A program made the position numbers and the translations under genes. From Glycomyces sambucus (GTDB taxonomy: Bacteria > Actinomycetota > Actinomycetes > Mycobacteriales > Micromonosporaceae), in assembly GCF_900102815.1 (NCBI RefSeq), contig NZ_FNGF01000011.1, positions 1-64,000 of the forward strand: 64,000 nt of DNA. The letters run 5' to 3'. The notes under the pieces were generated by a model, which saw nothing but the letters and a program-made list of their open reading frames with translations, did not search any database and was not told where the DNA came from. Below are positions 1 through 64,000 of the stretch, one piece after another (the stretch's first letter is position 1; each line of letters opens with the position of its first letter).

Positions 1-92
1 CCCGCACCCCGCACCCCGCACCCCGCACCCCGCACCCCGCACCCCGCACCCCGCACCCCGCACCCCGCACCCCGCACCCCGCACCCCGCACC
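1..92. repeat. Perfect heptamer tandem array (CCCGCAC)n
   Basis: About 13 uninterrupted copies of the 7-bp unit CCCGCAC fill the first 92 bases, so the array is cut by the window edge and its true length is unknown. A unit length not divisible by three and one pyrimidine-rich strand suggest a non-coding minisatellite-like tract. It lies downstream of the Tad operon 3' end. No gene is visible in 93-292 apart from a hairpin. Confidence 0.9.
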
Positions 93-238
93 GGCAGAGC
101 GAACCGCTCCGGGCGGGATTCGGCAAGCGCCGGGGCTCGCTGGGGCGGACGGATTCCGGGGCCCCTCCCCCTCCCCGTGCCCACCCTCCGCCTACCTGCA
201 CACCGATTGATCGTCGAAGCTTTGAGTCGTTCTTCGGG

Positions 239-267
239 CCCCGGCGGCCTGGCCTGGGCCGCCGGGG
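239..267 (-). terminator. Hairpin after the Tad operon
   Basis: An 11-bp perfect stem (CCCCGGCGGCC / GGCCGCCGGGG) with a 7-nt loop lies 26 bp beyond the last Tad-operon stop codon. There is no clear T-tract, as with the other hairpins in this window. Terminator function is inferred from position. Confidence 0.45.
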
Positions 268-292
268 GCTCGTGGTTGGTTGTCGGGTCGGG

Positions 293-697
293 CTATTCGA
301 GGAGGACCGGGCCTGCTCTGGAGACGGCTCGGGCCGGGCCGAGGGCTTGCGGGAGGCCGGTCGGGGTCTCGTTGACGTAGACGGTCACTTCGAGGCCGTC
401 GACCTCGCAGCGCACGAACTCCGTGGCGGTCCGGTCGACCATCTCCTGCGCCGCCGCGCACGCCTCGCCCTCGCCGAGGAGCACCCGTGCCGCGCCCGCG
501 AGCGCCGCCGCGTCGGCGGCTCCCTGGGCCCGGTGGCGGGCCGCTCCGGCCTGGCCGATCGCGGTGAAGGCCACCGCGGTCGCGACCAGCGCGGCCGCCA
601 CTCCCGCCGCGAGGACCGTCGCCGAGCCCTTCTCGTCGGCAGGCGCGCCTTCCGGGCGCTGCCGTGCTCGACCACGACGTGTCCGAGTCCGGTCCAT
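293..697 (-). CDS. TadE-like minor pilus protein, Rv3654c type
   Basis: A 134-aa protein with a short basic N-terminus (MDRTRTRRGR) and one hydrophobic segment beginning EKGSATVLAAGVAAALVATA (about residues 22-45), the type IV prepilin-like region of TadE/Rv3654c proteins. The rest is a small Ala-rich exported domain with two cysteines (near residues 80 and 97). It is the last gene of the Tad operon, and its start overlaps the stop of the preceding gene. In Mycobacterium the equivalent Rv3654c closes the same gene order. Inferred role: minor pseudopilin or secreted accessory of a Flp/Tad pilus. The start is fixed by the overlap. Confidence 0.75.
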   Translation of the reverse strand: MDRTRTRRGRARQRPEGAPADEKGSATVLAAGVAAALVATAVAFTAIGQAGAARHRAQGAADAAALAGAARVLLGEGEACAAAQEMVDRTATEFVRCEVDGLEVTVYVNETPTGLPQALGPARAVSRAGPVLLE

Positions 698-1215
698 CAC
701 GGCAGTCCTGGTTCGAGTGGCGCCACTGCCGTCGCCGTGATGACCATCGACGGCGTGAGCGGCCCGAGCGGTCGGGTCGCGGCCGTGACCACCGCCCGCG
801 CGATGTCGCCGTCCTCGGAGACCGCGACCGTGGCGCCCTCGGGCAGGTAGGGCGCGGCGACCGCTTGGGCGTCTTCGCCGCGGGCGGCGGCGATGGCGGC
901 GCTGTTGGCGGCGTCGATCGCCCTGACCTTCAAGCCGACCGCGGACACCGCCCACAATCCGAGGGCCAGCACCGCGACGACCGCGGGGAGCGCCGCGGCC
1001 ATCTCGGCCGTGACGAACCCCCGCTGTCCAGCGTCTCCATGTGCGCGGTCGTGACGAGCGCGGTCGTGACGAGCGCACTCGTCACGGGCACAGTCGTCAT
1101 GAGCGCAGCCGTCGCGGGCGCAGTCGTCACGTGCGCGGCGTTCCGGGTTCGGTGGTCGGCCCCGCCTTCGCAGTGGCCAGCGCCCGCTGCGGCCCGGTCG
1201 GGTTCGCGCGGTCAT
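697..1215 (-). CDS. TadE family pilus protein with N-terminal pentapeptide repeat
   Basis: A 172-aa protein. Residues about 65-95 (RGFVTAEMAAALPAVVAVLA) carry the TadE signature: a Gly before a Thr-Ala-Glu and a hydrophobic helix, expected to be processed like a type IV prepilin. The C-terminal about 75 residues form a small exported domain. Unusually, residues about 28-60 are a degenerate pentapeptide repeat of the type xDCAR/xDRAR, encoded by a 15-bp tandem repeat; this charged, Cys-containing segment would be cytoplasmic. The ATG overlaps the upstream stop in an ATGA arrangement, supporting this start. Likely role: minor pilin priming Flp pilus assembly. The function of the repeat is unknown. 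Confidence 0.8.
   Translation of the reverse strand: MTARTRPGRSGRWPLRRRGRPPNPERRARDDCARDGCAHDDCARDECARHDRARHDRAHGDAGQRGFVTAEMAAALPAVVAVLALGLWAVSAVGLKVRAIDAANSAAIAAARGEDAQAVAAPYLPEGATVAVSEDGDIARAVVTAATRPLGPLTPSMVITATAVAPLEPGLP
1041..1138 (-). repeat. 15-bp tandem repeat inside the tadE-like gene
   Basis: Six and a half copies of a 15-bp unit (GAGCGCGGTCGTGAC on the plus strand) run from 1041. The first two copies differ at one base, and the later ones are more diverged. The period is in frame, so copy-number change would add or remove five residues without breaking the gene. Confidence 0.85.
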
Positions 1216-1769
1216 GAGAGGGCCCTTTCGATCAGCGCGCGCAGGGCGCTTTCGACCGGCCCCGAGGTGAGCACCTTCATGAGGACGCCGGCGAAGGCGA
1301 CGGCGGCGAGGGTGCCGAGGGCGTATTCGGCGGTGTTCATGCCGCTCTCGCCGCGCATCTTGGAGGCGAACCGGCCGCCCCAGCTCGGTTTCGCGTTGGC
1401 GCGCATGCGGCCGGTGCGCCATTCGTCGGGCTCGTCGGGGCCCGGGCGGCGGTAGCGGGTGGTGGGGCGGTCGTCGGGTGGCTGCGGTGCTTCGACGGTG
1501 ATGGGCGTGCGGGCCCGGTTGCTGCCCGGGTCCCAGGCGGGTCGGTCGACCGCGGCGGCGGTGATGCGGACCGTGGGTTCTTCGAGGTCGTCGTGCTCGG
1601 TGTCGGGTTCGTGGCGGGAAACCCTGCACCTGGGTGCGTCGCAGGTCGCGGCGCGGCAGGTGGGCCAGCGGATCGACTCGGGCCGGCACGCGGCCGGGTG
1701 GGCGGCCGGGCGGCGGGGGGACGGGCGGCGGGTCTGGAGGGCGACGGTGGTCTCGGTGTCGGTTCGCAT
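1212..1769 (-). CDS. DUF4244 Flp-type pilin with long N-terminal extension
   Basis: A 185-aa protein whose last about 50 residues (SGMNTAEYALGTLAAVAFAG onward) match the DUF4244 family, the actinobacterial Flp-like major pilin: Gly, then a Glu at +5 of the hydrophobic helix, then a short tail. Family members are usually 50-100 aa; here about 120 charged, Pro/Arg-rich residues precede the pilin core, with four Cys near residues 28-48. The start is chosen because AGAGAGGA lies 6-8 bp upstream of this ATG. An internal Met about 64 residues from the C-terminus would give a normal-sized pilin. It is followed with a 4-bp overlap by the TadE-like gene. Confidence 0.75.
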   Translation of the reverse strand: MRTDTETTVALQTRRPSPRRPAAHPAACRPESIRWPTCRAATCDAPRCRVSRHEPDTEHDDLEEPTVRITAAAVDRPAWDPGSNRARTPITVEAPQPPDDRPTTRYRRPGPDEPDEWRTGRMRANAKPSWGGRFASKMRGESGMNTAEYALGTLAAVAFAGVLMKVLTSGPVESALRALIERALS

Positions 1770-1799
1770 TGCGGTTCCTCTCTTCGGTGGTCTGGTGGG

Positions 1800-2399
1800 T
1801 CAGAGGCCGGGGCCCAGGGTCTCGGCGACGACGCCGAGGACGACGGGGCCGATGCCGGCGACGACGAACGCGGGCAGGTAGCACAGGCACAGCGGGCCCA
1901 CGAGGGCGACCGCGGCGCGTCCGGCGCGTTCCTCGGTCCGGATGCGCTGGTCGGCGCGGAGCGAGGCGGCGAGCTGTTCGAGTCCGCCCGCGATGGCCGC
2001 GCCGGTGTCGCCGGAGCGGTCGAGTTGGCGGGCGAGGCGGTCGGCGCCGGGGAGCCGTCCGAGTTCGGGGAGCGCCTCGGCCGCGGTGGCGCCGAGGTGG
2101 ACGGCTCCGGCGAAGCGGCTGAGCCGGTCGCCGATGGCGGAGTCGTCGGTGTCGGCGACGGCGAAGGCGGCCTGGGTGAACGGGGCGCCGGAGCGCAGGC
2201 CCGCGGCGATCAGGTCGAGGGTCCAGGGCCAGTCGGGTGCGAGGCGTTCGGCGGCGGCCCGTTCCTTGCGGTCGGGGTCGGTGCGCACGAGCCGGGCGGC
2301 GAGCCACCAGGCGGCGAAGCCCGCGATGATGCCGGCCGGTCCGCCGACGGCGAAGGCGACGGCGGTGCCGGTGAGCGGGCCGATGAGTCGTCGCAGCAT
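1800..2399 (-). CDS. Type II secretion F family protein (TadC-like)
   Basis: A 199-aa membrane protein with a hydrophobic N-terminal pair of helices, a cytoplasmic segment rich in the GspF/TadC pattern (LIAAGLRSGAPFTQAAFAVA ... LARQLDRSGDTGAAIAGGL) and a C-terminal hydrophobic hairpin (PLCLCYLPAFVVAGIGPVVL). TadB and TadC form the inner-membrane platform of the Tad pilus motor. The ATG at 2399 overlaps the stop of the upstream gene as TGATG and has GGGAGG six bases upstream; a GTG one codon earlier is also possible. Thirty bases separate it from the pilin gene. Confidence 0.82.
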   Translation of the reverse strand: MLRRLIGPLTGTAVAFAVGGPAGIIAGFAAWWLAARLVRTDPDRKERAAAERLAPDWPWTLDLIAAGLRSGAPFTQAAFAVADTDDSAIGDRLSRFAGAVHLGATAAEALPELGRLPGADRLARQLDRSGDTGAAIAGGLEQLAASLRADQRIRTEERAGRAAVALVGPLCLCYLPAFVVAGIGPVVLGVVAETLGPGL

Positions 2400-3076
2400 C
2401 ACGCGCCTCCCGTGCCGACGGAGGCGATGAGCGCCGCGGTCCAGGCGGCTCCCGCGGCCTGGAGGCCCACGGCGGTCGCGGCGGCGGCGATGCCGAGCGG
2501 GTTCGCGAGGAGGAACGCGAGCGCGTCGGCGCCGAGCAGTTCGCCGAAGCCGATGCCCGCCAGGGGGAGTGCGATGAGCAGTGCGGCGGTGGTGCGGATC
2601 GACGCGGTCTGGGCGTGGGCTCTGGCGTTGGCCTGCTCGGTCTCGCGGAGGTGGTCGGCGAGGCGGCGGCAGAGTTCGGCCGCGGGGGCGCCGAGTTCGG
2701 CGGCGATCGCGAGCGCGGCGCGCAGGCGTGCCGCGGTGGCGGCGGCTTCGGCGGGCCAGTCGGGTTCGGCGGCGGTGATCGCGCGGTCGGGGTCGGTGCC
2801 CGCGGCGAGGTCGGCGGCGAGGTAGGCGACCGTGTCGGCGGCGGCGTGTTCGGCGTCGCGCCGTCGTTTTCGTCGCAGGGCCCGGTGCCAGGCGGTGGCC
2901 GCGGCGGAGGCGTAGAGGGCGGCGAGGGTGCCCGCGGTGGCGGCGGCGAGTGGGCCGAGGCCGCCTTGGTGGCGGTGGCCGGCGAACCAGGCCGCGAGTG
3001 CCGCGGCGGCGAGTGCGATGCCGATGGCGGTGGTCTTGGGGCGGTGGGTGATCAGTGCGTTGGCGATGGCGGTCAT
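2399..3076 (-). CDS. Type II secretion F family protein (TadB-like)
   Basis: A 225-aa inner-membrane platform protein. Two hydrophobic segments near residues 15-62, a basic cytoplasmic loop (RRKRRRD), then the F-domain helical region (TVAYLAADLAAGTDPDRAIT ... LCRRLADHLRETEQAN) and C-terminal hydrophobic helices. It lies between TadA and TadC, as in the Mycobacterium Rv3658c/Rv3657c arrangement. The start overlaps the tadA stop (ATGA), implying translational coupling. The extreme Ala content makes domain boundaries approximate. Confidence 0.8.
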   Translation of the reverse strand: MTAIANALITHRPKTTAIGIALAAAALAAWFAGHRHQGGLGPLAAATAGTLAALYASAAATAWHRALRRKRRRDAEHAAADTVAYLAADLAAGTDPDRAITAAEPDWPAEAAATAARLRAALAIAAELGAPAAELCRRLADHLRETEQANARAHAQTASIRTTAALLIALPLAGIGFGELLGADALAFLLANPLGIAAAATAVGLQAAGAAWTAALIASVGTGGA

Positions 3077-4230
3077 GCGGTGCGCTCCCTCAGCAGGCGT
3101 TCGAGGATTCCGGCGGACGGGCCGGGTCCGTGGCGGGTCCAGGCGGCGGTGACGGCGAGTCCGGCGGTGCCGGATTCGATGACGGCGATCTCGGTGGCCT
3201 GGCGGCCGGTGGCGGTGCGTTTCAGGTGGACGACGACGCGCAGGGCGGCGACCAGTTGCGCGTGGAGTCCGGCGCGGGGCAGGCCGTGCGGGAGCGCGAG
3301 GGCTTCGAGGCGGGCGGGTGCGTCGGCGGCGGCGTTGCAGTGCAGGGTGCCGGCGCCGCCTTCGTGGCCGGTGTTGAGTGCGGCCAGGAGTTCGACGACC
3401 TCGGCGCCGCGGCATTCGCCGACGACGATCCGGTCGGGGCGCATCCGCAGGGCCTGGCGGACGAGGGCCGCGAGGTCGACGGCGCCGGCGCCCTCGACGT
3501 TCGCGGGGCGGGCTTCGAGTGTGAGCGCGTGCGGGTGGTCGAGGGCGAGTTCGGCGGCGTCCTCGACCACGACGATGCGTTCGTCCTCGGGTGCGTGGGA
3601 GAGCAGTGTCGCGAGCAGTGTGGTCTTGCCGGATCCGGTGCCGCCGGTGACCAGGAAGGGCAGTTTCGCTGTGACCATGCGCAGGAGCAGGTCGGCCATG
3701 TCGGTGGTGAGCGTGCCGGCGTCGACGAGCTGGGCGAGTGTGAAGGCTTTGGATCTGTGGGTGCGGAAGGACAGGTACGGGCCCGCGGTGGCGATGGGCG
3801 GGAGGACGGCGTGGAAGCGAGTGCCGTCGGGGAGGCGCACGTCCGCGTACGGGCTGCCCGCGTCGAGTCGCCTGCCCGCGGCGGCGGCGAGGCGGCAGGC
3901 GAGGGAGCGGACGGCGTCGGTGCGGCCGAGGCGGACGTCGGCGGGCCGCAGGCCGTCGCCGCGGTCGGCCCAGACCCCGTTGGCGCCGTTGACGACCACG
4001 TCGGTGACGGCGGGGTCGTCCAGGAGCGGCTGGAGTGGTCCGGCGCCGATGAGGTCGCCGCTCAGGGCCTGGGACATGCGCAGCAGCGAGGTCTGGTCGG
4101 GCGGGGCGGTGCCGGAGTCCCGCAGGGCGCGGACGATCTCGGCGGTCGCGGTGGTAGTGGCGGAGTCGCGGCCGGGACGGGACTGGGCGGCGAGTTGGCG
4201 CCGGACCTTGTCGACCAGTTCGAGGCTCAT
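3073..4230 (-). CDS. tadA: TadA family secretion ATPase
   Basis: A 385-aa hexameric type II/IV secretion ATPase that powers Tad/Flp pilus assembly on the cytoplasmic face. Visible motifs: Walker A GGTGSGKT (196-203), Asp box RIVVVEDAAEL (218-228), Walker B with RPDRIVVGECRGAE (264-277) and His box NTGHEGGAGTLHCN (286-299). The N-terminal domain has the family hallmark LLDDPAVTDVVVNG. Length is normal for actinobacterial TadA. The ATG overlaps the stop of the Ssd/CpaE-like gene, and the stop overlaps the tadB-like start, so translation of the cluster is coupled. Confidence 0.93.
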   Translation of the reverse strand: MSLELVDKVRRQLAAQSRPGRDSATTTATAEIVRALRDSGTAPPDQTSLLRMSQALSGDLIGAGPLQPLLDDPAVTDVVVNGANGVWADRGDGLRPADVRLGRTDAVRSLACRLAAAAGRRLDAGSPYADVRLPDGTRFHAVLPPIATAGPYLSFRTHRSKAFTLAQLVDAGTLTTDMADLLLRMVTAKLPFLVTGGTGSGKTTLLATLLSHAPEDERIVVVEDAAELALDHPHALTLEARPANVEGAGAVDLAALVRQALRMRPDRIVVGECRGAEVVELLAALNTGHEGGAGTLHCNAAADAPARLEALALPHGLPRAGLHAQLVAALRVVVHLKRTATGRQATEIAVIESGTAGLAVTAAWTRHGPGPSAGILERLLRERTA

Positions 4231-5387
4231 CGGGAGGCTCCGGTCCGGCCGGCGAGGGCGAGGTCGCGGCGGGGGCGTTCGCGGCTGAGTTCGGCGGTGA
4301 GGTCGTGGATGCCGCGGGCGAGGCGCCCGCGGGGGACGCGACCTTGGCGCAGGAGGGCCGGGAGGCGCCGGTCGGTGGGGACCGCGCCCCAGACCGGGGG
4401 TTCGGCCCAGTGGGCTTCGAGCGGGCCGTCCCAGGAGACGCCGGCGGGCCGGGGCCGGGCGTCGCCGCGGAGGACGACGCCGAGGTGGGGGTTGTAGAGG
4501 CCGTAGGCGGCGGTGACGCTGCGGGCGGCCTCCCAGGACCGTTCGCCGGGGCCGATCGCGACGGCGACCGCGCGGGCGGCGGTGGCGGCGCGGACGCCCG
4601 CGTCGGTGCGGGACCGGGGCAGGTCGACCACGACGAGGTCGGCGGCGAGGCGGGCGGCGCGCAGGACCTGGTCGAAGGCGCCGGCGGGGACGTCGGCGGG
4701 GTTGCGCGGGTCGGGGCCGACGACGTGGAGGCCGCCGCGGCGGGGCAGGCCGTCGAGGAGGCGTTCGGGTTCGAGGAGGCCGGTGCCGCCGGTCAGGGAC
4801 GGCCAGCGCCAGCCGGGCTGGGCGGCGAGTCCGGCGGCGGCGTCGATGCCGCCGCCGGTGTGGTCGAGGTCGATGAGGACGGTGCGCCTGCCGTCGCGGG
4901 CGGCGTCGGTGGCGGCGGCGAGGGCGAGGGTGGAGGCGCCGGCGCCGCCGTGTCCGGCGACGGTGGCGACGACGGGTGCGGGTTCGGTGTCGAGGGCGGT
5001 GCGGGTGAACAGGTCGAGGAGCCAGTCGTCGGCGCCGGGGAGGGCGATGACGCTGCCGGCGCGCATCTGGATGGCGAGGGGCCAGAGCATGGAGGCGTCG
5101 GTGGTGTCGGCGCCGAGCCAGGCCATGGTGGTGCAGAGGACGAGGTGGTCGCGGGTGGGGTAGTCGAGGGCGATGCATTCGGGGGCGAGGTCGGGTCCGA
5201 CGAGGACCATGGGGGCACGCTGCCAGGCGCTCTCGGCGTCGAGGGCGTGGTGGACGCGGCGGAGGGGGTGGCCCGCGGCGGCGGCGAGCGGGGTGACGGC
5301 CTCGGCGAGGCGGTCGTCGGCGGTGACGAGGAGGGATTCGGCCGCGGGTGCGGCGGTGATGGTGGTGCGGTCGAGTGTCGCGGCCAT
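4227..5387 (-). CDS. CpaE/Ssd-like MinD-family ATPase, first gene of Tad operon
   Basis: A 386-aa protein related to septum-site determining protein Ssd and CpaE. Residues about 18-115 form a receiver-like domain without a clear phosphoacceptor, followed by a MinD-like P-loop domain starting at VVATVAGHGGAGASTLA (139-155). The P-loop lacks the deviant-Walker Lys pair, as is common in CpaE proteins, so ATPase activity is uncertain. RTVLIDLDHTGGG and ADLVVVDLPRS are the switch regions. These proteins localise pilus assembly or affect septation. GTAGGAG lies before the ATG. Two TTATCCACA boxes lie about 90-130 bp upstream of the start. Confidence 0.85.
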   Translation of the reverse strand: MAATLDRTTITAAPAAESLLVTADDRLAEAVTPLAAAAGHPLRRVHHALDAESAWQRAPMVLVGPDLAPECIALDYPTRDHLVLCTTMAWLGADTTDASMLWPLAIQMRAGSVIALPGADDWLLDLFTRTALDTEPAPVVATVAGHGGAGASTLALAAATDAARDGRRTVLIDLDHTGGGIDAAAGLAAQPGWRWPSLTGGTGLLEPERLLDGLPRRGGLHVVGPDPRNPADVPAGAFDQVLRAARLAADLVVVDLPRSRTDAGVRAATAARAVAVAIGPGERSWEAARSVTAAYGLYNPHLGVVLRGDARPRPAGVSWDGPLEAHWAEPPVWGAVPTDRRLPALLRQGRVPRGRLARGIHDLTAELSRERPRRDLALAGRTGASR

Positions 5388-5475
5388 GATTGCTCCTACG
5401 CTCAGTGGTGTTCACGTGACTTGGAGCAACCTTGCAGGGTGGGGCGGGGAACTGTCGAGGAAAACTTTCCGGGCC

Positions 5476-5518
5476 TGTGGATAACCCGCGGGGCCGGGCG
5501 CGGCGGGCCTGTGGATAA
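5476..5518 (-). promoter_or_regulatory. Pair of DnaA boxes upstream of the Tad operon
   Basis: Two perfect TTATCCACA sequences (read on the minus strand) occupy 5476-5484 and 5510-5518, both in the same orientation, in the leader between the epimerase terminator hairpin and the Tad operon. TTATCCACA is a strong DnaA box. They may bind DnaA as regulator or titration site; this is inference. Confidence 0.5.
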
Positions 5519-5520
5519 CT

Positions 5521-5577
5521 CCGCGAACGCGCACGAGGGACCGTCCCGGCTGGACGGTCCCTCGTGCGCGTTCGCGG
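5521..5577 (-). terminator. 26-bp perfect hairpin after aldose epimerase
   Basis: Arms 5521-5546 and 5552-5577 are perfectly complementary over 26 bp, with a 5-nt loop. It starts 3 bp beyond the epimerase stop codon. No T-tract follows on either strand. Probably an unusually strong terminator or an mRNA 3'-end barrier that insulates the Tad operon. Confidence 0.75.
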
Positions 5578-5580
5578 TTC

Positions 5581-6477
5581 CTATTCGGGGCGGATGCCCC
5601 AGACGCCGAACCACGCCTCGCTGGGTGAGAGCTCGACGAGGTCCTCGCCGGTGGCGAAGGCGTTCGGCGGGCAGGTGGTCGGCTCGATGGCGACGGAGGC
5701 GCGCTTGCGGTCGCCGTCGAGGCCGTCGGAGGTGTAGATGTGCACCCAGCCGAAGGACTCGTCCATCCAGACGGTCACGGCCTGGCCGGAGACGGGGTCG
5801 GCGAGCCGCACTTCGGCCTTCCCGTCGGAGCCGCGCTTGAGGTCGCCGTAGGCGTCGTCGATGACGAGGTCCTTGAGGACGGTCGGCTCGTCGAAGTCGC
5901 CGCCGCCGGAGCCGACGGGGATGCGCTGCTTGTCGAGTCGCAGCTTCTTGGCCGCCGGGACGTGGAGGGTGGCCTCGTCGATCCGCTCCAGGGAGCCGGG
6001 GAGCAGGTAGGAGTGCGTGCCGAAGCCGAAGGGGGCGGTCTTCGACCCGGGGTTGGAGACGGTGTGCGCGGCGCGGAGTCCTCCGGGTCCGACCGACCAG
6101 CGGGTGCGCAGCTGGAGGGTCCAGGGGTAGCCGAGGCGCGCGGGGAGGCGGCACTCGAGGGTGACGGAGGTGTCGGTGACGTCGACGGCGGACCACTCGG
6201 CCCAGGCGACGAACCCGTGGAGCGAGGTGTTGGTCTCGATCTCGTTGACCGGGAGCTGGTACTCGGTGCCGTCGTACGTGTACTTGCCGTCGCGGATGCG
6301 GTTGGGCCAGGGGGCCAGCATGTGGCCGGACCAGCCGGGGGCGAGTTCGTCGTCGCCGTAGGACATGACCACCGGACGTCCCCGGTAGGTGTACGAGCGC
6401 ACGCCGCCGCCGACAGCGACGATGGTGGCCTCGTGGTCGTTGTAGGCGATCACCCATTGCTCGCCGGACAGCGCCAT
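5581..6477 (-). CDS. Aldose 1-epimerase family protein
   Basis: A 298-aa galactose mutarotase-like protein that would interconvert alpha and beta anomers of free sugars in the cytoplasm. Family features include the substrate loop around APWPNRIRDGKYTYDG, the conserved LHGF His motif (TNTSLHGFVAWAEW), FGFGTHSYLLPG with the second catalytic His, and an acidic segment near the C-terminus (AIEPTTCPPNAF). The start was placed at MALSGEQW because GGAGGT lies 7 bp upstream; upstream in-frame codons have no ribosome site. It is monocistronic, between a divergent citrate synthase gene and a long hairpin. The exact sugar is unknown. Confidence 0.85.
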   Translation of the reverse strand: MALSGEQWVIAYNDHEATIVAVGGGVRSYTYRGRPVVMSYGDDELAPGWSGHMLAPWPNRIRDGKYTYDGTEYQLPVNEIETNTSLHGFVAWAEWSAVDVTDTSVTLECRLPARLGYPWTLQLRTRWSVGPGGLRAAHTVSNPGSKTAPFGFGTHSYLLPGSLERIDEATLHVPAAKKLRLDKQRIPVGSGGGDFDEPTVLKDLVIDDAYGDLKRGSDGKAEVRLADPVSGQAVTVWMDESFGWVHIYTSDGLDGDRKRASVAIEPTTCPPNAFATGEDLVELSPSEAWFGVWGIRPE

Positions 6478-6833
6478 AGGGGTTACCTCCATGTCGTTAT
6501 CGATGGGCTGGATGTGCTTTGACGTTAGCTCATGGCGGATGACCTGCGGCACGCGTGTCGATGTGGGCGAGATCGCAGGAAACCGTTGAAACCAACAAGA
6601 CCCATTATCGAAACCCTCCCATCAAAAGCGACAAAAATGGACAAACAACCAGGCTCGCGATGCTTGTCTCATATTTTGCGCCACTTCCGTACCGGCATTC
6701 AGGATCACCCCCGCGCTGCGGGCACTTCCGTCGCGGACGGCCTTGAGGCACCATTTCCAGATAACTACGAACCGTCGCCTCCCGGAAGCCCCCGGTCGGC
6801 AACCTCAGGGACAACACACTCAGGAGTACAACG
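6478..6833. other. Divergent intergenic region, epimerase / citrate synthase
   Basis: About 356 bp with clearly lower GC than the surroundings, especially 6590-6660 (runs of A around CAAAAATGGACAAACAACC). It must hold the promoters for both divergent genes. No repeat, RNA gene or convincing operator palindrome was seen. AGGAG precedes the citrate synthase ATG. Confidence 0.5.
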
Positions 6834-7922
6834 ATGTCTGAGTTCAAGCCCGGCCTCGAGGGCGTCATCGCCTTCGAAACCGAGATCGCCGAGCCTGACA
6901 AAGAGGGTGGTTCGCTCCGCTACCGCGGGGTGGACATCCAGGACCTGGTAGCGCAGAGCACCTACGGCGACGTATGGGGACTCCTCGTGGACGGGAAGTT
7001 CGGAAGCGGCCTGCCCGCCGCTGAGCCCGTGCCGGTCCCGGTCTCCTCCGGCGACACCCGCGTCGACGCCCAGGCCGCGGTCGCCATGCTCGCCCCCTAC
7101 TGGGGCCTGAAGCCGCTGCTCGACATCGACGACGAGACCGCCCGGGACGATCTCGCCCGAGTGTCGGTCACCACTTTGTCCTTCATCGCCCAGTCCGCCC
7201 GCGGATCGGGCCGCCCGGCCGTGCCCCAGTCGGAGATCGACAAGGCCGAGACCATCACCGAGCGCTTCATGCGCCGCTGGCGCGGCGAGCCCGACCCGGC
7301 CCACGTCAAGGCCGTCGACACGTACCTGATGTCGGCCGCCGAGCACGGCATGAACGCCTCCACCTTCACCTCCCGCGTGGTCGCCTCCACCGGCGCCGAC
7401 GCCGCCGCCGCGATCTCCTCGGGCATCGGCGCGCTGTCGGGCCCGCTCCACGGCGGCGCCCCCTCCCGCGTGCTCCACATGATCGAGGGCGTCGAGAAGT
7501 CCGGCGACGCCGAGGGCTACGTCAAGAACCTGCTGGACTCGGGCGAGCGCCTCATGGGCTTCGGCCACCGCGTCTACCGCGCCGAGGACCCGCGCTCGCG
7601 CGTGCTCCGCGCCGCCGCCAAGGCCCTGGGCGCCCCCCGCTACGAGGTCGCCGAGGCCCTGGAGTCCGCGGCCCTCGCCGAGCTGCGCGCCCGCAAGCCC
7701 GACCGCGTGCTCGCCACCAACGTCGAGTTCTGGTCCGCCGTGCTCCTCGACTTCGCCGAGGTCCCCGCCGAGCTGTTCACGCCGATCTTCACCTGCGCCC
7801 GCGTGGGCGGCTGGAGCGCCCACATCCTCGAGCAGAAGAAGCTCGGCCGGATCGTGCGCCCCTCCGCGACCTACGTCGGCCCCGGCCCGCGCGGCCTCGA
7901 CGAGGTCGAGGGCTGGCAGTAG
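6834..7922 (+). CDS. Citrate synthase (citrate synthase 2 type)
   Basis: A 362-aa citrate synthase condensing acetyl-CoA and oxaloacetate, the entry step of the TCA cycle. Catalytic and substrate histidines are visible at His171 (AAEHGMNASTF), His206 (GPLHGGAP) and His245 (MGFGHRVY). The position usually holding the catalytic Asp reads NVEFWSA, so Glu298 replaces Asp; I recall the same Glu in mycobacterial CitA-type enzymes, so it may be a subfamily trait. C-terminal ARVGGWSAHILEQ carries the conserved Arg. The start has AGGAG 8 bp upstream. A 14-bp hairpin follows the stop. The distant class I fumarase gene at 58.4 kb acts in the same cycle. Confidence 0.93.
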   Translation: MSEFKPGLEGVIAFETEIAEPDKEGGSLRYRGVDIQDLVAQSTYGDVWGLLVDGKFGSGLPAAEPVPVPVSSGDTRVDAQAAVAMLAPYWGLKPLLDIDDETARDDLARVSVTTLSFIAQSARGSGRPAVPQSEIDKAETITERFMRRWRGEPDPAHVKAVDTYLMSAAEHGMNASTFTSRVVASTGADAAAAISSGIGALSGPLHGGAPSRVLHMIEGVEKSGDAEGYVKNLLDSGERLMGFGHRVYRAEDPRSRVLRAAAKALGAPRYEVAEALESAALAELRARKPDRVLATNVEFWSAVLLDFAEVPAELFTPIFTCARVGGWSAHILEQKKLGRIVRPSATYVGPGPRGLDEVEGWQ

Positions 7923-7938
7923 CCGGAACCGCTTCCGG

Positions 7939-7970
7939 AGCGGCCCGCACCCCGCCGGGTGCGGGCCGCT
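7939..7970 (+). terminator. Hairpin after citrate synthase
   Basis: Perfect 14-bp arms (AGCGGCCCGCACCC / GGGTGCGGGCCGCT) with a 4-nt loop, 16 bp after the stop codon, followed by TCGCGTCC rather than a T-run. Confidence 0.75.
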
Positions 7971-8041
7971 TCGCGTCCGGGCCCGGCGCGCGTGCGGGAT
8001 AGGATCGGGCCGGAACCCGAGACCACCCGAACGAGACCGCC

Positions 8042-10063
8042 ATGCCCTCCCCCCGGCCACCGCACCTGCGCCGCCGCGACCTCCTGGTCGGCGGCCTCGC
8101 CGGGCTGGCCGTGACCGCCGCGGCGGCCGAGTCCACCCGGTCCGTGTGGGACGCCGCCACCGGCGCGTCCTTCCCCGAGCCGCCCCGCACCGGCCCCGTC
8201 CACCTGCAGATCGGCGCCCACGCCGACGACTGCCTGTACTTCGTCAACCCCCGCGTCGCCCGCCTCCTGGACGACGGCGCGGACCTGTGCACCGTGGTCC
8301 TCACCGCCGGCGAGGCCGACGGGCGCAACACGTGGGACACCGCGGCCCCCGTCGACTACGCCGGGTACGCCGCCGCGCGCGGCAACGGCCTGCGCCGCGC
8401 CTACGCGCGCATGGCCCTCGGCGACCCCGACGCCCCCTGGGACCGGAGGCGGGCGACCCTCGACTCCGGCCAGGACGTCGAGCTGTGCGTCCTGCGCGAC
8501 CGCCCCGGCGTGCACCTCGTGCTCTGCTCGCTATGGACGAACCTCGGGCGCGTCACCGGCGAGTTCACGCGGCTCCTCGCCCTGTGGGAGGGCCGCCTCG
8601 ACGCCGCCGCGGTCCTCGCGCCCGCCGACTCGCCGCTCACCTCCGAGTCCACCGTCGACCGCGCCACCGTGCGCGCCAGCCTCGTCGAACTGCTCGAACG
8701 GTACGCACCCGTCGCGGTCAACACCCTCGACCCCGACCCCGACCCGGTCGCCGGCGAACGGCTCGGCGCCGAGCAGGACGGCTTCTCCGACCACATCGAC
8801 CACACCGCCGCCGCCCTGTTCGCCTGGGACGCCGTCACCGCCTGGGGCGGCGCGAAGGCCGTCGAGTCCTGGCGCGGCTACTACAACCGCCGCTGGCCCG
8901 GCAACCTCGGCCCCGCCGACCTCGACGCGAAGGGCGCCGCCCTCGACGCCTACGCGTGGGCCGACGGCGGCGGCTGCGGCCACGCCGCCGGATGCGGCGA
9001 CCGCCTCATCGTCGGCCCCGGCGCCGGCACCACCTACGGCCACGCCACCCACCCCCGCTACACGCAGGCCGTCGCGGCCGTCGACCGCGACGGCGAGATC
9101 CTGCCCGCCGCCGTCCGCGGCGACCGGGCCGCGATCCTCCGCGGCGGCGCCTGGGAGGACCTCGGCGGGCCCCCGCTTCTCCCCGCGCTCACCCGCGCCG
9201 GCAACCGCCTCTACGCGATCGGGCCCGGCTTCACGCGCGACCCCGCAGGCCACGTGCGCGACCTCCACTGCCTCGACCTCGACACCGGCGAATGGACCGA
9301 CCTCGGCAACCCCGCCGGGACCGGCGGCCCCGCCCGCACCGTCGGCCAGCCCGCCGCCGCCGACGACGGCACCACCGCCGTCGCCTGCCTGCGCCACCCC
9401 GACGGCGGCCTCGCCGTCCGCACCCGCACCGGCACCGCCTGGAGCGCATGGACGCACCTCGACGGGCCCCCCGTCCACGAGGCGCCCGCCGCGTACGGCG
9501 CGGCCGGCGCGTTCACCATCGTCGCCGCCACGCCCGGCAACACCGCCGCCTGGGAGGGCGACGGCACCTCCTGGACCCGCCGCGACCTCGACCTGCCCGG
9601 GCCCGACGGCGCCGTCCACATCCCCGCGAGCGCCGTCACCGCCGCCCAGGGCCCCGACGGGCGCGCCGTCATCGCCTCCCGCGCCGCCGGCAGCAGCGAC
9701 GTCGTCCTCCACTACGGACAGGGCGAGACGTGGACCGGGACGGTGGTCCCCCTCGAAGGCGGGCTCCTCGCCCCCGCACTCGCCATCGGCCCCGACGGGG
9801 CCCTCGCGGTCGCCTGCGACGACGGCAGCGGCGCCCCCGCCGTCCTCGTCCTCGCCCTCGCCGACCTCGACCACGGCGGCCCGTACACGCTCCTGTCGCG
9901 GCCGTGGACCCGCGGCGACGTCACCGTCCTCAAGCGCCCCGCGGCCGCGTTCGGCTCCGACGGGACGCTGCGCCTGTGGGCGCTCGCGGCCGACGGTGAA
10001 CTGTGGACGGCGCAGGCCGGGCCCGGCGCGCCGCCGCCCGTCGGCTGGGCGCCCGCGGCCTGA
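8042..10063 (+). CDS. Tat-exported PIG-L/LmbE family deacetylase with C-terminal propeller
   Basis: A 673-aa protein. The N-terminus (HLRRRDLLVGGLAGLAVTAA) is a twin-arginine signal, so it is probably secreted or lipid-face located. Residues about 52-290 are a PIG-L/LmbE zinc deacetylase domain: metal motif AHADD at 59-63 (usually AHPDD) and a second motif DHIDH about 180 residues later. Such enzymes remove acetyl groups from GlcNAc-type substrates. The C-terminal about 330 residues are repeats with AAILRGGAWEDLGG-like blocks, resembling a beta-propeller lectin. A secreted amidohydrolase acting on cell-wall or environmental glycans is plausible; the substrate is unknown. No operon partner. 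Confidence 0.8.
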   Translation: MPSPRPPHLRRRDLLVGGLAGLAVTAAAAESTRSVWDAATGASFPEPPRTGPVHLQIGAHADDCLYFVNPRVARLLDDGADLCTVVLTAGEADGRNTWDTAAPVDYAGYAAARGNGLRRAYARMALGDPDAPWDRRRATLDSGQDVELCVLRDRPGVHLVLCSLWTNLGRVTGEFTRLLALWEGRLDAAAVLAPADSPLTSESTVDRATVRASLVELLERYAPVAVNTLDPDPDPVAGERLGAEQDGFSDHIDHTAAALFAWDAVTAWGGAKAVESWRGYYNRRWPGNLGPADLDAKGAALDAYAWADGGGCGHAAGCGDRLIVGPGAGTTYGHATHPRYTQAVAAVDRDGEILPAAVRGDRAAILRGGAWEDLGGPPLLPALTRAGNRLYAIGPGFTRDPAGHVRDLHCLDLDTGEWTDLGNPAGTGGPARTVGQPAAADDGTTAVACLRHPDGGLAVRTRTGTAWSAWTHLDGPPVHEAPAAYGAAGAFTIVAATPGNTAAWEGDGTSWTRRDLDLPGPDGAVHIPASAVTAAQGPDGRAVIASRAAGSSDVVLHYGQGETWTGTVVPLEGGLLAPALAIGPDGALAVACDDGSGAPAVLVLALADLDHGGPYTLLSRPWTRGDVTVLKRPAAAFGSDGTLRLWALAADGELWTAQAGPGAPPPVGWAPAA

Positions 10064-10173
10064 CCTGCCGGTCCTCGCGTCCCAGCCTGCGGCCGGGCCG
10101 GTACCGCGCGATCACGCCCCGCAGGCCCGGGTTTACAGTGAGGCCCAGGACCGACCCAGATGGGAGCCTTACC

Positions 10174-11289
10174 GTGACCGACCAGATCACCATCCCCGCA
10201 GAGCTGCTGCCCGCCGACGGGCGCTTCGGATCCGGCCCCTCCAAGGTGCCGTCCGAGGCCATGAGCGCGCTGTCCGGTCTCGGCAGGTCCGTCATGGGCA
10301 CCTCCCACCGCCAGAAGGCCGTCAAGTCGCAGGTCGGTCGCCTGCGCGCCGGCCTCGCCGAGTTCTTCGGCCTCCCCGACGGGTACGAGGTCGTCCTCGG
10401 CGTCGGCGGCGCCACCGCGTTCTGGGAGGTCGCCGTGTTCGGCCTCGTCGACGACCGCGCCCAGGCCGCGACGTTCGGCGAGTTCGGGTCCAAGTTCGCG
10501 AAGGCGGTCAAGATCGCCCCGCACCTGGGCGACCCGACGATCGTCACCGCCGAGCCCGGCACCGCCGCGTACCTGTCCTACGAGGAGGGCGTGGACGTCT
10601 ACGCCACCCCGCACAACGAGACCTCCACCGGTGTCGCCGTCGACGTCAAGCGCGTCGCGCACGAGGGCGCGCTCATGCTCCACGACGCGACCTCCGCCGC
10701 CGCGGGCCTGCCGGTCGACCTCACCGAGACCGACTGCTACTACTTCGCGCCGCAGAAGGGCCTCGCCTCCGACGGTGGCCTGTGGATCGCGGTTCTCAGC
10801 CCCGCCGCGATCGAGCGCGCCGAGCGCATCGCCGCCTCCGGCCGGTACATCCCCGCGTTCCTCGACCTCAAGACGGCGATCGACAACTCCCGCAAGGAGC
10901 AGACGTACAACACGCCGGCCGTGGCCACCGTGGTGCTCGCCGCCGAGCAGGTCGACGCGCTCAACGCCGCGGGCGGGCTCGACGCCGCCGCGAAGCGCTG
11001 CGCCGAGTCGGCCGGTGCGATCTACTCCTGGGCGGACGCGAGCGCGTTCGCCACTCCGTTCGTGACCGACCCCTCCCTCCGCTCGAACGTGGTCGCCACG
11101 GTCGACTTCGAGGGCGTCGACGCCGCCGAGATCGCGAAGGTGCTGCGAGCCAACGGGGTCGTCGACACCGAGCCGTACCGCAAGCTGGGCCGCAACCAGC
11201 TCCGCATCGCGACCTACCCGGCCGTGGACCCGGCGGACACCGCCAAGCTCACCGAGGCCATCGACTTCGTGGCCGCGAAGCTCGGCTAG
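10174..11289 (+). CDS. serC: Phosphoserine aminotransferase
   Basis: A 371-aa PLP enzyme converting 3-phosphohydroxypyruvate and glutamate to phosphoserine (serine biosynthesis). The family opening PADGRFGSGPSKVP and the region MGTSHRQKAVK are clear. The PLP lysine is Lys195 in YFAPQKGLASDGG, and the motif TPHNETSTGV binds the cofactor phosphate region. The sequence is of the mycobacterial-type SerC. The GTG start was chosen because the family N-terminus begins there; an upstream in-frame GTG would add 57 unrelated residues. GGGAGCC lies 8-14 bp upstream. It is followed by a palindrome and a pentamer repeat. Confidence 0.93.
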   Translation: MTDQITIPAELLPADGRFGSGPSKVPSEAMSALSGLGRSVMGTSHRQKAVKSQVGRLRAGLAEFFGLPDGYEVVLGVGGATAFWEVAVFGLVDDRAQAATFGEFGSKFAKAVKIAPHLGDPTIVTAEPGTAAYLSYEEGVDVYATPHNETSTGVAVDVKRVAHEGALMLHDATSAAAGLPVDLTETDCYYFAPQKGLASDGGLWIAVLSPAAIERAERIAASGRYIPAFLDLKTAIDNSRKEQTYNTPAVATVVLAAEQVDALNAAGGLDAAAKRCAESAGAIYSWADASAFATPFVTDPSLRSNVVATVDFEGVDAAEIAKVLRANGVVDTEPYRKLGRNQLRIATYPAVDPADTAKLTEAIDFVAAKLG

Positions 11290-11421
11290 CACGACCGCCG
11301 GCTTCGGCCGGCCGGGCGACCCGGCACCCGCATGCCGAGCCGCCCGACCGTCACGACCGTACCGGCGGGGACCGACAACGCCCGCCGCCGAGACCCCTCG
11401 AACCGATCACCGCGCACCGAA

Positions 11422-11445
11422 CGGGCCGGGCCGCGGCCCGGCCCG
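11422..11445. other. 24-bp perfect GC palindrome downstream of serC
   Basis: Bases 11422-11445 equal their own reverse complement (centre CCGCGG). It lies 132 bp after the serC stop and may act as a transcription or mRNA-end barrier. In the rest of 11290-11609 I see no gene, only this palindrome and the pentamer repeat. Confidence 0.5.
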
Positions 11446-11452
11446 ACGCGTC

Positions 11453-11484
11453 GCACTGCACTGCACTGCACTGCACTGCACTGC
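11453..11484. repeat. CACTG pentamer tandem repeat
   Basis: Six consecutive copies of a 5-bp unit (GCACTGCACTGC...) lie 126 bp upstream of the fructosamine kinase-like start. The 5-bp period means a reading frame crossing it would shift on copy-number change, but it appears non-coding here. Confidence 0.9.
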
Positions 11485-11609
11485 GGCGACTCGGTGAAGC
11501 CCCGGCGGGTCGAACGTGGACGGACCGCCTCCTCCCGGTCGCGGCGCCGGCCGTCGCGGCCTTTCGTGCGTGCGCGCGGGCGGCGCCCGGGGCGGCTACC
11601 GTTGGGGGC

Positions 11610-12515
11610 GTGACCACTGCATCGGACGTCGAGCTCCGGCTGCTGCCGCAGCTCATCGAGCACCAGCGGGTGCGCACGACCCCGGTCAAGGCCGGCGACT
11701 TCGCGATGCCCGCCGCGACGCCGAGCGCCGGTTCCGCATCGGCGCAACGGCTCACGTTCGACGACGGCTCGCACCTGTTCGCGAAGTTCACCGAGGGCCG
11801 CACCCCCGGTTACCTCGCCGCCGAGGCCAACGGGCTCCGCTGGCTCGGCGAGGCGACGGGAGCGGCCGTGCCGCTGCTGTACGCCGACGACGCGATGCTC
11901 GTCGAGCCCTGGATCGAACCGGCCGAGCCGACCCGCGAGCACGCCGCCGCGCTCGGGCGCGACCTCGCCCGCATGCACCTCGCGGGCGCCGACGCGTTCG
12001 GCGCGCCCTGGCGCGGCTTCATCGGCGAGACCTTCATGGACAACGACCCGGCCGGGCCGGCCTGGGCCGAGTGGTACGCGGCCAGGCGCATCGCCCCGTA
12101 CCTGGGGCCGTCGCGCGACAACGGGGCGCTCGACGCCGGGGACGTCGCCGCGATCGAGCGGTTCGCCGCGCGCCTCGACCGGCTCGCCGGGCCGCAGGAG
12201 CCGCCCGCGCGCGTCCACGGCGACCTGTGGTGGGGGAACGTCCTGTGGGGAGAGGAGCGGGCGTGGCTCATCGACCCGGCCGCGCACGGCGGCCACCGCG
12301 AGACCGACCTGGCGAACCTGCGCCTGTGGGGCGGGACGCCGCTGCTGGAGACCGTCCTCGCCGCGTACGACGAGGCCGCGCCGCTCGCCGACGGCTGGGA
12401 GGAGCGCACGCCGCTGCACCAGGTCTTCCCGCTCCTGGTCCACACCACGCTCTTCGGCCGCCCGTATCGCTCCCAGCTCATGGGACTCGTGTCTCACTTT
12501 ACGAAACTGTCATAG
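11610..12515 (+). CDS. Fructosamine kinase family protein
   Basis: A 301-aa protein kinase-like phosphotransferase. The N-lobe carries an FAKF lysine motif (SHLFAKFTEGR), and the catalytic loop is RVHGDLWWGNVLW with HGDLW as in fructosamine-3-kinases. The metal-binding motif reads LIDPAAHGGHRETDLA, again typical of the family. Known relatives phosphorylate ketosamines on glycated proteins or small amines, triggering deglycation. The GTG start gives a normal family length; a weak GGGGG lies just before it. Only 20 bp separate it from moaA, so the two could be co-transcribed, though no functional link is evident. Confidence 0.85.
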   Translation: MTTASDVELRLLPQLIEHQRVRTTPVKAGDFAMPAATPSAGSASAQRLTFDDGSHLFAKFTEGRTPGYLAAEANGLRWLGEATGAAVPLLYADDAMLVEPWIEPAEPTREHAAALGRDLARMHLAGADAFGAPWRGFIGETFMDNDPAGPAWAEWYAARRIAPYLGPSRDNGALDAGDVAAIERFAARLDRLAGPQEPPARVHGDLWWGNVLWGEERAWLIDPAAHGGHRETDLANLRLWGGTPLLETVLAAYDEAAPLADGWEERTPLHQVFPLLVHTTLFGRPYRSQLMGLVSHFTKLS

Positions 12516-12535
12516 TGGGGGACTACGCTCGAAGC

Positions 12536-13579
12536 ATGCCTGCACCGATCCCCGCACCCGGCGCCCCCGAGGCCCGTGCCCAGGGCCCCGGCGCCCTGCG
12601 GGACCGGCACGGGCGCGTCGCCGCGGACCTCCGCGTCTCCCTCACCGACCGGTGCAACCTGCGCTGCACCTACTGCATGCCCGAGGCCGGGCTGCCGTGG
12701 CTCCCCAAGCCCACGCTCCTCACCGACGACGAGGTCTCGCGCCTGGTCCGCATCGCCGTCGGCGACCTCGGCGTGCGCGAAGTCCGCTTCACCGGCGGCG
12801 AACCGCTGCTGCGGCCGGGCCTCACGGACATCGTCAGGGAGGCCGCGGCCCTGGAGCCGCGCCCCGAGATCTCCTTGACCACCAACGCGATCGGCCTCGA
12901 CCGCCTCGCGGAGGCCTTGGTGGGCGCCGGGCTCGACCGGATCAACGTCTCGCTCGACACGCTCGACCCCGCCACGTTCAAGGAGCTCGCCAAGCGCGAC
13001 CGCCTGGAGGCGACGCTGCGCGGCATCGCGGGCGCGGCCGCCGCCGGGCTCGCCCCCGTCAAGATCAACACCGTCCTCATGCGCGGCGTCAACGACGCCG
13101 AAGCGCCCGCGCTGCTGCGCTTCGCGGTCGAGCACGGCTACGAGCTGCGGTTCATCGAGCAGATGCCCCTCGATGCGGCCGGGGTGTGGCGCCGGGACGA
13201 GATGGTCACGGCCGCCGAGATCCTCGACGCGCTCCGCGCCGAGTTCGACCTCGCGCCCGATCCGGCGCACCGCGGCTCGGCCCCGGCCGAGACGTGGCTG
13301 GTCGACGGCGGGCCCGCGAAAGTGGGCGTCATCGGCTCGGTCACGCGCCCGTTCTGCGGCGACTGCGACCGCACCCGGCTCACCGCCGACGGGCAGGTCC
13401 GCAACTGCCTGTTCGCGCGTGGCGAGACCGACCTGCGCGGGCTCATGCGCGAGGGGGCGTCCGACGCGGAGATCGCCGGGCGGTGGCGCGAGGCGATGTG
13501 GGGCAAGCTGCCCGGGCACGGGATCGACGACCCGTCGTTCCTCCAGCCCGCGCGGCCGATGTCGGCGATCGGAGGCTGA
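12536..13579 (+). CDS. moaA: GTP 3',8-cyclase (MoaA)
   Basis: A 347-aa radical SAM enzyme performing the first step of molybdenum cofactor synthesis from GTP. The SAM cluster cysteines are Cys40, Cys44 and Cys47 (DRCNLRCTYCMPE), followed by the GGEPLLRPG SAM-binding motif. The C-terminal second [4Fe-4S] cluster is visible as FCGDCDRTRLTADGQVRNC, and the protein ends in Gly-Gly (SAIGG), the conserved C-terminus needed with MoaC in other bacteria. Start: ATG with GGGGGAC about 14 bp upstream. moaD follows 2 bp later. MoaC and MoaE are not in this window. Confidence 0.95.
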   Translation: MPAPIPAPGAPEARAQGPGALRDRHGRVAADLRVSLTDRCNLRCTYCMPEAGLPWLPKPTLLTDDEVSRLVRIAVGDLGVREVRFTGGEPLLRPGLTDIVREAAALEPRPEISLTTNAIGLDRLAEALVGAGLDRINVSLDTLDPATFKELAKRDRLEATLRGIAGAAAAGLAPVKINTVLMRGVNDAEAPALLRFAVEHGYELRFIEQMPLDAAGVWRRDEMVTAAEILDALRAEFDLAPDPAHRGSAPAETWLVDGGPAKVGVIGSVTRPFCGDCDRTRLTADGQVRNCLFARGETDLRGLMREGASDAEIAGRWREAMWGKLPGHGIDDPSFLQPARPMSAIGG

Positions 13580-13581
13580 GG

Positions 13582-13821
13582 GTGGTCACGGTGCGGTACT
13601 TCGCGGGCGCGAAGGCGGCCGCGGGACGCGGCGAGGAGCAGGTGAGCGCCGCCGACGTCGGCGAGCTCAAGACGGTCCTGGCGCAGCGGCACGGCCCGCT
13701 GCTCGACAAGGTGCTGTCGGCGTCGACGCTGCTGGTGGACGGCCTGGCCGCGAAGGACCCGGCCACGGTGCTCCCCGCGGGGGTCACGGTCGAGGTGCTG
13801 CCGCCCTTCGCGGGCGGGTGA
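13582..13821 (+). CDS. moaD: Molybdopterin synthase small subunit (MoaD)
   Basis: A 79-aa ubiquitin-like sulfur carrier. It starts VVTVRYFAGAKAAAGR, the family's first beta strand, and ends LPPFAGG with the Gly-Gly tail that is thiocarboxylated and inserts sulfur into precursor Z. GTG start with GGAGG 6 bp upstream, 2 bp after the moaA stop, so the two form an operon. The large subunit MoaE must be encoded elsewhere. A MobA-like protein occurs about 20 kb downstream. Confidence 0.93.
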   Translation: MVTVRYFAGAKAAAGRGEEQVSAADVGELKTVLAQRHGPLLDKVLSASTLLVDGLAAKDPATVLPAGVTVEVLPPFAGG

Positions 13822-14147
13822 GACCGGGCCGCGGCGCCGGTGCGCGGGGTGCGCGGCTGCGGCGGGGCCGCGAAGGCCCGGCGATCGAGCGGACCGTGAT
13901 CGGAAGTTCCGGCATACGGCGGAGCCGCGGCGGGGCGGTCGGTGGGCTGCGCGGGCGGCGAAATGTGAAAGCGGATATTCCGGATTTGTCCTGCACGGAC
14001 GCCCCTATCCATGACCGTACGCCAGGGGTACGACACGGTGCGCTTCCTTCATGTTCGGTCGGGTCGGGGGGCGGATCGGGGCGGGGGTCGGGGGGCGGGG
14101 CGGGAGGCGCCGGTTCGTGCGCGTCGCCTGTCTGCGAGGATGCATGT
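13822..14147. other. Intergenic region with G-rich tract
   Basis: No gene seen. Bases 14058-14104 on the plus strand form runs of G (GGGTCGGGGGGC..., GGGGCGGGGGTCGGGGGGCG) with at least five G-tracts, giving G-quadruplex potential just upstream of the UvrD-like gene. Around 13960-14000 the sequence is less GC-rich (GAAATGTGAAAGCGGATATT) and may hold the promoter. Confidence 0.5.
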
Positions 14148-15344
14148 GTGCGCCGTCCTGATGAACGAAAGCAGCCGCAGGTGGCGTCACCGCTGTTCGA
14201 GCTCTCGGCCGACATGCGGACCACCGCCGAGCGGCGCCGCCGCTCGCACCGGCCCCATTCCAGATACGTCCGCGAAGCCGTGCCCATGCCGGAGCCGGCG
14301 CTGACGACGCGGACGCCCGACCCGTGGCTGGACTCCGCCCCGCTGCTCACCGGCATGGACGAGGTGGGCGCGGGCCTGCTCGACTCCCTCGACGCGATGC
14401 AGCGAGTGGCCGCCTCCGCCGGCCGCGGGCCGCTGCTCATCAACGCCTCGCCCGGCACCGGGAAGACCCACCTGCTCATCCGCCGCACCGCGTACCTGGT
14501 GCAGGAGCTGGGCGTGCCCGCGCGGCAGTGCCTGGTGCTGGCCGCCTCGACGCCGGGCGCCGCGCGCATCCGCCGCGAGCTGGGCGCGCTGCTGGGCCGC
14601 GAGGCCGCCGCGATCACCGTCGCCGAGTTCGACGACTTCGCCGCCGCCGCCCCGCCCGAGCTGGGGCACCTCTTCATCGACGACCTGCCGCGCATGCCCA
14701 TGCGCCTGTTCCGCCAGCTCACCGACCACCGCGGGCCGGAGTCGGACGTGACCGCCACCGGCGACCCGGACTCGGCGCTGTGCACCGGCGAGCCGGCCGC
14801 GTTCGCCGCGTTCGGGGAGCAGTTCCCGCAGGCGCACGTGATGCGCCTGTCGCGCAACCACCGCAGCCCCGCCGCCGTCCTCGTCGCCGCCTCGCAGGTG
14901 ATCGAGCCGATCAGCCGCGTCCCGGGCCGCCTCGTGCAGCCCGAGCGCCCGGCTCTGGAGGGCTCGGGGATCGGCCGGTACTTCGCGGTCGACGCCGACG
15001 ACGAGAAGCACTTCGTGGCGACCCTCGCCGACCGGCTCGCCGAACTCGGGGTCGAGCCCGACGAGTTCGCGGTCATCGGTCCGGACGGCCTGTCGGTGGC
15101 CGCCGCCGCCGAGGGCGAGTACCGGGTGGTGTGCCTCACGGGCGTCACCGCCGAGGACTGGCCGAACACCGCCGCGGCCCGCCGCGAGCTGTACGTCGCG
15201 CTCGGGCGCACCCGCGACCTCGCCTACGTGTCGCACACCGGCAGCGGATCGCCCCTCCTGGCCGATGTGGACCAGGGACTGTTCAGTCCATTCGGGATGG
15301 TCCCGCAGTTGCACTCGGGCCCTGAGCAGCCGCGACTGCTGTAG
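14148..15344 (+). CDS. Reduced UvrD-like P-loop ATPase
   Basis: A 398-aa protein with UvrD/Rep-like features but about half the normal helicase length. Walker A SPGTGKTH (101-108) is followed by motif Ia-like LVLAASTPGAARI, a Walker B variant HLFIDDLPRMP, motif III-like GDPDSALC, where the usual Gln is missing, motif IV-like LSRNHRSPAAV, and C-terminal VALGRTRDLAYVSH resembling motif VI. The 1B and 2B insertions of true helicases are absent. Helicase activity is therefore doubtful; a regulatory or repair-associated ATPase is possible. Start: GTG with GCGAGGA 7 bp upstream; no alternative has a ribosome site. The MinD-like ATPase gene follows 92 bp later. Confidence 0.75.
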   Translation: MRRPDERKQPQVASPLFELSADMRTTAERRRRSHRPHSRYVREAVPMPEPALTTRTPDPWLDSAPLLTGMDEVGAGLLDSLDAMQRVAASAGRGPLLINASPGTGKTHLLIRRTAYLVQELGVPARQCLVLAASTPGAARIRRELGALLGREAAAITVAEFDDFAAAAPPELGHLFIDDLPRMPMRLFRQLTDHRGPESDVTATGDPDSALCTGEPAAFAAFGEQFPQAHVMRLSRNHRSPAAVLVAASQVIEPISRVPGRLVQPERPALEGSGIGRYFAVDADDEKHFVATLADRLAELGVEPDEFAVIGPDGLSVAAAAEGEYRVVCLTGVTAEDWPNTAAARRELYVALGRTRDLAYVSHTGSGSPLLADVDQGLFSPFGMVPQLHSGPEQPRLL

Positions 15345-15436
15345 CACGGGCGGTCCGACCACGCGGAGTTCCCGCGCGGACACGCGGGCATGGGACACAA
15401 TAGTCGGGTAACCGCCGTCTCACGCTGGGAGTACCG

Positions 15437-16732
15437 ATGGAGCACACCGAAGAGGACACCGTTCCTCTGCACCGGCCGGATGCTCCCGCCTGGTCCCCGT
15501 TCGCGCCGCCAGGCGCGAACCATGTGCTCAGTGCGCCGCCAGGCGCGAACCATGTGCACAGTGCGCCGCCGGAGGTGAACGCGCAGTTCGCGGCCGGCCC
15601 CGAGGCCGTCCACAACCCGCGCACCGCCGACCACGTGCCGAGCGCGCCCCCGCCGACCGCGACGCCGATGCCCGCCGCACCGTCCGTCGCGCCGTCCGGA
15701 ACGGCGCCCGCGAACGGCTGGCCGACGCCGCCGGCGCAGGGGTCCCCCGCGCAGCTCCCGGTGCCGTTCTTCCCCGACCACGCGGGCGCGCTGGAGCGGA
15801 TCGGCGTCACCGCCGACGACTTCGCGTCCCGCCGGGTCGTGCCGCCGCGCGCGCCCGTCGCCGAGACCGGCCTGCGGGGCGCCCTGCACAGGCTCAGCTT
15901 CGGCGTCGTCGCCCTCCCGCCCGGGCCGCGCGAGCGGGCCCGCCAGCGCGCGGTCGAGACCGTGCGCCGCAACTTCGGGGGCCTGCGCCAGATCACCGTG
16001 GTGAACCCGAAGGGCGGCGCGGGCAAGACCGTGGCGGTGCTCATGCTCGCCATGACGTTCGGCCGCCACCGCGGCGGCTACGTGCTCGCGTGGGACAACA
16101 ACGAGACGCAGGGGACGCTGGGCATGCGCGCCCAGCAGGACTTCCATGTGCGCACGGTCCGCGACCTGCTGCGGGACCTCGACCACTTCAAGGGCCCGAC
16201 GGGGCGCATCGGCGACCTGTCGCAGTACGTGCGGGCGCAGGGCGGCGCGATGTTCGACGTGCTCGCGTCGGACGAGTCGGCGACGGCCGGGGAGATGCTG
16301 ACGGCGCGGTCGTTCGGCGACCTGCGCGAGGCGGTCTCGCGGTTCTACAAGCTCATCGTGGTCGACACGGGGAACAACGTGCGCGCCGAGAACTGGCAGT
16401 CGGCGATCGACGCGACGGACCAGCTCGTGGTGACGATGTCGGCGCGGAACGACTCGGCGGAGACGGCGGCGCGGATGCTCGACCACTTGGAGCAGACCGG
16501 GCGGCGCGACCTGGTGCGGGGCGCGGTGTCGGTGGTGTCGATGCCGGCCCACCGCAAGGACGTGGACCTGCCGGCCGTGCAGCGGCACTTCGCGGCCCGG
16601 ACCCGGGCGGTGCTGCTGGCGCCGTACGAGAAGCTGCTGGACTCGGGGGAGCCGATCCGCTACGACTCGTTGAGCAAGGCGTCGTCCGCGGCCTGGCTGC
16701 GCATCGGCGCGGCGGTGGCCGAGGGCCTGTAG
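15437..16732 (+). CDS. MinD/ParA-like ATPase with disordered N-terminus
   Basis: A 431-aa protein. The first about 145 residues are Pro/Ala-rich and probably disordered; they contain two copies of the decapeptide APPGANHVxS (about residues 23-42) and a partial third. The C-terminal domain is a SIMIBI ATPase: deviant Walker A NPKGGAGKTVA (190-200), LAWDNNETQGTLG, and KLIVVDTGNN as Walker B. This architecture resembles actinobacterial MinD-like proteins of type VII secretion loci (EspI-like), but no secretion genes are near. GGGAG precedes the ATG. Its last 73 bases overlap the convergent TetR gene. Confidence 0.82.
   Translation: MEHTEEDTVPLHRPDAPAWSPFAPPGANHVLSAPPGANHVHSAPPEVNAQFAAGPEAVHNPRTADHVPSAPPPTATPMPAAPSVAPSGTAPANGWPTPPAQGSPAQLPVPFFPDHAGALERIGVTADDFASRRVVPPRAPVAETGLRGALHRLSFGVVALPPGPRERARQRAVETVRRNFGGLRQITVVNPKGGAGKTVAVLMLAMTFGRHRGGYVLAWDNNETQGTLGMRAQQDFHVRTVRDLLRDLDHFKGPTGRIGDLSQYVRAQGGAMFDVLASDESATAGEMLTARSFGDLREAVSRFYKLIVVDTGNNVRAENWQSAIDATDQLVVTMSARNDSAETAARMLDHLEQTGRRDLVRGAVSVVSMPAHRKDVDLPAVQRHFAARTRAVLLAPYEKLLDSGEPIRYDSLSKASSAAWLRIGAAVAEGL
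15503..15570 (+). repeat. 30-bp tandem repeat in the MinD-like gene
   Basis: Two 30-bp copies (15503-15532, 15533-15562) differing at one base (GTGCTCAGT vs GTGCACAGT), then an 8-bp partial copy. The period is in frame and duplicates ten residues of the disordered N-terminus. Confidence 0.9.
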
Positions 16733-17325
16733 GAGGCCAGGAGGTCGACCAGGCCGGCGGCGGCGTCGGCGAGCCGGCTCTCGTCCTCGTCGGCGTGGCC
16801 GGTGACGAGCGCGCCCTGGACGAACACGAGGGCGGTGCGGGCGAGGCGGCCGGCGTCGGCGGCCGGGTCCAGTTCGCCGCTCGCGACGGCGCGGGCGAGG
16901 ATCGCGGCGAGGTCCGCTTCGAGGTCGTTCCAGGCGTCCTGGACGCGGCGCATGGTCGCGGGGTCGTCGGCGAGTTCGACCGCGGCGCGGACGATGAAGC
17001 CGCCCTCCTTGGAGTGGCGGACGACGACGTCGAGGAGGTCGGCGAGGGCGCCGAGCGCGTCGCCGCCGGAGTCGTCCTCGTCCTCGGCGCGGCGGGAGAC
17101 GGCGCGCAGCTCGGGTTCGGTGTCGTCTCTATATCGTTGCAGCGCTGTGATGTACAGCTGATGCTTGGAGCCGAACGCGGCGTAGAGCCCGGCGCGGTTC
17201 ATGCCGGTCGCGGCCACGAGGTCCGACATGGAGGTCGCGGAGAACCCCCTGTCCAGGAACACCCGTGTCGCAGCGCGCAGGACTCTGTCCAAATCGGCGT
17301 TCTTATTTCTGCTCACGTTGTGCAC
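16660..17325 (-). CDS. TetR/AcrR family transcriptional regulator
   Basis: A 221-aa repressor-like protein. The N-terminal helix-turn-helix reads LRAATRVFLDRGFSATSMSD and LVAATGMNRAGLYAAFGSKH, classic TetR. The C-terminal about 150 residues form the ligand/dimer domain, resembling TetR_C families with ALVFVQGALVTGHAD. Start is GTG at 17325 (VHNVSRNK) or the GTG four codons later; neither has a strong ribosome site. The 3' end runs 73 bp into the convergent MinD-like gene. It is divergent from the riboswitch-led operon, but no TetR palindrome was identified between them. Confidence 0.87.
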   Translation of the reverse strand: MHNVSRNKNADLDRVLRAATRVFLDRGFSATSMSDLVAATGMNRAGLYAAFGSKHQLYITALQRYRDDTEPELRAVSRRAEDEDDSGGDALGALADLLDVVVRHSKEGGFIVRAAVELADDPATMRRVQDAWNDLEADLAAILARAVASGELDPAADAGRLARTALVFVQGALVTGHADEDESRLADAAAGLVDLLASYRPSATAAPMRSQAADDALLNES

Positions 17326-17418
17326 CGTATCGACACCCGGTGCTACGGGTCAATAACCGGAAGGCGGGAGTTGACTCACGAGGTGCGAGTGAACGGTCGC
17401 ACTGCGAAGCCGTTCGGC

Positions 17419-17448
17419 TTGACACTCCTCGCGGGCACCCGCGAGAAT
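17419..17448 (+). promoter_or_regulatory. Candidate promoter of the cobalamin operon
   Basis: A perfect TTGACA (17419-17424), an 18-bp spacer, and GAGAAT (17443-17448) as a weak -10. It lies immediately before the riboswitch core, where the transcription start is expected. Confidence 0.5.
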
Positions 17449-17596
17449 GGGCGCAAACTGAACAGGCGCCGCGGGGGAAGTCCGGTGAAAGGCCGGCGCT
17501 GACCCGCAACGGTAGTCGCGGTCGTCCCAGGACGACAACCGAGCACCCTTCATTCCCGCCCGGTCCACCCGCGTGAGCCCGAATGCCCGCCGCGCC
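17449..17596 (+). promoter_or_regulatory. Cobalamin (B12) riboswitch
   Basis: The leader holds the conserved B12-box core: GGGGGAAGTCCGGTGAAA at 17473-17490, then CCGGCGCTGACCCGCAAC (17493-17510) and GGTAG. The 3' conserved element GAGCCCGAATGCCCGCCG occurs at about 17575-17592, as expected for closing the aptamer. Downstream, CGCCTGT/ACAGGCG (17610-17631) can form a hairpin before the ribosome site of the first gene, a possible expression platform. Adenosylcobalamin or a related corrinoid is expected to repress the operon. Class assignment is from motif recognition, not a covariance model. Confidence 0.92.
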
Positions 17597-17686
17597 CCCG
17601 ATTTGTCAACGCCTGTCGTGGTCTACAGGCGCTTGCGGCGCCGCCGCCTGCCCGAAGACCCCACTCGCTCAAGGAAAGGTCAGGCA

Positions 17687-19024
17687 ATGCGCCAGCTTGC
17701 CGGCCGTCTGCTCACCGCAGCGGCCCTGCCCGTCACCCTGCTCTCGGTGGCGGTGCCCGCCCACGCCCAGTCCGCCCCGTTCGAACAGCCCGCGGAGGCG
17801 GCCGCCTCGTGGCTGGCCGCCCAGTCCGACGGGACGGCCTGGAACCAGGACCCGGCGACCTCGCTGGACGCGGTCCTGGGGCTCCTCGCCGCCCGTGTCG
17901 GCGGCGACCAGGTCGAGGCGACGCTCCAGTGGCTCAACGACCCGGCGGTCCTCGACCCGTACGTGAACACGGCGGCCGACGGCGCCGCGGGCTTCAACGC
18001 CGGTTCGGCCGGGAAGGTCATGTACACGGTCGCGACCGCGGGCGGGGACCCGACGGACTTCGGCGGGGTCAAGCTCGCCGACGAGGTGGCCGCGGCGCAG
18101 ACCGCGAACGGGACCTACGGCGACGGGACCGCCGGATCGACGGCGTGGGCCGTGCTGGGCCTCTCGCGCACCGACACGCCCGCCGCCGCGACGGCCGCGG
18201 CCGGGCTCGCGGCGGTCCAGTGCCCCGACGGCGGGTTCAACTACGCGGACGTCGACGGCGGGGACGACTGCGTCTCCGACCCGGACACGACCGGCCTGGC
18301 GGTCTCGGCGCTGGTGGCGCTCGGGGAGCCGGGCGCGGCGTCCCTGGAGGCGGCCGTGGCGTGGCTGGAGTCGGCGCAGGCCGAGGACGGCGGGTTCGAC
18401 GGCGGCTTCGGCGCGAACGCGAACTCGACGGCGATGGCGGCGCAGGCGCTGCTCGCGGCGGACCGGTCCGAGGCGGCCGGGCGCGCGGTGGCGTTCCTGC
18501 TGACGCTCCAGTTCGACTGCTCCAGCGACGAGCCGGGCGCGTTCATGTACACCGACCCGGAGGACCCGGACTTCGGCGAGGCGACCCGCCTGCTGGCGAC
18601 CGCCCAGGCGATCGTCCCGGTCTCGGGCCAGAACCTCGCGACGCTCGACGCCTCCGGTGCGGACTCCGAGGTCCCGGCGAACGGCTGCGAGGCCGCGGAC
18701 GCCGGTGACGCCACCACCGCCGCGGCGGACGAGGACGAGTCGGGTTCGTCGTGGCTGCCGTGGGCGATCGTCGCCGCGGTCGTCGTGATCGGCGCCCTGA
18801 TCCTGGTCTTCGCGCTCCGCGCCCGCCGCGGCGGCGACGCTGCGGGCAACGGCGCCGCCGGGTCGGCTCCGGCCGCCGGTGCGAGCACCACCGCTGACGA
18901 GGCCGCCGGTTCGGCTGCGACCGACGAAGTGAAGGACGCGGAGACCGCGGACGAGTCCGGCGCCGAGGGCCCCGCTTCGGGCGAGCCCGAGGCCGACGGC
19001 TCCGACGAGGGCAAGGACAAGTAG
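17687..19024 (+). CDS. Exported, membrane-anchored alpha/alpha-barrel protein (transcobalamin-barrel-like)
   Basis: A 445-aa protein under the cobalamin riboswitch. It has a signal peptide (cleavage near AHA-QS, residue 27), then about 300 residues of helical repeats of the prenyltransferase/squalene-cyclase type with Gly-rich turns (QCPDGGFNYADVDGG near 177; AEDGGFDGGFGANAN near 232). A transmembrane helix at about 353-378 is followed by RARRGG and an about 65-residue Ala/acidic cytoplasmic tail. It lacks the Asp-rich catalytic motif of squalene cyclases as far as I can see. The alpha6/alpha6 barrel of intrinsic factor and transcobalamin belongs to this fold class. Inferred role: surface corrinoid capture for the adjacent ECF transporter. 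AAGGAAAGG precedes the ATG. Confidence 0.8.
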   Translation: MRQLAGRLLTAAALPVTLLSVAVPAHAQSAPFEQPAEAAASWLAAQSDGTAWNQDPATSLDAVLGLLAARVGGDQVEATLQWLNDPAVLDPYVNTAADGAAGFNAGSAGKVMYTVATAGGDPTDFGGVKLADEVAAAQTANGTYGDGTAGSTAWAVLGLSRTDTPAAATAAAGLAAVQCPDGGFNYADVDGGDDCVSDPDTTGLAVSALVALGEPGAASLEAAVAWLESAQAEDGGFDGGFGANANSTAMAAQALLAADRSEAAGRAVAFLLTLQFDCSSDEPGAFMYTDPEDPDFGEATRLLATAQAIVPVSGQNLATLDASGADSEVPANGCEAADAGDATTAAADEDESGSSWLPWAIVAAVVVIGALILVFALRARRGGDAAGNGAAGSAPAAGASTTADEAAGSAATDEVKDAETADESGAEGPASGEPEADGSDEGKDK

Positions 19025-19032
19025 TCCCGCTC

Positions 19033-19989
19033 GTGCCCAGAGACGAACGACACGCAGGCAGCGCCCGCCGATCCGGCGGGCGCTGCCTGCGCGCTGTCGC
19101 ACCCCCGAGCCACCCTTGCTTCCGGGGGCGTCGCGATCGGACACTCCCGACCTCGGGGGGCGGCGCGGCGCTCGCCGGACCGATCGCACCGCCACAAGCA
19201 ATCCGGCTCGATGCGGTCCACGAGCGCACTGCGCCCGCGACCGGCCTCGCGGCGCCGGCGGGTGCCGGGCTCGATCCGGACGCTGTTCGAACCGCAGGTG
19301 CACTGGATCTCGCGCCGCTCGGGGCGACCTGGCGCAGTAGGACGGCCGGGCACGCTTCGACCGGGCTCGATCCGGCGGCGCGACGGAGTACCGCCGGTGT
19401 CCGGTCGGCGGCCCGGCGAGCGGGCGCCGGTCTCGCCGTCGTGCTGCTCCTCCTGCTCGCGGGCCTCGCCGGCCCGGCGTCGTCCGCAACGGCGCAGGAG
19501 CCGTGCGCGGGGGTCACCGTCGTGGTCGACTTCGGCACGCTCGCAACCGATCCGAAGACCGGGTGCGCCGCCGGTCCGGCGGACGGGCTCGATGCGCTCG
19601 CGCAGGCCGGGTTCTCGGTCACCGAGGTCGCCTCCATCCGCGGGATGGTGTGCCGGATCGACGCGCTCCCCGAAACCGACTGCGGCGCTTCACCGCCCGC
19701 CGACGCGTACTGGTCCTACTGGCACGCGAACCCCGGCGACGACGAGTGGACCTACTCGATGGTCGGCGGCGCCGACGCGACTCCCGACCAGGGCGACCTC
19801 GAAGGCTGGGCCTTCGGCGACGGCTCCACGCCGCCCGCTGTCGCGCCCGGCGACGCCGTCGCGTCAGCCGCGCCCGAGACCGAGTCCGAGTCCGAAGGCG
19901 CCGACTGGACCTGGATCGTCGCCGTCGCGGCCCTCGCGATCATCGGCGGGCTCGTGGTGTGGCGGCTCCGACGCGACCGGCGCGCCTGA
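19033..19989 (+). CDS. DUF4430-like (transcobalamin C-terminal-like) anchored exported protein
   Basis: The certain part begins near 19410: basic residues RSAARRAG, a hydrophobic signal (LAVVLLLLLAGLAG), then a small extracellular domain starting at EPCAGVTVVVDFG with Cys pairs and YWSYWHANPGDDEWTYS, a pattern resembling DUF4430, and a C-terminal helix (WIVAVAALAIIGGLVVW) plus RRDRRA. DUF4430-type domains form the beta domain of animal intrinsic factor and transcobalamin. The start is uncertain. The only in-frame starts are GTG at 19033, with no ribosome site and a terminator-like hairpin inside, and GTG at 19441, which removes the basic signal region. Codons before about 19400 are less GC-rich at third positions, so the true start may be non-standard. 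The ecfT-like gene follows at once. Confidence 0.72.
   Translation: MPRDERHAGSARRSGGRCLRAVAPPSHPCFRGRRDRTLPTSGGGAALAGPIAPPQAIRLDAVHERTAPATGLAAPAGAGLDPDAVRTAGALDLAPLGATWRSRTAGHASTGLDPAARRSTAGVRSAARRAGAGLAVVLLLLLAGLAGPASSATAQEPCAGVTVVVDFGTLATDPKTGCAAGPADGLDALAQAGFSVTEVASIRGMVCRIDALPETDCGASPPADAYWSYWHANPGDDEWTYSMVGGADATPDQGDLEGWAFGDGSTPPAVAPGDAVASAAPETESESEGADWTWIVAVAALAIIGGLVVWRLRRDRRA
19053..19091 (+). terminator. 18-bp perfect hairpin between barrel and DUF4430-like genes
   Basis: Arms CGCAGGCAGCGCCCGCCG / CGGCGGGCGCTGCCTGCG with a 3-nt ATC loop, 29 bp after the barrel-gene stop. It may set a lower level of the downstream transporter genes relative to the surface protein. The downstream frame can be read through it only if translation starts at 19033. 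Confidence 0.65.
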
Positions 19990-19991
19990 CC

Positions 19992-21647
19992 GTGCCGACC
20001 GCCGCAGCCGTCCGGCCCATGCGCCGCCGCACCGCCCACCCCGCGGCCTGGTGGGGGTGGGCGCTGCTCCTCGCCACCGCCGCCGGGCGCACGGCGAACC
20101 CGTGGCTGCTGCTCCTCATCGCCGCCGTCGCCGGGCTGGTCGTCGCGTTCTGCCGCGGCGACGAGCCCTGGTCGGGGGCGTACCGCGTGTTCCTCTACAT
20201 CGGACTGAGCGCCGTCGCGGTCCGGATGGCGTTCTACGTGGTCTTCGGCGGGTCGGACGGGCCGACCGTCCTGTTCACGCTCCCTGCGGTGACGCTCCCG
20301 GAGTGGGCCGCCGGGTTCCGGCTCGGCGGGAACGTCACGGCCGAGGGCGCCCTCGCGGCCCTGTACGACGGCCTCCGGCTCGCGACGCTCCTGGTCTGCG
20401 TGGGCGCCGCGAACGCGCTCGCGAGCCCGCGGCGGCTCCTGCGCTCGGTTCCGGCCGCGCTGTACGAGGTGAGCGTCGCGGTCGTCGTCGCATTGTCGGT
20501 GGCGCCGCAGCTCGTGGCCGGCGTCGGCCGGGTGCGGCGCGCGAGGGCCCTGCGCGGCAACACGAGCCGCAGCCCGGCGAACCTCATGCGCACCGTCGTC
20601 GCCCCGGTCCTGCACGACGCGCTTGACCGGTCGCTGCACCTCGCGGCGGCCATGGCGTCGCGCGGCTACGGCCGCGCCGCCGGGGTCCCGGCACCGGCCC
20701 GCCGCGCCACCGGCGCCGCGCTCCTCGTCGGGCTCTTCGGGCTCTGCGCGGGCGCGTACGCGCTGCTGGGCACGACCACGCCCGCGCCGCTCGCGTGGGC
20801 GGTCCTCGCGGCGGGCGCCGCCGCGGCCGTCTTCGGGATCGCGTTCGCCTCCAGGCGGGTCCCGCACACCAGGTACCGGCCGGACCGCTTCGGCCCCAAG
20901 GACTGGGCCGTCGTCGCCTCCGGCGCGGCGGCCGTGATCGGCACCGCCGTCAGCCTCGCGGTCGAGCCCGCCGCGCTGTGGCCCGCCACCGCGCCGCTCC
21001 ACGCACCCCCGCTCCCCCTCGCCGCCGCGGCAGGCGTCCTCATCGCCGCCGCCCCCGCCCTCCTGGTCCCCTCGACACCCGAAGGCATCTCCCGGTCGAA
21101 GGGCGCGCACGCCGCGGAGACCGGCGCACCGGCACCCGGCCGCACGGCGCCGCTTGCCGGTACCAACGGGCGCAATGCGACCGCAGGAGCGACCTCCGCA
21201 GGCCGCGCCGCCACTGTGCAGGACCGCCACGAACGCATTCGTGCCGACAGCGCCAGCGCGGAACCAGACGGTGCCGTACTCGACAGCGCCGCACCAGGCC
21301 CCGCCACCCAAGACCGCGACTCGCATTCAGGCGGCGCCAACGACAACAGCGCGCCACAGGGCGACCCGCATTCCGGTGCCGGCGACGACTCCGCCGCACT
21401 GCACGGCAACCCGCGCGCGGGCACCGCGAGCAACGACATCGCACCGCACGACGACGACCCGCATTCCGGTGCCGGCGACGACTCCGCCGCACTGCACGGC
21501 AACCCGCGCGCGGGCACCGCGAGCAACGACATCGCACCGCACGACGACGACCCGCATTCCAGTGCAGACGACGACACCACCGCACCCGGCGGCAACCCAT
21601 CATCCGATGCGGGCACCGGCACCTCGGCAACGGAAGGCACCCGATGA
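19992..21647 (+). CDS. ECF transporter T component (EcfT/CbiQ family) with repeat tail
   Basis: A 551-aa protein. Residues about 1-360 are a multi-spanning membrane protein of the CbiQ/EcfT family, with the two coupling motifs that contact the ATPases recognisable as RARALRG and AMASRGYGRA. Family members are usually 220-350 aa; here about 190 additional C-terminal residues are hydrophilic and include a 31-residue tandem repeat (starting DPHSGAGDDSAALHGNPRAG). The tail is expected to be disordered. Start: GTG 2 bp after the previous stop; an ATG nine codons on is possible. The stop overlaps the ATPase start (ATGA). Role: transmembrane scaffold of an energy-coupling factor vitamin transporter, by context for cobalamin or a precursor. 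Confidence 0.88.
   Translation: MPTAAAVRPMRRRTAHPAAWWGWALLLATAAGRTANPWLLLLIAAVAGLVVAFCRGDEPWSGAYRVFLYIGLSAVAVRMAFYVVFGGSDGPTVLFTLPAVTLPEWAAGFRLGGNVTAEGALAALYDGLRLATLLVCVGAANALASPRRLLRSVPAALYEVSVAVVVALSVAPQLVAGVGRVRRARALRGNTSRSPANLMRTVVAPVLHDALDRSLHLAAAMASRGYGRAAGVPAPARRATGAALLVGLFGLCAGAYALLGTTTPAPLAWAVLAAGAAAAVFGIAFASRRVPHTRYRPDRFGPKDWAVVASGAAAVIGTAVSLAVEPAALWPATAPLHAPPLPLAAAAGVLIAAAPALLVPSTPEGISRSKGAHAAETGAPAPGRTAPLAGTNGRNATAGATSAGRAATVQDRHERIRADSASAEPDGAVLDSAAPGPATQDRDSHSGGANDNSAPQGDPHSGAGDDSAALHGNPRAGTASNDIAPHDDDPHSGAGDDSAALHGNPRAGTASNDIAPHDDDPHSSADDDTTAPGGNPSSDAGTGTSATEGTR
21363..21575 (+). repeat. 93-bp tandem repeat in the EcfT tail
   Basis: Two essentially identical 93-bp units (21363-21455 and 21456-21548) followed by about 27 bp of a third, diverging copy. 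The unit encodes 31 residues in frame. Identity at synonymous positions implies recent duplication or ongoing homogenisation. Confidence 0.93.
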
Positions 21648-23341
21648 CCGTCGACGCCATCGTGTTCGAGCACGTCACCTTCGCCTACGGGGCGCCGCCT
21701 TCGGGTGCGACCGGCGTCCGCGGCATCGGCGGGCACTCCGCCGACTCGGGCCCGGCCGTCCATCGGCCCGTCCTCGACGACGTGTCGTTCACGCTCCCCG
21801 AGGGCGAGTTCTGCCTGCTCGTGGGCCCCACGGGCGCGGGCAAGTCGACGCTCCTCAAGGCCGTCAACGGGCTCGTCCCCCGCTTCACCGGCGGCGACAT
21901 GCACGGACGCGTCACCGTCGCCGGCCGCGACGTGCGCGGCGCGACCCCCGCCGACCTCGCGGACGTCGTCGGCTACGTCGGCCAGGACCCGCTGGCGGGC
22001 TTCGTGACCGACGAGGTCGAACTCGAACTCGCCTACACCGCCGAGCAGCTCGGGGTCGCCCCCGCGGCGATGCGCAAGCGCGTCACCGAGATCGTCGACC
22101 TCCTCGGCCTCGCCGACGTGCGCGACCGCGCCCTCGCGCAGCTGTCCTCGGGGCAGCGGCAGCGGGTGGCGATCGGCGCGGCGCTCGTCGCCGGGCCGAC
22201 GGCGCTCGTCCTCGACGAACCGACCTCCGCACTCGACCCGACCGCGGCCGACGAGGTCCTCTCGGCGCTGCACCGGCTCGTCCACGACCTCGGGATCACC
22301 GTCCTCCTGGCCGAGCACCGGCTCGAACGCGTCGTCCAATACGCAGACTCTGCCCTCCTCCTCGACGGCGGCCGTTGCACCGCCGGTCCCCTCGGCGAGA
22401 TCCTCGCCCGTTCACCGGTCGCGCCTCCGGTGGTCGGGCTCGGGCGCCTCGCCGGCTGGCCCGGCCCGCCCGTGACGATCCGCGAGGCCCGCCGTCACGC
22501 GGCCCCGCTGCGGAAGATCCTCGCCGAGCGTGCTGGAACCGTAGCTCGGGGTACCGACATCCCGTCCGCGGCGCAGGCCGGGCCGCCTCTGCTGGAGGCA
22601 CGCGGGCTCACCGTCGACTACCCGGGGGTGCGCGCCGTCGCCGGGGTCGACCTGGCCGCCGCCCGGGGCGAGCGCATCGCCCTCATGGGCCGCAACGGCT
22701 CCGGGAAGTCCAGCCTCCTGTGGGCGCTCCAGGGCACCGGGAAGCGCTCGGGCGGGACGGTCGCGATCGGCGGCGCCGACCCGGCCGCGCGGCGCCCCGG
22801 GGAGCGGCGCACCCTCGCCGGGCTCGTCCCCGCCGACGCCGCCGACCTGCTGTACGCCGAGACCGTCGCCGCCGAGTGCGCGGGGGCCGACGAGGACGGC
22901 CGCGCCCCGAAGGGCACGTGCGCGAAGATCCTCGACGACCTCGTGGAGGGCGTCGACCCCGGCGTCCACCCCCGGGACCTCTCCGAAGGGCAGCGGCTCG
23001 CCCTCGCGCTGGCCGTGACCCTCACGGCCGCACCGCCCCTGCTGCTGCTCGACGAGCCGACGCGCGGCCTCGACTACCCCGGGAAGGCCGCGCTCGCCGC
23101 CCGGCTGGGGACACTCGCGGGAGCCGGGCACTGCGTGGTCGTCTCGACGCACGACGTCGAGTTCTGCGCCGAGTTCGCCTCGCGCGTGGTGGTCCTGTCG
23201 GACGGCGAGGTCGTCGCGGACGGCCCGGCCCGGCAGATCACGGCCGCGTCGCCGATGTTCGCGCCGCAGGTGGAGAAGATCCTGCCCGGCTGGATGACCG
23301 TGGCCGAGGTCGAGGCGGCGCTGGAGTCCGGCGATGACTGA
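21644..23341 (+). CDS. ECF transporter ATPase, fused A-A' (double ABC domain)
   Basis: A 565-aa protein with two ABC ATPase domains in one chain. Domain 1: Walker A GPTGAGKST (61-69), signature LSSGQRQRVAIG, Walker B ALVLDEPTSALDP. Domain 2: Walker A GRNGSGKSS, signature LSEGQRLALAL, Walker B LLLLDEPTRGLDYPG, then a His switch VVSTHDVEF. Fused EcfA-EcfA' is typical of actinobacterial ECF systems. It energises import through the T component encoded just upstream. The start overlaps the ecfT-like stop, and the end overlaps the S-component gene by 8 bp, so all three are translationally coupled. Confidence 0.93.
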   Translation: MTVDAIVFEHVTFAYGAPPSGATGVRGIGGHSADSGPAVHRPVLDDVSFTLPEGEFCLLVGPTGAGKSTLLKAVNGLVPRFTGGDMHGRVTVAGRDVRGATPADLADVVGYVGQDPLAGFVTDEVELELAYTAEQLGVAPAAMRKRVTEIVDLLGLADVRDRALAQLSSGQRQRVAIGAALVAGPTALVLDEPTSALDPTAADEVLSALHRLVHDLGITVLLAEHRLERVVQYADSALLLDGGRCTAGPLGEILARSPVAPPVVGLGRLAGWPGPPVTIREARRHAAPLRKILAERAGTVARGTDIPSAAQAGPPLLEARGLTVDYPGVRAVAGVDLAAARGERIALMGRNGSGKSSLLWALQGTGKRSGGTVAIGGADPAARRPGERRTLAGLVPADAADLLYAETVAAECAGADEDGRAPKGTCAKILDDLVEGVDPGVHPRDLSEGQRLALALAVTLTAAPPLLLLDEPTRGLDYPGKAALAARLGTLAGAGHCVVVSTHDVEFCAEFASRVVVLSDGEVVADGPARQITAASPMFAPQVEKILPGWMTVAEVEAALESGDD

Positions 23342-24146
23342 GGCCGGCCCGGAGGGGCCGCCGCTCGCGGCGGCGCGCCCGGCCGTGCGCCGCCGCGCGG
23401 CGGTCGCGCTGGTGCTCGCGGCCGGGTTCGGCCTGGTCGCGATGTCGTGGCCGCTGCTCGCCGCGCCGGGCGGGGCGCTCACCGAGACGACCTCGGGCCC
23501 TTGGCTGTTCGCGCTGCTGCTGCCGCTGGTGACGGCCTCCGTGGTGGTCCAGTTGACCGGCGGGGGCCTGGACGCGCGCGCCGTCGCGATGCTCGGGGTG
23601 CTGTCGGCGGTGGTCGCGGCGGTGCGGCCGTTCGGGGCGGGCGCCGCCGGGGTCGAGACGGTGTTCTTCCTGATCATCCTGGCGGGCAGGGTGTTCGGGG
23701 CCGGGTTCGGGTTCCTCCTGGGCTGCACGGGGCTGTTCGCGTCGGCGCTGCTCACCGGGGGCGTGGGCCCGTGGATGCCGTACCAGATGTTCGCGGCGGC
23801 GTTCGTGGGCCTGGGCGCGGGGCTGCTGCCGCGCACGCCGGACTCGCGCCCGGGCCGGGCCGGCGAGGTCGCGCTGCTCGCCGGGTACGGGGTGGTCGCG
23901 TCGCTCGCCTACGGGCTGTTGATGAACCTGTCGTTCTGGCCGTTCGCGATCACCCAGGGGAGCCTCGCGTACGTGCCCGGCGGGGGCCTGGACGAGAACC
24001 TGCCGCGGCTGTTCGCGTACACGATCGCGACGTCCCTGGGCTGGGACGTCGGCCGCGCCGTGACGACCGCGGTGCTGCTGGTCCTGACGGGCCCGCTGCT
24101 GCTGCGGGTGCTGCGGCGCGCGGCGAGGCGCGCGAACTGGTCCTAG
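23334..24146 (+). CDS. ECF transporter S component, cobalamin-regulated
   Basis: A 270-aa membrane protein with six or more hydrophobic segments (for example AAVALVLAAGFGLVAMSWPL, VFFLIILAGRVFGAGFGFLL, FAAAFVGLGAGLLP). The segment RVFGAGFGFLLGCTGLFASA with GVGPWMPYQMF matches actinobacterial ECF S components. Placement after the T and fused A subunits and below a cobalamin riboswitch points to cobalamin or a corrinoid precursor as substrate. I cannot assign a named S subfamily from sequence alone. It is the last gene of the operon and ends at a convergent hairpin. Confidence 0.87.
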   Translation: MTEAGPEGPPLAAARPAVRRRAAVALVLAAGFGLVAMSWPLLAAPGGALTETTSGPWLFALLLPLVTASVVVQLTGGGLDARAVAMLGVLSAVVAAVRPFGAGAAGVETVFFLIILAGRVFGAGFGFLLGCTGLFASALLTGGVGPWMPYQMFAAAFVGLGAGLLPRTPDSRPGRAGEVALLAGYGVVASLAYGLLMNLSFWPFAITQGSLAYVPGGGLDENLPRLFAYTIATSLGWDVGRAVTTAVLLVLTGPLLLRVLRRAARRANWS

Positions 24147-24166
24147 CCGTCCAGAGACGCGGTCGC

Positions 24167-24192
24167 AGGCCCGGGGCGGCGGCCCCGGGCCT
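24167..24192. terminator. Convergent hairpin after the cobalamin operon
   Basis: Ten-bp arms AGGCCCGGGG / CCCCGGGCCT with a 6-nt loop lie between the S-component stop (24146) and the FGE-like stop (24193). It could serve both strands. Confidence 0.65.
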
Positions 24193-24846
24193 TCACGCGT
24201 TCCTGGCGAGGCGGAAGCCGAGGTCGTCGATGCGGAGTACCGGCATGGTGCGGCGGCGGACGCCGGCCCGGCAGGACCAGTGCTCGTCGAACCAGCCGCC
24301 GCCCTTGATGACCCGGTAGTCCCGGTAGACCTCCGCGTCGTACACGTCGAAGCACCACTCCCAGGCGTTCCCGAGCATGTCGTGCAGGCCCCACGCGTTC
24401 GGTTCCTTCAGCCCCACCTCGTGGGGGCGTTCACCGGAGTTGCCGCGGTACCAGGCGATCGCGTCGAGGTCGCCGTAGCGCGGCCCGTCGGTGCCGGCGC
24501 GGCAGGCGTGCTCCCATTCGGCCTCGGTGGGCAGCCGGTAGCCGTCGGCGCCGCGGTCCGGGGCCACGGCCGCGCTGTCGGTCCCGTCCGCGGCGGCCTC
24601 GTAGACCGGCCGCAGCCCTTCGCGGACCGAGAGCGCGTCGCACCAGCGGACGGCGTCGAGCCATGACACCTCGACCGCGGGCAGGCGCCCGCCCGGGTCC
24701 TCGCGGCCGAGGACGTCGGCGTAGAGCGCGCGCGTGACCTGCGTGGCGGCCATGAGGAACGGCGCGACCTCGACGGTCCAGGCCCGCTCGGTGCGCCGGT
24801 CGCGGAGGGTCGCGGTCCCGGCCGGGACGGGCCGCATCGGTGGCAT
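24193..24846 (-). CDS. Formylglycine-generating-enzyme-like (SUMF1 domain) protein, probably non-catalytic
   Basis: A 217-aa FGE-sulfatase (SUMF1) domain. The fold markers are clear: FLMAATQVTRALYADV, PAVEVSWLDAVRWCDAL, YRLPTEAEWEHACRAG, NAWGLHDMLGNAWEWC and DLGFRLARNA. True FGE uses two active-site cysteines in a GGS(x)CHxxxCxRYR-type segment. Here the segment is GGGWFDEHWSCRAGVRRR, so the first Cys position is not Cys. The protein therefore likely belongs to the broad group using this fold for binding or other oxidations. Start chosen at ATG 24846; a GTG two codons earlier is possible. No sulfatase gene is nearby. Confidence 0.82.
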   Translation of the reverse strand: MPPMRPVPAGTATLRDRRTERAWTVEVAPFLMAATQVTRALYADVLGREDPGGRLPAVEVSWLDAVRWCDALSVREGLRPVYEAAADGTDSAAVAPDRGADGYRLPTEAEWEHACRAGTDGPRYGDLDAIAWYRGNSGERPHEVGLKEPNAWGLHDMLGNAWEWCFDVYDAEVYRDYRVIKGGGWFDEHWSCRAGVRRRTMPVLRIDDLGFRLARNA

Positions 24847-24894
24847 CACCACCGCATTTTAGGAACCGCGGCATCCGTGAACCCATCCCGCGCT

Positions 24895-24910
24895 AGTGAC
24901 GCTGGTCACT
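24895..24910. promoter_or_regulatory. Palindrome between FGE-like and DoxX-like genes
   Basis: AGTGAC-GCTG-GTCACT is a perfect inverted repeat, followed by a partial copy (GTCGGTCAC). It lies 72 bp upstream of the DoxX-like start in the divergent region, so a repressor operator is plausible but unproven. Confidence 0.4.
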
Positions 24911-24981
24911 GTCGGTCACGTCGGGTCCGGCCCGCGGTTCACACGGGCATCAGCGTCCCGCAGCAGAACCGGAGCAGTCCG

Positions 24982-25329
24982 ATGCACACCGCCTTCATCA
25001 TCGTCACCGTCGCCGCCGCCCTCTGGACCGGGTTCTCGGCCTACTCGATCTGGGCGAAGGCCCCGTACGTGGTCGGGCCCCTCGCCCACTACGGCGTCCC
25101 GCAGAGCTGGTGGTTCTGGCTCGGCCTCGCGAAGGCCGCCGGCGCGCTCGGGCTCCTCGCCGGCCTGGTCGTCCCCTGGATCGGGATCGCCGCCGCCGCC
25201 GGCCTGGTCCTGTACTTCCTCGGCGCCGTCGTCACCGTGGTGCGGGCGCGTTCGTGGGGGACCCTGGTGGCGCCCTTCATGTACCTGGTCCCGGCCGCCG
25301 CCGCGCTCACCCTCGGCGTCCTCGCCTAG
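24982..25329 (+). CDS. DoxX-like small membrane protein
   Basis: A 115-aa protein with four predicted transmembrane helices. It resembles the DoxX-like family: VTVAAALWTGFSAYSIWAKA, then LAHYGVPQSWWFWLGLAKAA, then GLVVPWIGIAAAAGLVLYFL. The LGLAKAAGALGLL region is the family's hallmark. Function is unknown; relatives have been linked to thiol/redox membrane complexes. The start MHTAF was chosen because GGAGCAG lies just upstream and upstream in-frame residues are not hydrophobic or conserved. A strong hairpin follows. Confidence 0.8.
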   Translation: MHTAFIIVTVAAALWTGFSAYSIWAKAPYVVGPLAHYGVPQSWWFWLGLAKAAGALGLLAGLVVPWIGIAAAAGLVLYFLGAVVTVVRARSWGTLVAPFMYLVPAAAALTLGVLA

Positions 25330-25338
25330 CGGCGACGG

Positions 25339-25369
25339 GACAGGGCCCGCGCATCGCGCGGGCCCTGTC
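25339..25369. terminator. Convergent hairpin, DoxX-like / AhpD-like
   Basis: Fourteen-bp perfect arms (GACAGGGCCCGCGC / GCGCGGGCCCTGTC) with a 3-nt ATC loop, between two convergent stop codons. Confidence 0.75.
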
Positions 25370-25380
25370 GTCGTTCCCTG

Positions 25381-25851
25381 CTACCGCACCCACTGCTCGT
25401 GAAGCGCGACACCGACCTTCGGGGCGCCGATGAGCGCGAGCGGGATGAAGAACCCGATCTGCCCGAGGACCCCGATGAGGACGACGATCTCCTCCTCGCT
25501 GAGGTGCTTGCGGGCCTCGTCGACGAGCTCGTCGCTGACGCGCTCGCCCGTCGGGTTCGGGGTGTGGACGGCCTCGGCCAGCGCGAGCGCGGCGCGCTCG
25601 GCGTCGGTGAACAGCGGCGAGGTGCGCCAGGTGGCGACGGCGCCGAGCCGTTCGCGGGTGTCGCCGTCGCCCGCGTACTGGCGGGCGGTGAAGTAGCTGT
25701 CGCCGAGGAGCTGGCCGACGCGCAGCTGCACGAGGCCGACGGTGGTCGCGGGGAGGACCCCGGCGGCGTTCACCTTGTTGACGGCGGCGGCGATCTCGTT
25801 GACGACGGGCAGGTACTGGGCGGGGTTCTCGATGCGGGGCTTGATGCTCAT
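25381..25851 (-). CDS. Carboxymuconolactone decarboxylase/AhpD-like protein lacking CxxC
   Basis: A 156-aa all-helical protein resembling AhpD-like CMD proteins: ENPAQYLPVVNEIAAAVNKV, then VGLVQLRVGQLLGDSYFTAR, then FTDAERAALALAEAVHTPN, EEEIVVLIGVLGQIGFFIPL. In active AhpD relatives the second segment carries CxxCxxxH. Here the aligned stretch LGDSYFTARQ contains no cysteine at all, so peroxidase or thiol activity is unlikely. GGAAG lies 9-13 bp before the ATG. Function unknown; it is monocistronic between a convergent hairpin and the LysR gene. Confidence 0.8.
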   Translation of the reverse strand: MSIKPRIENPAQYLPVVNEIAAAVNKVNAAGVLPATTVGLVQLRVGQLLGDSYFTARQYAGDGDTRERLGAVATWRTSPLFTDAERAALALAEAVHTPNPTGERVSDELVDEARKHLSEEEIVVLIGVLGQIGFFIPLALIGAPKVGVALHEQWVR

Positions 25852-25937
25852 GGCGGTCTTCCTTCGCTTCCGTGGTTCGCTTCACCCCGTTGACGGAAGC
25901 CGGACCGCCGATGTGACCGCATTCGATGCGATGCGCG

Positions 25938-26801
25938 TCACAGGAGGGAGCGGACGACGGCCGCGAAGTCGGCCGCGAGGGGGTTCCCCGGATGCCAGGC
26001 GAGGGCGACGCGCAGCGGTTCGGCGTCGGCGAGCGGCACCCACGCCAGGTCGGGGCGGGCGTAGTAGGCGGCGAGGGAGGCGGGCGCGAAGCAGACGGCG
26101 GCGCCTTCGGCGACCTGTTCGAGCATCTCCTCGACGTTGTCGTTCTTCGGCCCCCACAGGGGCTCGGACCCGTCGGGGCGGGGGTTCACCGCCCACCAGT
26201 CGACCCATTCGCGCGGGGCCTTGTCGGTCCACATGAGGGGTTCGCCGCTCGTCTCGGCGAGGGTGACGGACGCGCGTCCGGCGAGGCGGTGCCCGGTGGG
26301 GAGGCCGACGACGCGCGGCTCGGTGTGGACGGTCGCGGACTCGCAGTCGCCGAGGTCGGCAGGGAGCCACACGAACGCGGCGTCGACGGCGCCCTCGCGC
26401 AGGGCCGCGGCCTCGGCGCCCCAGTCGAAACGCTTGGGCACCACCTGGACGCCGGGCCGGCGGCGCGCGAACTCGGCGCGGGCGCGCGTGGTGAGCTCCC
26501 CGGCGCCGCTGGCCTCGAAGCCGACCCGCAGCACGCCGCCGGTGCGGTGGCGCCGCGCGGCCGCGCCGACCCGGTCGGCGGCGGCGACCGCCTCGGCGGC
26601 CGCGGCCAGGACGTCGACGCCGGCCGGGGTCGGGGCGACCCCGGCGGGGGTCCGGTCGAACAGGCGCACCCCGAGTTCGGTTTCGAGCCGCTTGAGCGCG
26701 TAGGAGAGGGCGGGCTGGCTGACGTAGAGCGCCTTCGCGGCCCGCCCGAGGTTCCCGTGGGCGGCGATCGCCGCCAGATACCGCAACTGCCGCAGCTCCA
26801 T
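25938..26801 (-). CDS. LysR family transcriptional regulator
   Basis: A 287-aa LysR regulator. The N-terminal winged HTH is ELRQLRYLAAIAAHGNLGRA, AKALYVSQPALSYALKRLET, ELGVRLFDRTPAGVAPT. The rest is a periplasmic-binding-like effector domain (LRVGFEASGAGELTTR..., PTGHRLAGRASVTLAE). The start is chosen at MELRQL, the standard family N-terminus. It is divergent from the SDR gene with a 103-bp gap that contains two inverted repeats, suggesting it controls that gene and itself. The effector is unknown. Confidence 0.92.
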   Translation of the reverse strand: MELRQLRYLAAIAAHGNLGRAAKALYVSQPALSYALKRLETELGVRLFDRTPAGVAPTPAGVDVLAAAAEAVAAADRVGAAARRHRTGGVLRVGFEASGAGELTTRARAEFARRRPGVQVVPKRFDWGAEAAALREGAVDAAFVWLPADLGDCESATVHTEPRVVGLPTGHRLAGRASVTLAETSGEPLMWTDKAPREWVDWWAVNPRPDGSEPLWGPKNDNVEEMLEQVAEGAAVCFAPASLAAYYARPDLAWVPLADAEPLRVALAWHPGNPLAADFAAVVRSLL

Positions 26802-26809
26802 GCAGCGAT

Positions 26810-26847
26810 CATAAGCCGCGTTTATGGCGCCGTCGAATACCGGTATT
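26810..26847. promoter_or_regulatory. Candidate LysR operator region
   Basis: CATAA-N7-TTATG (26810-26826) contains ATAA-N7-TTAT, fitting the LysR T-N11-A rule, and lies 9 bp upstream of the LysR start. A second perfect palindrome AATACCGGTATT (26836-26847) lies 10 bp further on, toward the SDR gene. Two sites in a divergent gap are typical of LysR recognition and activation sites. Confidence 0.6.
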
Positions 26848-26904
26848 GGACGCCCCCGGGCCCGCGGGGGGATAAATGTCCCGACACCGATGGAAGGAAA
26901 CCCC

Positions 26905-27759
26905 ATGCACGCCAACCCCACCCGCACCGCAGACGGCCGCGTCTGGCTCGTCACCGGCACCGCCTCCGGCTTCGGCCGCGCCATCGCCGAGGCGGCCCTC
27001 GCCGCGGGCGACACCGTCATCGCGACCGCCCGCCGCCCCAAAGCCCTCGCCGATCTCGCCGAAGCCCACCCGGACCGGCTCGTCCCGGTCGCCCTCGACG
27101 TCACCGACCCCGCCCAGGTCAGCAGGGTCGTCGCCGACGCCGTCCTGTGGTACGGCCGCATCGACGTCCTCGTCAACAACGCCGGCCGCGGCCACGTCGG
27201 CGCGGTCGAGGAGACCACCGACGCCGAACTGCGCACCCTCATGGACCTGCACTTCTTCGGGCCCGCGAACCTGGTCCGGGCGGTCCTGCCGCACATGCGC
27301 GCCAACGGCTCCGGCGCGATCGTGCAGCTCTCCAGCATGGGCGGGCGCATGTCGTTCCCGGGCGTGGGCGCCTACTCGGCGACCAAGCACGCCCTGGAGG
27401 GGCTGAGCGAGGCGCTCGCCGCGGAGGTCCGCCCGCACGGCATCGACGTGCTCGTGGTCGAACCGGGCGCGTTCCGCACCGGCCTGAACGGGACCGGGCA
27501 CTCCCAGTCGGCGCCGCTCGACGCGTACGCGGCGACCGTGGGCCCGTTCCGGACGGCGTTCCCGGACGCGGCCGGGACCCAGCCCGGCGACCCCGCGAAG
27601 GCCGCGGCGGCGATCCTCGCCGCGCTGGCGGCCGAGACCGTCCCGTTCCGGCTGGTGCTCGGCAACGACGCGGCAGACGCGATCGGCGCGGAGCTCAAAG
27701 CCCAGCAGGCCGAGTTCACCGAGTGGGAGCCGGTCGCCCGCGGCACCGACTTCGGCTAG
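26905..27759 (+). CDS. Short-chain dehydrogenase/reductase
   Basis: A 284-aa classical SDR oxidoreductase. NAD(P) binding motif TGTASGFG (18-25), the NNAG motif in DVLVNNAGRGHVG, catalytic Ser in VQLSSMGGRMS and the YSATK catalytic pair (GAYSATKHALEGL). ARRP after the second strand suggests NADP preference. The substrate cannot be told. The start has GGAAGGAAA upstream of the ATG; a longer in-frame start lacks a ribosome site. It is divergent from the LysR gene and probably its target. Confidence 0.9.
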   Translation: MHANPTRTADGRVWLVTGTASGFGRAIAEAALAAGDTVIATARRPKALADLAEAHPDRLVPVALDVTDPAQVSRVVADAVLWYGRIDVLVNNAGRGHVGAVEETTDAELRTLMDLHFFGPANLVRAVLPHMRANGSGAIVQLSSMGGRMSFPGVGAYSATKHALEGLSEALAAEVRPHGIDVLVVEPGAFRTGLNGTGHSQSAPLDAYAATVGPFRTAFPDAAGTQPGDPAKAAAAILAALAAETVPFRLVLGNDAADAIGAELKAQQAEFTEWEPVARGTDFG

Positions 27760-27869
27760 CGGCCACCAGCAGCCACCGCCAGCGCGGTGGCTCCGCCCGC
27801 AGTGACACGAGCGTCGGCGCCCTGAGCGGGCCCGCGGCCCCGGCGGCCGTGTTCGCGCCCGGGAACGGC

Positions 27870-27903
27870 GACCGGGCCCGCCCTGTGCAGGGCGGGCCCG
27901 GTC
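27870..27903. terminator. Convergent hairpin, SDR / dnaE
   Basis: Sixteen-bp perfect arms GACCGGGCCCGCCCTG / CAGGGCGGGCCCGGTC with a 2-nt centre, 12 bp from the dnaE stop. It can terminate both converging transcripts. The 110 bp between the SDR stop and the hairpin hold nothing recognisable. Confidence 0.75.
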
Positions 27904-27915
27904 CGCGTCCCACTC

Positions 27916-30900
27916 CTACCCGATGAGGGCGCCCGCGCCGAGGAGCGCCTTCAGGTCGGCGGACAGCTCGATGGAGGGCCGCACCCGCCAGGCGTCGCCG
28001 AGCGCGAACAGCTGCGTCTTCGGCCCGTTCGCGAGCTGCACCCGCACCTGGGCCTCGCCGCGGTGGGTCTTGAACGTGTCGGACAGCTTCTCGATGAGCG
28101 CCGGGTTGACCGACGCGGCCCGCAGCGCGAGCGTGATCGGCGCCGAGTTCGACTCCGGGCCCGTCGACGTGTCGAGGACCGCGAGGTCCTGGGCGATGAG
28201 CTGCGCGGTGCCGTCGCGCCGGTCGAGCTTGCCCTTGACGCAGCACACGAGGTCGTCGGCGAGCGATTCGGACACGAGCTCGTACGTGTTCGGGAAGAAC
28301 CGCACCTCGATCGAGCCGGCCAGGTCCTCCAGGGTCGCCGACGCCCACAACTTGCCCTGCTTGGTGACCCGCTTCGCGACGTTCTGGAGGATCCCGGCGA
28401 CGCGCACGTTCGCGCCGTCCGGGACGTCCTCGCCGTGCAGGAGCGCGATCGGCCGGTCCGCGTTCGCCGACAGCAGCCGCTCGAACCCGTTCAGCGGGTG
28501 GTCGGAGACGTACAGGCCCAGCATCTCCCGCTCGAACGCGAGCTTGTCGCGCCGGTCCCACTCGTCGTCGGCGATGGTGAGGTCCACGCCGAGCGTGTCG
28601 GTGGTCTCCTCCATCATCCCGCCGAACAGGTCGAACTGGCCGCGCGCCTCCTCCTTCTTGATGGAGACCATCGCGTCGATCGCCTTCTCGTGCACCTCCG
28701 CGAGCCCGCGGCGCGCGTGCCCGAGCGAGTCGAACGCCCCGGCCTTGATGAGCGACTCCACGGTCCGCTTGTTGCACACCGGCGCCGGGACCTTCTGGAG
28801 GAAGTCCTTGAAGTCCCCGTACGCGCCCTTCTCCTCGCGGGCCTCGATGATCCCCGCGACCACGTTCGCGCCGACGTTGCGGACCGCGCCGAGCCCGTAC
28901 CGGATGTCCTTGCCGACCGGGTGGAACATGTGCCGCGACTCGTTCACGTCCGGCGGCATCACGGTGATCCCCATGCGCCGGCACTCCGACAGGTACACCG
29001 CGGCCTTGTCCTTCGAGTCGCCCACCGAGGTGAGCAGCGCCGCCATGTACTCGGCCGGGTAGTTCGCCTTCAGGTACGCCGTCCAGTACCCGACGAGCGC
29101 GTACCCCGCGGCGTGCGACTTGTTGAACGCGTAGCCGGCGAACGGGAGCATGATGTCCCACAGGGTCTTGATCGACTCCTTGGAGAACCCGTTCCCCTGC
29201 ATGCCCGCCTCGAACGACGCGAACTGCTTCTCCAGCACGTCGAGCTTCTTCTTGCCCATGGCCTTGCGGAGCATGTCCGCCTGGCCCATCGTGAACCCGG
29301 CGAGCTTCTGCGCGATGCGCATGATCTGCTCCTGGTAGACGATGAGGCCGTACGTCTCCGCGAGGATCTCCTCCAGGGCCTCGGCGAGCTCGGGGTGGAG
29401 CGCGACGACGTCCTGCCGCTTGTTCTTGCGGTCGGCGTAGTTGTTGTGCGAGTTCGCGGCCATTGGGCCCGGCCGGTACAGGGCGTTCACGGCGATGATG
29501 TCGTTGAACTCGGTGGGCTGCATGCGCTTGAGGAGCTCGCGCATGGCCCCGCCGTCGAGCTGGAACACGCCCAGGCTGTCGCCGCGCGACAGGAGCTCGT
29601 ACGTCTTCTTGTCGTCCGTGGCGAGCGTGTCCAGGTCGAGGTCGATGCCCCGGTTGATCTTGATCGCCTCGATCGCGTCGCCGATGACGGTGAGGTTCCG
29701 CAGCCCCAGGAAGTCCATCTTCAGCAGGCCGATGTCCTCACAGGACGGGTAGTCCCACCCGGTGATGATCGACCCGTCCGGCCTGGCCCACATGGGGATG
29801 CAGTCCACCAGGGGCTGCGACGAGAGGATGACCGCGCACGCGTGCACGCCCGCGTTCCGGATCAGCCCCTCCAGGCCCAGCGCGGTGTCGAAGATCGTGC
29901 GGACCTCGCCGTCGTTCTCGATGAGGCTCCGCACCTCCCCGGCCTCCTTGAACCGCGGGTGCTCCGGGTCCATGATCCCCGACAGCGGGATGTCCGTCGC
30001 CGCCACCGGCGGCGGCAGCGCCTTCGTGATCCGCTCCGCGATCGAGAACCCGGGCTGGCCGTGGTGGATGCGCGCGGCGTCCTTGATCGCGGCCTTGGTC
30101 TTGATCGTGCCGAACGTGATGACCTGGGCGACGAACTCCTTGCCGTACTTCTCCGTCGCGTACGTGATCATCTCGCCGCGGCGCCGGTCGTCGAAGTCGA
30201 TGTCGATGTCGGGCATCGAGACGCGCTCGGGGTTGAGGAACCGCTCGAACAGCAGCCCGTGCTCGATCGGGTCGATGTTCGTGATCTTCATGGCGTACGC
30301 CACCAGCGAACCCGCCGCCGAACCGCGGCCCGGGCCCACGTAGATCCCGATCGACCGCGCGTGCGAGATGAGGTCGGCGACCACCAGGAAGTACGACGGG
30401 TACCCGGCGTTGATGATGACGTTCAGCTCGAGCTCGGCCCGCTCCAGGTACTCCGCGGGCACGTCCTGGCCCGGGAACCGCTCCTTCAGGCCGATCGCGA
30501 CCTTCTCGCGCAGCCACGTCCCCTGGTCGTGGCCCTCCGGCACCTGGATGATCGGCATCCGGTCCTGCACCGCGAAGATGTCGTCGTACGACGACACCAT
30601 GTCGGCCACGCGCATCGTGTTCGCGCAGCCCTCCTGCCAGAAGTCGTCGCTGCGCAGCCCGTACATCTGGTCCGCCGACCGCAGGAAGTAGCCCTCGCCG
30701 TCGAGCTTGAACCGCTTCGGGTCGTCCAGGGTCGTCCCCGACTGGACGCACAGCAGCGCCTCGTGCGTGTCCCGCTGGTCCTCGGTCACGATGTGGGAGT
30801 CGTTCGTCACCAGCGGCGGCAGGCCCAGCTTCTTCGCCAGGTCGTACAGCTCCGACTTGACGCGCTGCTCGATCCCGATCCCGTGGTCCATGACCTCCAG

Positions 30901-31458
30901 GAAGTAGTTCTCCGCCCCGAAGATGTCCCGGTAGTCCGAGGCCGCCTGCATGGCCTCCTCCACCTGGCCCAGCCGCAGCCGCGTCTGCACCTCCCCCGAG
31001 GGGCAGCCGGTCGTCGCCACGATCCCCGCCGCGTTCGCGGCGATGAGCTCGCGGTCCATGCGCGGCTTGTAGTAGTAGCCCTCGAAGGACGCGAGGCTGG
31101 AGAGGCGGAACAGGTTCCGCAGGCCCGCGGAGTCCTTCGCGAGCATCGTCATGTGCGTGTACGCGCCGCCGCCGGAGATGTCGTCGGGGCGCTGGCCCGG
31201 CTCGCCCCAGAACACGGGCTTCTTGTGGAACCGGTCGTGCGGCGCGAGGTACGCCTCGATGCCGATGATCGGCTTGACCCCGGTCTTCTTCGCCTGCTGG
31301 TAGAACGCGTAGCCGCCGTACATGTTGCCGTGGTCGGTGAGCGCGATCGCGGGCATCTGGAGGCGCTCGGCCTCGGTGAACATGGGTTTGAGCTTCGCGG
31401 CCCCGTCGAGCATCGAGTACTCGCTGTGCACGTGCAGGTGGACGTACTGGTTCGACAC
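27916..31458 (-). CDS. dnaE: DNA polymerase III subunit alpha
   Basis: A 1180-aa replicative polymerase of the DnaE1 type. The N-terminal PHP domain begins [15 protein letters not shown] (5-19), with further metal ligands ([11 protein letters not shown]). The polymerase palm has [11 protein letters not shown] (376-386) and catalytic aspartates in [10 protein letters not shown] (415-424). A helix-hairpin-helix/OB-fold C-terminal half follows ([19 protein letters not shown]). It copies both strands in actinobacteria as the essential polymerase. The GTG start is placed where GCGGGAG lies 8 bp upstream and where the conserved N-terminus begins. It stands alone between a convergent hairpin and an HTH gene in the same direction. 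Confidence 0.97.
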
Positions 31459-31543
31459 GCTTCGCTCCCGCTTGACCTGTGGTGTTGTCCTCGCCGACGC
31501 CGGTCCCGCGCCCCCGCCGAGGACCCGCTCCGGACCCTCCAGC

Positions 31544-32401
31544 CTAGTCCCCCTCCCGGCCCGTCCGCGCGGCCTCCGCGGCCCCGATGGGCTCCGTCCC
31601 ACCCCCGCCGGCGGCCGCCGCGAACGCCCGGCGGGTGGTGTCGTCGAGGGGGAAGAACAGCTCCACGGCGAGTTCGGAGACCGTCACGTCGCGGGGCGCG
31701 CCGAAGGTCGCGATGGTCGTGAACATCGACAGGTCGCCGTGGCGGCTGCGCACCCGCAGCGGCAGCGCGATCGGGCTCGGGGAGGCCCCGTCCCACCCGC
31801 CGTCGTCGGGCGCGACCGGCTCGTACGCGAGGACCTCCTCGATCAGCTCGGTCACCGCGGGGTGGTCGTCCACGGCGAGCTGCGCCCGCAGCCGGTCGAG
31901 GAAGTACTGCCGCACCTCCCCGAAGTTCCGCAGCCGCGGCGCCATCCCCCGCGGGTGCAGCGCGACCCGCGCGAGGTTGACGCGCCCGCTCAGCAGCTCC
32001 GGGTCGACTCCCTCCATGAGGACGCCGGCGCCGCCGTTGAAGTCGAGGAGGTTCCCGAACCGGTCGACCACCACGGCCGGGAGCGGGTCGTGGTGCTCCA
32101 GGATCCACCCGATCGCCTCCCGGGCCACCGCCAGCCGCTCGTCCCAGTAGTCGGTCTCGGCCCACGCGGGCGCGAACCCGGCGGCGACGAGCAGCGCGTT
32201 CCGTTCGCGCAGCGGCACATCGAGGGCTTCGGCGAGGCGCAGCACCATGCGGCGGCTGGGCTCGGCGCGGCCGGTCTCGATGCGCGACAGGTGCCTCGCG
32301 GACACCCCGGTCTGCACGGACAGGTCGAACTGGCTCAGGCGGCGGCGCTCGCGCCACTCGCGCAGGAGCCCGCCGAACGCGGGGAGGGTCTGGACGTTCA
32401 T
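31544..32401 (-). CDS. Helix-turn-helix regulator with MmyB-like domain
   Basis: A 285-aa regulator. Residues about 10-65 are an XRE-type HTH ([40 protein letters not shown]). The remainder matches the MmyB-like PAS-related ligand domain: [44 protein letters not shown]-type segments and C-terminal [20 protein letters not shown]. The start [11 protein letters not shown] is preferred over an upstream codon. Divergent from a small membrane protein gene 131 bp away, its likely target. Relatives bind small hydrophobic ligands; the ligand here is unknown. Confidence 0.87.
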
Positions 32402-32532
32402 CGCGCAACCGTAACCGCGGCCGCGGCGCCCGGCCATGACCTCAGAGGTCATTGCGGACCTGACCCGGCGGGTCCAGCATTGGCGGCATGCAGGGACGAC
32501 CCGAGTCCCGCCCGGACCCCTTGGAGGGAACC

Positions 32533-32937
32533 ATGACCGCTCTCACCGCCCCCGCCGCGACCGCCGCTGAGACCCGTCTGCGCTCGGTGCTGCGCCTCGA
32601 CGCCGTCGCCTGCGCCGCCTTCGGCCTCCTCATGACCGCGGGCTTCGCCCTGGTCGACTCGCTGCTGGGCCTCGGCCCGGCGTGGGCGGTGCCGTTCGGC
32701 GTGTACCTGCTCGGCTGCGCGGTCGCCCTGGCCCTGGTGGCCGGCTACCCGGACCTGGTGCGCGGCCAGGTGACCGGCGTGGTCGTCAACAACGCGATCG
32801 CCGCACTCGCCCTGGCGGTGCTGCCGTTCACGGGCCTGGTGGACCTGACGGTCGCGGGCTACATCGTCCTGCTGGGCGGCGCCGCCCTGGTCGCGCTCTT
32901 CGCGGTCCTCGAAGCCGCGGGTGCGGCCCGCATCTGA
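32533..32937 (+). CDS. Small four-helix integral membrane protein
   Basis: A 134-aa protein with a 22-residue soluble N-terminus and four transmembrane helices (for example VACAAFGLLMTAGFALVDSL and VGYIVLLGG-like AGYIVLLGGAALVALFAVLE). No catalytic motif seen. GGAGGG lies 5 bp before the ATG. Divergent from the MmyB-type regulator, a pairing common in actinobacteria where the regulator controls its neighbour. Function unknown. Confidence 0.75.
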   Translation: MTALTAPAATAAETRLRSVLRLDAVACAAFGLLMTAGFALVDSLLGLGPAWAVPFGVYLLGCAVALALVAGYPDLVRGQVTGVVVNNAIAALALAVLPFTGLVDLTVAGYIVLLGGAALVALFAVLEAAGAARI

Positions 32938-33041
32938 TCGCGTCGGTGAACGGGGCGGCGCTGTCGCGCCGCCCCGAAACGCGCTACCACCGCCGACGGC
33001 GACACGCCAAACAATCCACAACGCGAAATCGCCTGAATCAG

Positions 33042-33050
33042 TTATCCACA
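33042..33050 (+). promoter_or_regulatory. Single DnaA box upstream of the DUF4192 gene
   Basis: A perfect TTATCCACA lies 52 bp upstream of the DUF4192 start, in a comparatively AT-rich stretch (CAGTTATCCACAGCCCAAAA). A near-match CAATCCACA is at 33012-33020. The intergenic space 32938-33101 shows nothing else. Confidence 0.45.
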
Positions 33051-33101
33051 GCCCAAAAAACATTTCTCGACACTGCGGCGCATGTGGCGGACAGTTGACC
33101 A

Positions 33102-34082
33102 ATGAACATGACACAGGCGCGAATCAGCATCAACGGCCCCAACGACCTCCTCACCACGATCCCCCTGCTGCTGGGCTTCAAGCCGGAGCACAGCCTCGTA
33201 GTCGTGGGACTGGCCGCCCGGCAGCTCCAGTGCACCTTCAGGGTCGACCTGCCCGGCTCCGCCGACCACCTGGAGCACCTGCCGGACCTGACCGGGCAGC
33301 TCAGCCTCAACGAATGCGACGAATGCGTGGTCGTGGCCTACGGCGAGAAGGAGGTCGCCGAGGCGTCGATCGAACGGGCTGCCGCCCGCCTGTTCAACGC
33401 CGGGATTCCACCGCTCGACCGGCTCCGAGTCGCCGACGGGCGCTGGTTCAGCCTCACCTGCGACAAGCCCTGCTGCCCGCCCGAGGGCACCCCGATCCCC
33501 GAGACCTCCCCGGCCTCCTGCGAGGTCGCACTCGCCGGCTGCTACGCCGCGGCCGACCGCGCGGAGGTCGCCGAACTCCTCGCCCCGGCCGCACCGGGCC
33601 GCCGCGCCGCGGTCGAACGGGCGGTCGCGGCGGCCCTCGCCGCCGAAGCCGACCTCGACTGGGCCACCCAGCGGTCCCAGGACCTCCACGCGATCGACCA
33701 CTGGATGAGCACGACCGCGCTCCCGGGCCCGGACGACATCGCCTCGATCGGTCTCGCCTTGGGGGACTTGGACATCCGCGACTACGCGATCCGCCGCATC
33801 TGCACCGGGCAGTTCGAGTCCAACCGGCTGGACCTGTGGACCTGGGTGACCCGCCACATGGCCGACGACCTCCGCGCCCCGGCCGCCACGGTCGCGGGCT
33901 TCGCCGCCTACCGCTTCGGGAACGGGGTCCTCGCCCTCGAAGCCTTCGACACGGCCCTCAAGTCGAGCCCGAACTACCGGCTCGCGCAGATGCTCAGGGC
34001 CGCCCTCCAAGCCGGCTACCCGCCGGCCTCCCTCGCCAACATCGGCACCGCGGAACTGGAAGCCGCAGGAAGAGAGGAATGA
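33102..34082 (+). CDS. DUF4192 domain-containing protein
   Basis: A 326-aa protein of the actinobacterial DUF4192 family. The hallmark start ISINGPNDLLTTIPLLLGFK followed by PEHSLVVVGL is present, as is the conserved Cys-rich patch RWFSLTCDKPCCPPEGTPIP. The C-terminal half is helical (RAAVERAVAAALAAEADLDW ... TWVTRHMADDLRAPAAT). Function is unknown across the family. The start is ATG at 33102, or the ATG two codons later. A DnaA box precedes it. It is followed 152 bp later by the MobA-like gene, with no clear operon evidence. Confidence 0.9.
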   Translation: MNMTQARISINGPNDLLTTIPLLLGFKPEHSLVVVGLAARQLQCTFRVDLPGSADHLEHLPDLTGQLSLNECDECVVVAYGEKEVAEASIERAAARLFNAGIPPLDRLRVADGRWFSLTCDKPCCPPEGTPIPETSPASCEVALAGCYAAADRAEVAELLAPAAPGRRAAVERAVAAALAAEADLDWATQRSQDLHAIDHWMSTTALPGPDDIASIGLALGDLDIRDYAIRRICTGQFESNRLDLWTWVTRHMADDLRAPAATVAGFAAYRFGNGVLALEAFDTALKSSPNYRLAQMLRAALQAGYPPASLANIGTAELEAAGREE

Positions 34083-34234
34083 GAGCCGCACGACCCCGCC
34101 CCACCCCACCGCCGCCACCGCCACCGCCACAAGTCAGAAGGGAACCGAATGACGACAAGAATCCGTCATAGACGCATCGGTACCGCTCCGGCCACAGGCC
34201 ACCGCACCTCGGACCTGATCGCTAGGCTGGGTGC

Positions 34235-34849
34235 ATGGGTGAACTCCCGAGCGATTTCGCCGCGATCCTCCTGGTCGGCGGCAAGGCCCGGCGATTCGCC
34301 GGATGCGCGAAATGCGAACTGGTCGTCGAAGGCGCCACGATCCTCGAGCGGGTGCTGGCGGCCTGCGAGGGGGCGGCTGCACGAGTGGTCGTGGGCACGC
34401 GGCCCGCCGACGCGGCGCCCCTGCCGAACGGGGCGGTCCAGGTCCTCGAGGACCCGCCGGGCTCAGGCCCAGCGCGGTCGGTGCGGACCGGCCTGGAGCA
34501 TGTGCCAGGCGACTGCACCCGGGTAGCGGTCCTGGCCGGGGACCTCCCGTTCCTGTCGACCGAGGCGCTGCGGCTCCTCATCGACACGGCGAACGCGGCG
34601 GGCCCCGAGTCCGGAGCCCTCTTCTGCGACAACGCGGGTCGCCGCCAGTGGCTGTGCGGCGTCTGGCCGGCCGGCCCGCTCCGTCGCAACGCGGCAGCGG
34701 TCGAACCCGGAGCCCCCGCACGGCTCCTGTTCACCGGGATCGACGTCGAGACCGTGGTCTGGGAGGACGCCAGTCCGCCCCCGTGGTTCGACTGCGACAC
34801 CCCGGACGACCTCGATCAGGCCCGCGCCTGGGCCGCCGACATGAAATAA
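34235..34849 (+). CDS. mobA: MobA-like molybdenum cofactor nucleotidyltransferase
   Basis: A 204-aa NTP-transferase. The N-terminal nucleotide-binding signature reads AAILLVGGKARRFAGCAK, close to LxGGxSxRxGxxK but with altered Arg/Gly spacing. EDPPGSGPARSVRTGL and VAVLAGDLPFLSTEAL (metal-binding Asp) follow, and the C-terminal WFDCDTPDDLDQAR motif is conserved in MobA/MocA proteins. It would attach GMP (or CMP) to molybdopterin. The irregular signature loop leaves some doubt about activity. The moaA-moaD operon of the same pathway is at 12.5 kb, not linked. Confidence 0.8.
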   Translation: MGELPSDFAAILLVGGKARRFAGCAKCELVVEGATILERVLAACEGAAARVVVGTRPADAAPLPNGAVQVLEDPPGSGPARSVRTGLEHVPGDCTRVAVLAGDLPFLSTEALRLLIDTANAAGPESGALFCDNAGRRQWLCGVWPAGPLRRNAAAVEPGAPARLLFTGIDVETVVWEDASPPPWFDCDTPDDLDQARAWAADMK

Positions 34850-34909
34850 GCGGCAGCGACTCCCACTCGACGGCACCGCGACGACCGGCCGAACCGGCAC
34901 GAACGCATC

Positions 34910-34944
34910 GCGCCATCGCGCCATCGCGCCATCGCGCCATCGCC
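34910..34944. repeat. Octamer tandem repeat GCGCCATC
   Basis: Four perfect copies of the 8-bp unit GCGCCATC (34910-34941) plus three bases, in the non-coding stretch between the MobA-like and rhomboid genes. Confidence 0.9.
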
Positions 34945-35040
34945 GAACGAGAGTCGACCATCCGCTGAGGCGGTCAACGACGACCGCGGCCGAAGCCCCG
35001 GCTTCAGCCCTGACGACCATGCAGGCAATCGACATCCGGG

Positions 35041-35083
35041 CGGGTGGGCGAGGGGTGGGTGGGGGGGAGGGGGGAGGGGGAGG
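35041..35083 (+). other. G-rich tract with quadruplex potential
   Basis: A run of G-tracts of 3-7 bases (GGGTGGGCGAGGGG, then GTGGGTGGGGGGGAGG and onward) with one- to two-base loops. Strong intramolecular G-quadruplex potential on the plus strand. No gene is visible in 34850-35183. Confidence 0.6.
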
Positions 35084-35184
35084 CCCCCAAGGCGAACAGC
35101 CTCGCTCGACCAGGTGCGCACGAAGGTCGCGTACACGCTGAACGCGAGCCGCAGCACGGGCGGATACGAACCGGAGACAGCAAG

Positions 35185-35222
35185 CGACCCCGGGGCCGCC
35201 TGGCGGCGGCCTCCCGGGGTCG
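35185..35222 (-). terminator. Hairpin after the rhomboid gene
   Basis: Arms 35185-35200 and 35205-35222 pair over 16 bp with a 2-nt bulge and a 4-nt loop, starting 6 bp beyond the rhomboid stop codon. Confidence 0.65.
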
Positions 35223-35227
35223 ATTAG

Positions 35228-36154
35228 CTAGACGATGTCGAAGCGGTTGTCGAGGGAGCCGGTCTGGATGAACGTGACCACGGCGAGCGCGATCAGGAAG
35301 ACCGCGAAGCCGACCCAGTGGAGCCGGCGCCGCTCGCGCGGCGTGAAGGTCAGGATCGCGCCGCAGATCAGGCCGCCCACGAGGCCGCCCACGTGGCCGG
35401 CGAAGCTGAAGCCCATGATGAGCGTCAGCACCAGGTTGAGGCCCAGGAGCACGTAGATGCCCTGGTTGTCGCGCCGGAGCTTGCGGTTCACCATGATGAG
35501 CAGCCCGAACAGGCCGTAGACGGCGCCGGAGGCGCCGGCCGTGAAGGTGTCGTACGAGAACAGGTACACCGCGACCGATCCGGCCAGACCGGACAGGAAG
35601 TAGGCCGCGGTGAACCGCGCGGGGCCGAGGTCGCGTTCGAGGATCCGCCCGAGCATCCACAGCACCACCATGTTGAACAGGAGGTGGATGGCGCCGAAGT
35701 GCAGGAACATGCCCGTGATCATGCGGTAGTACCCGCCTGCGGCCACGAACGGCGCGGTGATCGACATCCCGAAGACCTCTGCGGTGACCTCGGAGCGGTA
35801 GCCCGGGAGGTACCCGATCTCCGCGCCGAGCAGGTGCAGCGGCGTCAGCGCCGAGGACGTGGCCGCCGCGAGGCCGCCGCCGGCGACCAGCGCCAGCACG
35901 AAGACCGCGACGTTCGCGCCGATGAGGGCCTTCGTGACCGTGCCCGCGGCGCCCGCGCGGGCGCCGCCGCCGAACGACGAGCGCGTCTTGCGCATCGTCC
36001 GGCGGCCCTCGGCCACGCAGTCGGGGCACTGGAAGCCCACGGGGGCGTCGATCCGGCAGTCGGCGCAGATCGGCTTGTCGCAGCGCACGCAGCGCAGGTA
36101 GGTCTGGCGGTTCCGGTGGCGATAGCAGACCGGGGCCGACTGCTCTTCGCTCAT
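35228..36154 (-). CDS. Rhomboid family intramembrane serine protease
   Basis: A 308-aa rhomboid. Residues 10-46 form a zinc-binding B-box-like module (CYRHRNRQTYLRCVRCDKPI, then CADC and CPDC). Six transmembrane helices follow. The catalytic Ser is Ser209 in TAGASGAVYGL, with His254 in FSFAGHVGGLVGG; the HLLFN motif (157-161) supplies the oxyanion residues. It cleaves membrane proteins within the bilayer; substrates unknown. The pairing with a cyclophilin gene 10 bp upstream is frequent next to crgA in actinobacteria. An about 18-bp hairpin follows. Confidence 0.93.
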   Translation of the reverse strand: MSEEQSAPVCYRHRNRQTYLRCVRCDKPICADCRIDAPVGFQCPDCVAEGRRTMRKTRSSFGGGARAGAAGTVTKALIGANVAVFVLALVAGGGLAAATSSALTPLHLLGAEIGYLPGYRSEVTAEVFGMSITAPFVAAGGYYRMITGMFLHFGAIHLLFNMVVLWMLGRILERDLGPARFTAAYFLSGLAGSVAVYLFSYDTFTAGASGAVYGLFGLLIMVNRKLRRDNQGIYVLLGLNLVLTLIMGFSFAGHVGGLVGGLICGAILTFTPRERRRLHWVGFAVFLIALAVVTFIQTGSLDNRFDIV

Positions 36155-36164
36155 CGAGTCCTTA

Positions 36165-36686
36165 CTACTTCTCGATGACGACGGACTCGATGACGATCTC
36201 GTTGACCGGGCGGTCCATCGGGCCGGTGGCGGTCTTGCCGATCCGGTCGACGACGGCCTTGGAGTCCTCGTCGCTCACCTTGCCGAAGATGGTGTGGCGG
36301 AAGTTGAGGTGCGGGGTCGGGCCCAGCGTGATGAAGAACTGGGAGCCGTTGGTGCCCGGTCCGGCGTTCGCCATGGCGAGGAGGTACGGCTCGCCGAAGT
36401 GGAGGTCGGGGTGGAACTCGTCGGCGAACTGGTACCCGGGGCCGCCGCGGCCGGTGCCGGTCGGGTCGCCGCCCTGGATCATGAAGCCGTCGATGACCCG
36501 GTGGAAGATGACACCGTCGTAGTACGGTCCCGATCCGGCCGCGCCGGTCTCGGGGTCCTTGTACTCCTTGGTGCCCTCGGCCAGTCCCACGAAGTTCGCC
36601 ACGGTCTTGGGCGCGTGGTTGTCGAGCAGCTCGATGGTGATGTCGCCGGCATTGGTCTTCAGCGTCGCCTTGGTCATGGCGTCCAT
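36165..36686 (-). CDS. Peptidyl-prolyl cis-trans isomerase, cyclophilin type
   Basis: A 173-aa single-domain cytoplasmic cyclophilin. The catalytic core is visible as VIFHRVIDGFMIQGGDPTGT (Arg and Gln of the active site), MANAGPGTNGSQFFITLG and HTIFGKV. Loop insertion KEYKDPETGAAGSGPYYDG is typical of the actinobacterial PpiA type. It accelerates proline isomerisation in protein folding. Start MDAMTKATLK or the Met three codons later; neither has a strong ribosome site, so a short or leaderless 5' end is possible. It forms a two-gene unit with the rhomboid gene. Confidence 0.92.
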   Translation of the reverse strand: MDAMTKATLKTNAGDITIELLDNHAPKTVANFVGLAEGTKEYKDPETGAAGSGPYYDGVIFHRVIDGFMIQGGDPTGTGRGGPGYQFADEFHPDLHFGEPYLLAMANAGPGTNGSQFFITLGPTPHLNFRHTIFGKVSDEDSKAVVDRIGKTATGPMDRPVNEIVIESVVIEK

Positions 36687-36793
36687 GGTGCCAGACGGCC
36701 GAGGTTCGTCCAACTTTCTCCCCCGTTTCCCTCGACGGGTGTCACAGCCCGGTGCACGATGAGTTGTACAGGCACCTAGAGGAGGCATTCACG

Positions 36794-37156
36794 ATGGGCT
36801 TGAGCCGACGTTCCACCACTCCCGCCCGGGAGGCTGTGGACCATTTCAAACACGGTGTGACCTCGTTCAAGGACGCGGGATTCGCAGCGGCACGGGGCAC
36901 GAAGGAGGCCGCGGCGCCGAGGGTCAACGTCGTCCTGGCGAAGGTGGGGCTGCGCAAGCCCCCGGCACCGAAGTGGCCGTGGGTCGCGGGTGCGATCGGC
37001 GCGGGGCTCGCGATCGGCGGGGCCGTCGCGTACCTGTGGTACCGGCAGCGGACGGAGTCGATCGGGGAGCAGCTCCTCGCGGACGAACTGCTCGACGACA
37101 CGGAGCTGGACGACCGGGCGCTCCAGGACGAGCTCGTCGACAGCGTCAGCCGCTAA
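36794..37156 (+). CDS. Small single-pass membrane protein
   Basis: A 120-aa protein with an amphipathic basic N-terminal half, one transmembrane helix (WPWVAGAIGAGLAIGGAVAY) around residues 62-82, and an acidic C-terminus (LLADELLDDTELDDRALQDE). The start at MGLSRRST is supported by GAGGAGG 8 bp upstream. Proteins like this are common and uncharacterised in actinobacteria. Divergent from the cyclophilin gene. Confidence 0.7.
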   Translation: MGLSRRSTTPAREAVDHFKHGVTSFKDAGFAAARGTKEAAAPRVNVVLAKVGLRKPPAPKWPWVAGAIGAGLAIGGAVAYLWYRQRTESIGEQLLADELLDDTELDDRALQDELVDSVSR

Positions 37157-37569
37157 CCGCGGCGATCCGGGGGGACGCCGCGGCAGCGATGGAGCGACAA
37201 GTGAAGAATCCGGCCGGACGCCGGCCGGTGGCGCGGAGCGCCGCCGGGTGGGACCGGTGGACGGGCGACTCGGGGATCCGTGGGGACACGGGTCCCCGAA
37301 CCGTTTGCGCGCCTTGGGAATCGGGAACCCCGGGAAGGGCAACGCCGGACCGGTGCCTCGCCTCGGGGGGGAGTGGGCGAGTCCACCGATCCGGCGTCAT
37401 GGGGGCGGGATAACGGGTACCGCCGCGGCAGGGCCGCGGCCACGCAACCGATTGTCGCGCCCCGTTCGCGTTCTGGGAAGGGCGAGGCGGTGGCGGTTAT
37501 ACGCCATGGCGCATAACCGCCATCCACTGTCGACGGAACGTCCGTGGATCGTCACGGACGGTGCGCTGT
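37157..37569. other. Intergenic region with two inverted repeats
   Basis: No gene seen. Bases 37491-37522 form a 32-bp near-perfect palindrome (arms TGGCGGTTAT / ATAACCGCCA around ACGCCATGGCGC, one mismatched pair). A second hairpin (CGTCCGTG / CACGGACG, 37539-37560) lies 10 bp past the aminotransferase stop and is its likely terminator. Confidence 0.55.
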
Positions 37570-38664
37570 TCAGGCGCGGGAGGACTCCACGGCCTTGGCG
37601 AGGCGGCGCACGCCCTCGTCGATCCGGTCGGCCTTGACGGCCGAGTACGCCAGGCGCAGGCAGGACTCGCCGCCTTCGAGCACGAAGTCGGTGCCCTTGA
37701 CGACCTGGACGCCCTCGTCTCCGGCCGCCGCGGCGACCTTCGCGCAGTCGACGCCCTCGCCGAGGTCGACCCACAGGAAGTAGCCGCCGTCGGGCACCAC
37801 GAACTCGGCGTTCGGCAGGTGCGCGCGCAGGGACGCGGCGAGCTGGTCGACGCGCTCCTCCAGGGCGGCCTTCACGGTGGCGATCGAGCGGTCGAGCGCG
37901 CCCGAGGCCGCGAACTGGTAGATCGTGGCCTGCGCGAACATGTTCGGCGCGATGTACGTGTTGGTGGCGGCGGCCGCGATCGAGGCGATCAGGTCCGCGG
38001 GGCCGACCAGGTAGCCGGTGCGCAGGCCCGGGCACACGGTCTTGGAGAACGAGCTCGCGTACACGACGCGGTCCTCGTCGTCCTGCTCCAGCATGGTGGG
38101 GAACTGCCCGCCGCGGAAGCGGATGTCGAGGTACGGGTCGTCCTCGAAGATCGTGAAGTCGTACTCGCCCGCGAGCTGGAGCAGGCGGGTGCGCTTCTCG
38201 CCCGACAGCGTCACGCCGGCCGGGTTCTGGAAGTTCGGGATGATGTGCGCCAGGCGCGGGCGGACGCCGCCCTTGAGCAGGGCTTCGAGCTCGTCGACGT
38301 CGAGGCCGTCGGCCTGGACGCGCACCGGGTGGAGCTGGCCGCGGCGCTCGCGCAGGCCCAGGAGGGTCCGGTCGTAGCTGGGCCGTTCGACGATCACCGG
38401 GGTGTCGGGCTTGACGAGCGCGTCGAACAGGAACGCGTCGGCCTGCATCGAGCCGTTGGTGACCAGCACGTTCTCGGGGTTCACGTCGTGCTTGGCGGCG
38501 ATCCACTCGCGCAGCGCCGGGTAGCCCACGGACGTGCCGTAGCCGGTGGTCCCGGCCGGGTCGGCGTCGAGGGCGGCCACGGCCGCGGCCTTGAGGCCCT
38601 CGGTGTCGACGATGTCGAGCGACGGGGCGCCCCGGGAGAAAGAGATGACGTCGGTGTTCGGCAT
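37570..38664 (-). CDS. PLP-dependent aminotransferase, class I/II fold
   Basis: A 364-aa fold-type I aminotransferase of the 2-aminoadipate/aromatic transaminase (MocR-C-like, LysN) group without an HTH. ISFSRGAPSLD and YGTSVGYPALREWIA are the N-terminal signatures. IIPNFQNPAGVTLSGEKR is diagnostic, FEDDPYLDIRF supplies the Asp binding the pyridine nitrogen, and the PLP lysine sits in SSFSKTVCPGLRTGY. The C-terminal Arg in SCLRLAYS binds the substrate carboxylate. Its exact amino acid is unknown. Start MPNTDVIS is the natural family N-terminus. Monocistronic. Confidence 0.88.
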   Translation of the reverse strand: MPNTDVISFSRGAPSLDIVDTEGLKAAAVAALDADPAGTTGYGTSVGYPALREWIAAKHDVNPENVLVTNGSMQADAFLFDALVKPDTPVIVERPSYDRTLLGLRERRGQLHPVRVQADGLDVDELEALLKGGVRPRLAHIIPNFQNPAGVTLSGEKRTRLLQLAGEYDFTIFEDDPYLDIRFRGGQFPTMLEQDDEDRVVYASSFSKTVCPGLRTGYLVGPADLIASIAAAATNTYIAPNMFAQATIYQFAASGALDRSIATVKAALEERVDQLAASLRAHLPNAEFVVPDGGYFLWVDLGEGVDCAKVAAAAGDEGVQVVKGTDFVLEGGESCLRLAYSAVKADRIDEGVRRLAKAVESSRA

Positions 38665-39022
38665 GACACCAGCGTAAGCGGCCCACAGGGCGGACGTCGA
38701 CCGGCATGTGCACAGGCCATGGCGGGCCTCACCCGGCGTCACGGGGAGTGAGGGCGGGTCAGGGGCGGTCAGGGCGCGGCACCGGGCGGCTCCCCGCGCG
38801 GCCCGCGCCGCGCGAGGAGCCCGGCGCGATACGGTGCAGGAGAAGCCGGTCGCGCCGAACCGCACCGCGCCGCCGCCGACGGGAGCCGCCGCAGCGGCGG
38901 ACCGCGGCGGCGGGCGGCGCCGCCGCGGAGGTCTCGCGGCGGCGCCCGGCTGGTGAGAGCACAATCGAACCCGTGGTCCCCGGGCGGCGAGCCGCCCGCG
39001 CGGGCCCGGAAGGAGGAGGACG
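38665..39022. other. GC-rich intergenic region
   Basis: About 358 bp between the divergent aminotransferase and PEBP genes. It is extremely GC-rich around 38860-38950 with overlapping GCCGCC/GGCGGC complementarity that could fold, but I see no defined operator, repeat array or small gene. Confidence 0.4.
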
Positions 39023-39541
39023 ATGACGTCGCTCGACCGCACGCGGGCCCCCTGGCCCTACGATTTCCTTCCCCCGGTCCCGTCGTTCACGCTCGTCTCC
39101 GACGACGTCGCCGACGGCGAGACCCTCCCGGCCGCGCAGGTCGCCGGGCAGGACGTGTCCCCGCACCTGGCCTGGTCCGGCTTCCCCGCCGAGACCGCCG
39201 CGTTCGCGGTGACCTGCTACGACCCCGACGCGCCGACCGGCTCGGGCTGGTGGCACTGGATGCTCCTGGGCCTGGACGCCTCGGTGACCGAGCTGGCGAC
39301 CGGCGCGGCCGGATCGCCGCCGCTGGGCGCGTTCCAGCTGCGCAACGACTCCGGCGGGGTCGGCTTCGCCGGCGCCGCACCGCCGCCAGGCGACCCCGAC
39401 CACCGGTACCTGTTCGCCGTCCACGCCCTGAAGGACCAGGTCGCGGTCGACCCGGCCTCGTCGATGGCGATCGGGGCGTTCCACCTGACGTTCAACGCCA
39501 TCGCGCGCGCCGTCATCGCCCCGGTGTACCGCAATGCCTGA
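39023..39541 (+). CDS. YbhB/YbcL-type phosphatidylethanolamine-binding protein
   Basis: A 172-aa PEBP/Raf-kinase-inhibitor-like protein. Family motifs: VAGQDVSPHLAWSGFP, FAVTCYDPDAPTGSGWWHWM (the DPDAP anion-binding loop), then GGVGFAGAAPPPGDPDHRYL (the GxxGPxPPxGxxHxY motif with changes) and FAVHALKD. The biochemical role is unresolved; a small-molecule or phosphate-group binding pocket is known in the family. AAGGAGGAGG precedes the ATG. The 3' end overlaps the thiolase start by 8 bp, so the two are co-translated. Confidence 0.9.
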   Translation: MTSLDRTRAPWPYDFLPPVPSFTLVSDDVADGETLPAAQVAGQDVSPHLAWSGFPAETAAFAVTCYDPDAPTGSGWWHWMLLGLDASVTELATGAAGSPPLGAFQLRNDSGGVGFAGAAPPPGDPDHRYLFAVHALKDQVAVDPASSMAIGAFHLTFNAIARAVIAPVYRNA

Positions 39542-40703
39542 GGCCGTGGTCCTCGCCGCCGCCCGCACGCCGCTGGGGCGCCGCGGCGGCGCCCTCGCGG
39601 GCGTGCACGCCGTCGACCTGGCCGCGCACGCGATGAACGCGGCCCTGGAGCGGTCCGGGCTCGGGCCCGACGCCGTCGACGACGTGGTGCTCGGCTGCGT
39701 CTCGCAGGTCGGCGAGCAGTCCTGGAACGTCGCCCGGAACGCGGTCCTCGCCGCGGGCTGGCCCGACGCGATCCCCGGGACGACCGTGGACCGGCAGTGC
39801 GGGTCGAGCCAGCAGGCGGTCGCGTTCGCGGCCGCGGCGGTCCTCGCCGGGCACGCCGACGTGATCGTCGCCGGGGGCGTGGAGTCGATGAGCCGCGTCC
39901 CGATGGGGTCGAGCCTCGGCGCCGGCGCGGGCGAGCCGTACGGTCCGGCGGTGCGCGAACGCTATGCGGCGCAGGTCGACGCGGCCGCGGCGATGCCGTT
40001 CAACCAGGGCGTGGCGGCCGAGCGGGTCGCCGCCAGGTACGGGATCGGCCGGGAGGCGATGGACGCGTTCGCGCTCGCCAGCCACGAGAAGGCCGCCGCG
40101 GCGGCCGACAAGGGCCTGTTCGCGGCCGAGATCGCGCCGGTCGCGACGGCGGCGGGAACGGTCGGCGCCGACGAGGGCGTCCGGCGGGACACGAGCCTCG
40201 AACGGCTCGCAGGCCTCAAGCCGGTGTTCCAGGCGGACGGGTCGGTGACGGCGGGGACGTCGTCGCAGATCTCCGACGGGGCGGCGGCGCTGGTGGTCAC
40301 CACCGACGCGCACGCGCGGCGGCTCGGGGTGCGGCCGCTGGCGCGGATCGCGGCGGCGTGCGCGGTCGGGTCGGACCCGGTGCTCATGCTCGACGGGCCG
40401 ATCCCGGCGACCGCGAAGATCCTGCGGCGCACCGGGCTCGACCTCGACGAGATCGACGTGTTCGAGGTGAACGAGGCGTTCTCGGCGATCCCGCTGGCGT
40501 GGCTGGCCGAGACCGGCGCGGACGAGGAGCGGCTGAACCCGAACGGCGGCGCGATCGCCCTCGGGCACCCGCTGGGCGCCTCGGGCGCGCGGCTGGCCGC
40601 GACGATGCTCCACCACATGCGGGAGACCGGGCTGCGGCGCGGGCTCCAGGTGATGTGCGAGGGCGGCGGCATGGCCAACGCGACGGTGTTCGAGCTCCTC
40701 TAG
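39534..40703 (+). CDS. Thiolase family acetyl-CoA C-acetyltransferase
   Basis: A 389-aa thiolase. Nucleophile Cys89 in TVDRQCGSSQQA, the FEVNEAFSA motif, catalytic His345 in GGAIALGHPLGASG, and Cys375 in CEGGGMANATV are all present. It condenses two acetyl-CoA or cleaves 3-ketoacyl-CoA in fatty acid oxidation; direction and chain length cannot be told. It overlaps the PEBP gene. No hydroxyacyl-CoA dehydrogenase gene is adjacent. The C-terminus is complete. Confidence 0.93.
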   Translation: MPEAVVLAAARTPLGRRGGALAGVHAVDLAAHAMNAALERSGLGPDAVDDVVLGCVSQVGEQSWNVARNAVLAAGWPDAIPGTTVDRQCGSSQQAVAFAAAAVLAGHADVIVAGGVESMSRVPMGSSLGAGAGEPYGPAVRERYAAQVDAAAAMPFNQGVAAERVAARYGIGREAMDAFALASHEKAAAAADKGLFAAEIAPVATAAGTVGADEGVRRDTSLERLAGLKPVFQADGSVTAGTSSQISDGAAALVVTTDAHARRLGVRPLARIAAACAVGSDPVLMLDGPIPATAKILRRTGLDLDEIDVFEVNEAFSAIPLAWLAETGADEERLNPNGGAIALGHPLGASGARLAATMLHHMRETGLRRGLQVMCEGGGMANATVFELL

Positions 40704-40724
40704 GAACCGGAGCAAGGGGGCGCA

Positions 40725-40787
40725 TCAGGAAATATCCTGATAAATCCCCCTTAAGGGACCCCTGGCACAAGAGTACGCCGGGGGTCC
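40725..40787. terminator. Convergent inverted repeats, thiolase / crgA
   Basis: TCAGGA-AATA-TCCTGA (40725-40740) is a perfect AT-containing palindrome. GGACCCCTGG / CCGGGGGTCC (40756-40765, 40778-40787) forms a second stem with one mismatch. Both lie between convergent stops. Confidence 0.45.
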
Positions 40788-40843
40788 GACATCGTTCCGG
40801 GGCCGAGCGATACGAGGAACGCTCGGGTCTCAGCGGGGGTGCG

Positions 40844-41107
40844 TCAGCGCCACTTCGAGAGGACGAGCAGGGCCGCGACCATGCAGGAGAAGCCGACCGC
40901 GAGGTTCCAGTAGCCCCAGGCCGCCACGGGGAACGCCATGCCCGAGAGGTAGAACAGCGTGAGCCAGCCGATGCCGATCACGATGAGGGCGACGGCGGTG
41001 ATGGGGACCCACGTCGGGCTGGGCTCGTAGCTCTCGCCCGAGGTCGTGCTCTTACCCGGGCCCGAGCTCGAGTAGACCTTCTTCTTGCGCATGCGTGACT
41101 TCGGCAT
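40844..41107 (-). CDS. crgA: Cell division protein CrgA
   Basis: An 87-aa membrane protein. The basic N-terminus MPKSRMRKKKVYSSSGPGKS is characteristic of CrgA, followed by two transmembrane helices (about 33-55, TWVPITAVALIVIGIGWLTL; and 62-83) linked by a short loop with Tyr-Leu-Ser-Gly. CrgA coordinates FtsZ-ring and septal peptidoglycan synthesis in actinobacteria. The start at MPKSRM follows GGAGAG. As in other actinobacteria it sits beside the class E sortase gene, here divergent. Confidence 0.95.
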   Translation of the reverse strand: MPKSRMRKKKVYSSSGPGKSTTSGESYEPSPTWVPITAVALIVIGIGWLTLFYLSGMAFPVAAWGYWNLAVGFSCMVAALLVLSKWR

Positions 41108-41438
41108 CGACGACTCTCCAACTGAGGGACATGTCCGGCCCCCAGGGTACCGTCCGCCGGTGACGCGCCGTCCGCGCGGCATCGCGTAGCTCACACCCCG
41201 GAGGCGCACTGCCCGATTCCGGGGTCCGGCGGCGTGTAAGGAGTAGTAGCGCATCCGGATGGACCGCACCGCGTCCGCCCGCGCGCCCGACACTCCCGGG
41301 CCGCGCCCGCGCCCGCGGTGGGCTGCCCGTTCGGGCGATACTCGCCTTCGCGGGACAACCCTAGGATTGCCTCGCGCGTTATGGTTACGACAGCGCCCAC
41401 ACGTTCAGAACACGGGCACGATTGAGGGGAAGTTCCAG

Positions 41439-42953
41439 GTGAGCGATCAGGACTGGTCCCCCTTCGCGGACGAGCCGCCGCCGCGCCGGCTGCCTCCGCA
41501 GGGGCCGCCGCCCGCTCCGCCACAGGGCGCCCCCGCCGCGGGCCGGCCGCCGCACCCCGAAGCCCGGCCGCCGCAGGCGGAAGCACCGCCGCCGCGCCCC
41601 GAAGCGCCGCAGACGCCCCCGCCGACCACCACCCCGCAGCCCGACCCGGCACCGCAGGCCGCGCCCCGACCTCCTCAGCCCCAACCGCAACCGCCCGTCA
41701 CGCCCCCGTCGGCACCGCCGCCCGGCGGACCGCCGCAGAGTGCGCAGCCGCAGAGCGCTCCGCAGCAGGGTGGACCGGTGCAGCACGGACCCGCGAGCGC
41801 CCCTCCTCCGCACCTCCCGCCCCCGAACGCGCAACCGCCGCAAGGACAGCCGCCGCACGGGCTCCCGCAGGCCGGCCGTCCCCAGCCCGGGCCGCCCCAG
41901 GCCGCCCCCCAGGCGGGACCCGCCGCGCCTCCCGGACCCGCCGCGTCCCCCGCCGGACCCCCGAGCCCGCCCCGGCCGCAGAGCCCCCCGAAGCAGCCCA
42001 GCCCGCCCCGGACCGCCGGGCCCGGCCGCGCGAGCGTGCCGAGCGGGCAAGCGAAGGTCCCCGGCGCCTTCGGCGGCGGCATGGCCCCCGCCGAACCGGC
42101 CGAGCCCGACTTCGACACCACCACCGCGCTGCGGCCCCCGCGCCTCGCCAAGGCCCCGCTCGTCCCCGAGCCGGACGGCACCGCGATCCTCCCGGTGATC
42201 CCCGCCGACGACGTCCCCGCCCTGCCCGGCGCCGAGAGCGCCGCCCGCAAGAAGCGCACCGTCAAGCGCCACCGCGGCGAGGGCGGCGGCCTCCGCTCGA
42301 CCGTCCGCGGCCTCGGCGAAGCCCTCATCACCCTCGGCGCGGTCGTGCTCATGTACGCCGCCTACGAGGTCTTCGGCGTCTCCGAGGCGATCAACGCCGA
42401 GCAGGACACCCTCTCCACCGACCTCGACACCATCTGGGAGGCCGAGGAGGACGACGAGGGCAACCCCGTCCCCGAGCTCGGCGACGTGTTCGCCCGCATG
42501 TGGGCGCCCGACATCCGCGCCGAGTCCTGGACCCTCGTCGAGGGCACCGAACCGGCCGACATCGAGTACGCGCCCGGCCGCTACCTCGACGGCGCGATGC
42601 CCGGCGAGCAGGGCAACTTCACCCTCGCCGGCCACAACGTGCCCGCGATCTTCCAGAAGATCCGCGACCTCCAGCCCGGCGACAAGGTCGTCATCGAGAC
42701 CAAGGACTACTTCTACGTGTACGAGGTGCAGGAGCACGTCGTCGTCGACGAGACGCAGGTCGACATCACCGCGCCGGTCCCCGGCGACCCCGGCTCCGAG
42801 CCCGGCGACGAGGACTACTGGCTGACCCTGTTCACCTGCCATCCGCTGTGGGACAACTACGAGCGGTACGTCGTCTACAGCCAGCTCGTCGACACGATCG
42901 AGCGCGACCCCGCCGGCGAGCTGCCGCCCGCGGCGATCGACCCGGAGGCCTGA
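41439..42953 (+). CDS. Class E sortase with long proline-rich N-terminus
   Basis: A 504-aa protein. Residues about 8-230 are an extreme Pro/Gln/Ala-rich cytoplasmic region (PPPRRLPPQGPPPAPPQGAP onward). A basic stretch, KKRTVKRHRGEGGG, precedes one transmembrane helix (GEALITLGAVVLMYAAYEVF). The sortase domain has catalytic His in FTLAGHNVPAIF, Cys in WLTLFTCHPLW (TLxTC motif) and Arg in YERYVVYSQ. It anchors LAxTG-type surface proteins by transpeptidation. GTG start with GAGGGGAAG 6 bp upstream. The Pro-rich arm is far longer than the usual sortase E tail. The next gene starts 1 bp after its stop. Confidence 0.92.
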   Translation: MSDQDWSPFADEPPPRRLPPQGPPPAPPQGAPAAGRPPHPEARPPQAEAPPPRPEAPQTPPPTTTPQPDPAPQAAPRPPQPQPQPPVTPPSAPPPGGPPQSAQPQSAPQQGGPVQHGPASAPPPHLPPPNAQPPQGQPPHGLPQAGRPQPGPPQAAPQAGPAAPPGPAASPAGPPSPPRPQSPPKQPSPPRTAGPGRASVPSGQAKVPGAFGGGMAPAEPAEPDFDTTTALRPPRLAKAPLVPEPDGTAILPVIPADDVPALPGAESAARKKRTVKRHRGEGGGLRSTVRGLGEALITLGAVVLMYAAYEVFGVSEAINAEQDTLSTDLDTIWEAEEDDEGNPVPELGDVFARMWAPDIRAESWTLVEGTEPADIEYAPGRYLDGAMPGEQGNFTLAGHNVPAIFQKIRDLQPGDKVVIETKDYFYVYEVQEHVVVDETQVDITAPVPGDPGSEPGDEDYWLTLFTCHPLWDNYERYVVYSQLVDTIERDPAGELPPAAIDPEA

Positions 42954-42954
42954 C

Positions 42955-43251
42955 GTGTACTCGTGGATCTGGAGGAAGCTCCCGTTCGGCCTGCCCGGCA
43001 AGATCATCGGCTCGGTCGCGCTCGGCGCGGGCGCCTGCGCGCTGCTGTGGTTCGTGCTCTTCCCGGCCGTGCGCCCGCACATGCCGTGGAGCAACGTCGA
43101 CCCCGCCGGGGGCGTCAACGTCGACCAGCCCGCCGACGAGGACGGCGGCGAGTCGCCGACCTGCACGCCCGGCGTGGACTGCCAGGACACCCAGTTCGAC
43201 CCCGACGACTGGCAGACCGCCGAGTCCCCGACCGGGGAGGACGACGGGTGA
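42955..43251 (+). CDS. Small membrane protein between sortase and glutamine amidotransferase
   Basis: A 98-aa protein. It has a short amphipathic start (MYSWIWRKLPFGLPGKIIGS), a transmembrane helix (ALGAGACALLWFVLFPAV), and an acidic extracellular tail with a CTPGVDCQDTQFDPDDWQ motif. It is a conserved but uncharacterised companion of sortase E and the GATase gene in actinobacteria. GTG start one base after the sortase stop indicates coupling. Confidence 0.8.
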   Translation: MYSWIWRKLPFGLPGKIIGSVALGAGACALLWFVLFPAVRPHMPWSNVDPAGGVNVDQPADEDGGESPTCTPGVDCQDTQFDPDDWQTAESPTGEDDG

Positions 43252-43267
43252 CCCGCGGGGCCGCGCC

Positions 43268-43861
43268 GTGACCCGGAGCGTCCTGGTGGTGGACTTCCGC
43301 GACTCGTTCGTCCACACCATCGTCTCCTACCTGCGGGCCCTCGGGGCCCGCGTCGACGTGCGCCGCTCCGACAGGACCGATGTGGACGAGGCCGCGCGGC
43401 TGCGCCCGACCGGGCTGCTCCTCTCGCCTGGCCCCGGGCGCCCCGACGAGGCCAAGCTCGGGCACGACCTGCTCGACCGGTTCGCCGGCGAGGTCCCCGT
43501 CCTCGGCGTCTGCCTGGGCCACCAGGTGATCGCCGAGCACTGGGGCGCGGTCGTCTCGCGCGCGGCCGAACTGCGCCACGGCGAGACCTCCCCGATCCGC
43601 CACGACGGCTCCGGCGTGTTCACCGGGCTCGCGAACCCGTTCACCGCCACCAGGTACCACTCGCTGGCGGTCGAGCCCGGCAGCGTCCACGACCCGCTCC
43701 AGGTGACCGCGACCAGTGACGACGGGACCGTCATGGGCCTGCGGCACCGCCGGATCGACGTCGAGGGCGTCCAGTTCCACCCCGAGTCGATCCTCACCGA
43801 GGACGGCAGCGCGCTCCTCGCCAACTGGCTGCGGCGCCTCGCGCCGGGCGGGGGCGCGTGA
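43268..43861 (+). CDS. Aminodeoxychorismate/anthranilate synthase component II
   Basis: A 197-aa class I glutamine amidotransferase of the PabA/TrpG type. It begins SVLVVDFRDSFVHTIVSYL. The nucleophile elbow is LGVCLGHQVIAEHWG, and the His-Glu pair is in VQFHPESILTEDG. The SPGPGRPDEA motif is present. It supplies ammonia to a chorismate-using subunit that is not in this window. Which pathway is served cannot be decided. Start GTG at 43268, in line with the family N-terminus. Its position after the sortase gene is the usual actinobacterial order; the Ser/Thr kinase genes often found next are absent. Confidence 0.9.
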   Translation: MTRSVLVVDFRDSFVHTIVSYLRALGARVDVRRSDRTDVDEAARLRPTGLLLSPGPGRPDEAKLGHDLLDRFAGEVPVLGVCLGHQVIAEHWGAVVSRAAELRHGETSPIRHDGSGVFTGLANPFTATRYHSLAVEPGSVHDPLQVTATSDDGTVMGLRHRRIDVEGVQFHPESILTEDGSALLANWLRRLAPGGGA

Positions 43862-43968
43862 GGGCTCGCGGGCCCGGCGTCGAGTGTGGATGCCGCGGTC
43901 GCGCGCCGTCGTCGCCTAGGCTGAGTGCGGGGCGGCCCGCGCCCGTCCGATCCCGGGGGGGACCGCGC

Positions 43969-44409
43969 ATGACCGATGAGGACTGGAATCCTCGCCGCAG
44001 GGGCACCGGCTCCGCGTTCGCCGGCGTCCTCCTCCTGCTGGTGGGGGCCTGGCAGGTCTTCATCGGGTACGCCGTGGCGAGCGGCGGCTCCTTCATGTTC
44101 ACCGGCGGCGGCTACTGGTACCGCGCCGACAACACCGGCTGGGGCTGGGTCAACATCGCGATCGGCCTGGCCGCCATCGTGATCGGCTTCATGCAGGTCG
44201 GCGCGCCGCGTTCGCGGCGGCTGGAGCGGCTGCGCGGCGGCGGGTACGCGGGCGTGCTGGTCGCGGTCGTGTCGGCCATGAACCAGTTCTTCCTCGCGCC
44301 GCAGTACCCGCTGTGGGCGACGCTCGTCATCGCCGTCGACGTGTTCGTCATCTGGGCCCTGACCACCGGGCCCACCGCCGGCCGCGAGGACGAACCGCTG
44401 GAGCGGTAG
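43969..44409 (+). CDS. Four-helix membrane protein (DUF7144-like)
   Basis: A 146-aa protein with a short charged N-terminus (MTDEDWNPRRRG) and four transmembrane helices. The aromatic loop FTGGGYWYRADNTGWGWVNI between helices one and two, followed by AIGLAAIVIGFMQ, fits an actinobacterial family sometimes annotated DUF7144. Function unknown. Start supported by a GGGGGGGA ribosome site. Overlaps nothing; the upstream gene ends 107 bp before. Confidence 0.75.
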   Translation: MTDEDWNPRRRGTGSAFAGVLLLLVGAWQVFIGYAVASGGSFMFTGGGYWYRADNTGWGWVNIAIGLAAIVIGFMQVGAPRSRRLERLRGGGYAGVLVAVVSAMNQFFLAPQYPLWATLVIAVDVFVIWALTTGPTAGREDEPLER

Positions 44410-44476
44410 GGGGATCGGACGCGCCGAGTTCTCCCGAACCGCCCCGCCCGCGCGCCGCGTCTGGGACGGTGGAGGG

Positions 44477-45340
44477 ATGGGTGGACGCTCGATCGTCAAA
44501 GCCGCCAAGCGATACGCGGCCGAGAACCGCGGCGACGCCGCCGCGGCCCTCACGTACTACTCGGTGCTCTCGCTGTTCCCCGCGATCCTCGTGGGCACCT
44601 CCCTCATCGGCCTGCTCAGCGAGGACGCGACCGCGTCGCTCCTCGACGGGGTCGGCTCGCTCGTGCCCGGGGACTCGATGTCGATCATCGAGGACGCGGT
44701 CGCGCGGCTCCAGATGAACCCCGGCACCGCCGGGCTCGTCGCGCTGCTCGGCCTCGCCGCCGCACTGTGGGCGGCCTCGAACTACGTCGCCGCGTTCTCG
44801 CGGGCCCTCAACGCGGTCAACGGGACCGAGGAGTCGCGCAAGTGGTGGACGGTGCTCGTCGTGCGGATCGTGCTCACCGTCGTGGTCGGCGCCCTCACCG
44901 CCGTGTGCGCGGTCGTCGCCGCGACCGGCGGGACCGTGGCGCGCGCGATCGGGCGGACCCTGCACGCCGACGACGCCGCGGTCACGGTGTGGGCGTGGGT
45001 GAAGTGGCCCGCGATCACCGTGCTCGTCATCGTCATCGTCGCGCTCCTGTACTGGCTCGCGCCCGCGAAGCGCTCGCGCTTCCGCCTGCGCGCGCCCGGC
45101 GCGGTCCTGGCCGTCGTCCTGTGGCTGGCCGCCTCGGCCGGGTTCGGGCTGTACGCGTCGACCTTCGGGAACTACGACAAGACGTACGGGGCGCTCGGCG
45201 GCGTCATCGTGTTCCTGGTGTGGCTGTGGATCACCAACGCGGCGCTGCTGTTCGGCTTCGAGTACAACGCGACCGCCGATCCGGCGACGGACACGGCCGG
45301 GACCGCCGAGGGCGAGGCGGCCGAACCGAGCGCCGCCTGA
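44477..45340 (+). CDS. YihY/BrkB family inner membrane protein
   Basis: A 287-aa protein with six transmembrane helices. The family N-terminus AAKRYAAENRGDAAAALTYY is followed by SVLSLFPAILVGTSLIGLL and the conserved NYVAAFSRALNAV and FGNYDKTYGALGGVIVFLVW LWITN region. The YihY/BrkB family was once called ribonuclease BN; the actual function is unclear. GTGGAGGG precedes the ATG. The C-terminal tail is acidic. A 15-bp triple repeat follows the stop. Confidence 0.9.
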   Translation: MGGRSIVKAAKRYAAENRGDAAAALTYYSVLSLFPAILVGTSLIGLLSEDATASLLDGVGSLVPGDSMSIIEDAVARLQMNPGTAGLVALLGLAAALWAASNYVAAFSRALNAVNGTEESRKWWTVLVVRIVLTVVVGALTAVCAVVAATGGTVARAIGRTLHADDAAVTVWAWVKWPAITVLVIVIVALLYWLAPAKRSRFRLRAPGAVLAVVLWLAASAGFGLYASTFGNYDKTYGALGGVIVFLVWLWITNAALLFGFEYNATADPATDTAGTAEGEAAEPSAA

Positions 45341-45360
45341 ACGAGCGCTCCCTGAACGGG

Positions 45361-45405
45361 TGGTGCCTGGCCGAGTGCTGCCTGGCCGAGTGGTGCCTGG
45401 CCGGG
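45361..45405. repeat. Three 15-bp tandem repeats after the YihY gene
   Basis: TGGTGCCTGGCCGAG, TGCTGCCTGGCCGAG and TGGTGCCTGGCCGGG are adjacent, differing at one base each. They fill the gap between two convergent stop codons where a terminator hairpin would be expected. Confidence 0.9.
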
Positions 45406-45409
45406 TGCC

Positions 45410-46072
45410 CTAACCGCTTCCCTTGGGCTGCACCAGGCCCGACTCGTACGCGAACACCACCAGTCCGGCCCGGTCGCGGACGGCGAGCTTCATCATGGCG
45501 CGGTGGACGTGCGTCTTCGCGGTGGCGGGGCTGATGAACAGCCGCTCGGCGATCTCGGTGTTCGTCAGGCCCCGGGCGACCAGCGCGACGATCTCGGTCT
45601 CGCGCGTGGTGAGCCCCTCGACCTGCCCGGCGAGGCGCGAGGGCGGGTGGGCGACGTACTCGGCGACGAGCTTCGCGGCGATCTGCGGCGACAGGAGGGT
45701 CTCCCCGGCGACGGCGGCGCGGACGCAGCGCAGGAGCTCCTCGGGCTCGGTGTCCTTGACGAGGTACCCGGCGGCGCCGGCGCGGAGGGCGTCGAAGACG
45801 TAGGCGTCGAAGGAGTAGTTGGTGAGCATGACGACGCGCACGCCCGCGAGCCGGTCGTCGGCGGCGATGGCGCGGACGGCGCTGATGCCGTCGCCGCCGG
45901 GCATCTCGACGTCGAGGAGGGCGACGTCGGGGAGGGTGTCGGCGGCGAGGCGGGCGGCGGTGGGGCCGTCGGCGGCCTCGGCGACGACGGTCATGTCGTC
46001 CTCGGCGTCGATGAGGGCGCGGAAGCCGCCGCGCATGAGCGGCTGGTCGTCGGCGAGGAGGACCCGGATCAC
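45410..46072 (-). CDS. NarL/FixJ-type response regulator
   Basis: A 220-aa response regulator. The receiver has DDQ near the start, phosphoacceptor Asp54 in ALLDVEMPGGDG, Thr in VVMLTNYSFD and Lys in GYLVKDTEPEELL. The C-terminal LuxR-type HTH is LTTRETEIVALVARGLTNTE and IAERLFISPATAKTHVHRAM. The GTG start overlaps the stop of the sensor kinase gene (GTGA), so the pair is translationally coupled. Target genes are unknown; the divergent 47.5 kb operon is a candidate. Confidence 0.93.
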   Translation of the reverse strand: MIRVLLADDQPLMRGGFRALIDAEDDMTVVAEAADGPTAARLAADTLPDVALLDVEMPGGDGISAVRAIAADDRLAGVRVVMLTNYSFDAYVFDALRAGAAGYLVKDTEPEELLRCVRAAVAGETLLSPQIAAKLVAEYVAHPPSRLAGQVEGLTTRETEIVALVARGLTNTEIAERLFISPATAKTHVHRAMMKLAVRDRAGLVVFAYESGLVQPKGSG

Positions 46073-47259
46073 CGCGACTCCTCGAGTTCGGCGCGGTGCT
46101 CCGGTGCGGCGGGGGCCGGGTCGGCGGCGGGTTCCGCGGGGTCGGGGAGGGAGGCGCGGACGGTGAAGCCGTACTCGCCGGGGCCGACGTGGAGGGTGCC
46201 GCCGAGGGCGTCGACGCGTTCGCGCATGCCGGTGATGCCGCGGCCGGGGGCGACGCGGGCGGCGGTGCCGTTGTCGGCGACCTCGACGGTGACGGCGTCC
46301 GCGTCGCGGTGGACCCGGACGCGGACGGCGTCGCCGCCGGAGTGGCGGACGGCGTTGGTGAGCGCCTCCTGGACGATCCGGTACGCGGCGTGGTCGGCCT
46401 CGGCGCCCATCGGGGCGGCGTGGTCGATGTCGCACTCGACGTCGATGGTGAAGCCGAGGCCCCGGTAGCGGTCGGCGAGGTCGGCGAGGCGGGCGAGGCG
46501 GTGGCCGTCGTCGTCGCGGAGCATCGTCAGGGTCTCGCGCAGCTCCCGGGTGGCGTCCTTCGCGGCCTCCTCGACGGCCACGAGCGCGGGCGGCGGGTCG
46601 TCGCCGCGCTTGCGCGCCAGGTGGAGTGCGACGCCGGCCTGGACGCGGATCACCGAGATGGAGTGGGTGAGGGAGTCGTGGAGCTCGCGGGCGATGCGGA
46701 CCCGCTCGTCGGCGGCCTTGCGCTTGACCGCCTCCTCGCGGACGTGCTCGGCCTCGGCCATGTAGGCGTCGCGCTGGCGCCGGGAGAGACCGGAGATGAG
46801 GGCCACGTGGAGCCAGCCGACGACCAGGAGGGTGCGCTCGACGACCTGGGAGTCGAGCGTCCAGCCGGCGTTGTGGAGGTTGCCGAGGGCGGTGACCGCG
46901 GAGAGGGCGAACACCGTGGTGACCGAGAGCGCGCGGTAGCCGGTGTACATGGCGACGGCGATGGCGACCAGGGCCGGGACCACGGCGAGGGGGCCGACGC
47001 CGAGGGGGCCGGAGGCGAGGACCGAGCCGACGCTGACCACCAGGACCAGGCGCGGGTGGCGCCGCCACAGCGGGAACACCAGGGGCCCCAGCATGAGCGG
47101 GAGCCAGCCCCACGTCGGCATGCCGTCGCGGACGTCCTTGATGAGGCCCGCGGCGAGGGTGTCGAGGAGCATGACGGCGGTGACGACGAGGTCGAAGCGC
47201 CTGCCCGGCAGGGAGTGCGGGCGCCGGTCGGCCGTCCGGGTCTCGGGGGGAGTCGGCAT
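46069..47259 (-). CDS. Sensor histidine kinase, HisKA_3 type
   Basis: A 396-aa membrane kinase. Four to six hydrophobic helices fill residues about 22-155. The dimerisation/phosphorylation helix carries His194 in RIARELHDSLTHSISVI, and the ATPase domain has YRIVQEALTNAVRHSG (N box), VADNGTAARVAPGRGITGMR (G1/G2). A Pro/Ala/Glu tail ends the protein. The lack of an extracellular domain suggests sensing within or near the membrane. Start MPTPPETRT with a GGGGGGAG ribosome site. It is upstream of and overlaps the response regulator. Confidence 0.92.
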   Translation of the reverse strand: MPTPPETRTADRRPHSLPGRRFDLVVTAVMLLDTLAAGLIKDVRDGMPTWGWLPLMLGPLVFPLWRRHPRLVLVVSVGSVLASGPLGVGPLAVVPALVAIAVAMYTGYRALSVTTVFALSAVTALGNLHNAGWTLDSQVVERTLLVVGWLHVALISGLSRRQRDAYMAEAEHVREEAVKRKAADERVRIARELHDSLTHSISVIRVQAGVALHLARKRGDDPPPALVAVEEAAKDATRELRETLTMLRDDDGHRLARLADLADRYRGLGFTIDVECDIDHAAPMGAEADHAAYRIVQEALTNAVRHSGGDAVRVRVHRDADAVTVEVADNGTAARVAPGRGITGMRERVDALGGTLHVGPGEYGFTVRASLPDPAEPAADPAPAAPEHRAELEESR

Positions 47260-47470
47260 GCCTCCGACTCTAACGCCCGGCCGGACCTGCGGCGTCGGCT
47301 CGCGGTGCAGGCGGGGCGTACCGCGCTGGGTGTACGCGGGGGCCGGTGCTGCTGCGTGCGGCGAGGCCGGGATTGCCGTCTCGGGGCGGACGCCGCGGGG
47401 CGCGGCGCCGGGGAGCCTGGAGGGGTGCGGCGGCCGTGAGGGCCGCCGAGTCAACCGAGGAGGCGCCCCC

Positions 47471-48475
47471 ATGTCCCCCGCAGTCAGGCATGTCGTCCCT
47501 GTCGATCCGAAGCACGCCGAGGGCGTGGTGGCCGAGGTGTACCGGCAGGTCAAGAGCGAGCTGGGCGTGCTGGGCCCGGCGGTCACGATGTTCTCGCCCG
47601 CACCGGAGCTGCTGGCGCCGGTGTGGTCGCTGCTGCGGGAGTCGCTGCTCGTCGGCGGCCCCGAGGAGCGGCGGGCGAAGGAGGTCGTGGCGACGGTGAT
47701 CGCGGTGCGCAACGGGTGCCGGTTCTGCACCGACGCGCACGTGACGCTGCTGCACGCGGCCGGTGAGCCGGAGCTGGCGGAGGCGCTGCGCGCGGGTGCG
47801 GCGCCGCCGGAGTGGGCGGCGCTGGCGGCCTGGGCGGCGGCGCCGACGGCGCGGGGGCCGTTCCTCGCCGAGGCGGCGCCGCGGTTCATCGGGACGGCGC
47901 TGGTGTTCGAGCTCATCACGCGGATGGTGAAGGTGCTGGCCGAGAACGAGGCGCCGAGCCCGGTGCTGGCGACGCGGCTGGGGCGGTCGGTGGGGTCGCG
48001 GCTGCTGCGGCAGGCGATGGCGGCGGACCTGGCGCCGGGTGCGAGCCTGCCGCTGCTGGAGGAGCGGCCGCAGTGGGCGCGGGGCACGGCGGTGCGGGAG
48101 CCGGCGTGGGCGGCGGGGTCGCCGGTGGGGCGAGCGTACGGCGCGGTCCGGTCGATGGCCGCGTACGGGTCGATGCTCCTGTCGGACGCGGCCGTGGAGT
48201 CGGTGGCGCGGACGGTGGGCGCGCGGGGCACGGACCTCGCGGACGCCGTGCCGGAGCTGGCGGGCGGTGCGGCCCTGCCGCGCGAGGCGGGCCTGGGCGC
48301 CCGGCTGGCGGTGGCGGCGGCGCTGGCGCCCGGGGCGGTCGCGGCGTCCGATGTGGCGTCGTGGCGGGGCGAGGTCTTCACCGACCACTGCGTGGTCCAT
48401 CTGCTGGCGTTCGGCGCGATGACCGCCGTCGACGCCGTCCAAGACGAGATCGAGACGAGGAATGTCGATGCTTAA
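47471..48475 (+). CDS. AhpD-like carboxymuconolactone decarboxylase family protein, two-domain
   Basis: A 334-aa helical protein. The first half holds the AhpD active site: Cys83, Cys86 and His90 in AVRNGCRFCTDAH. The second half (from about residue 170) is a related helical repeat with no CxxC (VFTDHCVVHLLAFG near the end has one Cys). A thiol-dependent peroxidase-like or adaptor role is suggested. GAGGAGG precedes the ATG. It overlaps the next membrane gene, forming a two-gene operon divergent from the two-component system. Confidence 0.82.
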   Translation: MSPAVRHVVPVDPKHAEGVVAEVYRQVKSELGVLGPAVTMFSPAPELLAPVWSLLRESLLVGGPEERRAKEVVATVIAVRNGCRFCTDAHVTLLHAAGEPELAEALRAGAAPPEWAALAAWAAAPTARGPFLAEAAPRFIGTALVFELITRMVKVLAENEAPSPVLATRLGRSVGSRLLRQAMAADLAPGASLPLLEERPQWARGTAVREPAWAAGSPVGRAYGAVRSMAAYGSMLLSDAAVESVARTVGARGTDLADAVPELAGGAALPREAGLGARLAVAAALAPGAVAASDVASWRGEVFTDHCVVHLLAFGAMTAVDAVQDEIETRNVDA

Positions 48476-48881
48476 GTTCTATCGGGTGTGGACGGGCGTC
48501 ATGCACGCCCTGATCGGGATCCAGTTCTTCCTGGCCGGGTACGGGGCCCTGGGGACCGGTTCGCCCGACGAGTCGTTCTCCCTGCACATCGTGAACGGCC
48601 GCGTGATCGCGGTCGTCGCCCTCCTGGGCATCCTGTTCGCGGCCCTCGCCCGGTCCGGCAGGAAGCTCGTCGGGATGGCCGCGGGCGTGTTCGGCCTGGT
48701 CGTGCTCCAGTCCCTCATCGCCCTGGTGAGCGTCGCCGGCACCGTGCCGGGCCAGATCATCTTCGGCTTCCATGCGATCAACGCCCTCATGATCATGGGC
48801 CTGGCCGAAGCCTCCGGCCGGCTCGCCAAGCGCCTCATCGAGGAGCGCAAGCCCGAGACCGCACTCCCCGTGGCGGCCTAG
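48468..48881 (+). CDS. Small four-helix membrane protein
   Basis: A 137-aa protein with four transmembrane helices and several intramembrane-facing His residues (VMHALIGIQFFLAGYGAL, SLHIVNGRVIAVVALLGI, GFHAINALMIMGLAEASG). The pattern could accommodate heme or a metal, but this is speculation. The second ATG is chosen because GAGGAATG spaces it correctly; the first ATG is 6 bases earlier. It overlaps the AhpD-like gene by 8 bp and is followed by a hairpin. Confidence 0.75.
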   Translation: MLKFYRVWTGVMHALIGIQFFLAGYGALGTGSPDESFSLHIVNGRVIAVVALLGILFAALARSGRKLVGMAAGVFGLVVLQSLIALVSVAGTVPGQIIFGFHAINALMIMGLAEASGRLAKRLIEERKPETALPVAA

Positions 48882-48899
48882 CGGACCCAGAGGAGACCA

Positions 48900-48926
48900 G
48901 GCCCGCGGCGCATCGCGCCGCGGGCC
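48900..48926 (+). terminator. Hairpin after the AhpD-like operon
   Basis: Twelve-bp perfect arms GGCCCGCGGCGC / GCGCCGCGGGCC with a 3-nt ATC loop. Confidence 0.7.
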
Positions 48927-49035
48927 GCCCCGCGCACGCCTCACCCCTCGGCTGGAGTGAACCTCATCTCTTACGTGATCGCACAACGTGTTACGTCAGA
49001 GGCGCATGTCGCCGAGTGCTCGTAGCGTTGTGCGA

Positions 49036-49917
49036 GTGACGACTCACGCACACGACACGCCCTTGAAGCTCTGCCGGGAGCGACCGGAATTCGCGGTCGA
49101 CCTCGCCAGCGAGATGCTCGGCATCCCGATCCCCGACTACGACGAAGCGATCCCCTACTCCGAATGCGCGACCGACTCCGTGGTCCGCGACCTCAACGCC
49201 GACAACGTCGTCCTCTGCCGCGAGGGCGGCCTCGCCCGGATGGGCATCATCCTGGAGATCCAGCAGGGTCAGGACAAGCGGAAGCGCTTCTCCTGGCCCG
49301 CCTACCAGATCAACATCCGGCACCGGATCGGCGCGCCGGTCGCCCTGATCGTCGTCTGCCCGACCTCGTCGGTCGCCGACTGGGCGGCGGAGCCGATCGA
49401 GACCGGCCACCCCGGGTTCGTCTTCCAGCCGCTGGTGCTCGGCCCTGACAATTATCCGAAGCTGACGACGGTGTCGGGCACCGGCGAACTCGCCGAGCAG
49501 ATGGTGCTCGGCACCCTCGTCCACCAGTACGCGGCCGACAGCCGCCGCCTGTTCGCGGCAGCATCCGAGGAGCTCGCGGCGCTCCCTCCCGACCAGGCCG
49601 CACGATACGCTGAATACATGATGCGGCAGCTCAGCGAGCGGCCGCGCACGATCTTGGAGGCCCTAGTGCAGCAGGAAACCTACCCGTACCAGAGCAAGCT
49701 CCTCACCGATCGGGAAGCCCGAGGGGAGGCGCGCGGCGAAGCCCGCGGCGAGGCGAAGGGCGCGGCGGAGATCCTGATCGACGTCATCGAGGCCCGCGGG
49801 CTCTCACTCTCCGAGAACCAGCGCCGCCGGATCGAGCAGTGCACCGACACGAACCAGATCCGGGCCTGGGCCAAGCGCGCCGTCACCGCCCCGTCGGTCG
49901 GCGACATCATCGACTGA
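49036..49917 (+). CDS. Rpn/YhgA-like PD-(D/E)XK nuclease family protein
   Basis: A 293-aa protein similar to actinobacterial Rpn-type proteins. The N-terminal half has a probable PD-(D/E)XK core: acidic residues in NADNVVLCREG, then GIILEIQQGQDKRKR (E-x-Q motif). The C-terminal part shows the Rpn hallmark: short repeats EARGEARGEARGEAKG, then a helical end (IEARGLSLSENQRRRIEQCT ... IRAWAKRAVTAPS). Rpn proteins are recombination-promoting nucleases or anti-phage modules in other bacteria. Start GTG at 49036 is tentative; no ribosome site is clear, and an ATG 48 bp upstream is in frame. It stands alone. Confidence 0.75.
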   Translation: MTTHAHDTPLKLCRERPEFAVDLASEMLGIPIPDYDEAIPYSECATDSVVRDLNADNVVLCREGGLARMGIILEIQQGQDKRKRFSWPAYQINIRHRIGAPVALIVVCPTSSVADWAAEPIETGHPGFVFQPLVLGPDNYPKLTTVSGTGELAEQMVLGTLVHQYAADSRRLFAAASEELAALPPDQAARYAEYMMRQLSERPRTILEALVQQETYPYQSKLLTDREARGEARGEARGEAKGAAEILIDVIEARGLSLSENQRRRIEQCTDTNQIRAWAKRAVTAPSVGDIID

Positions 49918-49940
49918 CCCTCGGACCACGCGACGATGCG

Positions 49941-49967
49941 GGGGCGCCGGCGCTTTGCCGGCGCCCC
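49941..49967 (+). terminator. Hairpin after the Rpn-like gene
   Basis: Eleven-bp arms GGGGCGCCGGC / GCCGGCGCCCC, loop GCTTT, 24 bp after the stop and 22 bp before the first Nudix start. Confidence 0.65.
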
Positions 49968-49989
49968 GCCCGCCCTCCATACTCGGAGG

Positions 49990-50556
49990 ATGAGCGGGGA
50001 GTCGAGGGTGCGGCGCCGGCGGTGTGCGCGGGTGCTGCTGGTGGACGAGGCGGGGCGGGTGCTGCTGTTCCACAGCCGGGACTACATGGGGCCGGGCGTG
50101 GAGTACTACGTCACCCCCGGGGGCGGGCTCGACGAGGGGGAGACGCTGGAGGCCGGGGCGGTCCGCGAGGTGTTCGAGGAGACCGGCCTGCGGCTCGAAC
50201 CGGACGCGCTCGGGGCGGTGGTCGCCGAGACCGCCGGGATCTGGTCCGACGGCCCCGACCTCGTGATCGACTCCGAGGACGCGTACTTCTTCGTGCGCGT
50301 GCCGCACTTCGACCCCGTGCGCGACGGCCTGGAGGACATCGAGCGGGCCGAGTTCACCGCCGCCCGCTGGCTCGGCGCCGACGAGGTCGCCGCGGTCGAC
50401 GCCCTCGTGTTCCCCGCGGGCGTCTCGGCCCTGCTCAAGGACCTGTTGGACGGTCCGAGACCCGCTGCGCCCCTTCGCCTCCCGTGGGGCGCCTGGACGT
50501 GGGACACCGATAGGGGCTGGACGACTACCGAGCGTGCCCCCATACTTGACCGGTGA
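49990..50556 (+). CDS. Nudix hydrolase 1 of a coupled trio
   Basis: A 188-aa Nudix protein. The Nudix box is complete: GGGLDEGETLEAGAVREVFE followed by ETGL, giving the metal-binding REVFEE glutamates. Such enzymes hydrolyse nucleoside diphosphates linked to other moieties; substrate unknown. A tail after the domain contains LPWGAWTWDTDRGW. GGAGG abuts the ATG; a GTG six codons later has better spacing (GGGGAG). The stop overlaps the second Nudix start (GTGA). Confidence 0.88.
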   Translation: MSGESRVRRRRCARVLLVDEAGRVLLFHSRDYMGPGVEYYVTPGGGLDEGETLEAGAVREVFEETGLRLEPDALGAVVAETAGIWSDGPDLVIDSEDAYFFVRVPHFDPVRDGLEDIERAEFTAARWLGADEVAAVDALVFPAGVSALLKDLLDGPRPAAPLRLPWGAWTWDTDRGWTTTERAPILDR

Positions 50557-51083
50557 GCGCGACGAACGAACCCACCCGAATCGACCGGTACGGCGCGCGG
50601 TGCATCGTGATCGACGAGCAGGACGCCGTCCTGTTCATCGGCCGGACCGCCACCGCCGAACGCCCCGCCCGCTGGTTCCTGCCCGGCGGCGGCATCGACC
50701 CCGGTGAGACCCCGCTCGACGCCGCCGTGCGCGAGCTGTCCGAGGAGACCGGCCTCCACGTCCCGCCCGCCGACGTGGTCGGCCCCGTGGCCCGCCGGTC
50801 CTTCAGCCGCGCCCGCGACGGCGAGGTCTTCACCCAGGACAACTACCTGTTCTTCACCCGCGTCGCCCGGTTCGAGCCCCGCGTCTGCGGCGGCGACGCC
50901 TACGAGCAGGACCTGGAGTTCCGGTGGATCGGCGTCGACGAGCTCGCCGCCGCCGACGGCCACGACGCCCCGTTCGACCCGCTCCTGCACCTCATCAAGC
51001 GCCTCATCGCCGGCGACGTCCCCACCGCGCCGCTGCGCCTCGAACCCGCCGGCAGCCGCACCGCCGACACCTCGGTCCGATGA
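50553..51083 (+). CDS. Nudix hydrolase 2 of a coupled trio
   Basis: A 176-aa Nudix protein with an intact box (GGGIDPGETPLDAAVRELSE, then ETGL). It starts RIDRYGARCIVIDEQDAVLF, resembling the first domain of gene 1. The C-terminal DPLLHLIKRLIAGDVPTAPL is echoed in gene 3 and partly in gene 1, suggesting the trio arose by duplication. GTG start overlapping the previous stop by 4 bp. Confidence 0.88.
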   Translation: MSATNEPTRIDRYGARCIVIDEQDAVLFIGRTATAERPARWFLPGGGIDPGETPLDAAVRELSEETGLHVPPADVVGPVARRSFSRARDGEVFTQDNYLFFTRVARFEPRVCGGDAYEQDLEFRWIGVDELAAADGHDAPFDPLLHLIKRLIAGDVPTAPLRLEPAGSRTADTSVR

Positions 51084-51601
51084 GCATCGAGTCCGAGACC
51101 GGCGGCGAGTTCCGCACCTCCGCGCGCCTGGTCCTGCTCGCCCCCGACGACACCGTCCTCCACGTCGGCGGCAACCGCTGCCGCGAGGGCGTCGAGCGCT
51201 GGTTCACCCCCGGCGGCGGCGTCGAGGACGGCGAGTCGCTCGCCGCCGCGGCCGCCCGCGAACTGCACGAGGAGACCGCCCTCACCGTCGACCCCGCCGC
51301 GCTCGCGGGCCCGGTCGGCTTCGGGATCTACGCGTGCTTCGTCCGGGGAGGGCGCCTGCTGGTGCAGAAGAACTGGTACTTCTTCCTGCGCGTCGAGCGG
51401 TTCGCGCCCCGCATGCTCGTGGAGACCGGCTACGAGAAGGACCTCGTGTTCAAGTGGCTGCCGATCGAGGAGTGCGGGTCCACCGACGGCATGCTCGAAC
51501 CCGATCGGCTCGTCGCGCTCGTCAAGCGCCTGCGCGACGGCGACCGCCCCGCCGCGCCCGTGGACCTCGGCGGCTCCTACGGCCCCTGGTTCGTCGACTA
51601 G
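51080..51601 (+). CDS. Nudix hydrolase 3 of a coupled trio, altered box
   Basis: A 173-aa Nudix-fold protein. The box reads GGGVEDGESLAAAAARELHE then ETAL, so the Gly near the end of the consensus is Ala while the metal-binding REL-EE glutamates remain. It shares the tail LVALVKRLRDGDRPAAPVDL with gene 2. Activity is likely but could be altered. The ATG overlaps the previous stop (ATGA). A 16-bp hairpin follows. Confidence 0.86.
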   Translation: MSIESETGGEFRTSARLVLLAPDDTVLHVGGNRCREGVERWFTPGGGVEDGESLAAAAARELHEETALTVDPAALAGPVGFGIYACFVRGGRLLVQKNWYFFLRVERFAPRMLVETGYEKDLVFKWLPIEECGSTDGMLEPDRLVALVKRLRDGDRPAAPVDLGGSYGPWFVD

Positions 51602-51612
51602 CCCGGAACGCG

Positions 51613-51646
51613 ACGGCGCCCCCGCTCGGACGAGCGGGGGCGCCGT
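51613..51646. terminator. Convergent hairpin, Nudix trio / gnd
   Basis: Sixteen-bp perfect arms ACGGCGCCCCCGCTCG / CGAGCGGGGGCGCCGT with a 2-nt centre, 16 bp before the gnd stop. Confidence 0.75.
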
Positions 51647-51661
51647 GCCGTGCAGCGGCTG

Positions 51662-53092
51662 CTAGACCTCGTGCTCGGCGCGGTCGCCGGACCAGTCGGT
51701 GTGGAACGTGCCCTCGCGGTCGACGCGCTTGTACGTGTGCGCGCCGAAGAAGTCCCGCTGCCCCTGGATGAGGGCGGCCGGGAGGCGCCGCGAGCGCAGC
51801 CCGTCGTAGTACGCCAGCGCCGAGGAGAAGCCCGGCGTCGGGATGCCCGCGAGCGCGGCGGTGGCGACGACGCGGCGCCAGGCGTCCTGGGCGTCGGTGA
51901 CGATCTTGGTGAACTCCGGTGCCGCCAGGAGCGTCGGCAGGTCGGGGTCCGAGCGCCACGCGTCGGTGATGCGGTCGAGGAAGCGGGCGCGGATGATGCA
52001 GCCGGCGCGCCACAGGGCCGAGCAGGAGCCGAGGTCGATGCCCCAGTCGTATTCGGCGGAGGCGGCGGCGATCTGGTCGAAGCCCTGGGCGTAGGCGACG
52101 ATCTTGGAGGCGTAGAGGGCCTGGCGGACGTCCTCGGCGAAGGTCTCGGGGAAGTCGGTCTTGGCGCTGGGCCCGGTGAGCAGGTCGACGGCGCCTTCGC
52201 GCTGCTTGGTGCCGGAGGAGAGGGCGCGGGCGAAGGTGGCCTCGGCGATGCCGGTGACGGGGACGCCGAGGTCGAGGGCGTTCTGGACGGTCCAGCGTCC
52301 GGTGCCCTTCTGGCCGGCCTGGTCGACGATGACGTCGACGAGGGGTTTGCCGGTGGCGGCGTCGGTGTGGCCGAGGACTTCGGCGGTGACCTCGATGAGG
52401 TAGGAGTCGAGTTCGCCGGCGTTCCATTCGGCGAAGATCTTGGCGAGGTCGGCGGGTTCGATGCCGACGCCGCGGCGCAGGAGGTCGTAGGCCTCGCCGA
52501 TGAGCTGCATGTCGGAGTACTCGATGCCGTTGTGCACCATCTTGACGAAGTGGCCGGCGCCGTCGGGGCCGAGGCGGGTGCAGCAGGGGGTGCCGTCGGG
52601 GGCCTTGGCGGCGATGGCCTCGAGGATGGGGCCGAGGGACTCGTAGGACTCCTCGGAGCCGCCGGGCATGATGGCGGGGCCGAGGAGGGCGCCTTCCTCG
52701 CCGCCGGAGACGCCGGTGCCGACGAAGTGGAGGCCCTGGTCGCGGAGGGCGGCTTCGCGGCGGCGGGTGTTCTCGAAGTGGGCGTTGCCGCCGTCGATGA
52801 TCATGTCGCCGGGTTCCATGAGGGCGGCGAGCTGGTCGATGACGGCGTCGGTGGCGGGTCCGGCCTGGACCATGATCATGGCCTTGCGGGGGCGCTTGAG
52901 GGAGGCGACGAAGTCGGCGAGCTCCTCGGAGGGCACGAAGTCGCCTTCGCCGCCGTGCGCGTCGATCAGCTCGGTGGTCTTGGCGTACGTGCGGTTGTAG
53001 ACGGCGACGGTGAAGCCGTGCCGGGCGAAGTTGCGTGCCAGGTTGGATCCCATGACGGCCAGCCCGACCACGCCGATGTCGGCGGTGCTCAT
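51662..53092 (-). CDS. gnd: 6-phosphogluconate dehydrogenase, decarboxylating
   Basis: A 476-aa enzyme of the pentose phosphate pathway giving ribulose-5-phosphate, CO2 and NADPH. N-terminal Rossmann motif ADIGVVGLAVMGSNLARNFA with NRT for NADP. Substrate motifs GTGVSGGEEGALLGPAIMPG and GHFVKMVHNGIEYSDMQLI (catalytic Lys and Asn) and the C-terminal RRDFFGAHTYKR-like segment (QGQRDFFGAHTYKR). Length fits the long, dimeric form. No glucose-6-phosphate dehydrogenase gene is adjacent. Ends at the convergent hairpin. Confidence 0.96.
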   Translation of the reverse strand: MSTADIGVVGLAVMGSNLARNFARHGFTVAVYNRTYAKTTELIDAHGGEGDFVPSEELADFVASLKRPRKAMIMVQAGPATDAVIDQLAALMEPGDMIIDGGNAHFENTRRREAALRDQGLHFVGTGVSGGEEGALLGPAIMPGGSEESYESLGPILEAIAAKAPDGTPCCTRLGPDGAGHFVKMVHNGIEYSDMQLIGEAYDLLRRGVGIEPADLAKIFAEWNAGELDSYLIEVTAEVLGHTDAATGKPLVDVIVDQAGQKGTGRWTVQNALDLGVPVTGIAEATFARALSSGTKQREGAVDLLTGPSAKTDFPETFAEDVRQALYASKIVAYAQGFDQIAAASAEYDWGIDLGSCSALWRAGCIIRARFLDRITDAWRSDPDLPTLLAAPEFTKIVTDAQDAWRRVVATAALAGIPTPGFSSALAYYDGLRSRRLPAALIQGQRDFFGAHTYKRVDREGTFHTDWSGDRAEHEV

Positions 53093-53271
53093 GCCTGTCT
53101 CCCTACGTTGCGGTGGAGGTGTGCGCCCCGATTCTCGCCGGTCGGCCCGGCGCGGGAGGCGTCACCGCCGATCGTATCCACGCAGCGGGACGTGGGCGGG
53201 CCGTCGGCGGGGAGGGGAATCGCGGGTCGCGGCCCCGGGGCGGGGCGGTGGGGAGGCTTTAGGCTGGGGCC

Positions 53272-54636
53272 ATGCAGTATCACGAATCCGTGCTCGGTCT
53301 CATCGGGAACACGCCGCTGGTGAAGCTGGGGTCCGTCACCGACGGCGCTCCGGCGACGGTGCTGGCGAAGGTCGAGTACCTGAATCCGGGCGGGTCCATC
53401 AAGGACCGCATCGCGCAGCGCATGATCGACGAGGCGGAGGCGTCGGGCGCCTTGAAGCCGGGCGGGACGATCGTGGAGCCGACGTCGGGGAACACGGGCG
53501 TGGGCCTGGCGATGGTGGCGCAGCAGCGCGGCTACCGGTGCGTGTTCGTGTGCCCGGACAAGGTGTCGGAGGACAAGCGGAACGTGCTGAAGGCGTACGG
53601 CGCGGAGGTCGTGGTGTGCCCGACGGCGGTGGACCCGGAGGACCCGCGCTCGTACTACAAGGTCTCGGACCGCCTGATGGGCGAGATCGAGGGCGCGTGG
53701 AAGCCGGACCAGTACTCGAACCCGGCGAACCCGGCGTCGCATTACGCGCAGACGGGCCCGGAGGTCTGGGAGCAGACGGACGGGCGGATCACGCACCTGG
53801 TCGCGGGGGTCGGCACGGGCGGGACGATCACCGGGATCGGGAGGTACCTCAAGGAGGTCTCGGGCGGGAGGGTGCAGGTCGTGGGCGCGGACCCGGAGGG
53901 GTCGGTGTACTCGGGCGGGACGGGCCGGCCGTACCTGGTCGAGGGCGTGGGCGAGGACTTCTGGCCGTCGAACTACGACCGGGGCCTGGCGGACCGGATC
54001 GTGGAGGTGACGGACGCGGAGTCGTTCGCGATGACGCGCCGCCTGGCCCGCGAGGAGGGCCTGCTGGTGGGCGGTTCGGCGGGGATGGCGGTGGTCGGGG
54101 CGGTCGCGGTGGCGCGGGACGCGGACCCGGGGGACGTGATCGTGGTGATCCTCCCCGACGGGGGCCGCGGGTACCTGTCGAAGATCTTCAACGACTCGTG
54201 GATGACCGAGTTCGGGTTCATGGGCGGGTCCGGGAAGACGACGGTCGGCGAGGTGCTGGCGGGCAAGGGCGGGGACATCCCCGAGCTGGTCCACGTGCAT
54301 CCGCAGGACACGGTGCGCGAGGCGATCGACATCATGCGCCAGTTCGGGGTGAGCCAGATGCCGGTGCTGAAGGCGGAGCCGCCGGTGACGTCGGGCGAGG
54401 TCGCGGGCGCGGTGGCGGAGCGGGACCTGATGGACGCGCTGTTCGGGGGGAAGGCGACGCTGCACGATCCGATCGAGCGGCACATCGGTGCGCCGCTGCC
54501 GACGATCGGGTCGGGCGAGCAGGTGGAGCGGGCGGTGGCGGCGCTCCAGGACCGGGACGCGCTCATGGTGTTCGCCGAGGGCAAGCCGGTCGGGGTGCTG
54601 ACGCGGCAGGACCTGCTCAGCTACGTGGAGCGGTGA
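53272..54636 (+). CDS. cbs: Cystathionine beta-synthase
   Basis: A 454-aa PLP enzyme joining serine and homocysteine to cystathionine (reverse transsulfuration). PLP lysine is Lys44 in NPGGSIKDRIAQ, substrate loop TSGNTGVGLA, phosphate loop GVGTGGTITG, and KIFNDSWMTEFGF marks the CBS subfamily over cysteine synthase. Two C-terminal CBS domains (about residues 335-454) probably bind a nucleotide regulator. A heme-binding N-terminus as in animals is absent. Divergent from gnd with a 179-bp gap. Confidence 0.94.
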   Translation: MQYHESVLGLIGNTPLVKLGSVTDGAPATVLAKVEYLNPGGSIKDRIAQRMIDEAEASGALKPGGTIVEPTSGNTGVGLAMVAQQRGYRCVFVCPDKVSEDKRNVLKAYGAEVVVCPTAVDPEDPRSYYKVSDRLMGEIEGAWKPDQYSNPANPASHYAQTGPEVWEQTDGRITHLVAGVGTGGTITGIGRYLKEVSGGRVQVVGADPEGSVYSGGTGRPYLVEGVGEDFWPSNYDRGLADRIVEVTDAESFAMTRRLAREEGLLVGGSAGMAVVGAVAVARDADPGDVIVVILPDGGRGYLSKIFNDSWMTEFGFMGGSGKTTVGEVLAGKGGDIPELVHVHPQDTVREAIDIMRQFGVSQMPVLKAEPPVTSGEVAGAVAERDLMDALFGGKATLHDPIERHIGAPLPTIGSGEQVERAVAALQDRDALMVFAEGKPVGVLTRQDLLSYVER

Positions 54637-54661
54637 TGCCGGCGGTCATTTCGGCGGTTCG

Positions 54662-54706
54662 TTGACGCGGCGGCCCGGCCTCCCCTAATATAAGTCTCAA
54701 CTTATA
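54662..54706 (+). promoter_or_regulatory. Promoter and ArsR-type operator of the SRPBCC-arsR operon
   Basis: TTGACG (54662-54667), an 18-bp spacer and TAATAT (54686-54691) form a good sigma-70-like promoter. TATAAG-N6-CTTATA (54689-54706) overlaps the -10, a typical 6-6-6 ArsR/SmtB operator arrangement, just before the ribosome site AAGGAGGGG. The regulator encoded second in the operon probably binds here. Confidence 0.75.
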
Positions 54707-54718
54707 CAAGGAGGGGCC

Positions 54719-55375
54719 ATGTCGGCAACCGCAGACCCGATCACCGCCGCCAGGATGGTGGCCAGGGAGATCCGCACCGGCGAGCGCGAGGGCGCCGCCA
54801 CGAAGGTGCTGGTCGCCCGCCGCACGTACCGCGCCGAGCAGGCCGACGTCTGGGACGCGCTCACCAGTCCCGAGCGCCTGCCGCGCTGGTTCCTGCCCGT
54901 CAGCGGGGACCTCGAGGTCGGCGGCCGCTACCAGTTCGAGGGGAACGCCGGCGGCCTCGTCGAGCGCTGCGAAGCCCCCGACTCGCTCTCGGCGACCTGG
55001 GAGTTCGGCGGCCAGGTCTCCTGGATGACCGTGAACCTGAGCAAGGGCGAGGGCGGCACCGTCCTCGAACTCGTCCACGAGGCGGTCGTCGACCCCGAGA
55101 TGTGGCGCCAGTACGGGCCCGGCGCGGTCGGCATCGGCTGGGACGGCAGCCTGTACGGCCTCGGCGTCTACCTCGAGACCGGCACGCCGCTCGACGCCGC
55201 CGAGTTCGAGGCGTGGATGACCGGCCCGGACGGGGTCGCGTTCGCGCGCCTCGCCGGGGGCGGCTGGGCGCAGGCCGCGGTCGACGACGGCGACGACCGG
55301 GAGGCCGCCGACGCGGCCCTGGAGAACGTCGTCGCGTTCTACACCGTCGCCCCTCCGGAGGAGCCGCAGGCGTGA
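54719..55375 (+). CDS. SRPBCC (AHSA1-like) domain protein
   Basis: A 218-aa protein. After a 30-residue lead, the AHSA1 fold is recognisable as YRAEQADVWDALTSPERLPR WFLPV, then GDLEVGGRYQFEGNAGGLVE and LSATWEFGGQVSWMTVNL. It binds hydrophobic ligands in related proteins, function unknown here. Encoded first in an operon with an ArsR regulator, a very common actinobacterial pairing thought to be self-regulating. The 3' end overlaps the regulator start by 4 bp. Confidence 0.88.
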   Translation: MSATADPITAARMVAREIRTGEREGAATKVLVARRTYRAEQADVWDALTSPERLPRWFLPVSGDLEVGGRYQFEGNAGGLVERCEAPDSLSATWEFGGQVSWMTVNLSKGEGGTVLELVHEAVVDPEMWRQYGPGAVGIGWDGSLYGLGVYLETGTPLDAAEFEAWMTGPDGVAFARLAGGGWAQAAVDDGDDREAADAALENVVAFYTVAPPEEPQA

Positions 55376-55767
55376 GCGGCGACGGTGCCGAGGCCGCGTT
55401 CGACGCGCTCGGCGACCCGGTGCGCCGCCGCGTCATGGAGCTCCTCGCCGAGGGCGAGGCGCCCGCCGGGGCCCTGGCGGCGATCCTCAAGGAGTCGCTG
55501 GGGATCTCGCAGCCGGCGGTGTCCCAGCACCTCAAGGTGCTCCGGGAGGCCGGGCTCGTGACGGTGCGCGCCGAGGGGACGCGCCGGATCTACGGCGCCG
55601 ACGACGCCGGCCTCGCGCGGGTGCGCGCCTGGCTGGAGCGGTTCGCCGACGGGTTCGCCGGGCCGCTCGACGCCCTGGAGACCGAGCTCGCGCGGGGGAA
55701 GCGGGAGCGGCGCCTCCAGGGCCGGGCCGAGCCCGTCCGGGACCGGCGGAGGCGCGGCGCGGCGTAG
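55372..55767 (+). CDS. ArsR family transcriptional regulator
   Basis: A 131-aa winged-helix protein. AFDALGDPVRRRVMELLAEG followed by LGISQPAVSQHLKVLREAGL and VTVRAEGTRRIYG is the ArsR DNA-binding unit. No metal-binding cysteine pair (the ELCVC motif of ArsR proper) is present, so sensing is probably not metal-thiol based. The basic tail RGKRERRLQGRAEPVRDRRR is unusual. GTG start overlaps the SRPBCC stop. Likely binds the TATAAG-N6-CTTATA site upstream. Confidence 0.9.
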   Translation: MSGDGAEAAFDALGDPVRRRVMELLAEGEAPAGALAAILKESLGISQPAVSQHLKVLREAGLVTVRAEGTRRIYGADDAGLARVRAWLERFADGFAGPLDALETELARGKRERRLQGRAEPVRDRRRRGAA

Positions 55768-55784
55768 CGGCGAACAGTTAGGAG

Positions 55785-55841
55785 TCCGACTCGTTTGGTT
55801 GCGGGGCTTGCAGAAGCGCCCCGCAAACCGGGCGAGTCGGA
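55785..55841 (+). terminator. Imperfect long inverted repeat after arsR
   Basis: TCCGACTCG...GTTGCGGGGC pairs with GCCCCGCAAACC...CGAGTCGGA, with three mismatches and one bulge and an about 8-nt loop. It starts 18 bp past the arsR stop. Terminator function is likely; an RNA role in the chitinase leader is less so. Confidence 0.55.
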
Positions 55842-55861
55842 TATTACTGCGAGCGGACCTC

Positions 55862-55890
55862 TTGACAAGCGGCGTGACGACCAGCACGAT
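55862..55890 (+). promoter_or_regulatory. Candidate chitinase promoter
   Basis: TTGACA (55862-55867), a 17-bp spacer and CACGAT (55885-55890) as weak -10, followed by an AU-rich leader (TTTAGGAATCTTTAAATATC) to the start. No chitinase direct-repeat operator of the Streptomyces type was seen. Confidence 0.45.
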
Positions 55891-55932
55891 TGGGGAGTTA
55901 CATTTAGGAATCTTTAAATATCTGGAGGTCCC

Positions 55933-57123
55933 TTGCGCCCCATCCGCAGAACGGCGATCACCGCCGCCGTCGCGCTCGCCACCGCGGGCGCCGCCGTCGC
56001 GGTGCCGATCGCCTTCGCCAACAACGCCTCCGCCCAGGTCGCCTGCGAGGGCCCGGCGTGGCGCTCCAGCGCCGTCTACGTGGGCGGCGACCTCGTCAGC
56101 CACCAGCAGCGCGAGTACCGCGCCAAGTGGTGGACCACCGGCGAGACCCCCGGCACCACCGGCCAGTGGGGCGTCTGGCAGGACCTCGGCGCCTGCGACG
56201 GCGCCGAGCCGCCGACCACCGAGGACCCGACCGACCCGCCCACGGGCGGCCCGGGCCAGGGCGGCAACAACCTCACCGGCTACTGGCACAACTTCGACAA
56301 CGGCTCCGGCGTCATGGAGCTGAACGACGTCCCCGCGACCTACGACATCATCGCGGTGGCCTTCGCCGAGTCCACGACCACGCCCGGCCAGGTCGACTTC
56401 GCCCTCGACTCCAGCCTCACCAACGCCGGCTACACCGAGGCCGAGTTCAAGGCCGACATCGACGCGATCCAGGCCCAGGGCCGGGACGTCATCATCTCCG
56501 TCGGCGGCGAGCGCGGCAACGTCACCATCAACAACTCGGCCACCGCCGCGGCATTCGCGGGCTCGGTGGTCGGCCTGATGAACGAGTTCGGCTTCGACGG
56601 CGTCGACATCGACCTCGAGCACGGCATCAACGCCGGCGCGCTCGAGACCGCGCTGCGCTCGATCAGCTCGCAGAAGCCCGGCTTCACGTACACGATGGCG
56701 CCGCAGACGATCGACTTCCAGTCCACCTCCGCGGGGTACTACCAGCTCGCGGTCAACACCAAGGACATCCTGACGATCGTCAACATGCAGTACTACAACT
56801 CGGGCACCATGCTCGGCTGCAACGGACAGGTCTACGCCCAGGGCGACATCGACTTCCTCACCGCCCAGGCGTGCATCCAGCTCCAGGCCGGGCTCGCCCC
56901 GAGCCAGGTCGGCCTCGGCCTCCCGGCCGTCCAGAGCGCCGCGGGCTCGGGCTACGTCAACCCGACGATGGTCAACGACGCGATCACGTGCCTGGAGACG
57001 CGCCAGCGCTGCGGCGACTTCGTCCCCGCCCAGGCGTACCCGGGCATCGGCGGGGCGATGACCTGGTCGATCAACTGGGACGCGACGAACAACTACAACT
57101 TCGCCAACACCGTCGGCGGATAA
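55933..57123 (+). CDS. Secreted GH18 chitinase with N-terminal carbohydrate-binding domain
   Basis: A 396-aa exported protein. Signal peptide RRTAITAAVALATAGAAVAV with cleavage near ASA-Q. Residues about 40-88 are a CBM5/12-type chitin-binding module (PAWRSSAVYVGGDLVSHQQR, then YRAKWWTTGETPG). A Pro/Thr linker leads to a GH18 domain with SVGG (189-192) and the catalytic motif DGVDIDLE (222-229, acid Glu229). MQYYN is also present. It hydrolyses chitin outside the cell. TTG start is supported by GGAGGT 4 bp upstream and the signal peptide. A convergent hairpin follows. Confidence 0.93.
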   Translation: MRPIRRTAITAAVALATAGAAVAVPIAFANNASAQVACEGPAWRSSAVYVGGDLVSHQQREYRAKWWTTGETPGTTGQWGVWQDLGACDGAEPPTTEDPTDPPTGGPGQGGNNLTGYWHNFDNGSGVMELNDVPATYDIIAVAFAESTTTPGQVDFALDSSLTNAGYTEAEFKADIDAIQAQGRDVIISVGGERGNVTINNSATAAAFAGSVVGLMNEFGFDGVDIDLEHGINAGALETALRSISSQKPGFTYTMAPQTIDFQSTSAGYYQLAVNTKDILTIVNMQYYNSGTMLGCNGQVYAQGDIDFLTAQACIQLQAGLAPSQVGLGLPAVQSAAGSGYVNPTMVNDAITCLETRQRCGDFVPAQAYPGIGGAMTWSINWDATNNYNFANTVGG

Positions 57124-57145
57124 GGCCCTACCCTCTCTCGCAAGT

Positions 57146-57179
57146 GGACCGGCCCCGCTCGTTCGAGCGGGGCCGGTCC
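57146..57179. terminator. Convergent hairpin, chitinase / MHYT gene
   Basis: Sixteen-bp perfect arms GGACCGGCCCCGCTCG / CGAGCGGGGCCGGTCC with a 2-nt TT centre, 22 bp past the chitinase stop. Confidence 0.75.
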
Positions 57180-57213
57180 GTGCGTCCGGGCGCCGCCGCG
57201 GCGCCCGTGCGGG

Positions 57214-58017
57214 TCAGTAGCGCGGGGGCTTGCGCCCGGCGACCGGGCGGTCGGTGGTGCGCCGCTGAAGGGTGGTGAGGTGCTCATCGGCGCGCAGCTC
57301 CTCGTCGGTGGGCACCATGACCACGGTGAACACCAGGAAGAGCAGGACGATCGCGGTGAGGATCGCCATGGGGAAGACGAGGTCGACGGCGTCGACGCCG
57401 TGCGGGGCCTCCGCCGCGGTGCCGGTGGTGCGCACGCCGAGCATCCCCGTGTAGTGCATGAGGTTGACGGCGACGGCCATGACGGCGGCGGCGAGCCACA
57501 TCGAGGCGGCGCGCTGGAGCCGCCACGAGAGCCACAGGGCGGTGGTGGCGGCGCCGATCGCGACGGCGACCGAGGCGACGACGTACCCGATGCGGTACCC
57601 GAACTCGAGTTCGGCGCTGACGGCGGCCTTGCCCGTGTAGTGCATGGCGGCCACGCCGATCCCGGTGAGCGTCCCGGCGGCGGCGAGCCGGAGCGGGGAG
57701 TACCGGCCGAGGCCGATGGCGAACAGGCCGCACGCGACGACGGCCACGGCGATGAGGGCGCTGAGCGCGGTCGTCCACGGGTCGTAGAGGATGCGCACGT
57801 CGCGCACGGTGAACCCGAGCATGGCGACGAAGTGCATGACCCAGATGCCGGTGCCGCCGATGGCGAACGCGGCGACCAGGAGCCAGAGGGCGCGGCGGGC
57901 GGGCCGGTCGTGGCGGCGGGCGTGGCGGGCGAGGAGGAGGCCGAGGGCGGAGCCGGTCATGGAGACCAGGAACGCCACGGGGAGGGTGGTGTACCCGTGG
58001 GAGAAGTGTTCGATCAT
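57214..58017 (-). CDS. MHYT domain integral membrane sensor-like protein
   Basis: A 267-aa protein with seven transmembrane helices. Three MHYT-type motifs are visible: IWVMHFVAMLGF, GVAAMHYTGKAAV and VNLMHYTGMLGV, whose Met/His residues are proposed to bind a metal such as copper and to sense oxygen, CO or NO. In other bacteria MHYT units are fused to GGDEF/EAL domains; here no output domain exists, only a short C-terminal tail (VPTDEELRADEHLTTLQRRT). It may work with a separate partner. ATG start after a weakly placed ribosome site. Monocistronic. Confidence 0.9.
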   Translation of the reverse strand: MIEHFSHGYTTLPVAFLVSMTGSALGLLLARHARRHDRPARRALWLLVAAFAIGGTGIWVMHFVAMLGFTVRDVRILYDPWTTALSALIAVAVVACGLFAIGLGRYSPLRLAAAGTLTGIGVAAMHYTGKAAVSAELEFGYRIGYVVASVAVAIGAATTALWLSWRLQRAASMWLAAAVMAVAVNLMHYTGMLGVRTTGTAAEAPHGVDAVDLVFPMAILTAIVLLFLVFTVVMVPTDEELRADEHLTTLQRRTTDRPVAGRKPPRY

Positions 58018-58398
58018 GCGGAATCCGAGGAGTGGGGGTACCGGAGTATGGGATTCGGATCGTATCCGCAGGAAGGGCCCCGTTGGGGCCGTTCGATTCT
58101 CCCGTATTGCCGACTACCGGTCGTTCCATGCCCTTTGCGGCGGGCCGGGCATCGCGCGAAACCGCTCGTTCGTGCACAGGGGCGACAGGGCCGGGCCGAG
58201 AATTCCGCCGAGCGGCGGACGGAACTCTGGCCGTTCGCACTGATCCGGACAAGCGTTGTGCGCTGTCTCACAGTCATCACGGTTCACCAAGGGGCGCAAC
58301 GGGACAGGGCCGCCGACCTGATGGTCGGTGGCCCTGCTTTCAGCGCCTTACGTGACGGTGCCTCTTCCGGGACGGTGCTCTCTAAGTGGCGTTGCCTT
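58018..58398. other. Intergenic region, MHYT / fumarase
   Basis: About 380 bp upstream of the MHYT start and downstream of the fumarase stop. TACGTGACGGTG occurs at 58349-58360 and again at 58400-58411, the second copy being the fumarase 3' end. No convincing terminator hairpin, RNA or small gene seen. The MHYT promoter must be here. Confidence 0.4.
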
Positions 58399-60060
<1,662 letters not shown>

Positions 60061-60329
60061 GACTCCGAACTTAGCGCGGCGCCTCCCGCACTCCGGGACC
60101 GGCGCGGGCGCCCCGCGAACCGGACGGCGGGCCGGTTTCGGCGCGGTGTCGGGCTGCGGGCTGTCGCACCCGGCGGGTAGCGTCACACCCGTGGCGGAGC
60201 GGCCCGGCCGCACCGCCCGTAAGCAGGTACGATTGCCAGGTTGCCCACCGCGAGGCGGGCAGCGCGCAAGTGATTCCTCCTGCTGCGGAGAGACCGCAGC
60301 CGATTGAGACCGAAGGAGGTGGAGCGATC

Positions 60330-60620
60330 TTGCGGCACTATGAACTCATGGTGATCCTCGAACCCAACCTCGAGGAGAGCCAGGTCGGCCCGACGCTGGA
60401 GAAGTTCCTCAAGGGCGTCAAGGACGCCGGAGGAGCCGTCGACAAGATCGACGTCTGGGGTCGCCGCCGTCTCGCCTACGAGATCAACAAGAGCAACGAG
60501 GGCGTCTACGCCGTCGTCGACCTGCAGTCCGAGCCCGGTCCCGTCGCGGAGATGGACCGTCAGCTCCGGCTCAGCGAGTCGGTGCTGCGGACCAAGGTGC
60601 TGCGACCGGAGCTTCGGTAA
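60330..60620 (+). CDS. rpsF: 30S ribosomal protein S6
   Basis: A 96-aa S6. [16 protein letters not shown] is the family start, with [20 protein letters not shown] as the central rRNA/S18-binding part. TTG start; AAGGAGGTGGAG lies upstream at ideal spacing, and an in-frame upstream extension lacks homology. First gene of the rpsF-ssb-rpsR-rplI operon. S6 pairs with S18 in the small subunit platform. The 269 bp before it hold the operon promoter, not clearly identified. Confidence 0.97.
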
Positions 60621-60659
60621 CCCGACCCTGCAACTGCGAGACCGTCAAGGAGATAGGTC

Positions 60660-61175
60660 ATGGCAGGAGAGACAGTCATCACGGTTATCGGCAACCTCGT
60701 CGACGACCCCGAACTGCGTTACACGCCGTCCGGTGCCGCCGTCGCGAAGTTCCGCATCGCATCAACCCCGCGTGCGTTCGACAAAGAGACGAACCAGTGG
60801 AAAGACGGTGAGGCGTTGTTCCTCACCTGCAGCGTCTGGCGCCAGTACGCCGAGAACGTCGCCGAGTCGCTTTCGCGCGGTACCCGCGTGATCGTGCAGG
60901 GCAGGCTCAAGCAGCGCAGCTACGAGACCCGCGAGGGCGAGAAGCGCACTGTGTACGAGCTCGACGTCGAGGAAGTTGGCCCCGCGCTGCGGTTCTCCAC
61001 CGCGAAGCTCAACCGGTCCGGCGCGTCCGGCGGCGGTGGAGGCGGCGGCCGCTCCTTCGGGGGCGGCGGCGGTTCCAGCGCCGGCGGTTCGATGCCCGAC
61101 GACCCTTGGGCCTCTGCGGCCCCGGCCGGCGGTGGCGCCGGCTCCGGCGGCTTCGACGAGGACCCGCCGTTCTAA
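60660..61175 (+). CDS. ssb: Single-stranded DNA-binding protein
   Basis: A 171-aa SSB. The OB-fold occupies residues 1-110 ([60 protein letters not shown]). A Gly/Ser-rich linker leads to the acidic tip FDEDPPF, which recruits replication and repair proteins. AAGGAG precedes the ATG. Placement between rpsF and rpsR is the standard order. Confidence 0.97.
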
Positions 61176-61223
61176 CCGGGCCCGGCCCGGAACACGATCT
61201 CGAGTAAGAGGCAAGACAGCACA

Positions 61224-61469
61224 ATGGCCAACCCGAAATCGGCTCCCCTGCGGAAGCCGAAGAAGAAGCCGAACCCGCTTGAAAAAGAGGGTATCGAGTA
61301 CGTCGACTACAAGGACACGGCGCTGCTGCGGAAGTTCATCTCCGACCGCGGCAAGATCCGTGCCCGCCGTGTGACCGGCGTGACCACCCAGCAGCAGCGC
61401 CAGATCGCCGCGGCCGTCAAGAACGCCCGCGAGATGGCCCTGCTCCCGTACACCAGCCAGACCCGCTAG
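61224..61469 (+). CDS. rpsR: 30S ribosomal protein S18
   Basis: An 81-aa S18. Basic N-terminus ([19 protein letters not shown]), then [20 protein letters not shown] and [20 protein letters not shown], all family-specific. It lacks the N-terminal Cys set of zinc-type S18. Binds S6 and the 16S rRNA platform. GAGGCAAG precedes the ATG. Confidence 0.97.
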
Positions 61470-61483
61470 GAAGGAGCGCACTT

Positions 61484-61945
61484 ATGAAGATCATCCTGAC
61501 TCATGAGGTGCCCAACCTCGGTTCGGCCGGTGACGTCGTCGAGGTCAAGCCCGGCTACGGCCGCAACTACCTGCTGCCGCAGGGCCTTGCGATCGCGTGG
61601 ACCAAGGGCGGTCAGAAGGAGGTCGACGCGATCCAGCGTGCGCGTGCCTCCCGCCAGATCCACGACCTGGACAAGGCCCGCTCGGTGGCGGACAAGCTGA
61701 AGCAGACGGACGCCCACATCGTCGCCCGCACCGGCGACGGCGACCGCCTGTTCGGTTCCATCACCGCGGCCGACATCGTCAAGGCCGTCGACGAGGCCGG
61801 CGGCCCGAAGATCGACCGCCGCCGCGTCGAGCTCGCCTCGACCATCAAGTCGGTCGGCACCTACGACGTGTCGGTCAAGCTGCACCCGGAGGTGACCGCG
61901 AAGTTCAAGCTCCAGGTCACCCCGGCCAAGCGCCGCAAGAAGTAG
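61484..61945 (+). CDS. rplI: 50S ribosomal protein L9
   Basis: A 153-aa L9. MKIILTHEVPNLGSAGDVVE and VKPGYGRNYLLPQGLAIAWT form the N-terminal rRNA-binding domain. A long connecting helix and a C-terminal domain (GPKIDRRRVELASTIKSVGT) follow. AAGGAG is 8 bp upstream. Last gene of the operon, ending at an 18-bp hairpin. Confidence 0.97.
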   Translation: MKIILTHEVPNLGSAGDVVEVKPGYGRNYLLPQGLAIAWTKGGQKEVDAIQRARASRQIHDLDKARSVADKLKQTDAHIVARTGDGDRLFGSITAADIVKAVDEAGGPKIDRRRVELASTIKSVGTYDVSVKLHPEVTAKFKLQVTPAKRRKK

Positions 61946-61953
61946 GCAAGCGC

Positions 61954-61991
61954 GACGAGGGCCCGCGACCGGACGGTCGCGGGCCCTCGTC
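61954..61991 (+). terminator. Hairpin after rplI
   Basis: Eighteen-bp perfect arms GACGAGGGCCCGCGACCG / CGGTCGCGGGCCCTCGTC with a 2-nt centre, 8 bp past the stop. The following 217 bp to the next stop hold no gene. Confidence 0.8.
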
Positions 61992-62208
61992 ATGTCCGTC
62001 CACGCTTTCGAGTGAACCCTCCACGCCCGAAACATCCTTTATCGACCGCTTCGCCCGCCGATGTTCGAACGATCCCCCGCCCCCGCCCTTCCCCGCGGGC
62101 CCACCCCCGTCGCACCCGGGTGGGAGGTTGGTGCTTTTCGGCTGCTGGTCTTTCCTCGGTAGTGGAGAAGGTGGGTTCGGGCGGGTACCCGGGGCCGCCC
62201 GTACGGCC

Positions 62209-62598
62209 TCAGATCACCCAGCCGGCGGTCCGCAGCGTCACCGTCACCAGCCCCGCCCCCAGGATCGCCGCGGCCGAACCCGCCACGCCCGCACGCCATC
62301 CGGCGCGCGGCAGGCGCAGCAGCACCGCCACGAGGAGGCTCGCGGTGAGCGACGAGAGCGTCCACGCCCAGCCGCCCGCGACCGCCGCGCCGATGCGCGC
62401 GGGCGCCGAGCATCCCGTCGCCGCGCAGCTCGCGTCCACTGGCGGCTGCGACAGCACCCACGTCAGGTAGACGGCCACCGGCACGGCGTACCACGCGAGG
62501 GTCACCAGCAACGTCGGAGTGAACGCGCGCTCACCGGGCCGGTCGTCGCCTTCGGGGTCGAGGCGCGGCCTGCGCTCGGGGCGCTGCGGAGCGGTCAT
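62209..62598 (-). CDS. Integral membrane protein of unknown function
   Basis: A 129-aa protein with a charged N-terminus (TAPQRPERRPRLDPEGDDRP) and three to four transmembrane helices (LLVTLAWYAVPVAVYLTWVL, GAAVAGGWAWTLSSLTASLL, GVAGSAAAILGAGLVTVTLR). A short Cys pair (ASCAATGCSAPA) lies in the loop between the first two helices, on the outside if the N-terminus is inside. Start supported by GAGGCGGG upstream. Divergent from dnaB across the DnaA-box region. Confidence 0.72.
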   Translation of the reverse strand: MTAPQRPERRPRLDPEGDDRPGERAFTPTLLVTLAWYAVPVAVYLTWVLSQPPVDASCAATGCSAPARIGAAVAGGWAWTLSSLTASLLVAVLLRLPRAGWRAGVAGSAAAILGAGLVTVTLRTAGWVI

Positions 62599-62734
62599 GG
62601 GCCCGCCTCTCCTCTGATCCGTGCCGGGGACGTCCCCCATGCTAGTGGCAAGTTGGCACGAACGGATTTCCGTCCACAGGCAGTGGACGACGTCGGCGCA
62701 GCTCCCGACCCGGATTCGAGGCCCCCTCGCCTCT

Positions 62735-62810
62735 TTGTCCACAGGTTGTCCACAGGCCCGACCCCGGTTATCCACAGGTTATCCACAGCCTTGTCCACAG
62801 GTTGTCCACA
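62735..62810 (+). promoter_or_regulatory. Cluster of six phased DnaA boxes upstream of dnaB
   Basis: Perfect boxes, all on the plus strand: TTGTCCACA at 62735, 62746, 62791 and 62802, and TTATCCACA at 62768 and 62779. Start-to-start spacings are 11, 22, 11, 12 and 11 bp, so every box faces the same side of the helix. The cluster ends 111 bp before the dnaB start. DnaA-dependent control of dnaB or a DnaA-titration site is likely; an origin is less likely without dnaA or dnaN. Confidence 0.8.
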
Positions 62811-62921
62811 GGGGCGTTTGCAACCGTGCGCGGCGCGACATAGCGTCGTTGACGCCGCCCTTCTGTCGTATGCGGGCGGTACTGTCTCCATGAACGCACG
62901 GTGACCGAGGGGGTGGACGGC

Positions 62922-64000
62922 ATGACCGACGTGTCGACGGACGGCGTCTTCTCGCGAGGCGCCAACGGTGCGAACGGCTCCTATTTCGACACGCCCCCCG
63001 AGGACCCCTTCGGCGGCGGCAACGGCAGCGGCGGCGGGTCCACCCGCACCTACGAGCGCACCCCGCCCCAGGACCACCAGGCCGAGATGTCGGTCCTCGG
63101 CGGCATGCTCATGAGCAAGGACGCCATCGCCGACGTCATCGAGGTCCTCGGCCCGGGCGACTTCTACCAGCCCAAGCACGGCATGATCTTCGACGCCGTC
63201 ATCGACAAGTTCGGCAACGGCGAGCCCGCCGACGCCGTCACCATCGCCGCGGCCCTCGCCGACACCGGCGACCTCGCCAAGATCGGCGGCGGCCCCTACC
63301 TCCACGACCTCCTCAACGCCGTCCCCACGGCCGCCAACGCCGGGTACTACGCGAAGATCGTCAAGGAGAAGGCGATCCTGCGCCGCCTCATCGAGGCCGG
63401 CACGAAGGTCGTCCAGTACGGCTACGGCGGCGGCCAGGGCGGGCGCGACATCGACGACCTGGTCGACCTCGCGCAGCAGGCCGTCTACGAGGTCACCGAC
63501 AACCGCCAGAGCGAGGACTTCGCGGTCCTGTCCGACCTCCTCCAGCCCGCGATGGACGAGATCGAGGCCATCGGCGCCAACCAGGGCGTCATGACCGGCA
63601 TCCCGACCGGCTTCGCCGACCTCGACCGGCTCCTCTCGGGCCTCCAGGCCGGCCAGCTCATCATCGTCGCCGGCCGCCCCGGCGCCGGAAAGTCAACGGC
63701 CGCAATGGACTTCATGCGTCACGCGTCCCTGCACCACCGGCACGCCGCGGCCCTGTTCTCGCTCGAGATGAGCAAGCTCGAGATCGTGATGCGCCTGCTC
63801 TCGGCCGAGACCCGCGTCCCGATGCACGTCCTGCGCTCGGGCGACCTGTCCGACGACGACTGGACGCGCCTGGCCAAGCGCATGGGCGACATCTCCGAGG
63901 CGCCGCTGTTCGTCGACGACACGGCGTCGATGACCATGATGGAGATCCGGGCCAAGGCCCGGCGCCTCAAGCAGCGCCACGACCTCAAGCTCATCGTCGT
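62922..64000 (+). CDS. dnaB: Replicative DNA helicase DnaB (5' part, runs off the window)
   Basis: About 359 residues are inside the window. The N-terminus is a disordered Gly/Asn-rich stretch (FGGGNGSGGGS), then the primase-interacting N-terminal domain (PPQDHQAEMSVLGGMLMSKD, FYQPKHGMIFDAVIDKFGNG, GGPYLHDLLNAVPTAANAGY). The RecA-like domain has MTGIPTGFADLDRLLSGLQA, Walker A GRPGAGKST and FSLEMSKLEIVMRLLSAE. It unwinds the parental duplex at the fork. ATG start chosen because GAGGGGG lies about 10 bp upstream; a GTG 21 bp earlier is possible. It continues beyond 64000, so an intein or the C-terminus cannot be checked. Confidence 0.95.
   Translation, partial: MTDVSTDGVFSRGANGANGSYFDTPPEDPFGGGNGSGGGSTRTYERTPPQDHQAEMSVLGGMLMSKDAIADVIEVLGPGDFYQPKHGMIFDAVIDKFGNGEPADAVTIAAALADTGDLAKIGGGPYLHDLLNAVPTAANAGYYAKIVKEKAILRRLIEAGTKVVQYGYGGGQGGRDIDDLVDLAQQAVYEVTDNRQSEDFAVLSDLLQPAMDEIEAIGANQGVMTGIPTGFADLDRLLSGLQAGQLIIVAGRPGAGKSTAAMDFMRHASLHHRHAAALFSLEMSKLEIVMRLLSAETRVPMHVLRSGDLSDDDWTRLAKRMGDISEAPLFVDDTASMTMMEIRAKARRLKQRHDLKLIV

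Follow-up and report, generated by a model that had tools for sequence, protein, structure and literature searches.

A riboswitch-linked Glycomyces operon suggests a bacterial cell-surface B12 trap with two transcobalamin-like halves beside its own importer

Does an operon that combines two exported proteins with an ECF transporter behind a cobalamin riboswitch encode a bacterial counterpart of the vitamin B12 carriers of animals, in which an alpha/alpha barrel and a beta-grasp domain share one chain? This question is raised by a locus of Glycomyces sambucus, a soil actinobacterium (host genome size 5.6 Mb), situated in the window, i.e., the 64,000-nucleotide stretch of DNA analysed here (contig NZ_FNGF01000011.1, positions 1 to 64,000 of the forward strand), whose closest named relatives in the genome collection belong to Glycomyces (the first 13 of the 80 rows listed). 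The original prediction, made from the DNA letters and their translations, described an operon with a riboswitch, two exported proteins and ECF genes, and this arrangement was confirmed: on the plus strand, the cobalamin riboswitch is followed by A and B and then by the transporter genes for EcfT, a double EcfA and an S component, the last of which ends at position 24146, and the same genes are found together again in the genus loci and across much of the phylum sample. Our findings suggest that the operon constitutes a bacterial cell-surface B12 trap, with two transcobalamin-like surface halves located beside their own importer. Its features are the following:

17431..17568, plus strand: cobalamin riboswitch aptamer (RF00174, 25.4 bits, E 2.7e-4 in a local scan and 3.9e-4 genome-wide)
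17687..19024, plus strand: gene A, predicted exported and membrane-anchored alpha/alpha-toroid protein (structure model, fold matches, TM-like segment)
19053..19091, plus strand: A-B intergenic hairpin with a perfect 18-bp stem (fold z-score -5.43)
19441..19989, plus strand: gene B, predicted exported and membrane-anchored beta-grasp protein (domain 19492-19851; start uncertain, GTG at 19441 or GTG at 19033)
19992..21647, plus strand: EcfT of the CbiQ family (PF02361, 31.1 bits, cut-off 25)
21644..23341, plus strand: EcfA-EcfA', two ABC ATPase domains in one chain (PF00005, ABC_tran, two stretches)
23334..24146, plus strand: S component, proposed to be corrinoid-specific (PF12822, ECF_trnsprt, 24.4 bits, under the cut-off of 30.7)

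The transporter module is complete, as had been proposed, and comprises EcfT, two ATPases and an S component. EcfT ends in a hydrophilic, repetitive tail that contains a tandem repeat, and the best NCBIfam rows for EcfA are ECF ATPase models, which it matches below their cut-offs. Despite its sub-cut-off Pfam score, the S gene is conserved at its place across the genus and phylum loci; a comparison of the S component with PDB sequences, conducted with the single sequence and with a profile, yielded no match. The riboswitch heading the operon was also borne out, although its RF00174 score in the window lies below the gathering score of 31.5 bits, so that a scan of the whole window at the gathering threshold did not return it. 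An RF00174 match fills the equivalent site in 21 of the 22 genus genomes, including sites with scores above the threshold (e.g., 37.1 in G004 and 36.6 in G008), and in the remaining genome (G006) the contig starts just before B.

Protein B has a hydrophobic segment of the export type and, near its C-terminus, a TM-like one, as expected for the exported and C-terminally anchored beta protein that had been postulated. Its candidate start codons are two in-frame GTG triplets at 19033 and 19441, and a search for ATG, GTG or TTG in the expected n-region of the window protein found none. A structure model of B (26 sequences, pLDDT 86.7) matches the beta domains of transcobalamin, haptocorrin and intrinsic factor with Z-scores of 8.8-9.6, compared to 6.0 for the next row, which strengthens the case for B as a transcobalamin beta half; it also matches 3u7z, a bacterial protein annotated as putative metal-binding, with a Z-score of 9.5. 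Foldseek placed the same animal carriers on top, with a best E-value of just 0.012. Judging from the model, B is predicted to adopt the beta-domain fold of transcobalamin and intrinsic factor. At the sequence level, a profile of 44 B proteins did not match any transcobalamin chain among the PDB sequences, and its seven hits, to toxin-subunit and antibody chains that are unrelated, were at chance level (E 0.37-0.84); the link between B and transcobalamin therefore rests on the fold and on DUF4430 instead of a direct sequence match.

The designation of B as DUF4430-like holds as a statement of relationship, whereas the Pfam model itself (PF14478) matches neither the window protein nor any other protein of its own genome. 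Within the B family, PF14478 detects two of the 44 members (best E 0.0019). When the profile of the 44 B proteins was aligned by hhalign with a DUF4430 profile, the two were related with a probability of 95.1% over 94 columns, as opposed to at most 0.2% for the controls (reversed, five shuffled and toroid). The DUF4430 profile comprised 20 proteins from the same phylum, retained from 23 loci after three of them (L195, L207 and L214) had been dropped on account of a stop in the cut frame. Moreover, EcfT, EcfA, the S component and a toroid protein are also encoded at six of the 15 DUF4430 loci fetched (L235-L240). By these comparisons, B is a divergent DUF4430 relative that resides in the same kind of gene cluster.

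The distribution of B reaches well beyond the window. It was found in 37 of 61 relatives, among them every one of the 22 genus genomes when the own one is counted, and its profile matches 63 of the 396 genomes in the phylum sample. The genus loci repeat the order A-B-EcfT-EcfA-S, with the sequence beginning just before B in G006 and ending inside EcfT in G019. A is present at 28 of the 40 fetched phylum loci, two of the other 12 being cut at B. Among the best 80 of 284 named loci, which were found via conserved B peptides and favour closer relatives, 77 have A near B on the same strand, 71 have EcfT and 60 carry the full set of five genes. In crude tests of export and anchoring, in which some species were counted twice because the named loci overlap other genomes, a hydrophobic stretch precedes the A domain in 163 of 178 frames and the B domain in 192 of 208, a TM-like segment follows them in 115 and 135 of these frames, respectively, and an LPXTG-like motif follows A in 33 of the 178 A frames. 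These sequence signals suggest that export and anchoring are common in both families.

While the barrel and the beta domain are separate genes in the window, natural fusions in relatives join the two, lending weight to the notion that A and B are paired halves. At five phylum loci (L073, L076, L080, L086 and L099), A and B are encoded in a single frame in the order found in transcobalamin, with A preceding B. Four of these fusions include wall-binding domains (CWB2 cell-wall repeats in three and SLH in one), the L099 fusion features a C-terminal membrane-anchor-like segment, and the EcfT-EcfA-S set adjoins all of them except L086. Candidate fusions were also flagged by a scan at seven of the best 80 of 284 named loci (L154, L155, L158, L174, L175, L184 and L186), with B placed before A in L186. 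In addition, the two halves occur in circularly permuted forms: among the 161 fetched loci scanned, L106 and L107 have both A and B permuted, L108 has a permuted B only, and L081, L083 and L084 have a permuted A only, with the C-terminal part of the profile coming first and the break falling at about position 110 of the A profile and 70 of the B profile. Scores above the respective cut-offs of two NCBIfam families, SCO2321 and SCO2322, whose names give no function and from which we derived the label Streptomyces-type, were reached by A from L106 and by B from L106, L107 and L108.

From the fusions, the predicted folds and the gene order, we infer that A and B form a complex. Such a complex would be dispensable if the ECF transporter alone imported corrinoids while A and B bound them separately, in scavenging or storage, without a joint clamp, a scenario that we regard as unlikely. 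It would fit the genomes in which B, the transporter and the riboswitch occur together and A either lies elsewhere in the genome (G192, G224 and G341) or was not found (G120), the locus L072, which has A after the S gene, and the case of ECF-CbrT, which imports cobalamin without surface proteins as far as the available text of its description goes (PMC5997447). However, the fusions in transcobalamin order and the proximity of A to B in nearly all of the named loci considered speak for a joint function of the two proteins.

Regarding the ligand, a survey of co-occurrence revealed a strong linkage to B12 riboswitches, with RF00174 located upstream of B, on the same strand and within 4 kb, in 70 of 83 B-bearing genomes (34 of 37 relatives and 36 of 46 genomes in the phylum set; 15 further B-bearing genomes of the phylum sample lie outside this count). 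Among the negative genomes of this set, the contig begins or ends at B in G006, G419 and G392, and RF00174 was not detected beside B in G033, G049 and G379 or in the Streptomyces-type genomes G251, G083 and G165 of genus g42. No RF00174 match was obtained anywhere in the genomes of G282, G400, G325 and G068, in which B lies beside a single-chain ECF transporter and a search for A found none; in these four, the ligand may be different from a corrinoid. Conversely, the separately located A genes of G192, G224 and G341 lie 206-265 bp behind an RF00174 match of their own.

The content of the host genome adds to this picture. It contains two RF00174 matches, one at the operon and the other before metE, as well as three matches to B12-binding domains, and a search for CbiC, used as a marker of corrin synthesis, found none. 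Since the corrin ring is seemingly not made and both metE, the gene of the B12-independent methionine synthase, and the operon lie behind a B12 riboswitch, the operon most likely serves uptake. Among relatives, CbiC scores above the cut-off in nine of 37 B-bearing and 15 of 24 B-lacking genomes (G016, with a sub-cut-off match, being counted as lacking it), a comparison that provides no independent test because 22 of the 37 B-bearing relatives belong to one genus. Collectively, regulation and genome content point to a corrinoid as the ligand. Import of some other substrate linked to the riboswitch (e.g., cobalt, a precursor of the lower ligand or part of a corrin) in place of complete corrinoids is rather improbable: it would agree with the assignment of EcfT to the CbiQ (cobalt) family, the S component without a close characterised relative in the PDB and the occurrence of cobalamin riboswitches also before cobalt transporters, as indicated by the available text on a C. 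difficile case (PMC11477304), but a host that lacks CbiC would have little use for cobalt in corrin synthesis, and the predicted transcobalamin fold of B likewise favours a complete corrinoid.

Protein A has a signal-like N-terminus and a TM-like segment (residues 359-377), in agreement with the idea that the alpha protein is exported and C-terminally anchored. Its structure model (15 sequences, pLDDT 89.8) shows an alpha/alpha barrel, which matches intrinsic factor (3kq4) with a Z-score of 21.0 over 240 residues at 2.9 A. The proposed identity of A as a transcobalamin alpha half thus gains a compatible barrel but not a specific one, given that terpene cyclases are the best fold matches (Z 24.7), glycosidases are also among the matches and the A profile finds squalene-hopene cyclase at the sequence level (E 1.7e-32). 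A kinship of A with the eukaryotic cobalamin-binding family is likewise visible only in part: Pfam Cobalamin_bind (PF01122) gave no row for the window protein and weakly matched seven of 29 A-family members (best E 1.9e-4). As modelled, the barrel would be compatible with a B12 binder without being diagnostic of one. Class II terpene cyclases are marked by a DxDD motif. In all 29 A proteins, the aligned fourth position of this motif is occupied by T, A, S or Y and never by Asp, with unaligned DxDD strings present in four of them; based on the motif and the genetic context, we rejected an assignment of A as a terpene cyclase, although these enzymes are its best structural match. That A is an exported terpene-cyclase- or glycosidase-type enzyme and B an unrelated adhesin-like surface protein would accord with the top structural and sequence matches of A, but is highly implausible in view of the missing Asp, the riboswitch linkage and the A-B fusions.

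The hairpin between A and B could leave B and the transporter less strongly expressed than A, or terminate transcription at this point. Stems of at least 12 bp are present in 13 of the 21 genus loci measured, window included. In one relative (L048), the start codon of B, an ATG, falls at the end of A, so that the two genes are directly joined.

Considering all of these results, the locus is probably a B12-repressed corrinoid-uptake operon, in which A and B form a transcobalamin-like clamp that hands its cargo to the S component and EcfT/EcfAA'. Low intracellular cobalamin would lead the riboswitch to permit expression of the operon, and A and B would then be exported and remain anchored in the membrane. 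Outside the membrane, the alpha/alpha barrel of A and the beta-grasp lid provided by B would close on a corrinoid, which the clamp would pass to the dedicated S component, with the EcfT/EcfAA' module providing the ATP drive. For the hand-over to the S component, the one indication is the order of the genes. Several observations weigh against this clamp model, namely the better fit of A to terpene cyclases, the Foldseek E-value of only 0.012 for B, the presence of CbiC in nine of the 37 B-bearing relatives, the four single-chain ECF genomes that have neither A nor RF00174, and the possible termination at the A-B hairpin before B. More tentatively, the operon may represent a two-chain, surface-anchored actinobacterial transcobalamin: barrel and lid would enclose a corrinoid and dock on their own ECF importer, and the design would tolerate splitting, fusion and, in Streptomyces-type loci, circular permutation of the two halves. 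In that case, the animal carriers with their fused domains could be one variant of a wider and older bacterial design.

The general idea of B12 scavenging at the bacterial surface was already published in 2007 (PMC1796856). New elements are an actinobacterial branch that is divergent, mostly split and akin to the SCO2321/SCO2322 families, the circular permutation of both halves in Streptomyces-type loci, the counted riboswitch linkage and a putative function for SCO2321/SCO2322-type families. Our literature search, which covered few subscription papers and thus provides weak evidence of absence, found no account of this actinobacterial system, nothing on SCO2322, the name SCO2321 only in a transdermal-delivery context in the text available, and nothing that pairs transcobalamin-like proteins with an ECF transporter. 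If correct, the proposal would assign a function to SCO2321/SCO2322-type families and account for the way in which these Gram-positive bacteria gather scarce corrinoids at their surface before the ECF importer. Moreover, it would provide split, fused and permuted bacterial relatives for testing how the B12 carriers of animals work and how they arose.

Several known systems share aspects of this arrangement. BtuG and BtuH of Bacteroides also capture B12 at the cell surface, but they are surface lipoproteins of Gram-negative bacteria and are likened to A and B here by their description, according to the portions of the reports available (PMC6143338, PMC8941943). ECF-CbrT of Lactobacillus delbrueckii is likewise an ECF importer of cobalamin; however, its ECF module is shared with other S components and the available text describes no surface proteins (PMC5997447), and the S component of the window matches no PDB chain by sequence. 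The NCBIfam families SCO2321 (NF053823) and SCO2322 (NF040672) occupy the same operon position, and the Streptomyces-type relatives of A and B exceed their cut-offs, whereas window B reaches 33.5 bits against a cut-off of 85, NF053823 does not match window A, and the Streptomyces-type domains are circularly permuted relative to those of the window. Burroughs et al. (2007), in the text available, proposed B12 scavenging by exported SLBB (DUF4430) and toroid proteins, often fused, together with CbiO/CbiQ genes (PMC1796856). These systems likewise combine exported beta-grasp and toroid domains with ECF-type genes, but they were reported from low-GC Gram-positives, planctomycetes and euryarchaea (PMC1796856), whereas the branch of the window is actinobacterial and mostly split, lies out of range of the Pfam DUF4430 model and includes some circularly permuted forms. 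In transcobalamin, a single B12 molecule is sandwiched between the toroid and the beta domain, as noted in the same source (PMC1796856). Transcobalamin, intrinsic factor and haptocorrin resemble A and B in combining an alpha/alpha barrel with a beta-grasp domain of the same predicted fold, in the domain order seen in the natural bacterial A-B fusions. Unlike these carriers, to which the B profile finds no sequence match and which are endocytosed with their receptors, as far as the available account goes (PMC2667541), the window encodes two separate anchored chains beside an adjacent ECF importer.

Within the operon, the spacer separating the genes for the exported alpha/alpha-toroid protein (A) and the exported beta-grasp protein (B) contains an inverted repeat, and the EcfT gene carries an internal direct repeat. 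The next gene downstream runs toward the operon:

19053-19091, hairpin in the A-B spacer, its 18-bp stem free of mismatches
21362-21585, hydrophilic EcfT tail, built from 2.4 tandem copies of a 93-bp unit (96% matches)
24193-24852, minus strand, convergent gene with EgtB- and GldK-type family matches below the cut-off

Stems resembling the A-B hairpin are present at many loci of the genus, and this element may represent a terminator, an attenuator or a REP-like element. The families matched by the convergent gene are of the formylglycine-generating-enzyme-like type.

Genome-wide, the only cobalamin riboswitch (RF00174) match of the host besides that of the operon lies upstream of the B12-independent methionine synthase gene:

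L070:5143-7627 (contig C14), minus strand, metE behind a cobalamin riboswitch match

At three fetched loci (L225, L226 and L227), A is encoded separately from B, in each case downstream of a cobalamin riboswitch of its own. In another genome, at least four RF00174 matches, distributed over both strands, fall within 13 kb (L063; G024:C1:671500-684500).

A distinct arrangement, in which the complete transporter is encoded in a single reading frame and follows a B protein, is shared by L090, L091, L092 and L093:

L090:3608-6661, minus strand, EcfT, EcfA-EcfA' and S component fused in one frame (1018 residues)

Searches of these four genomes detected neither a toroid protein nor a cobalamin riboswitch. 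The B proteins of L090 and L092 are lipoprotein-like.

Domain order also varies. Our profile scan of the 161 fetched loci identified circular permutations of the toroid in L081, L083 and L084, of B in L108 and of both proteins in L106 and L107, with the C-terminal part of the profile preceding the N-terminal part.
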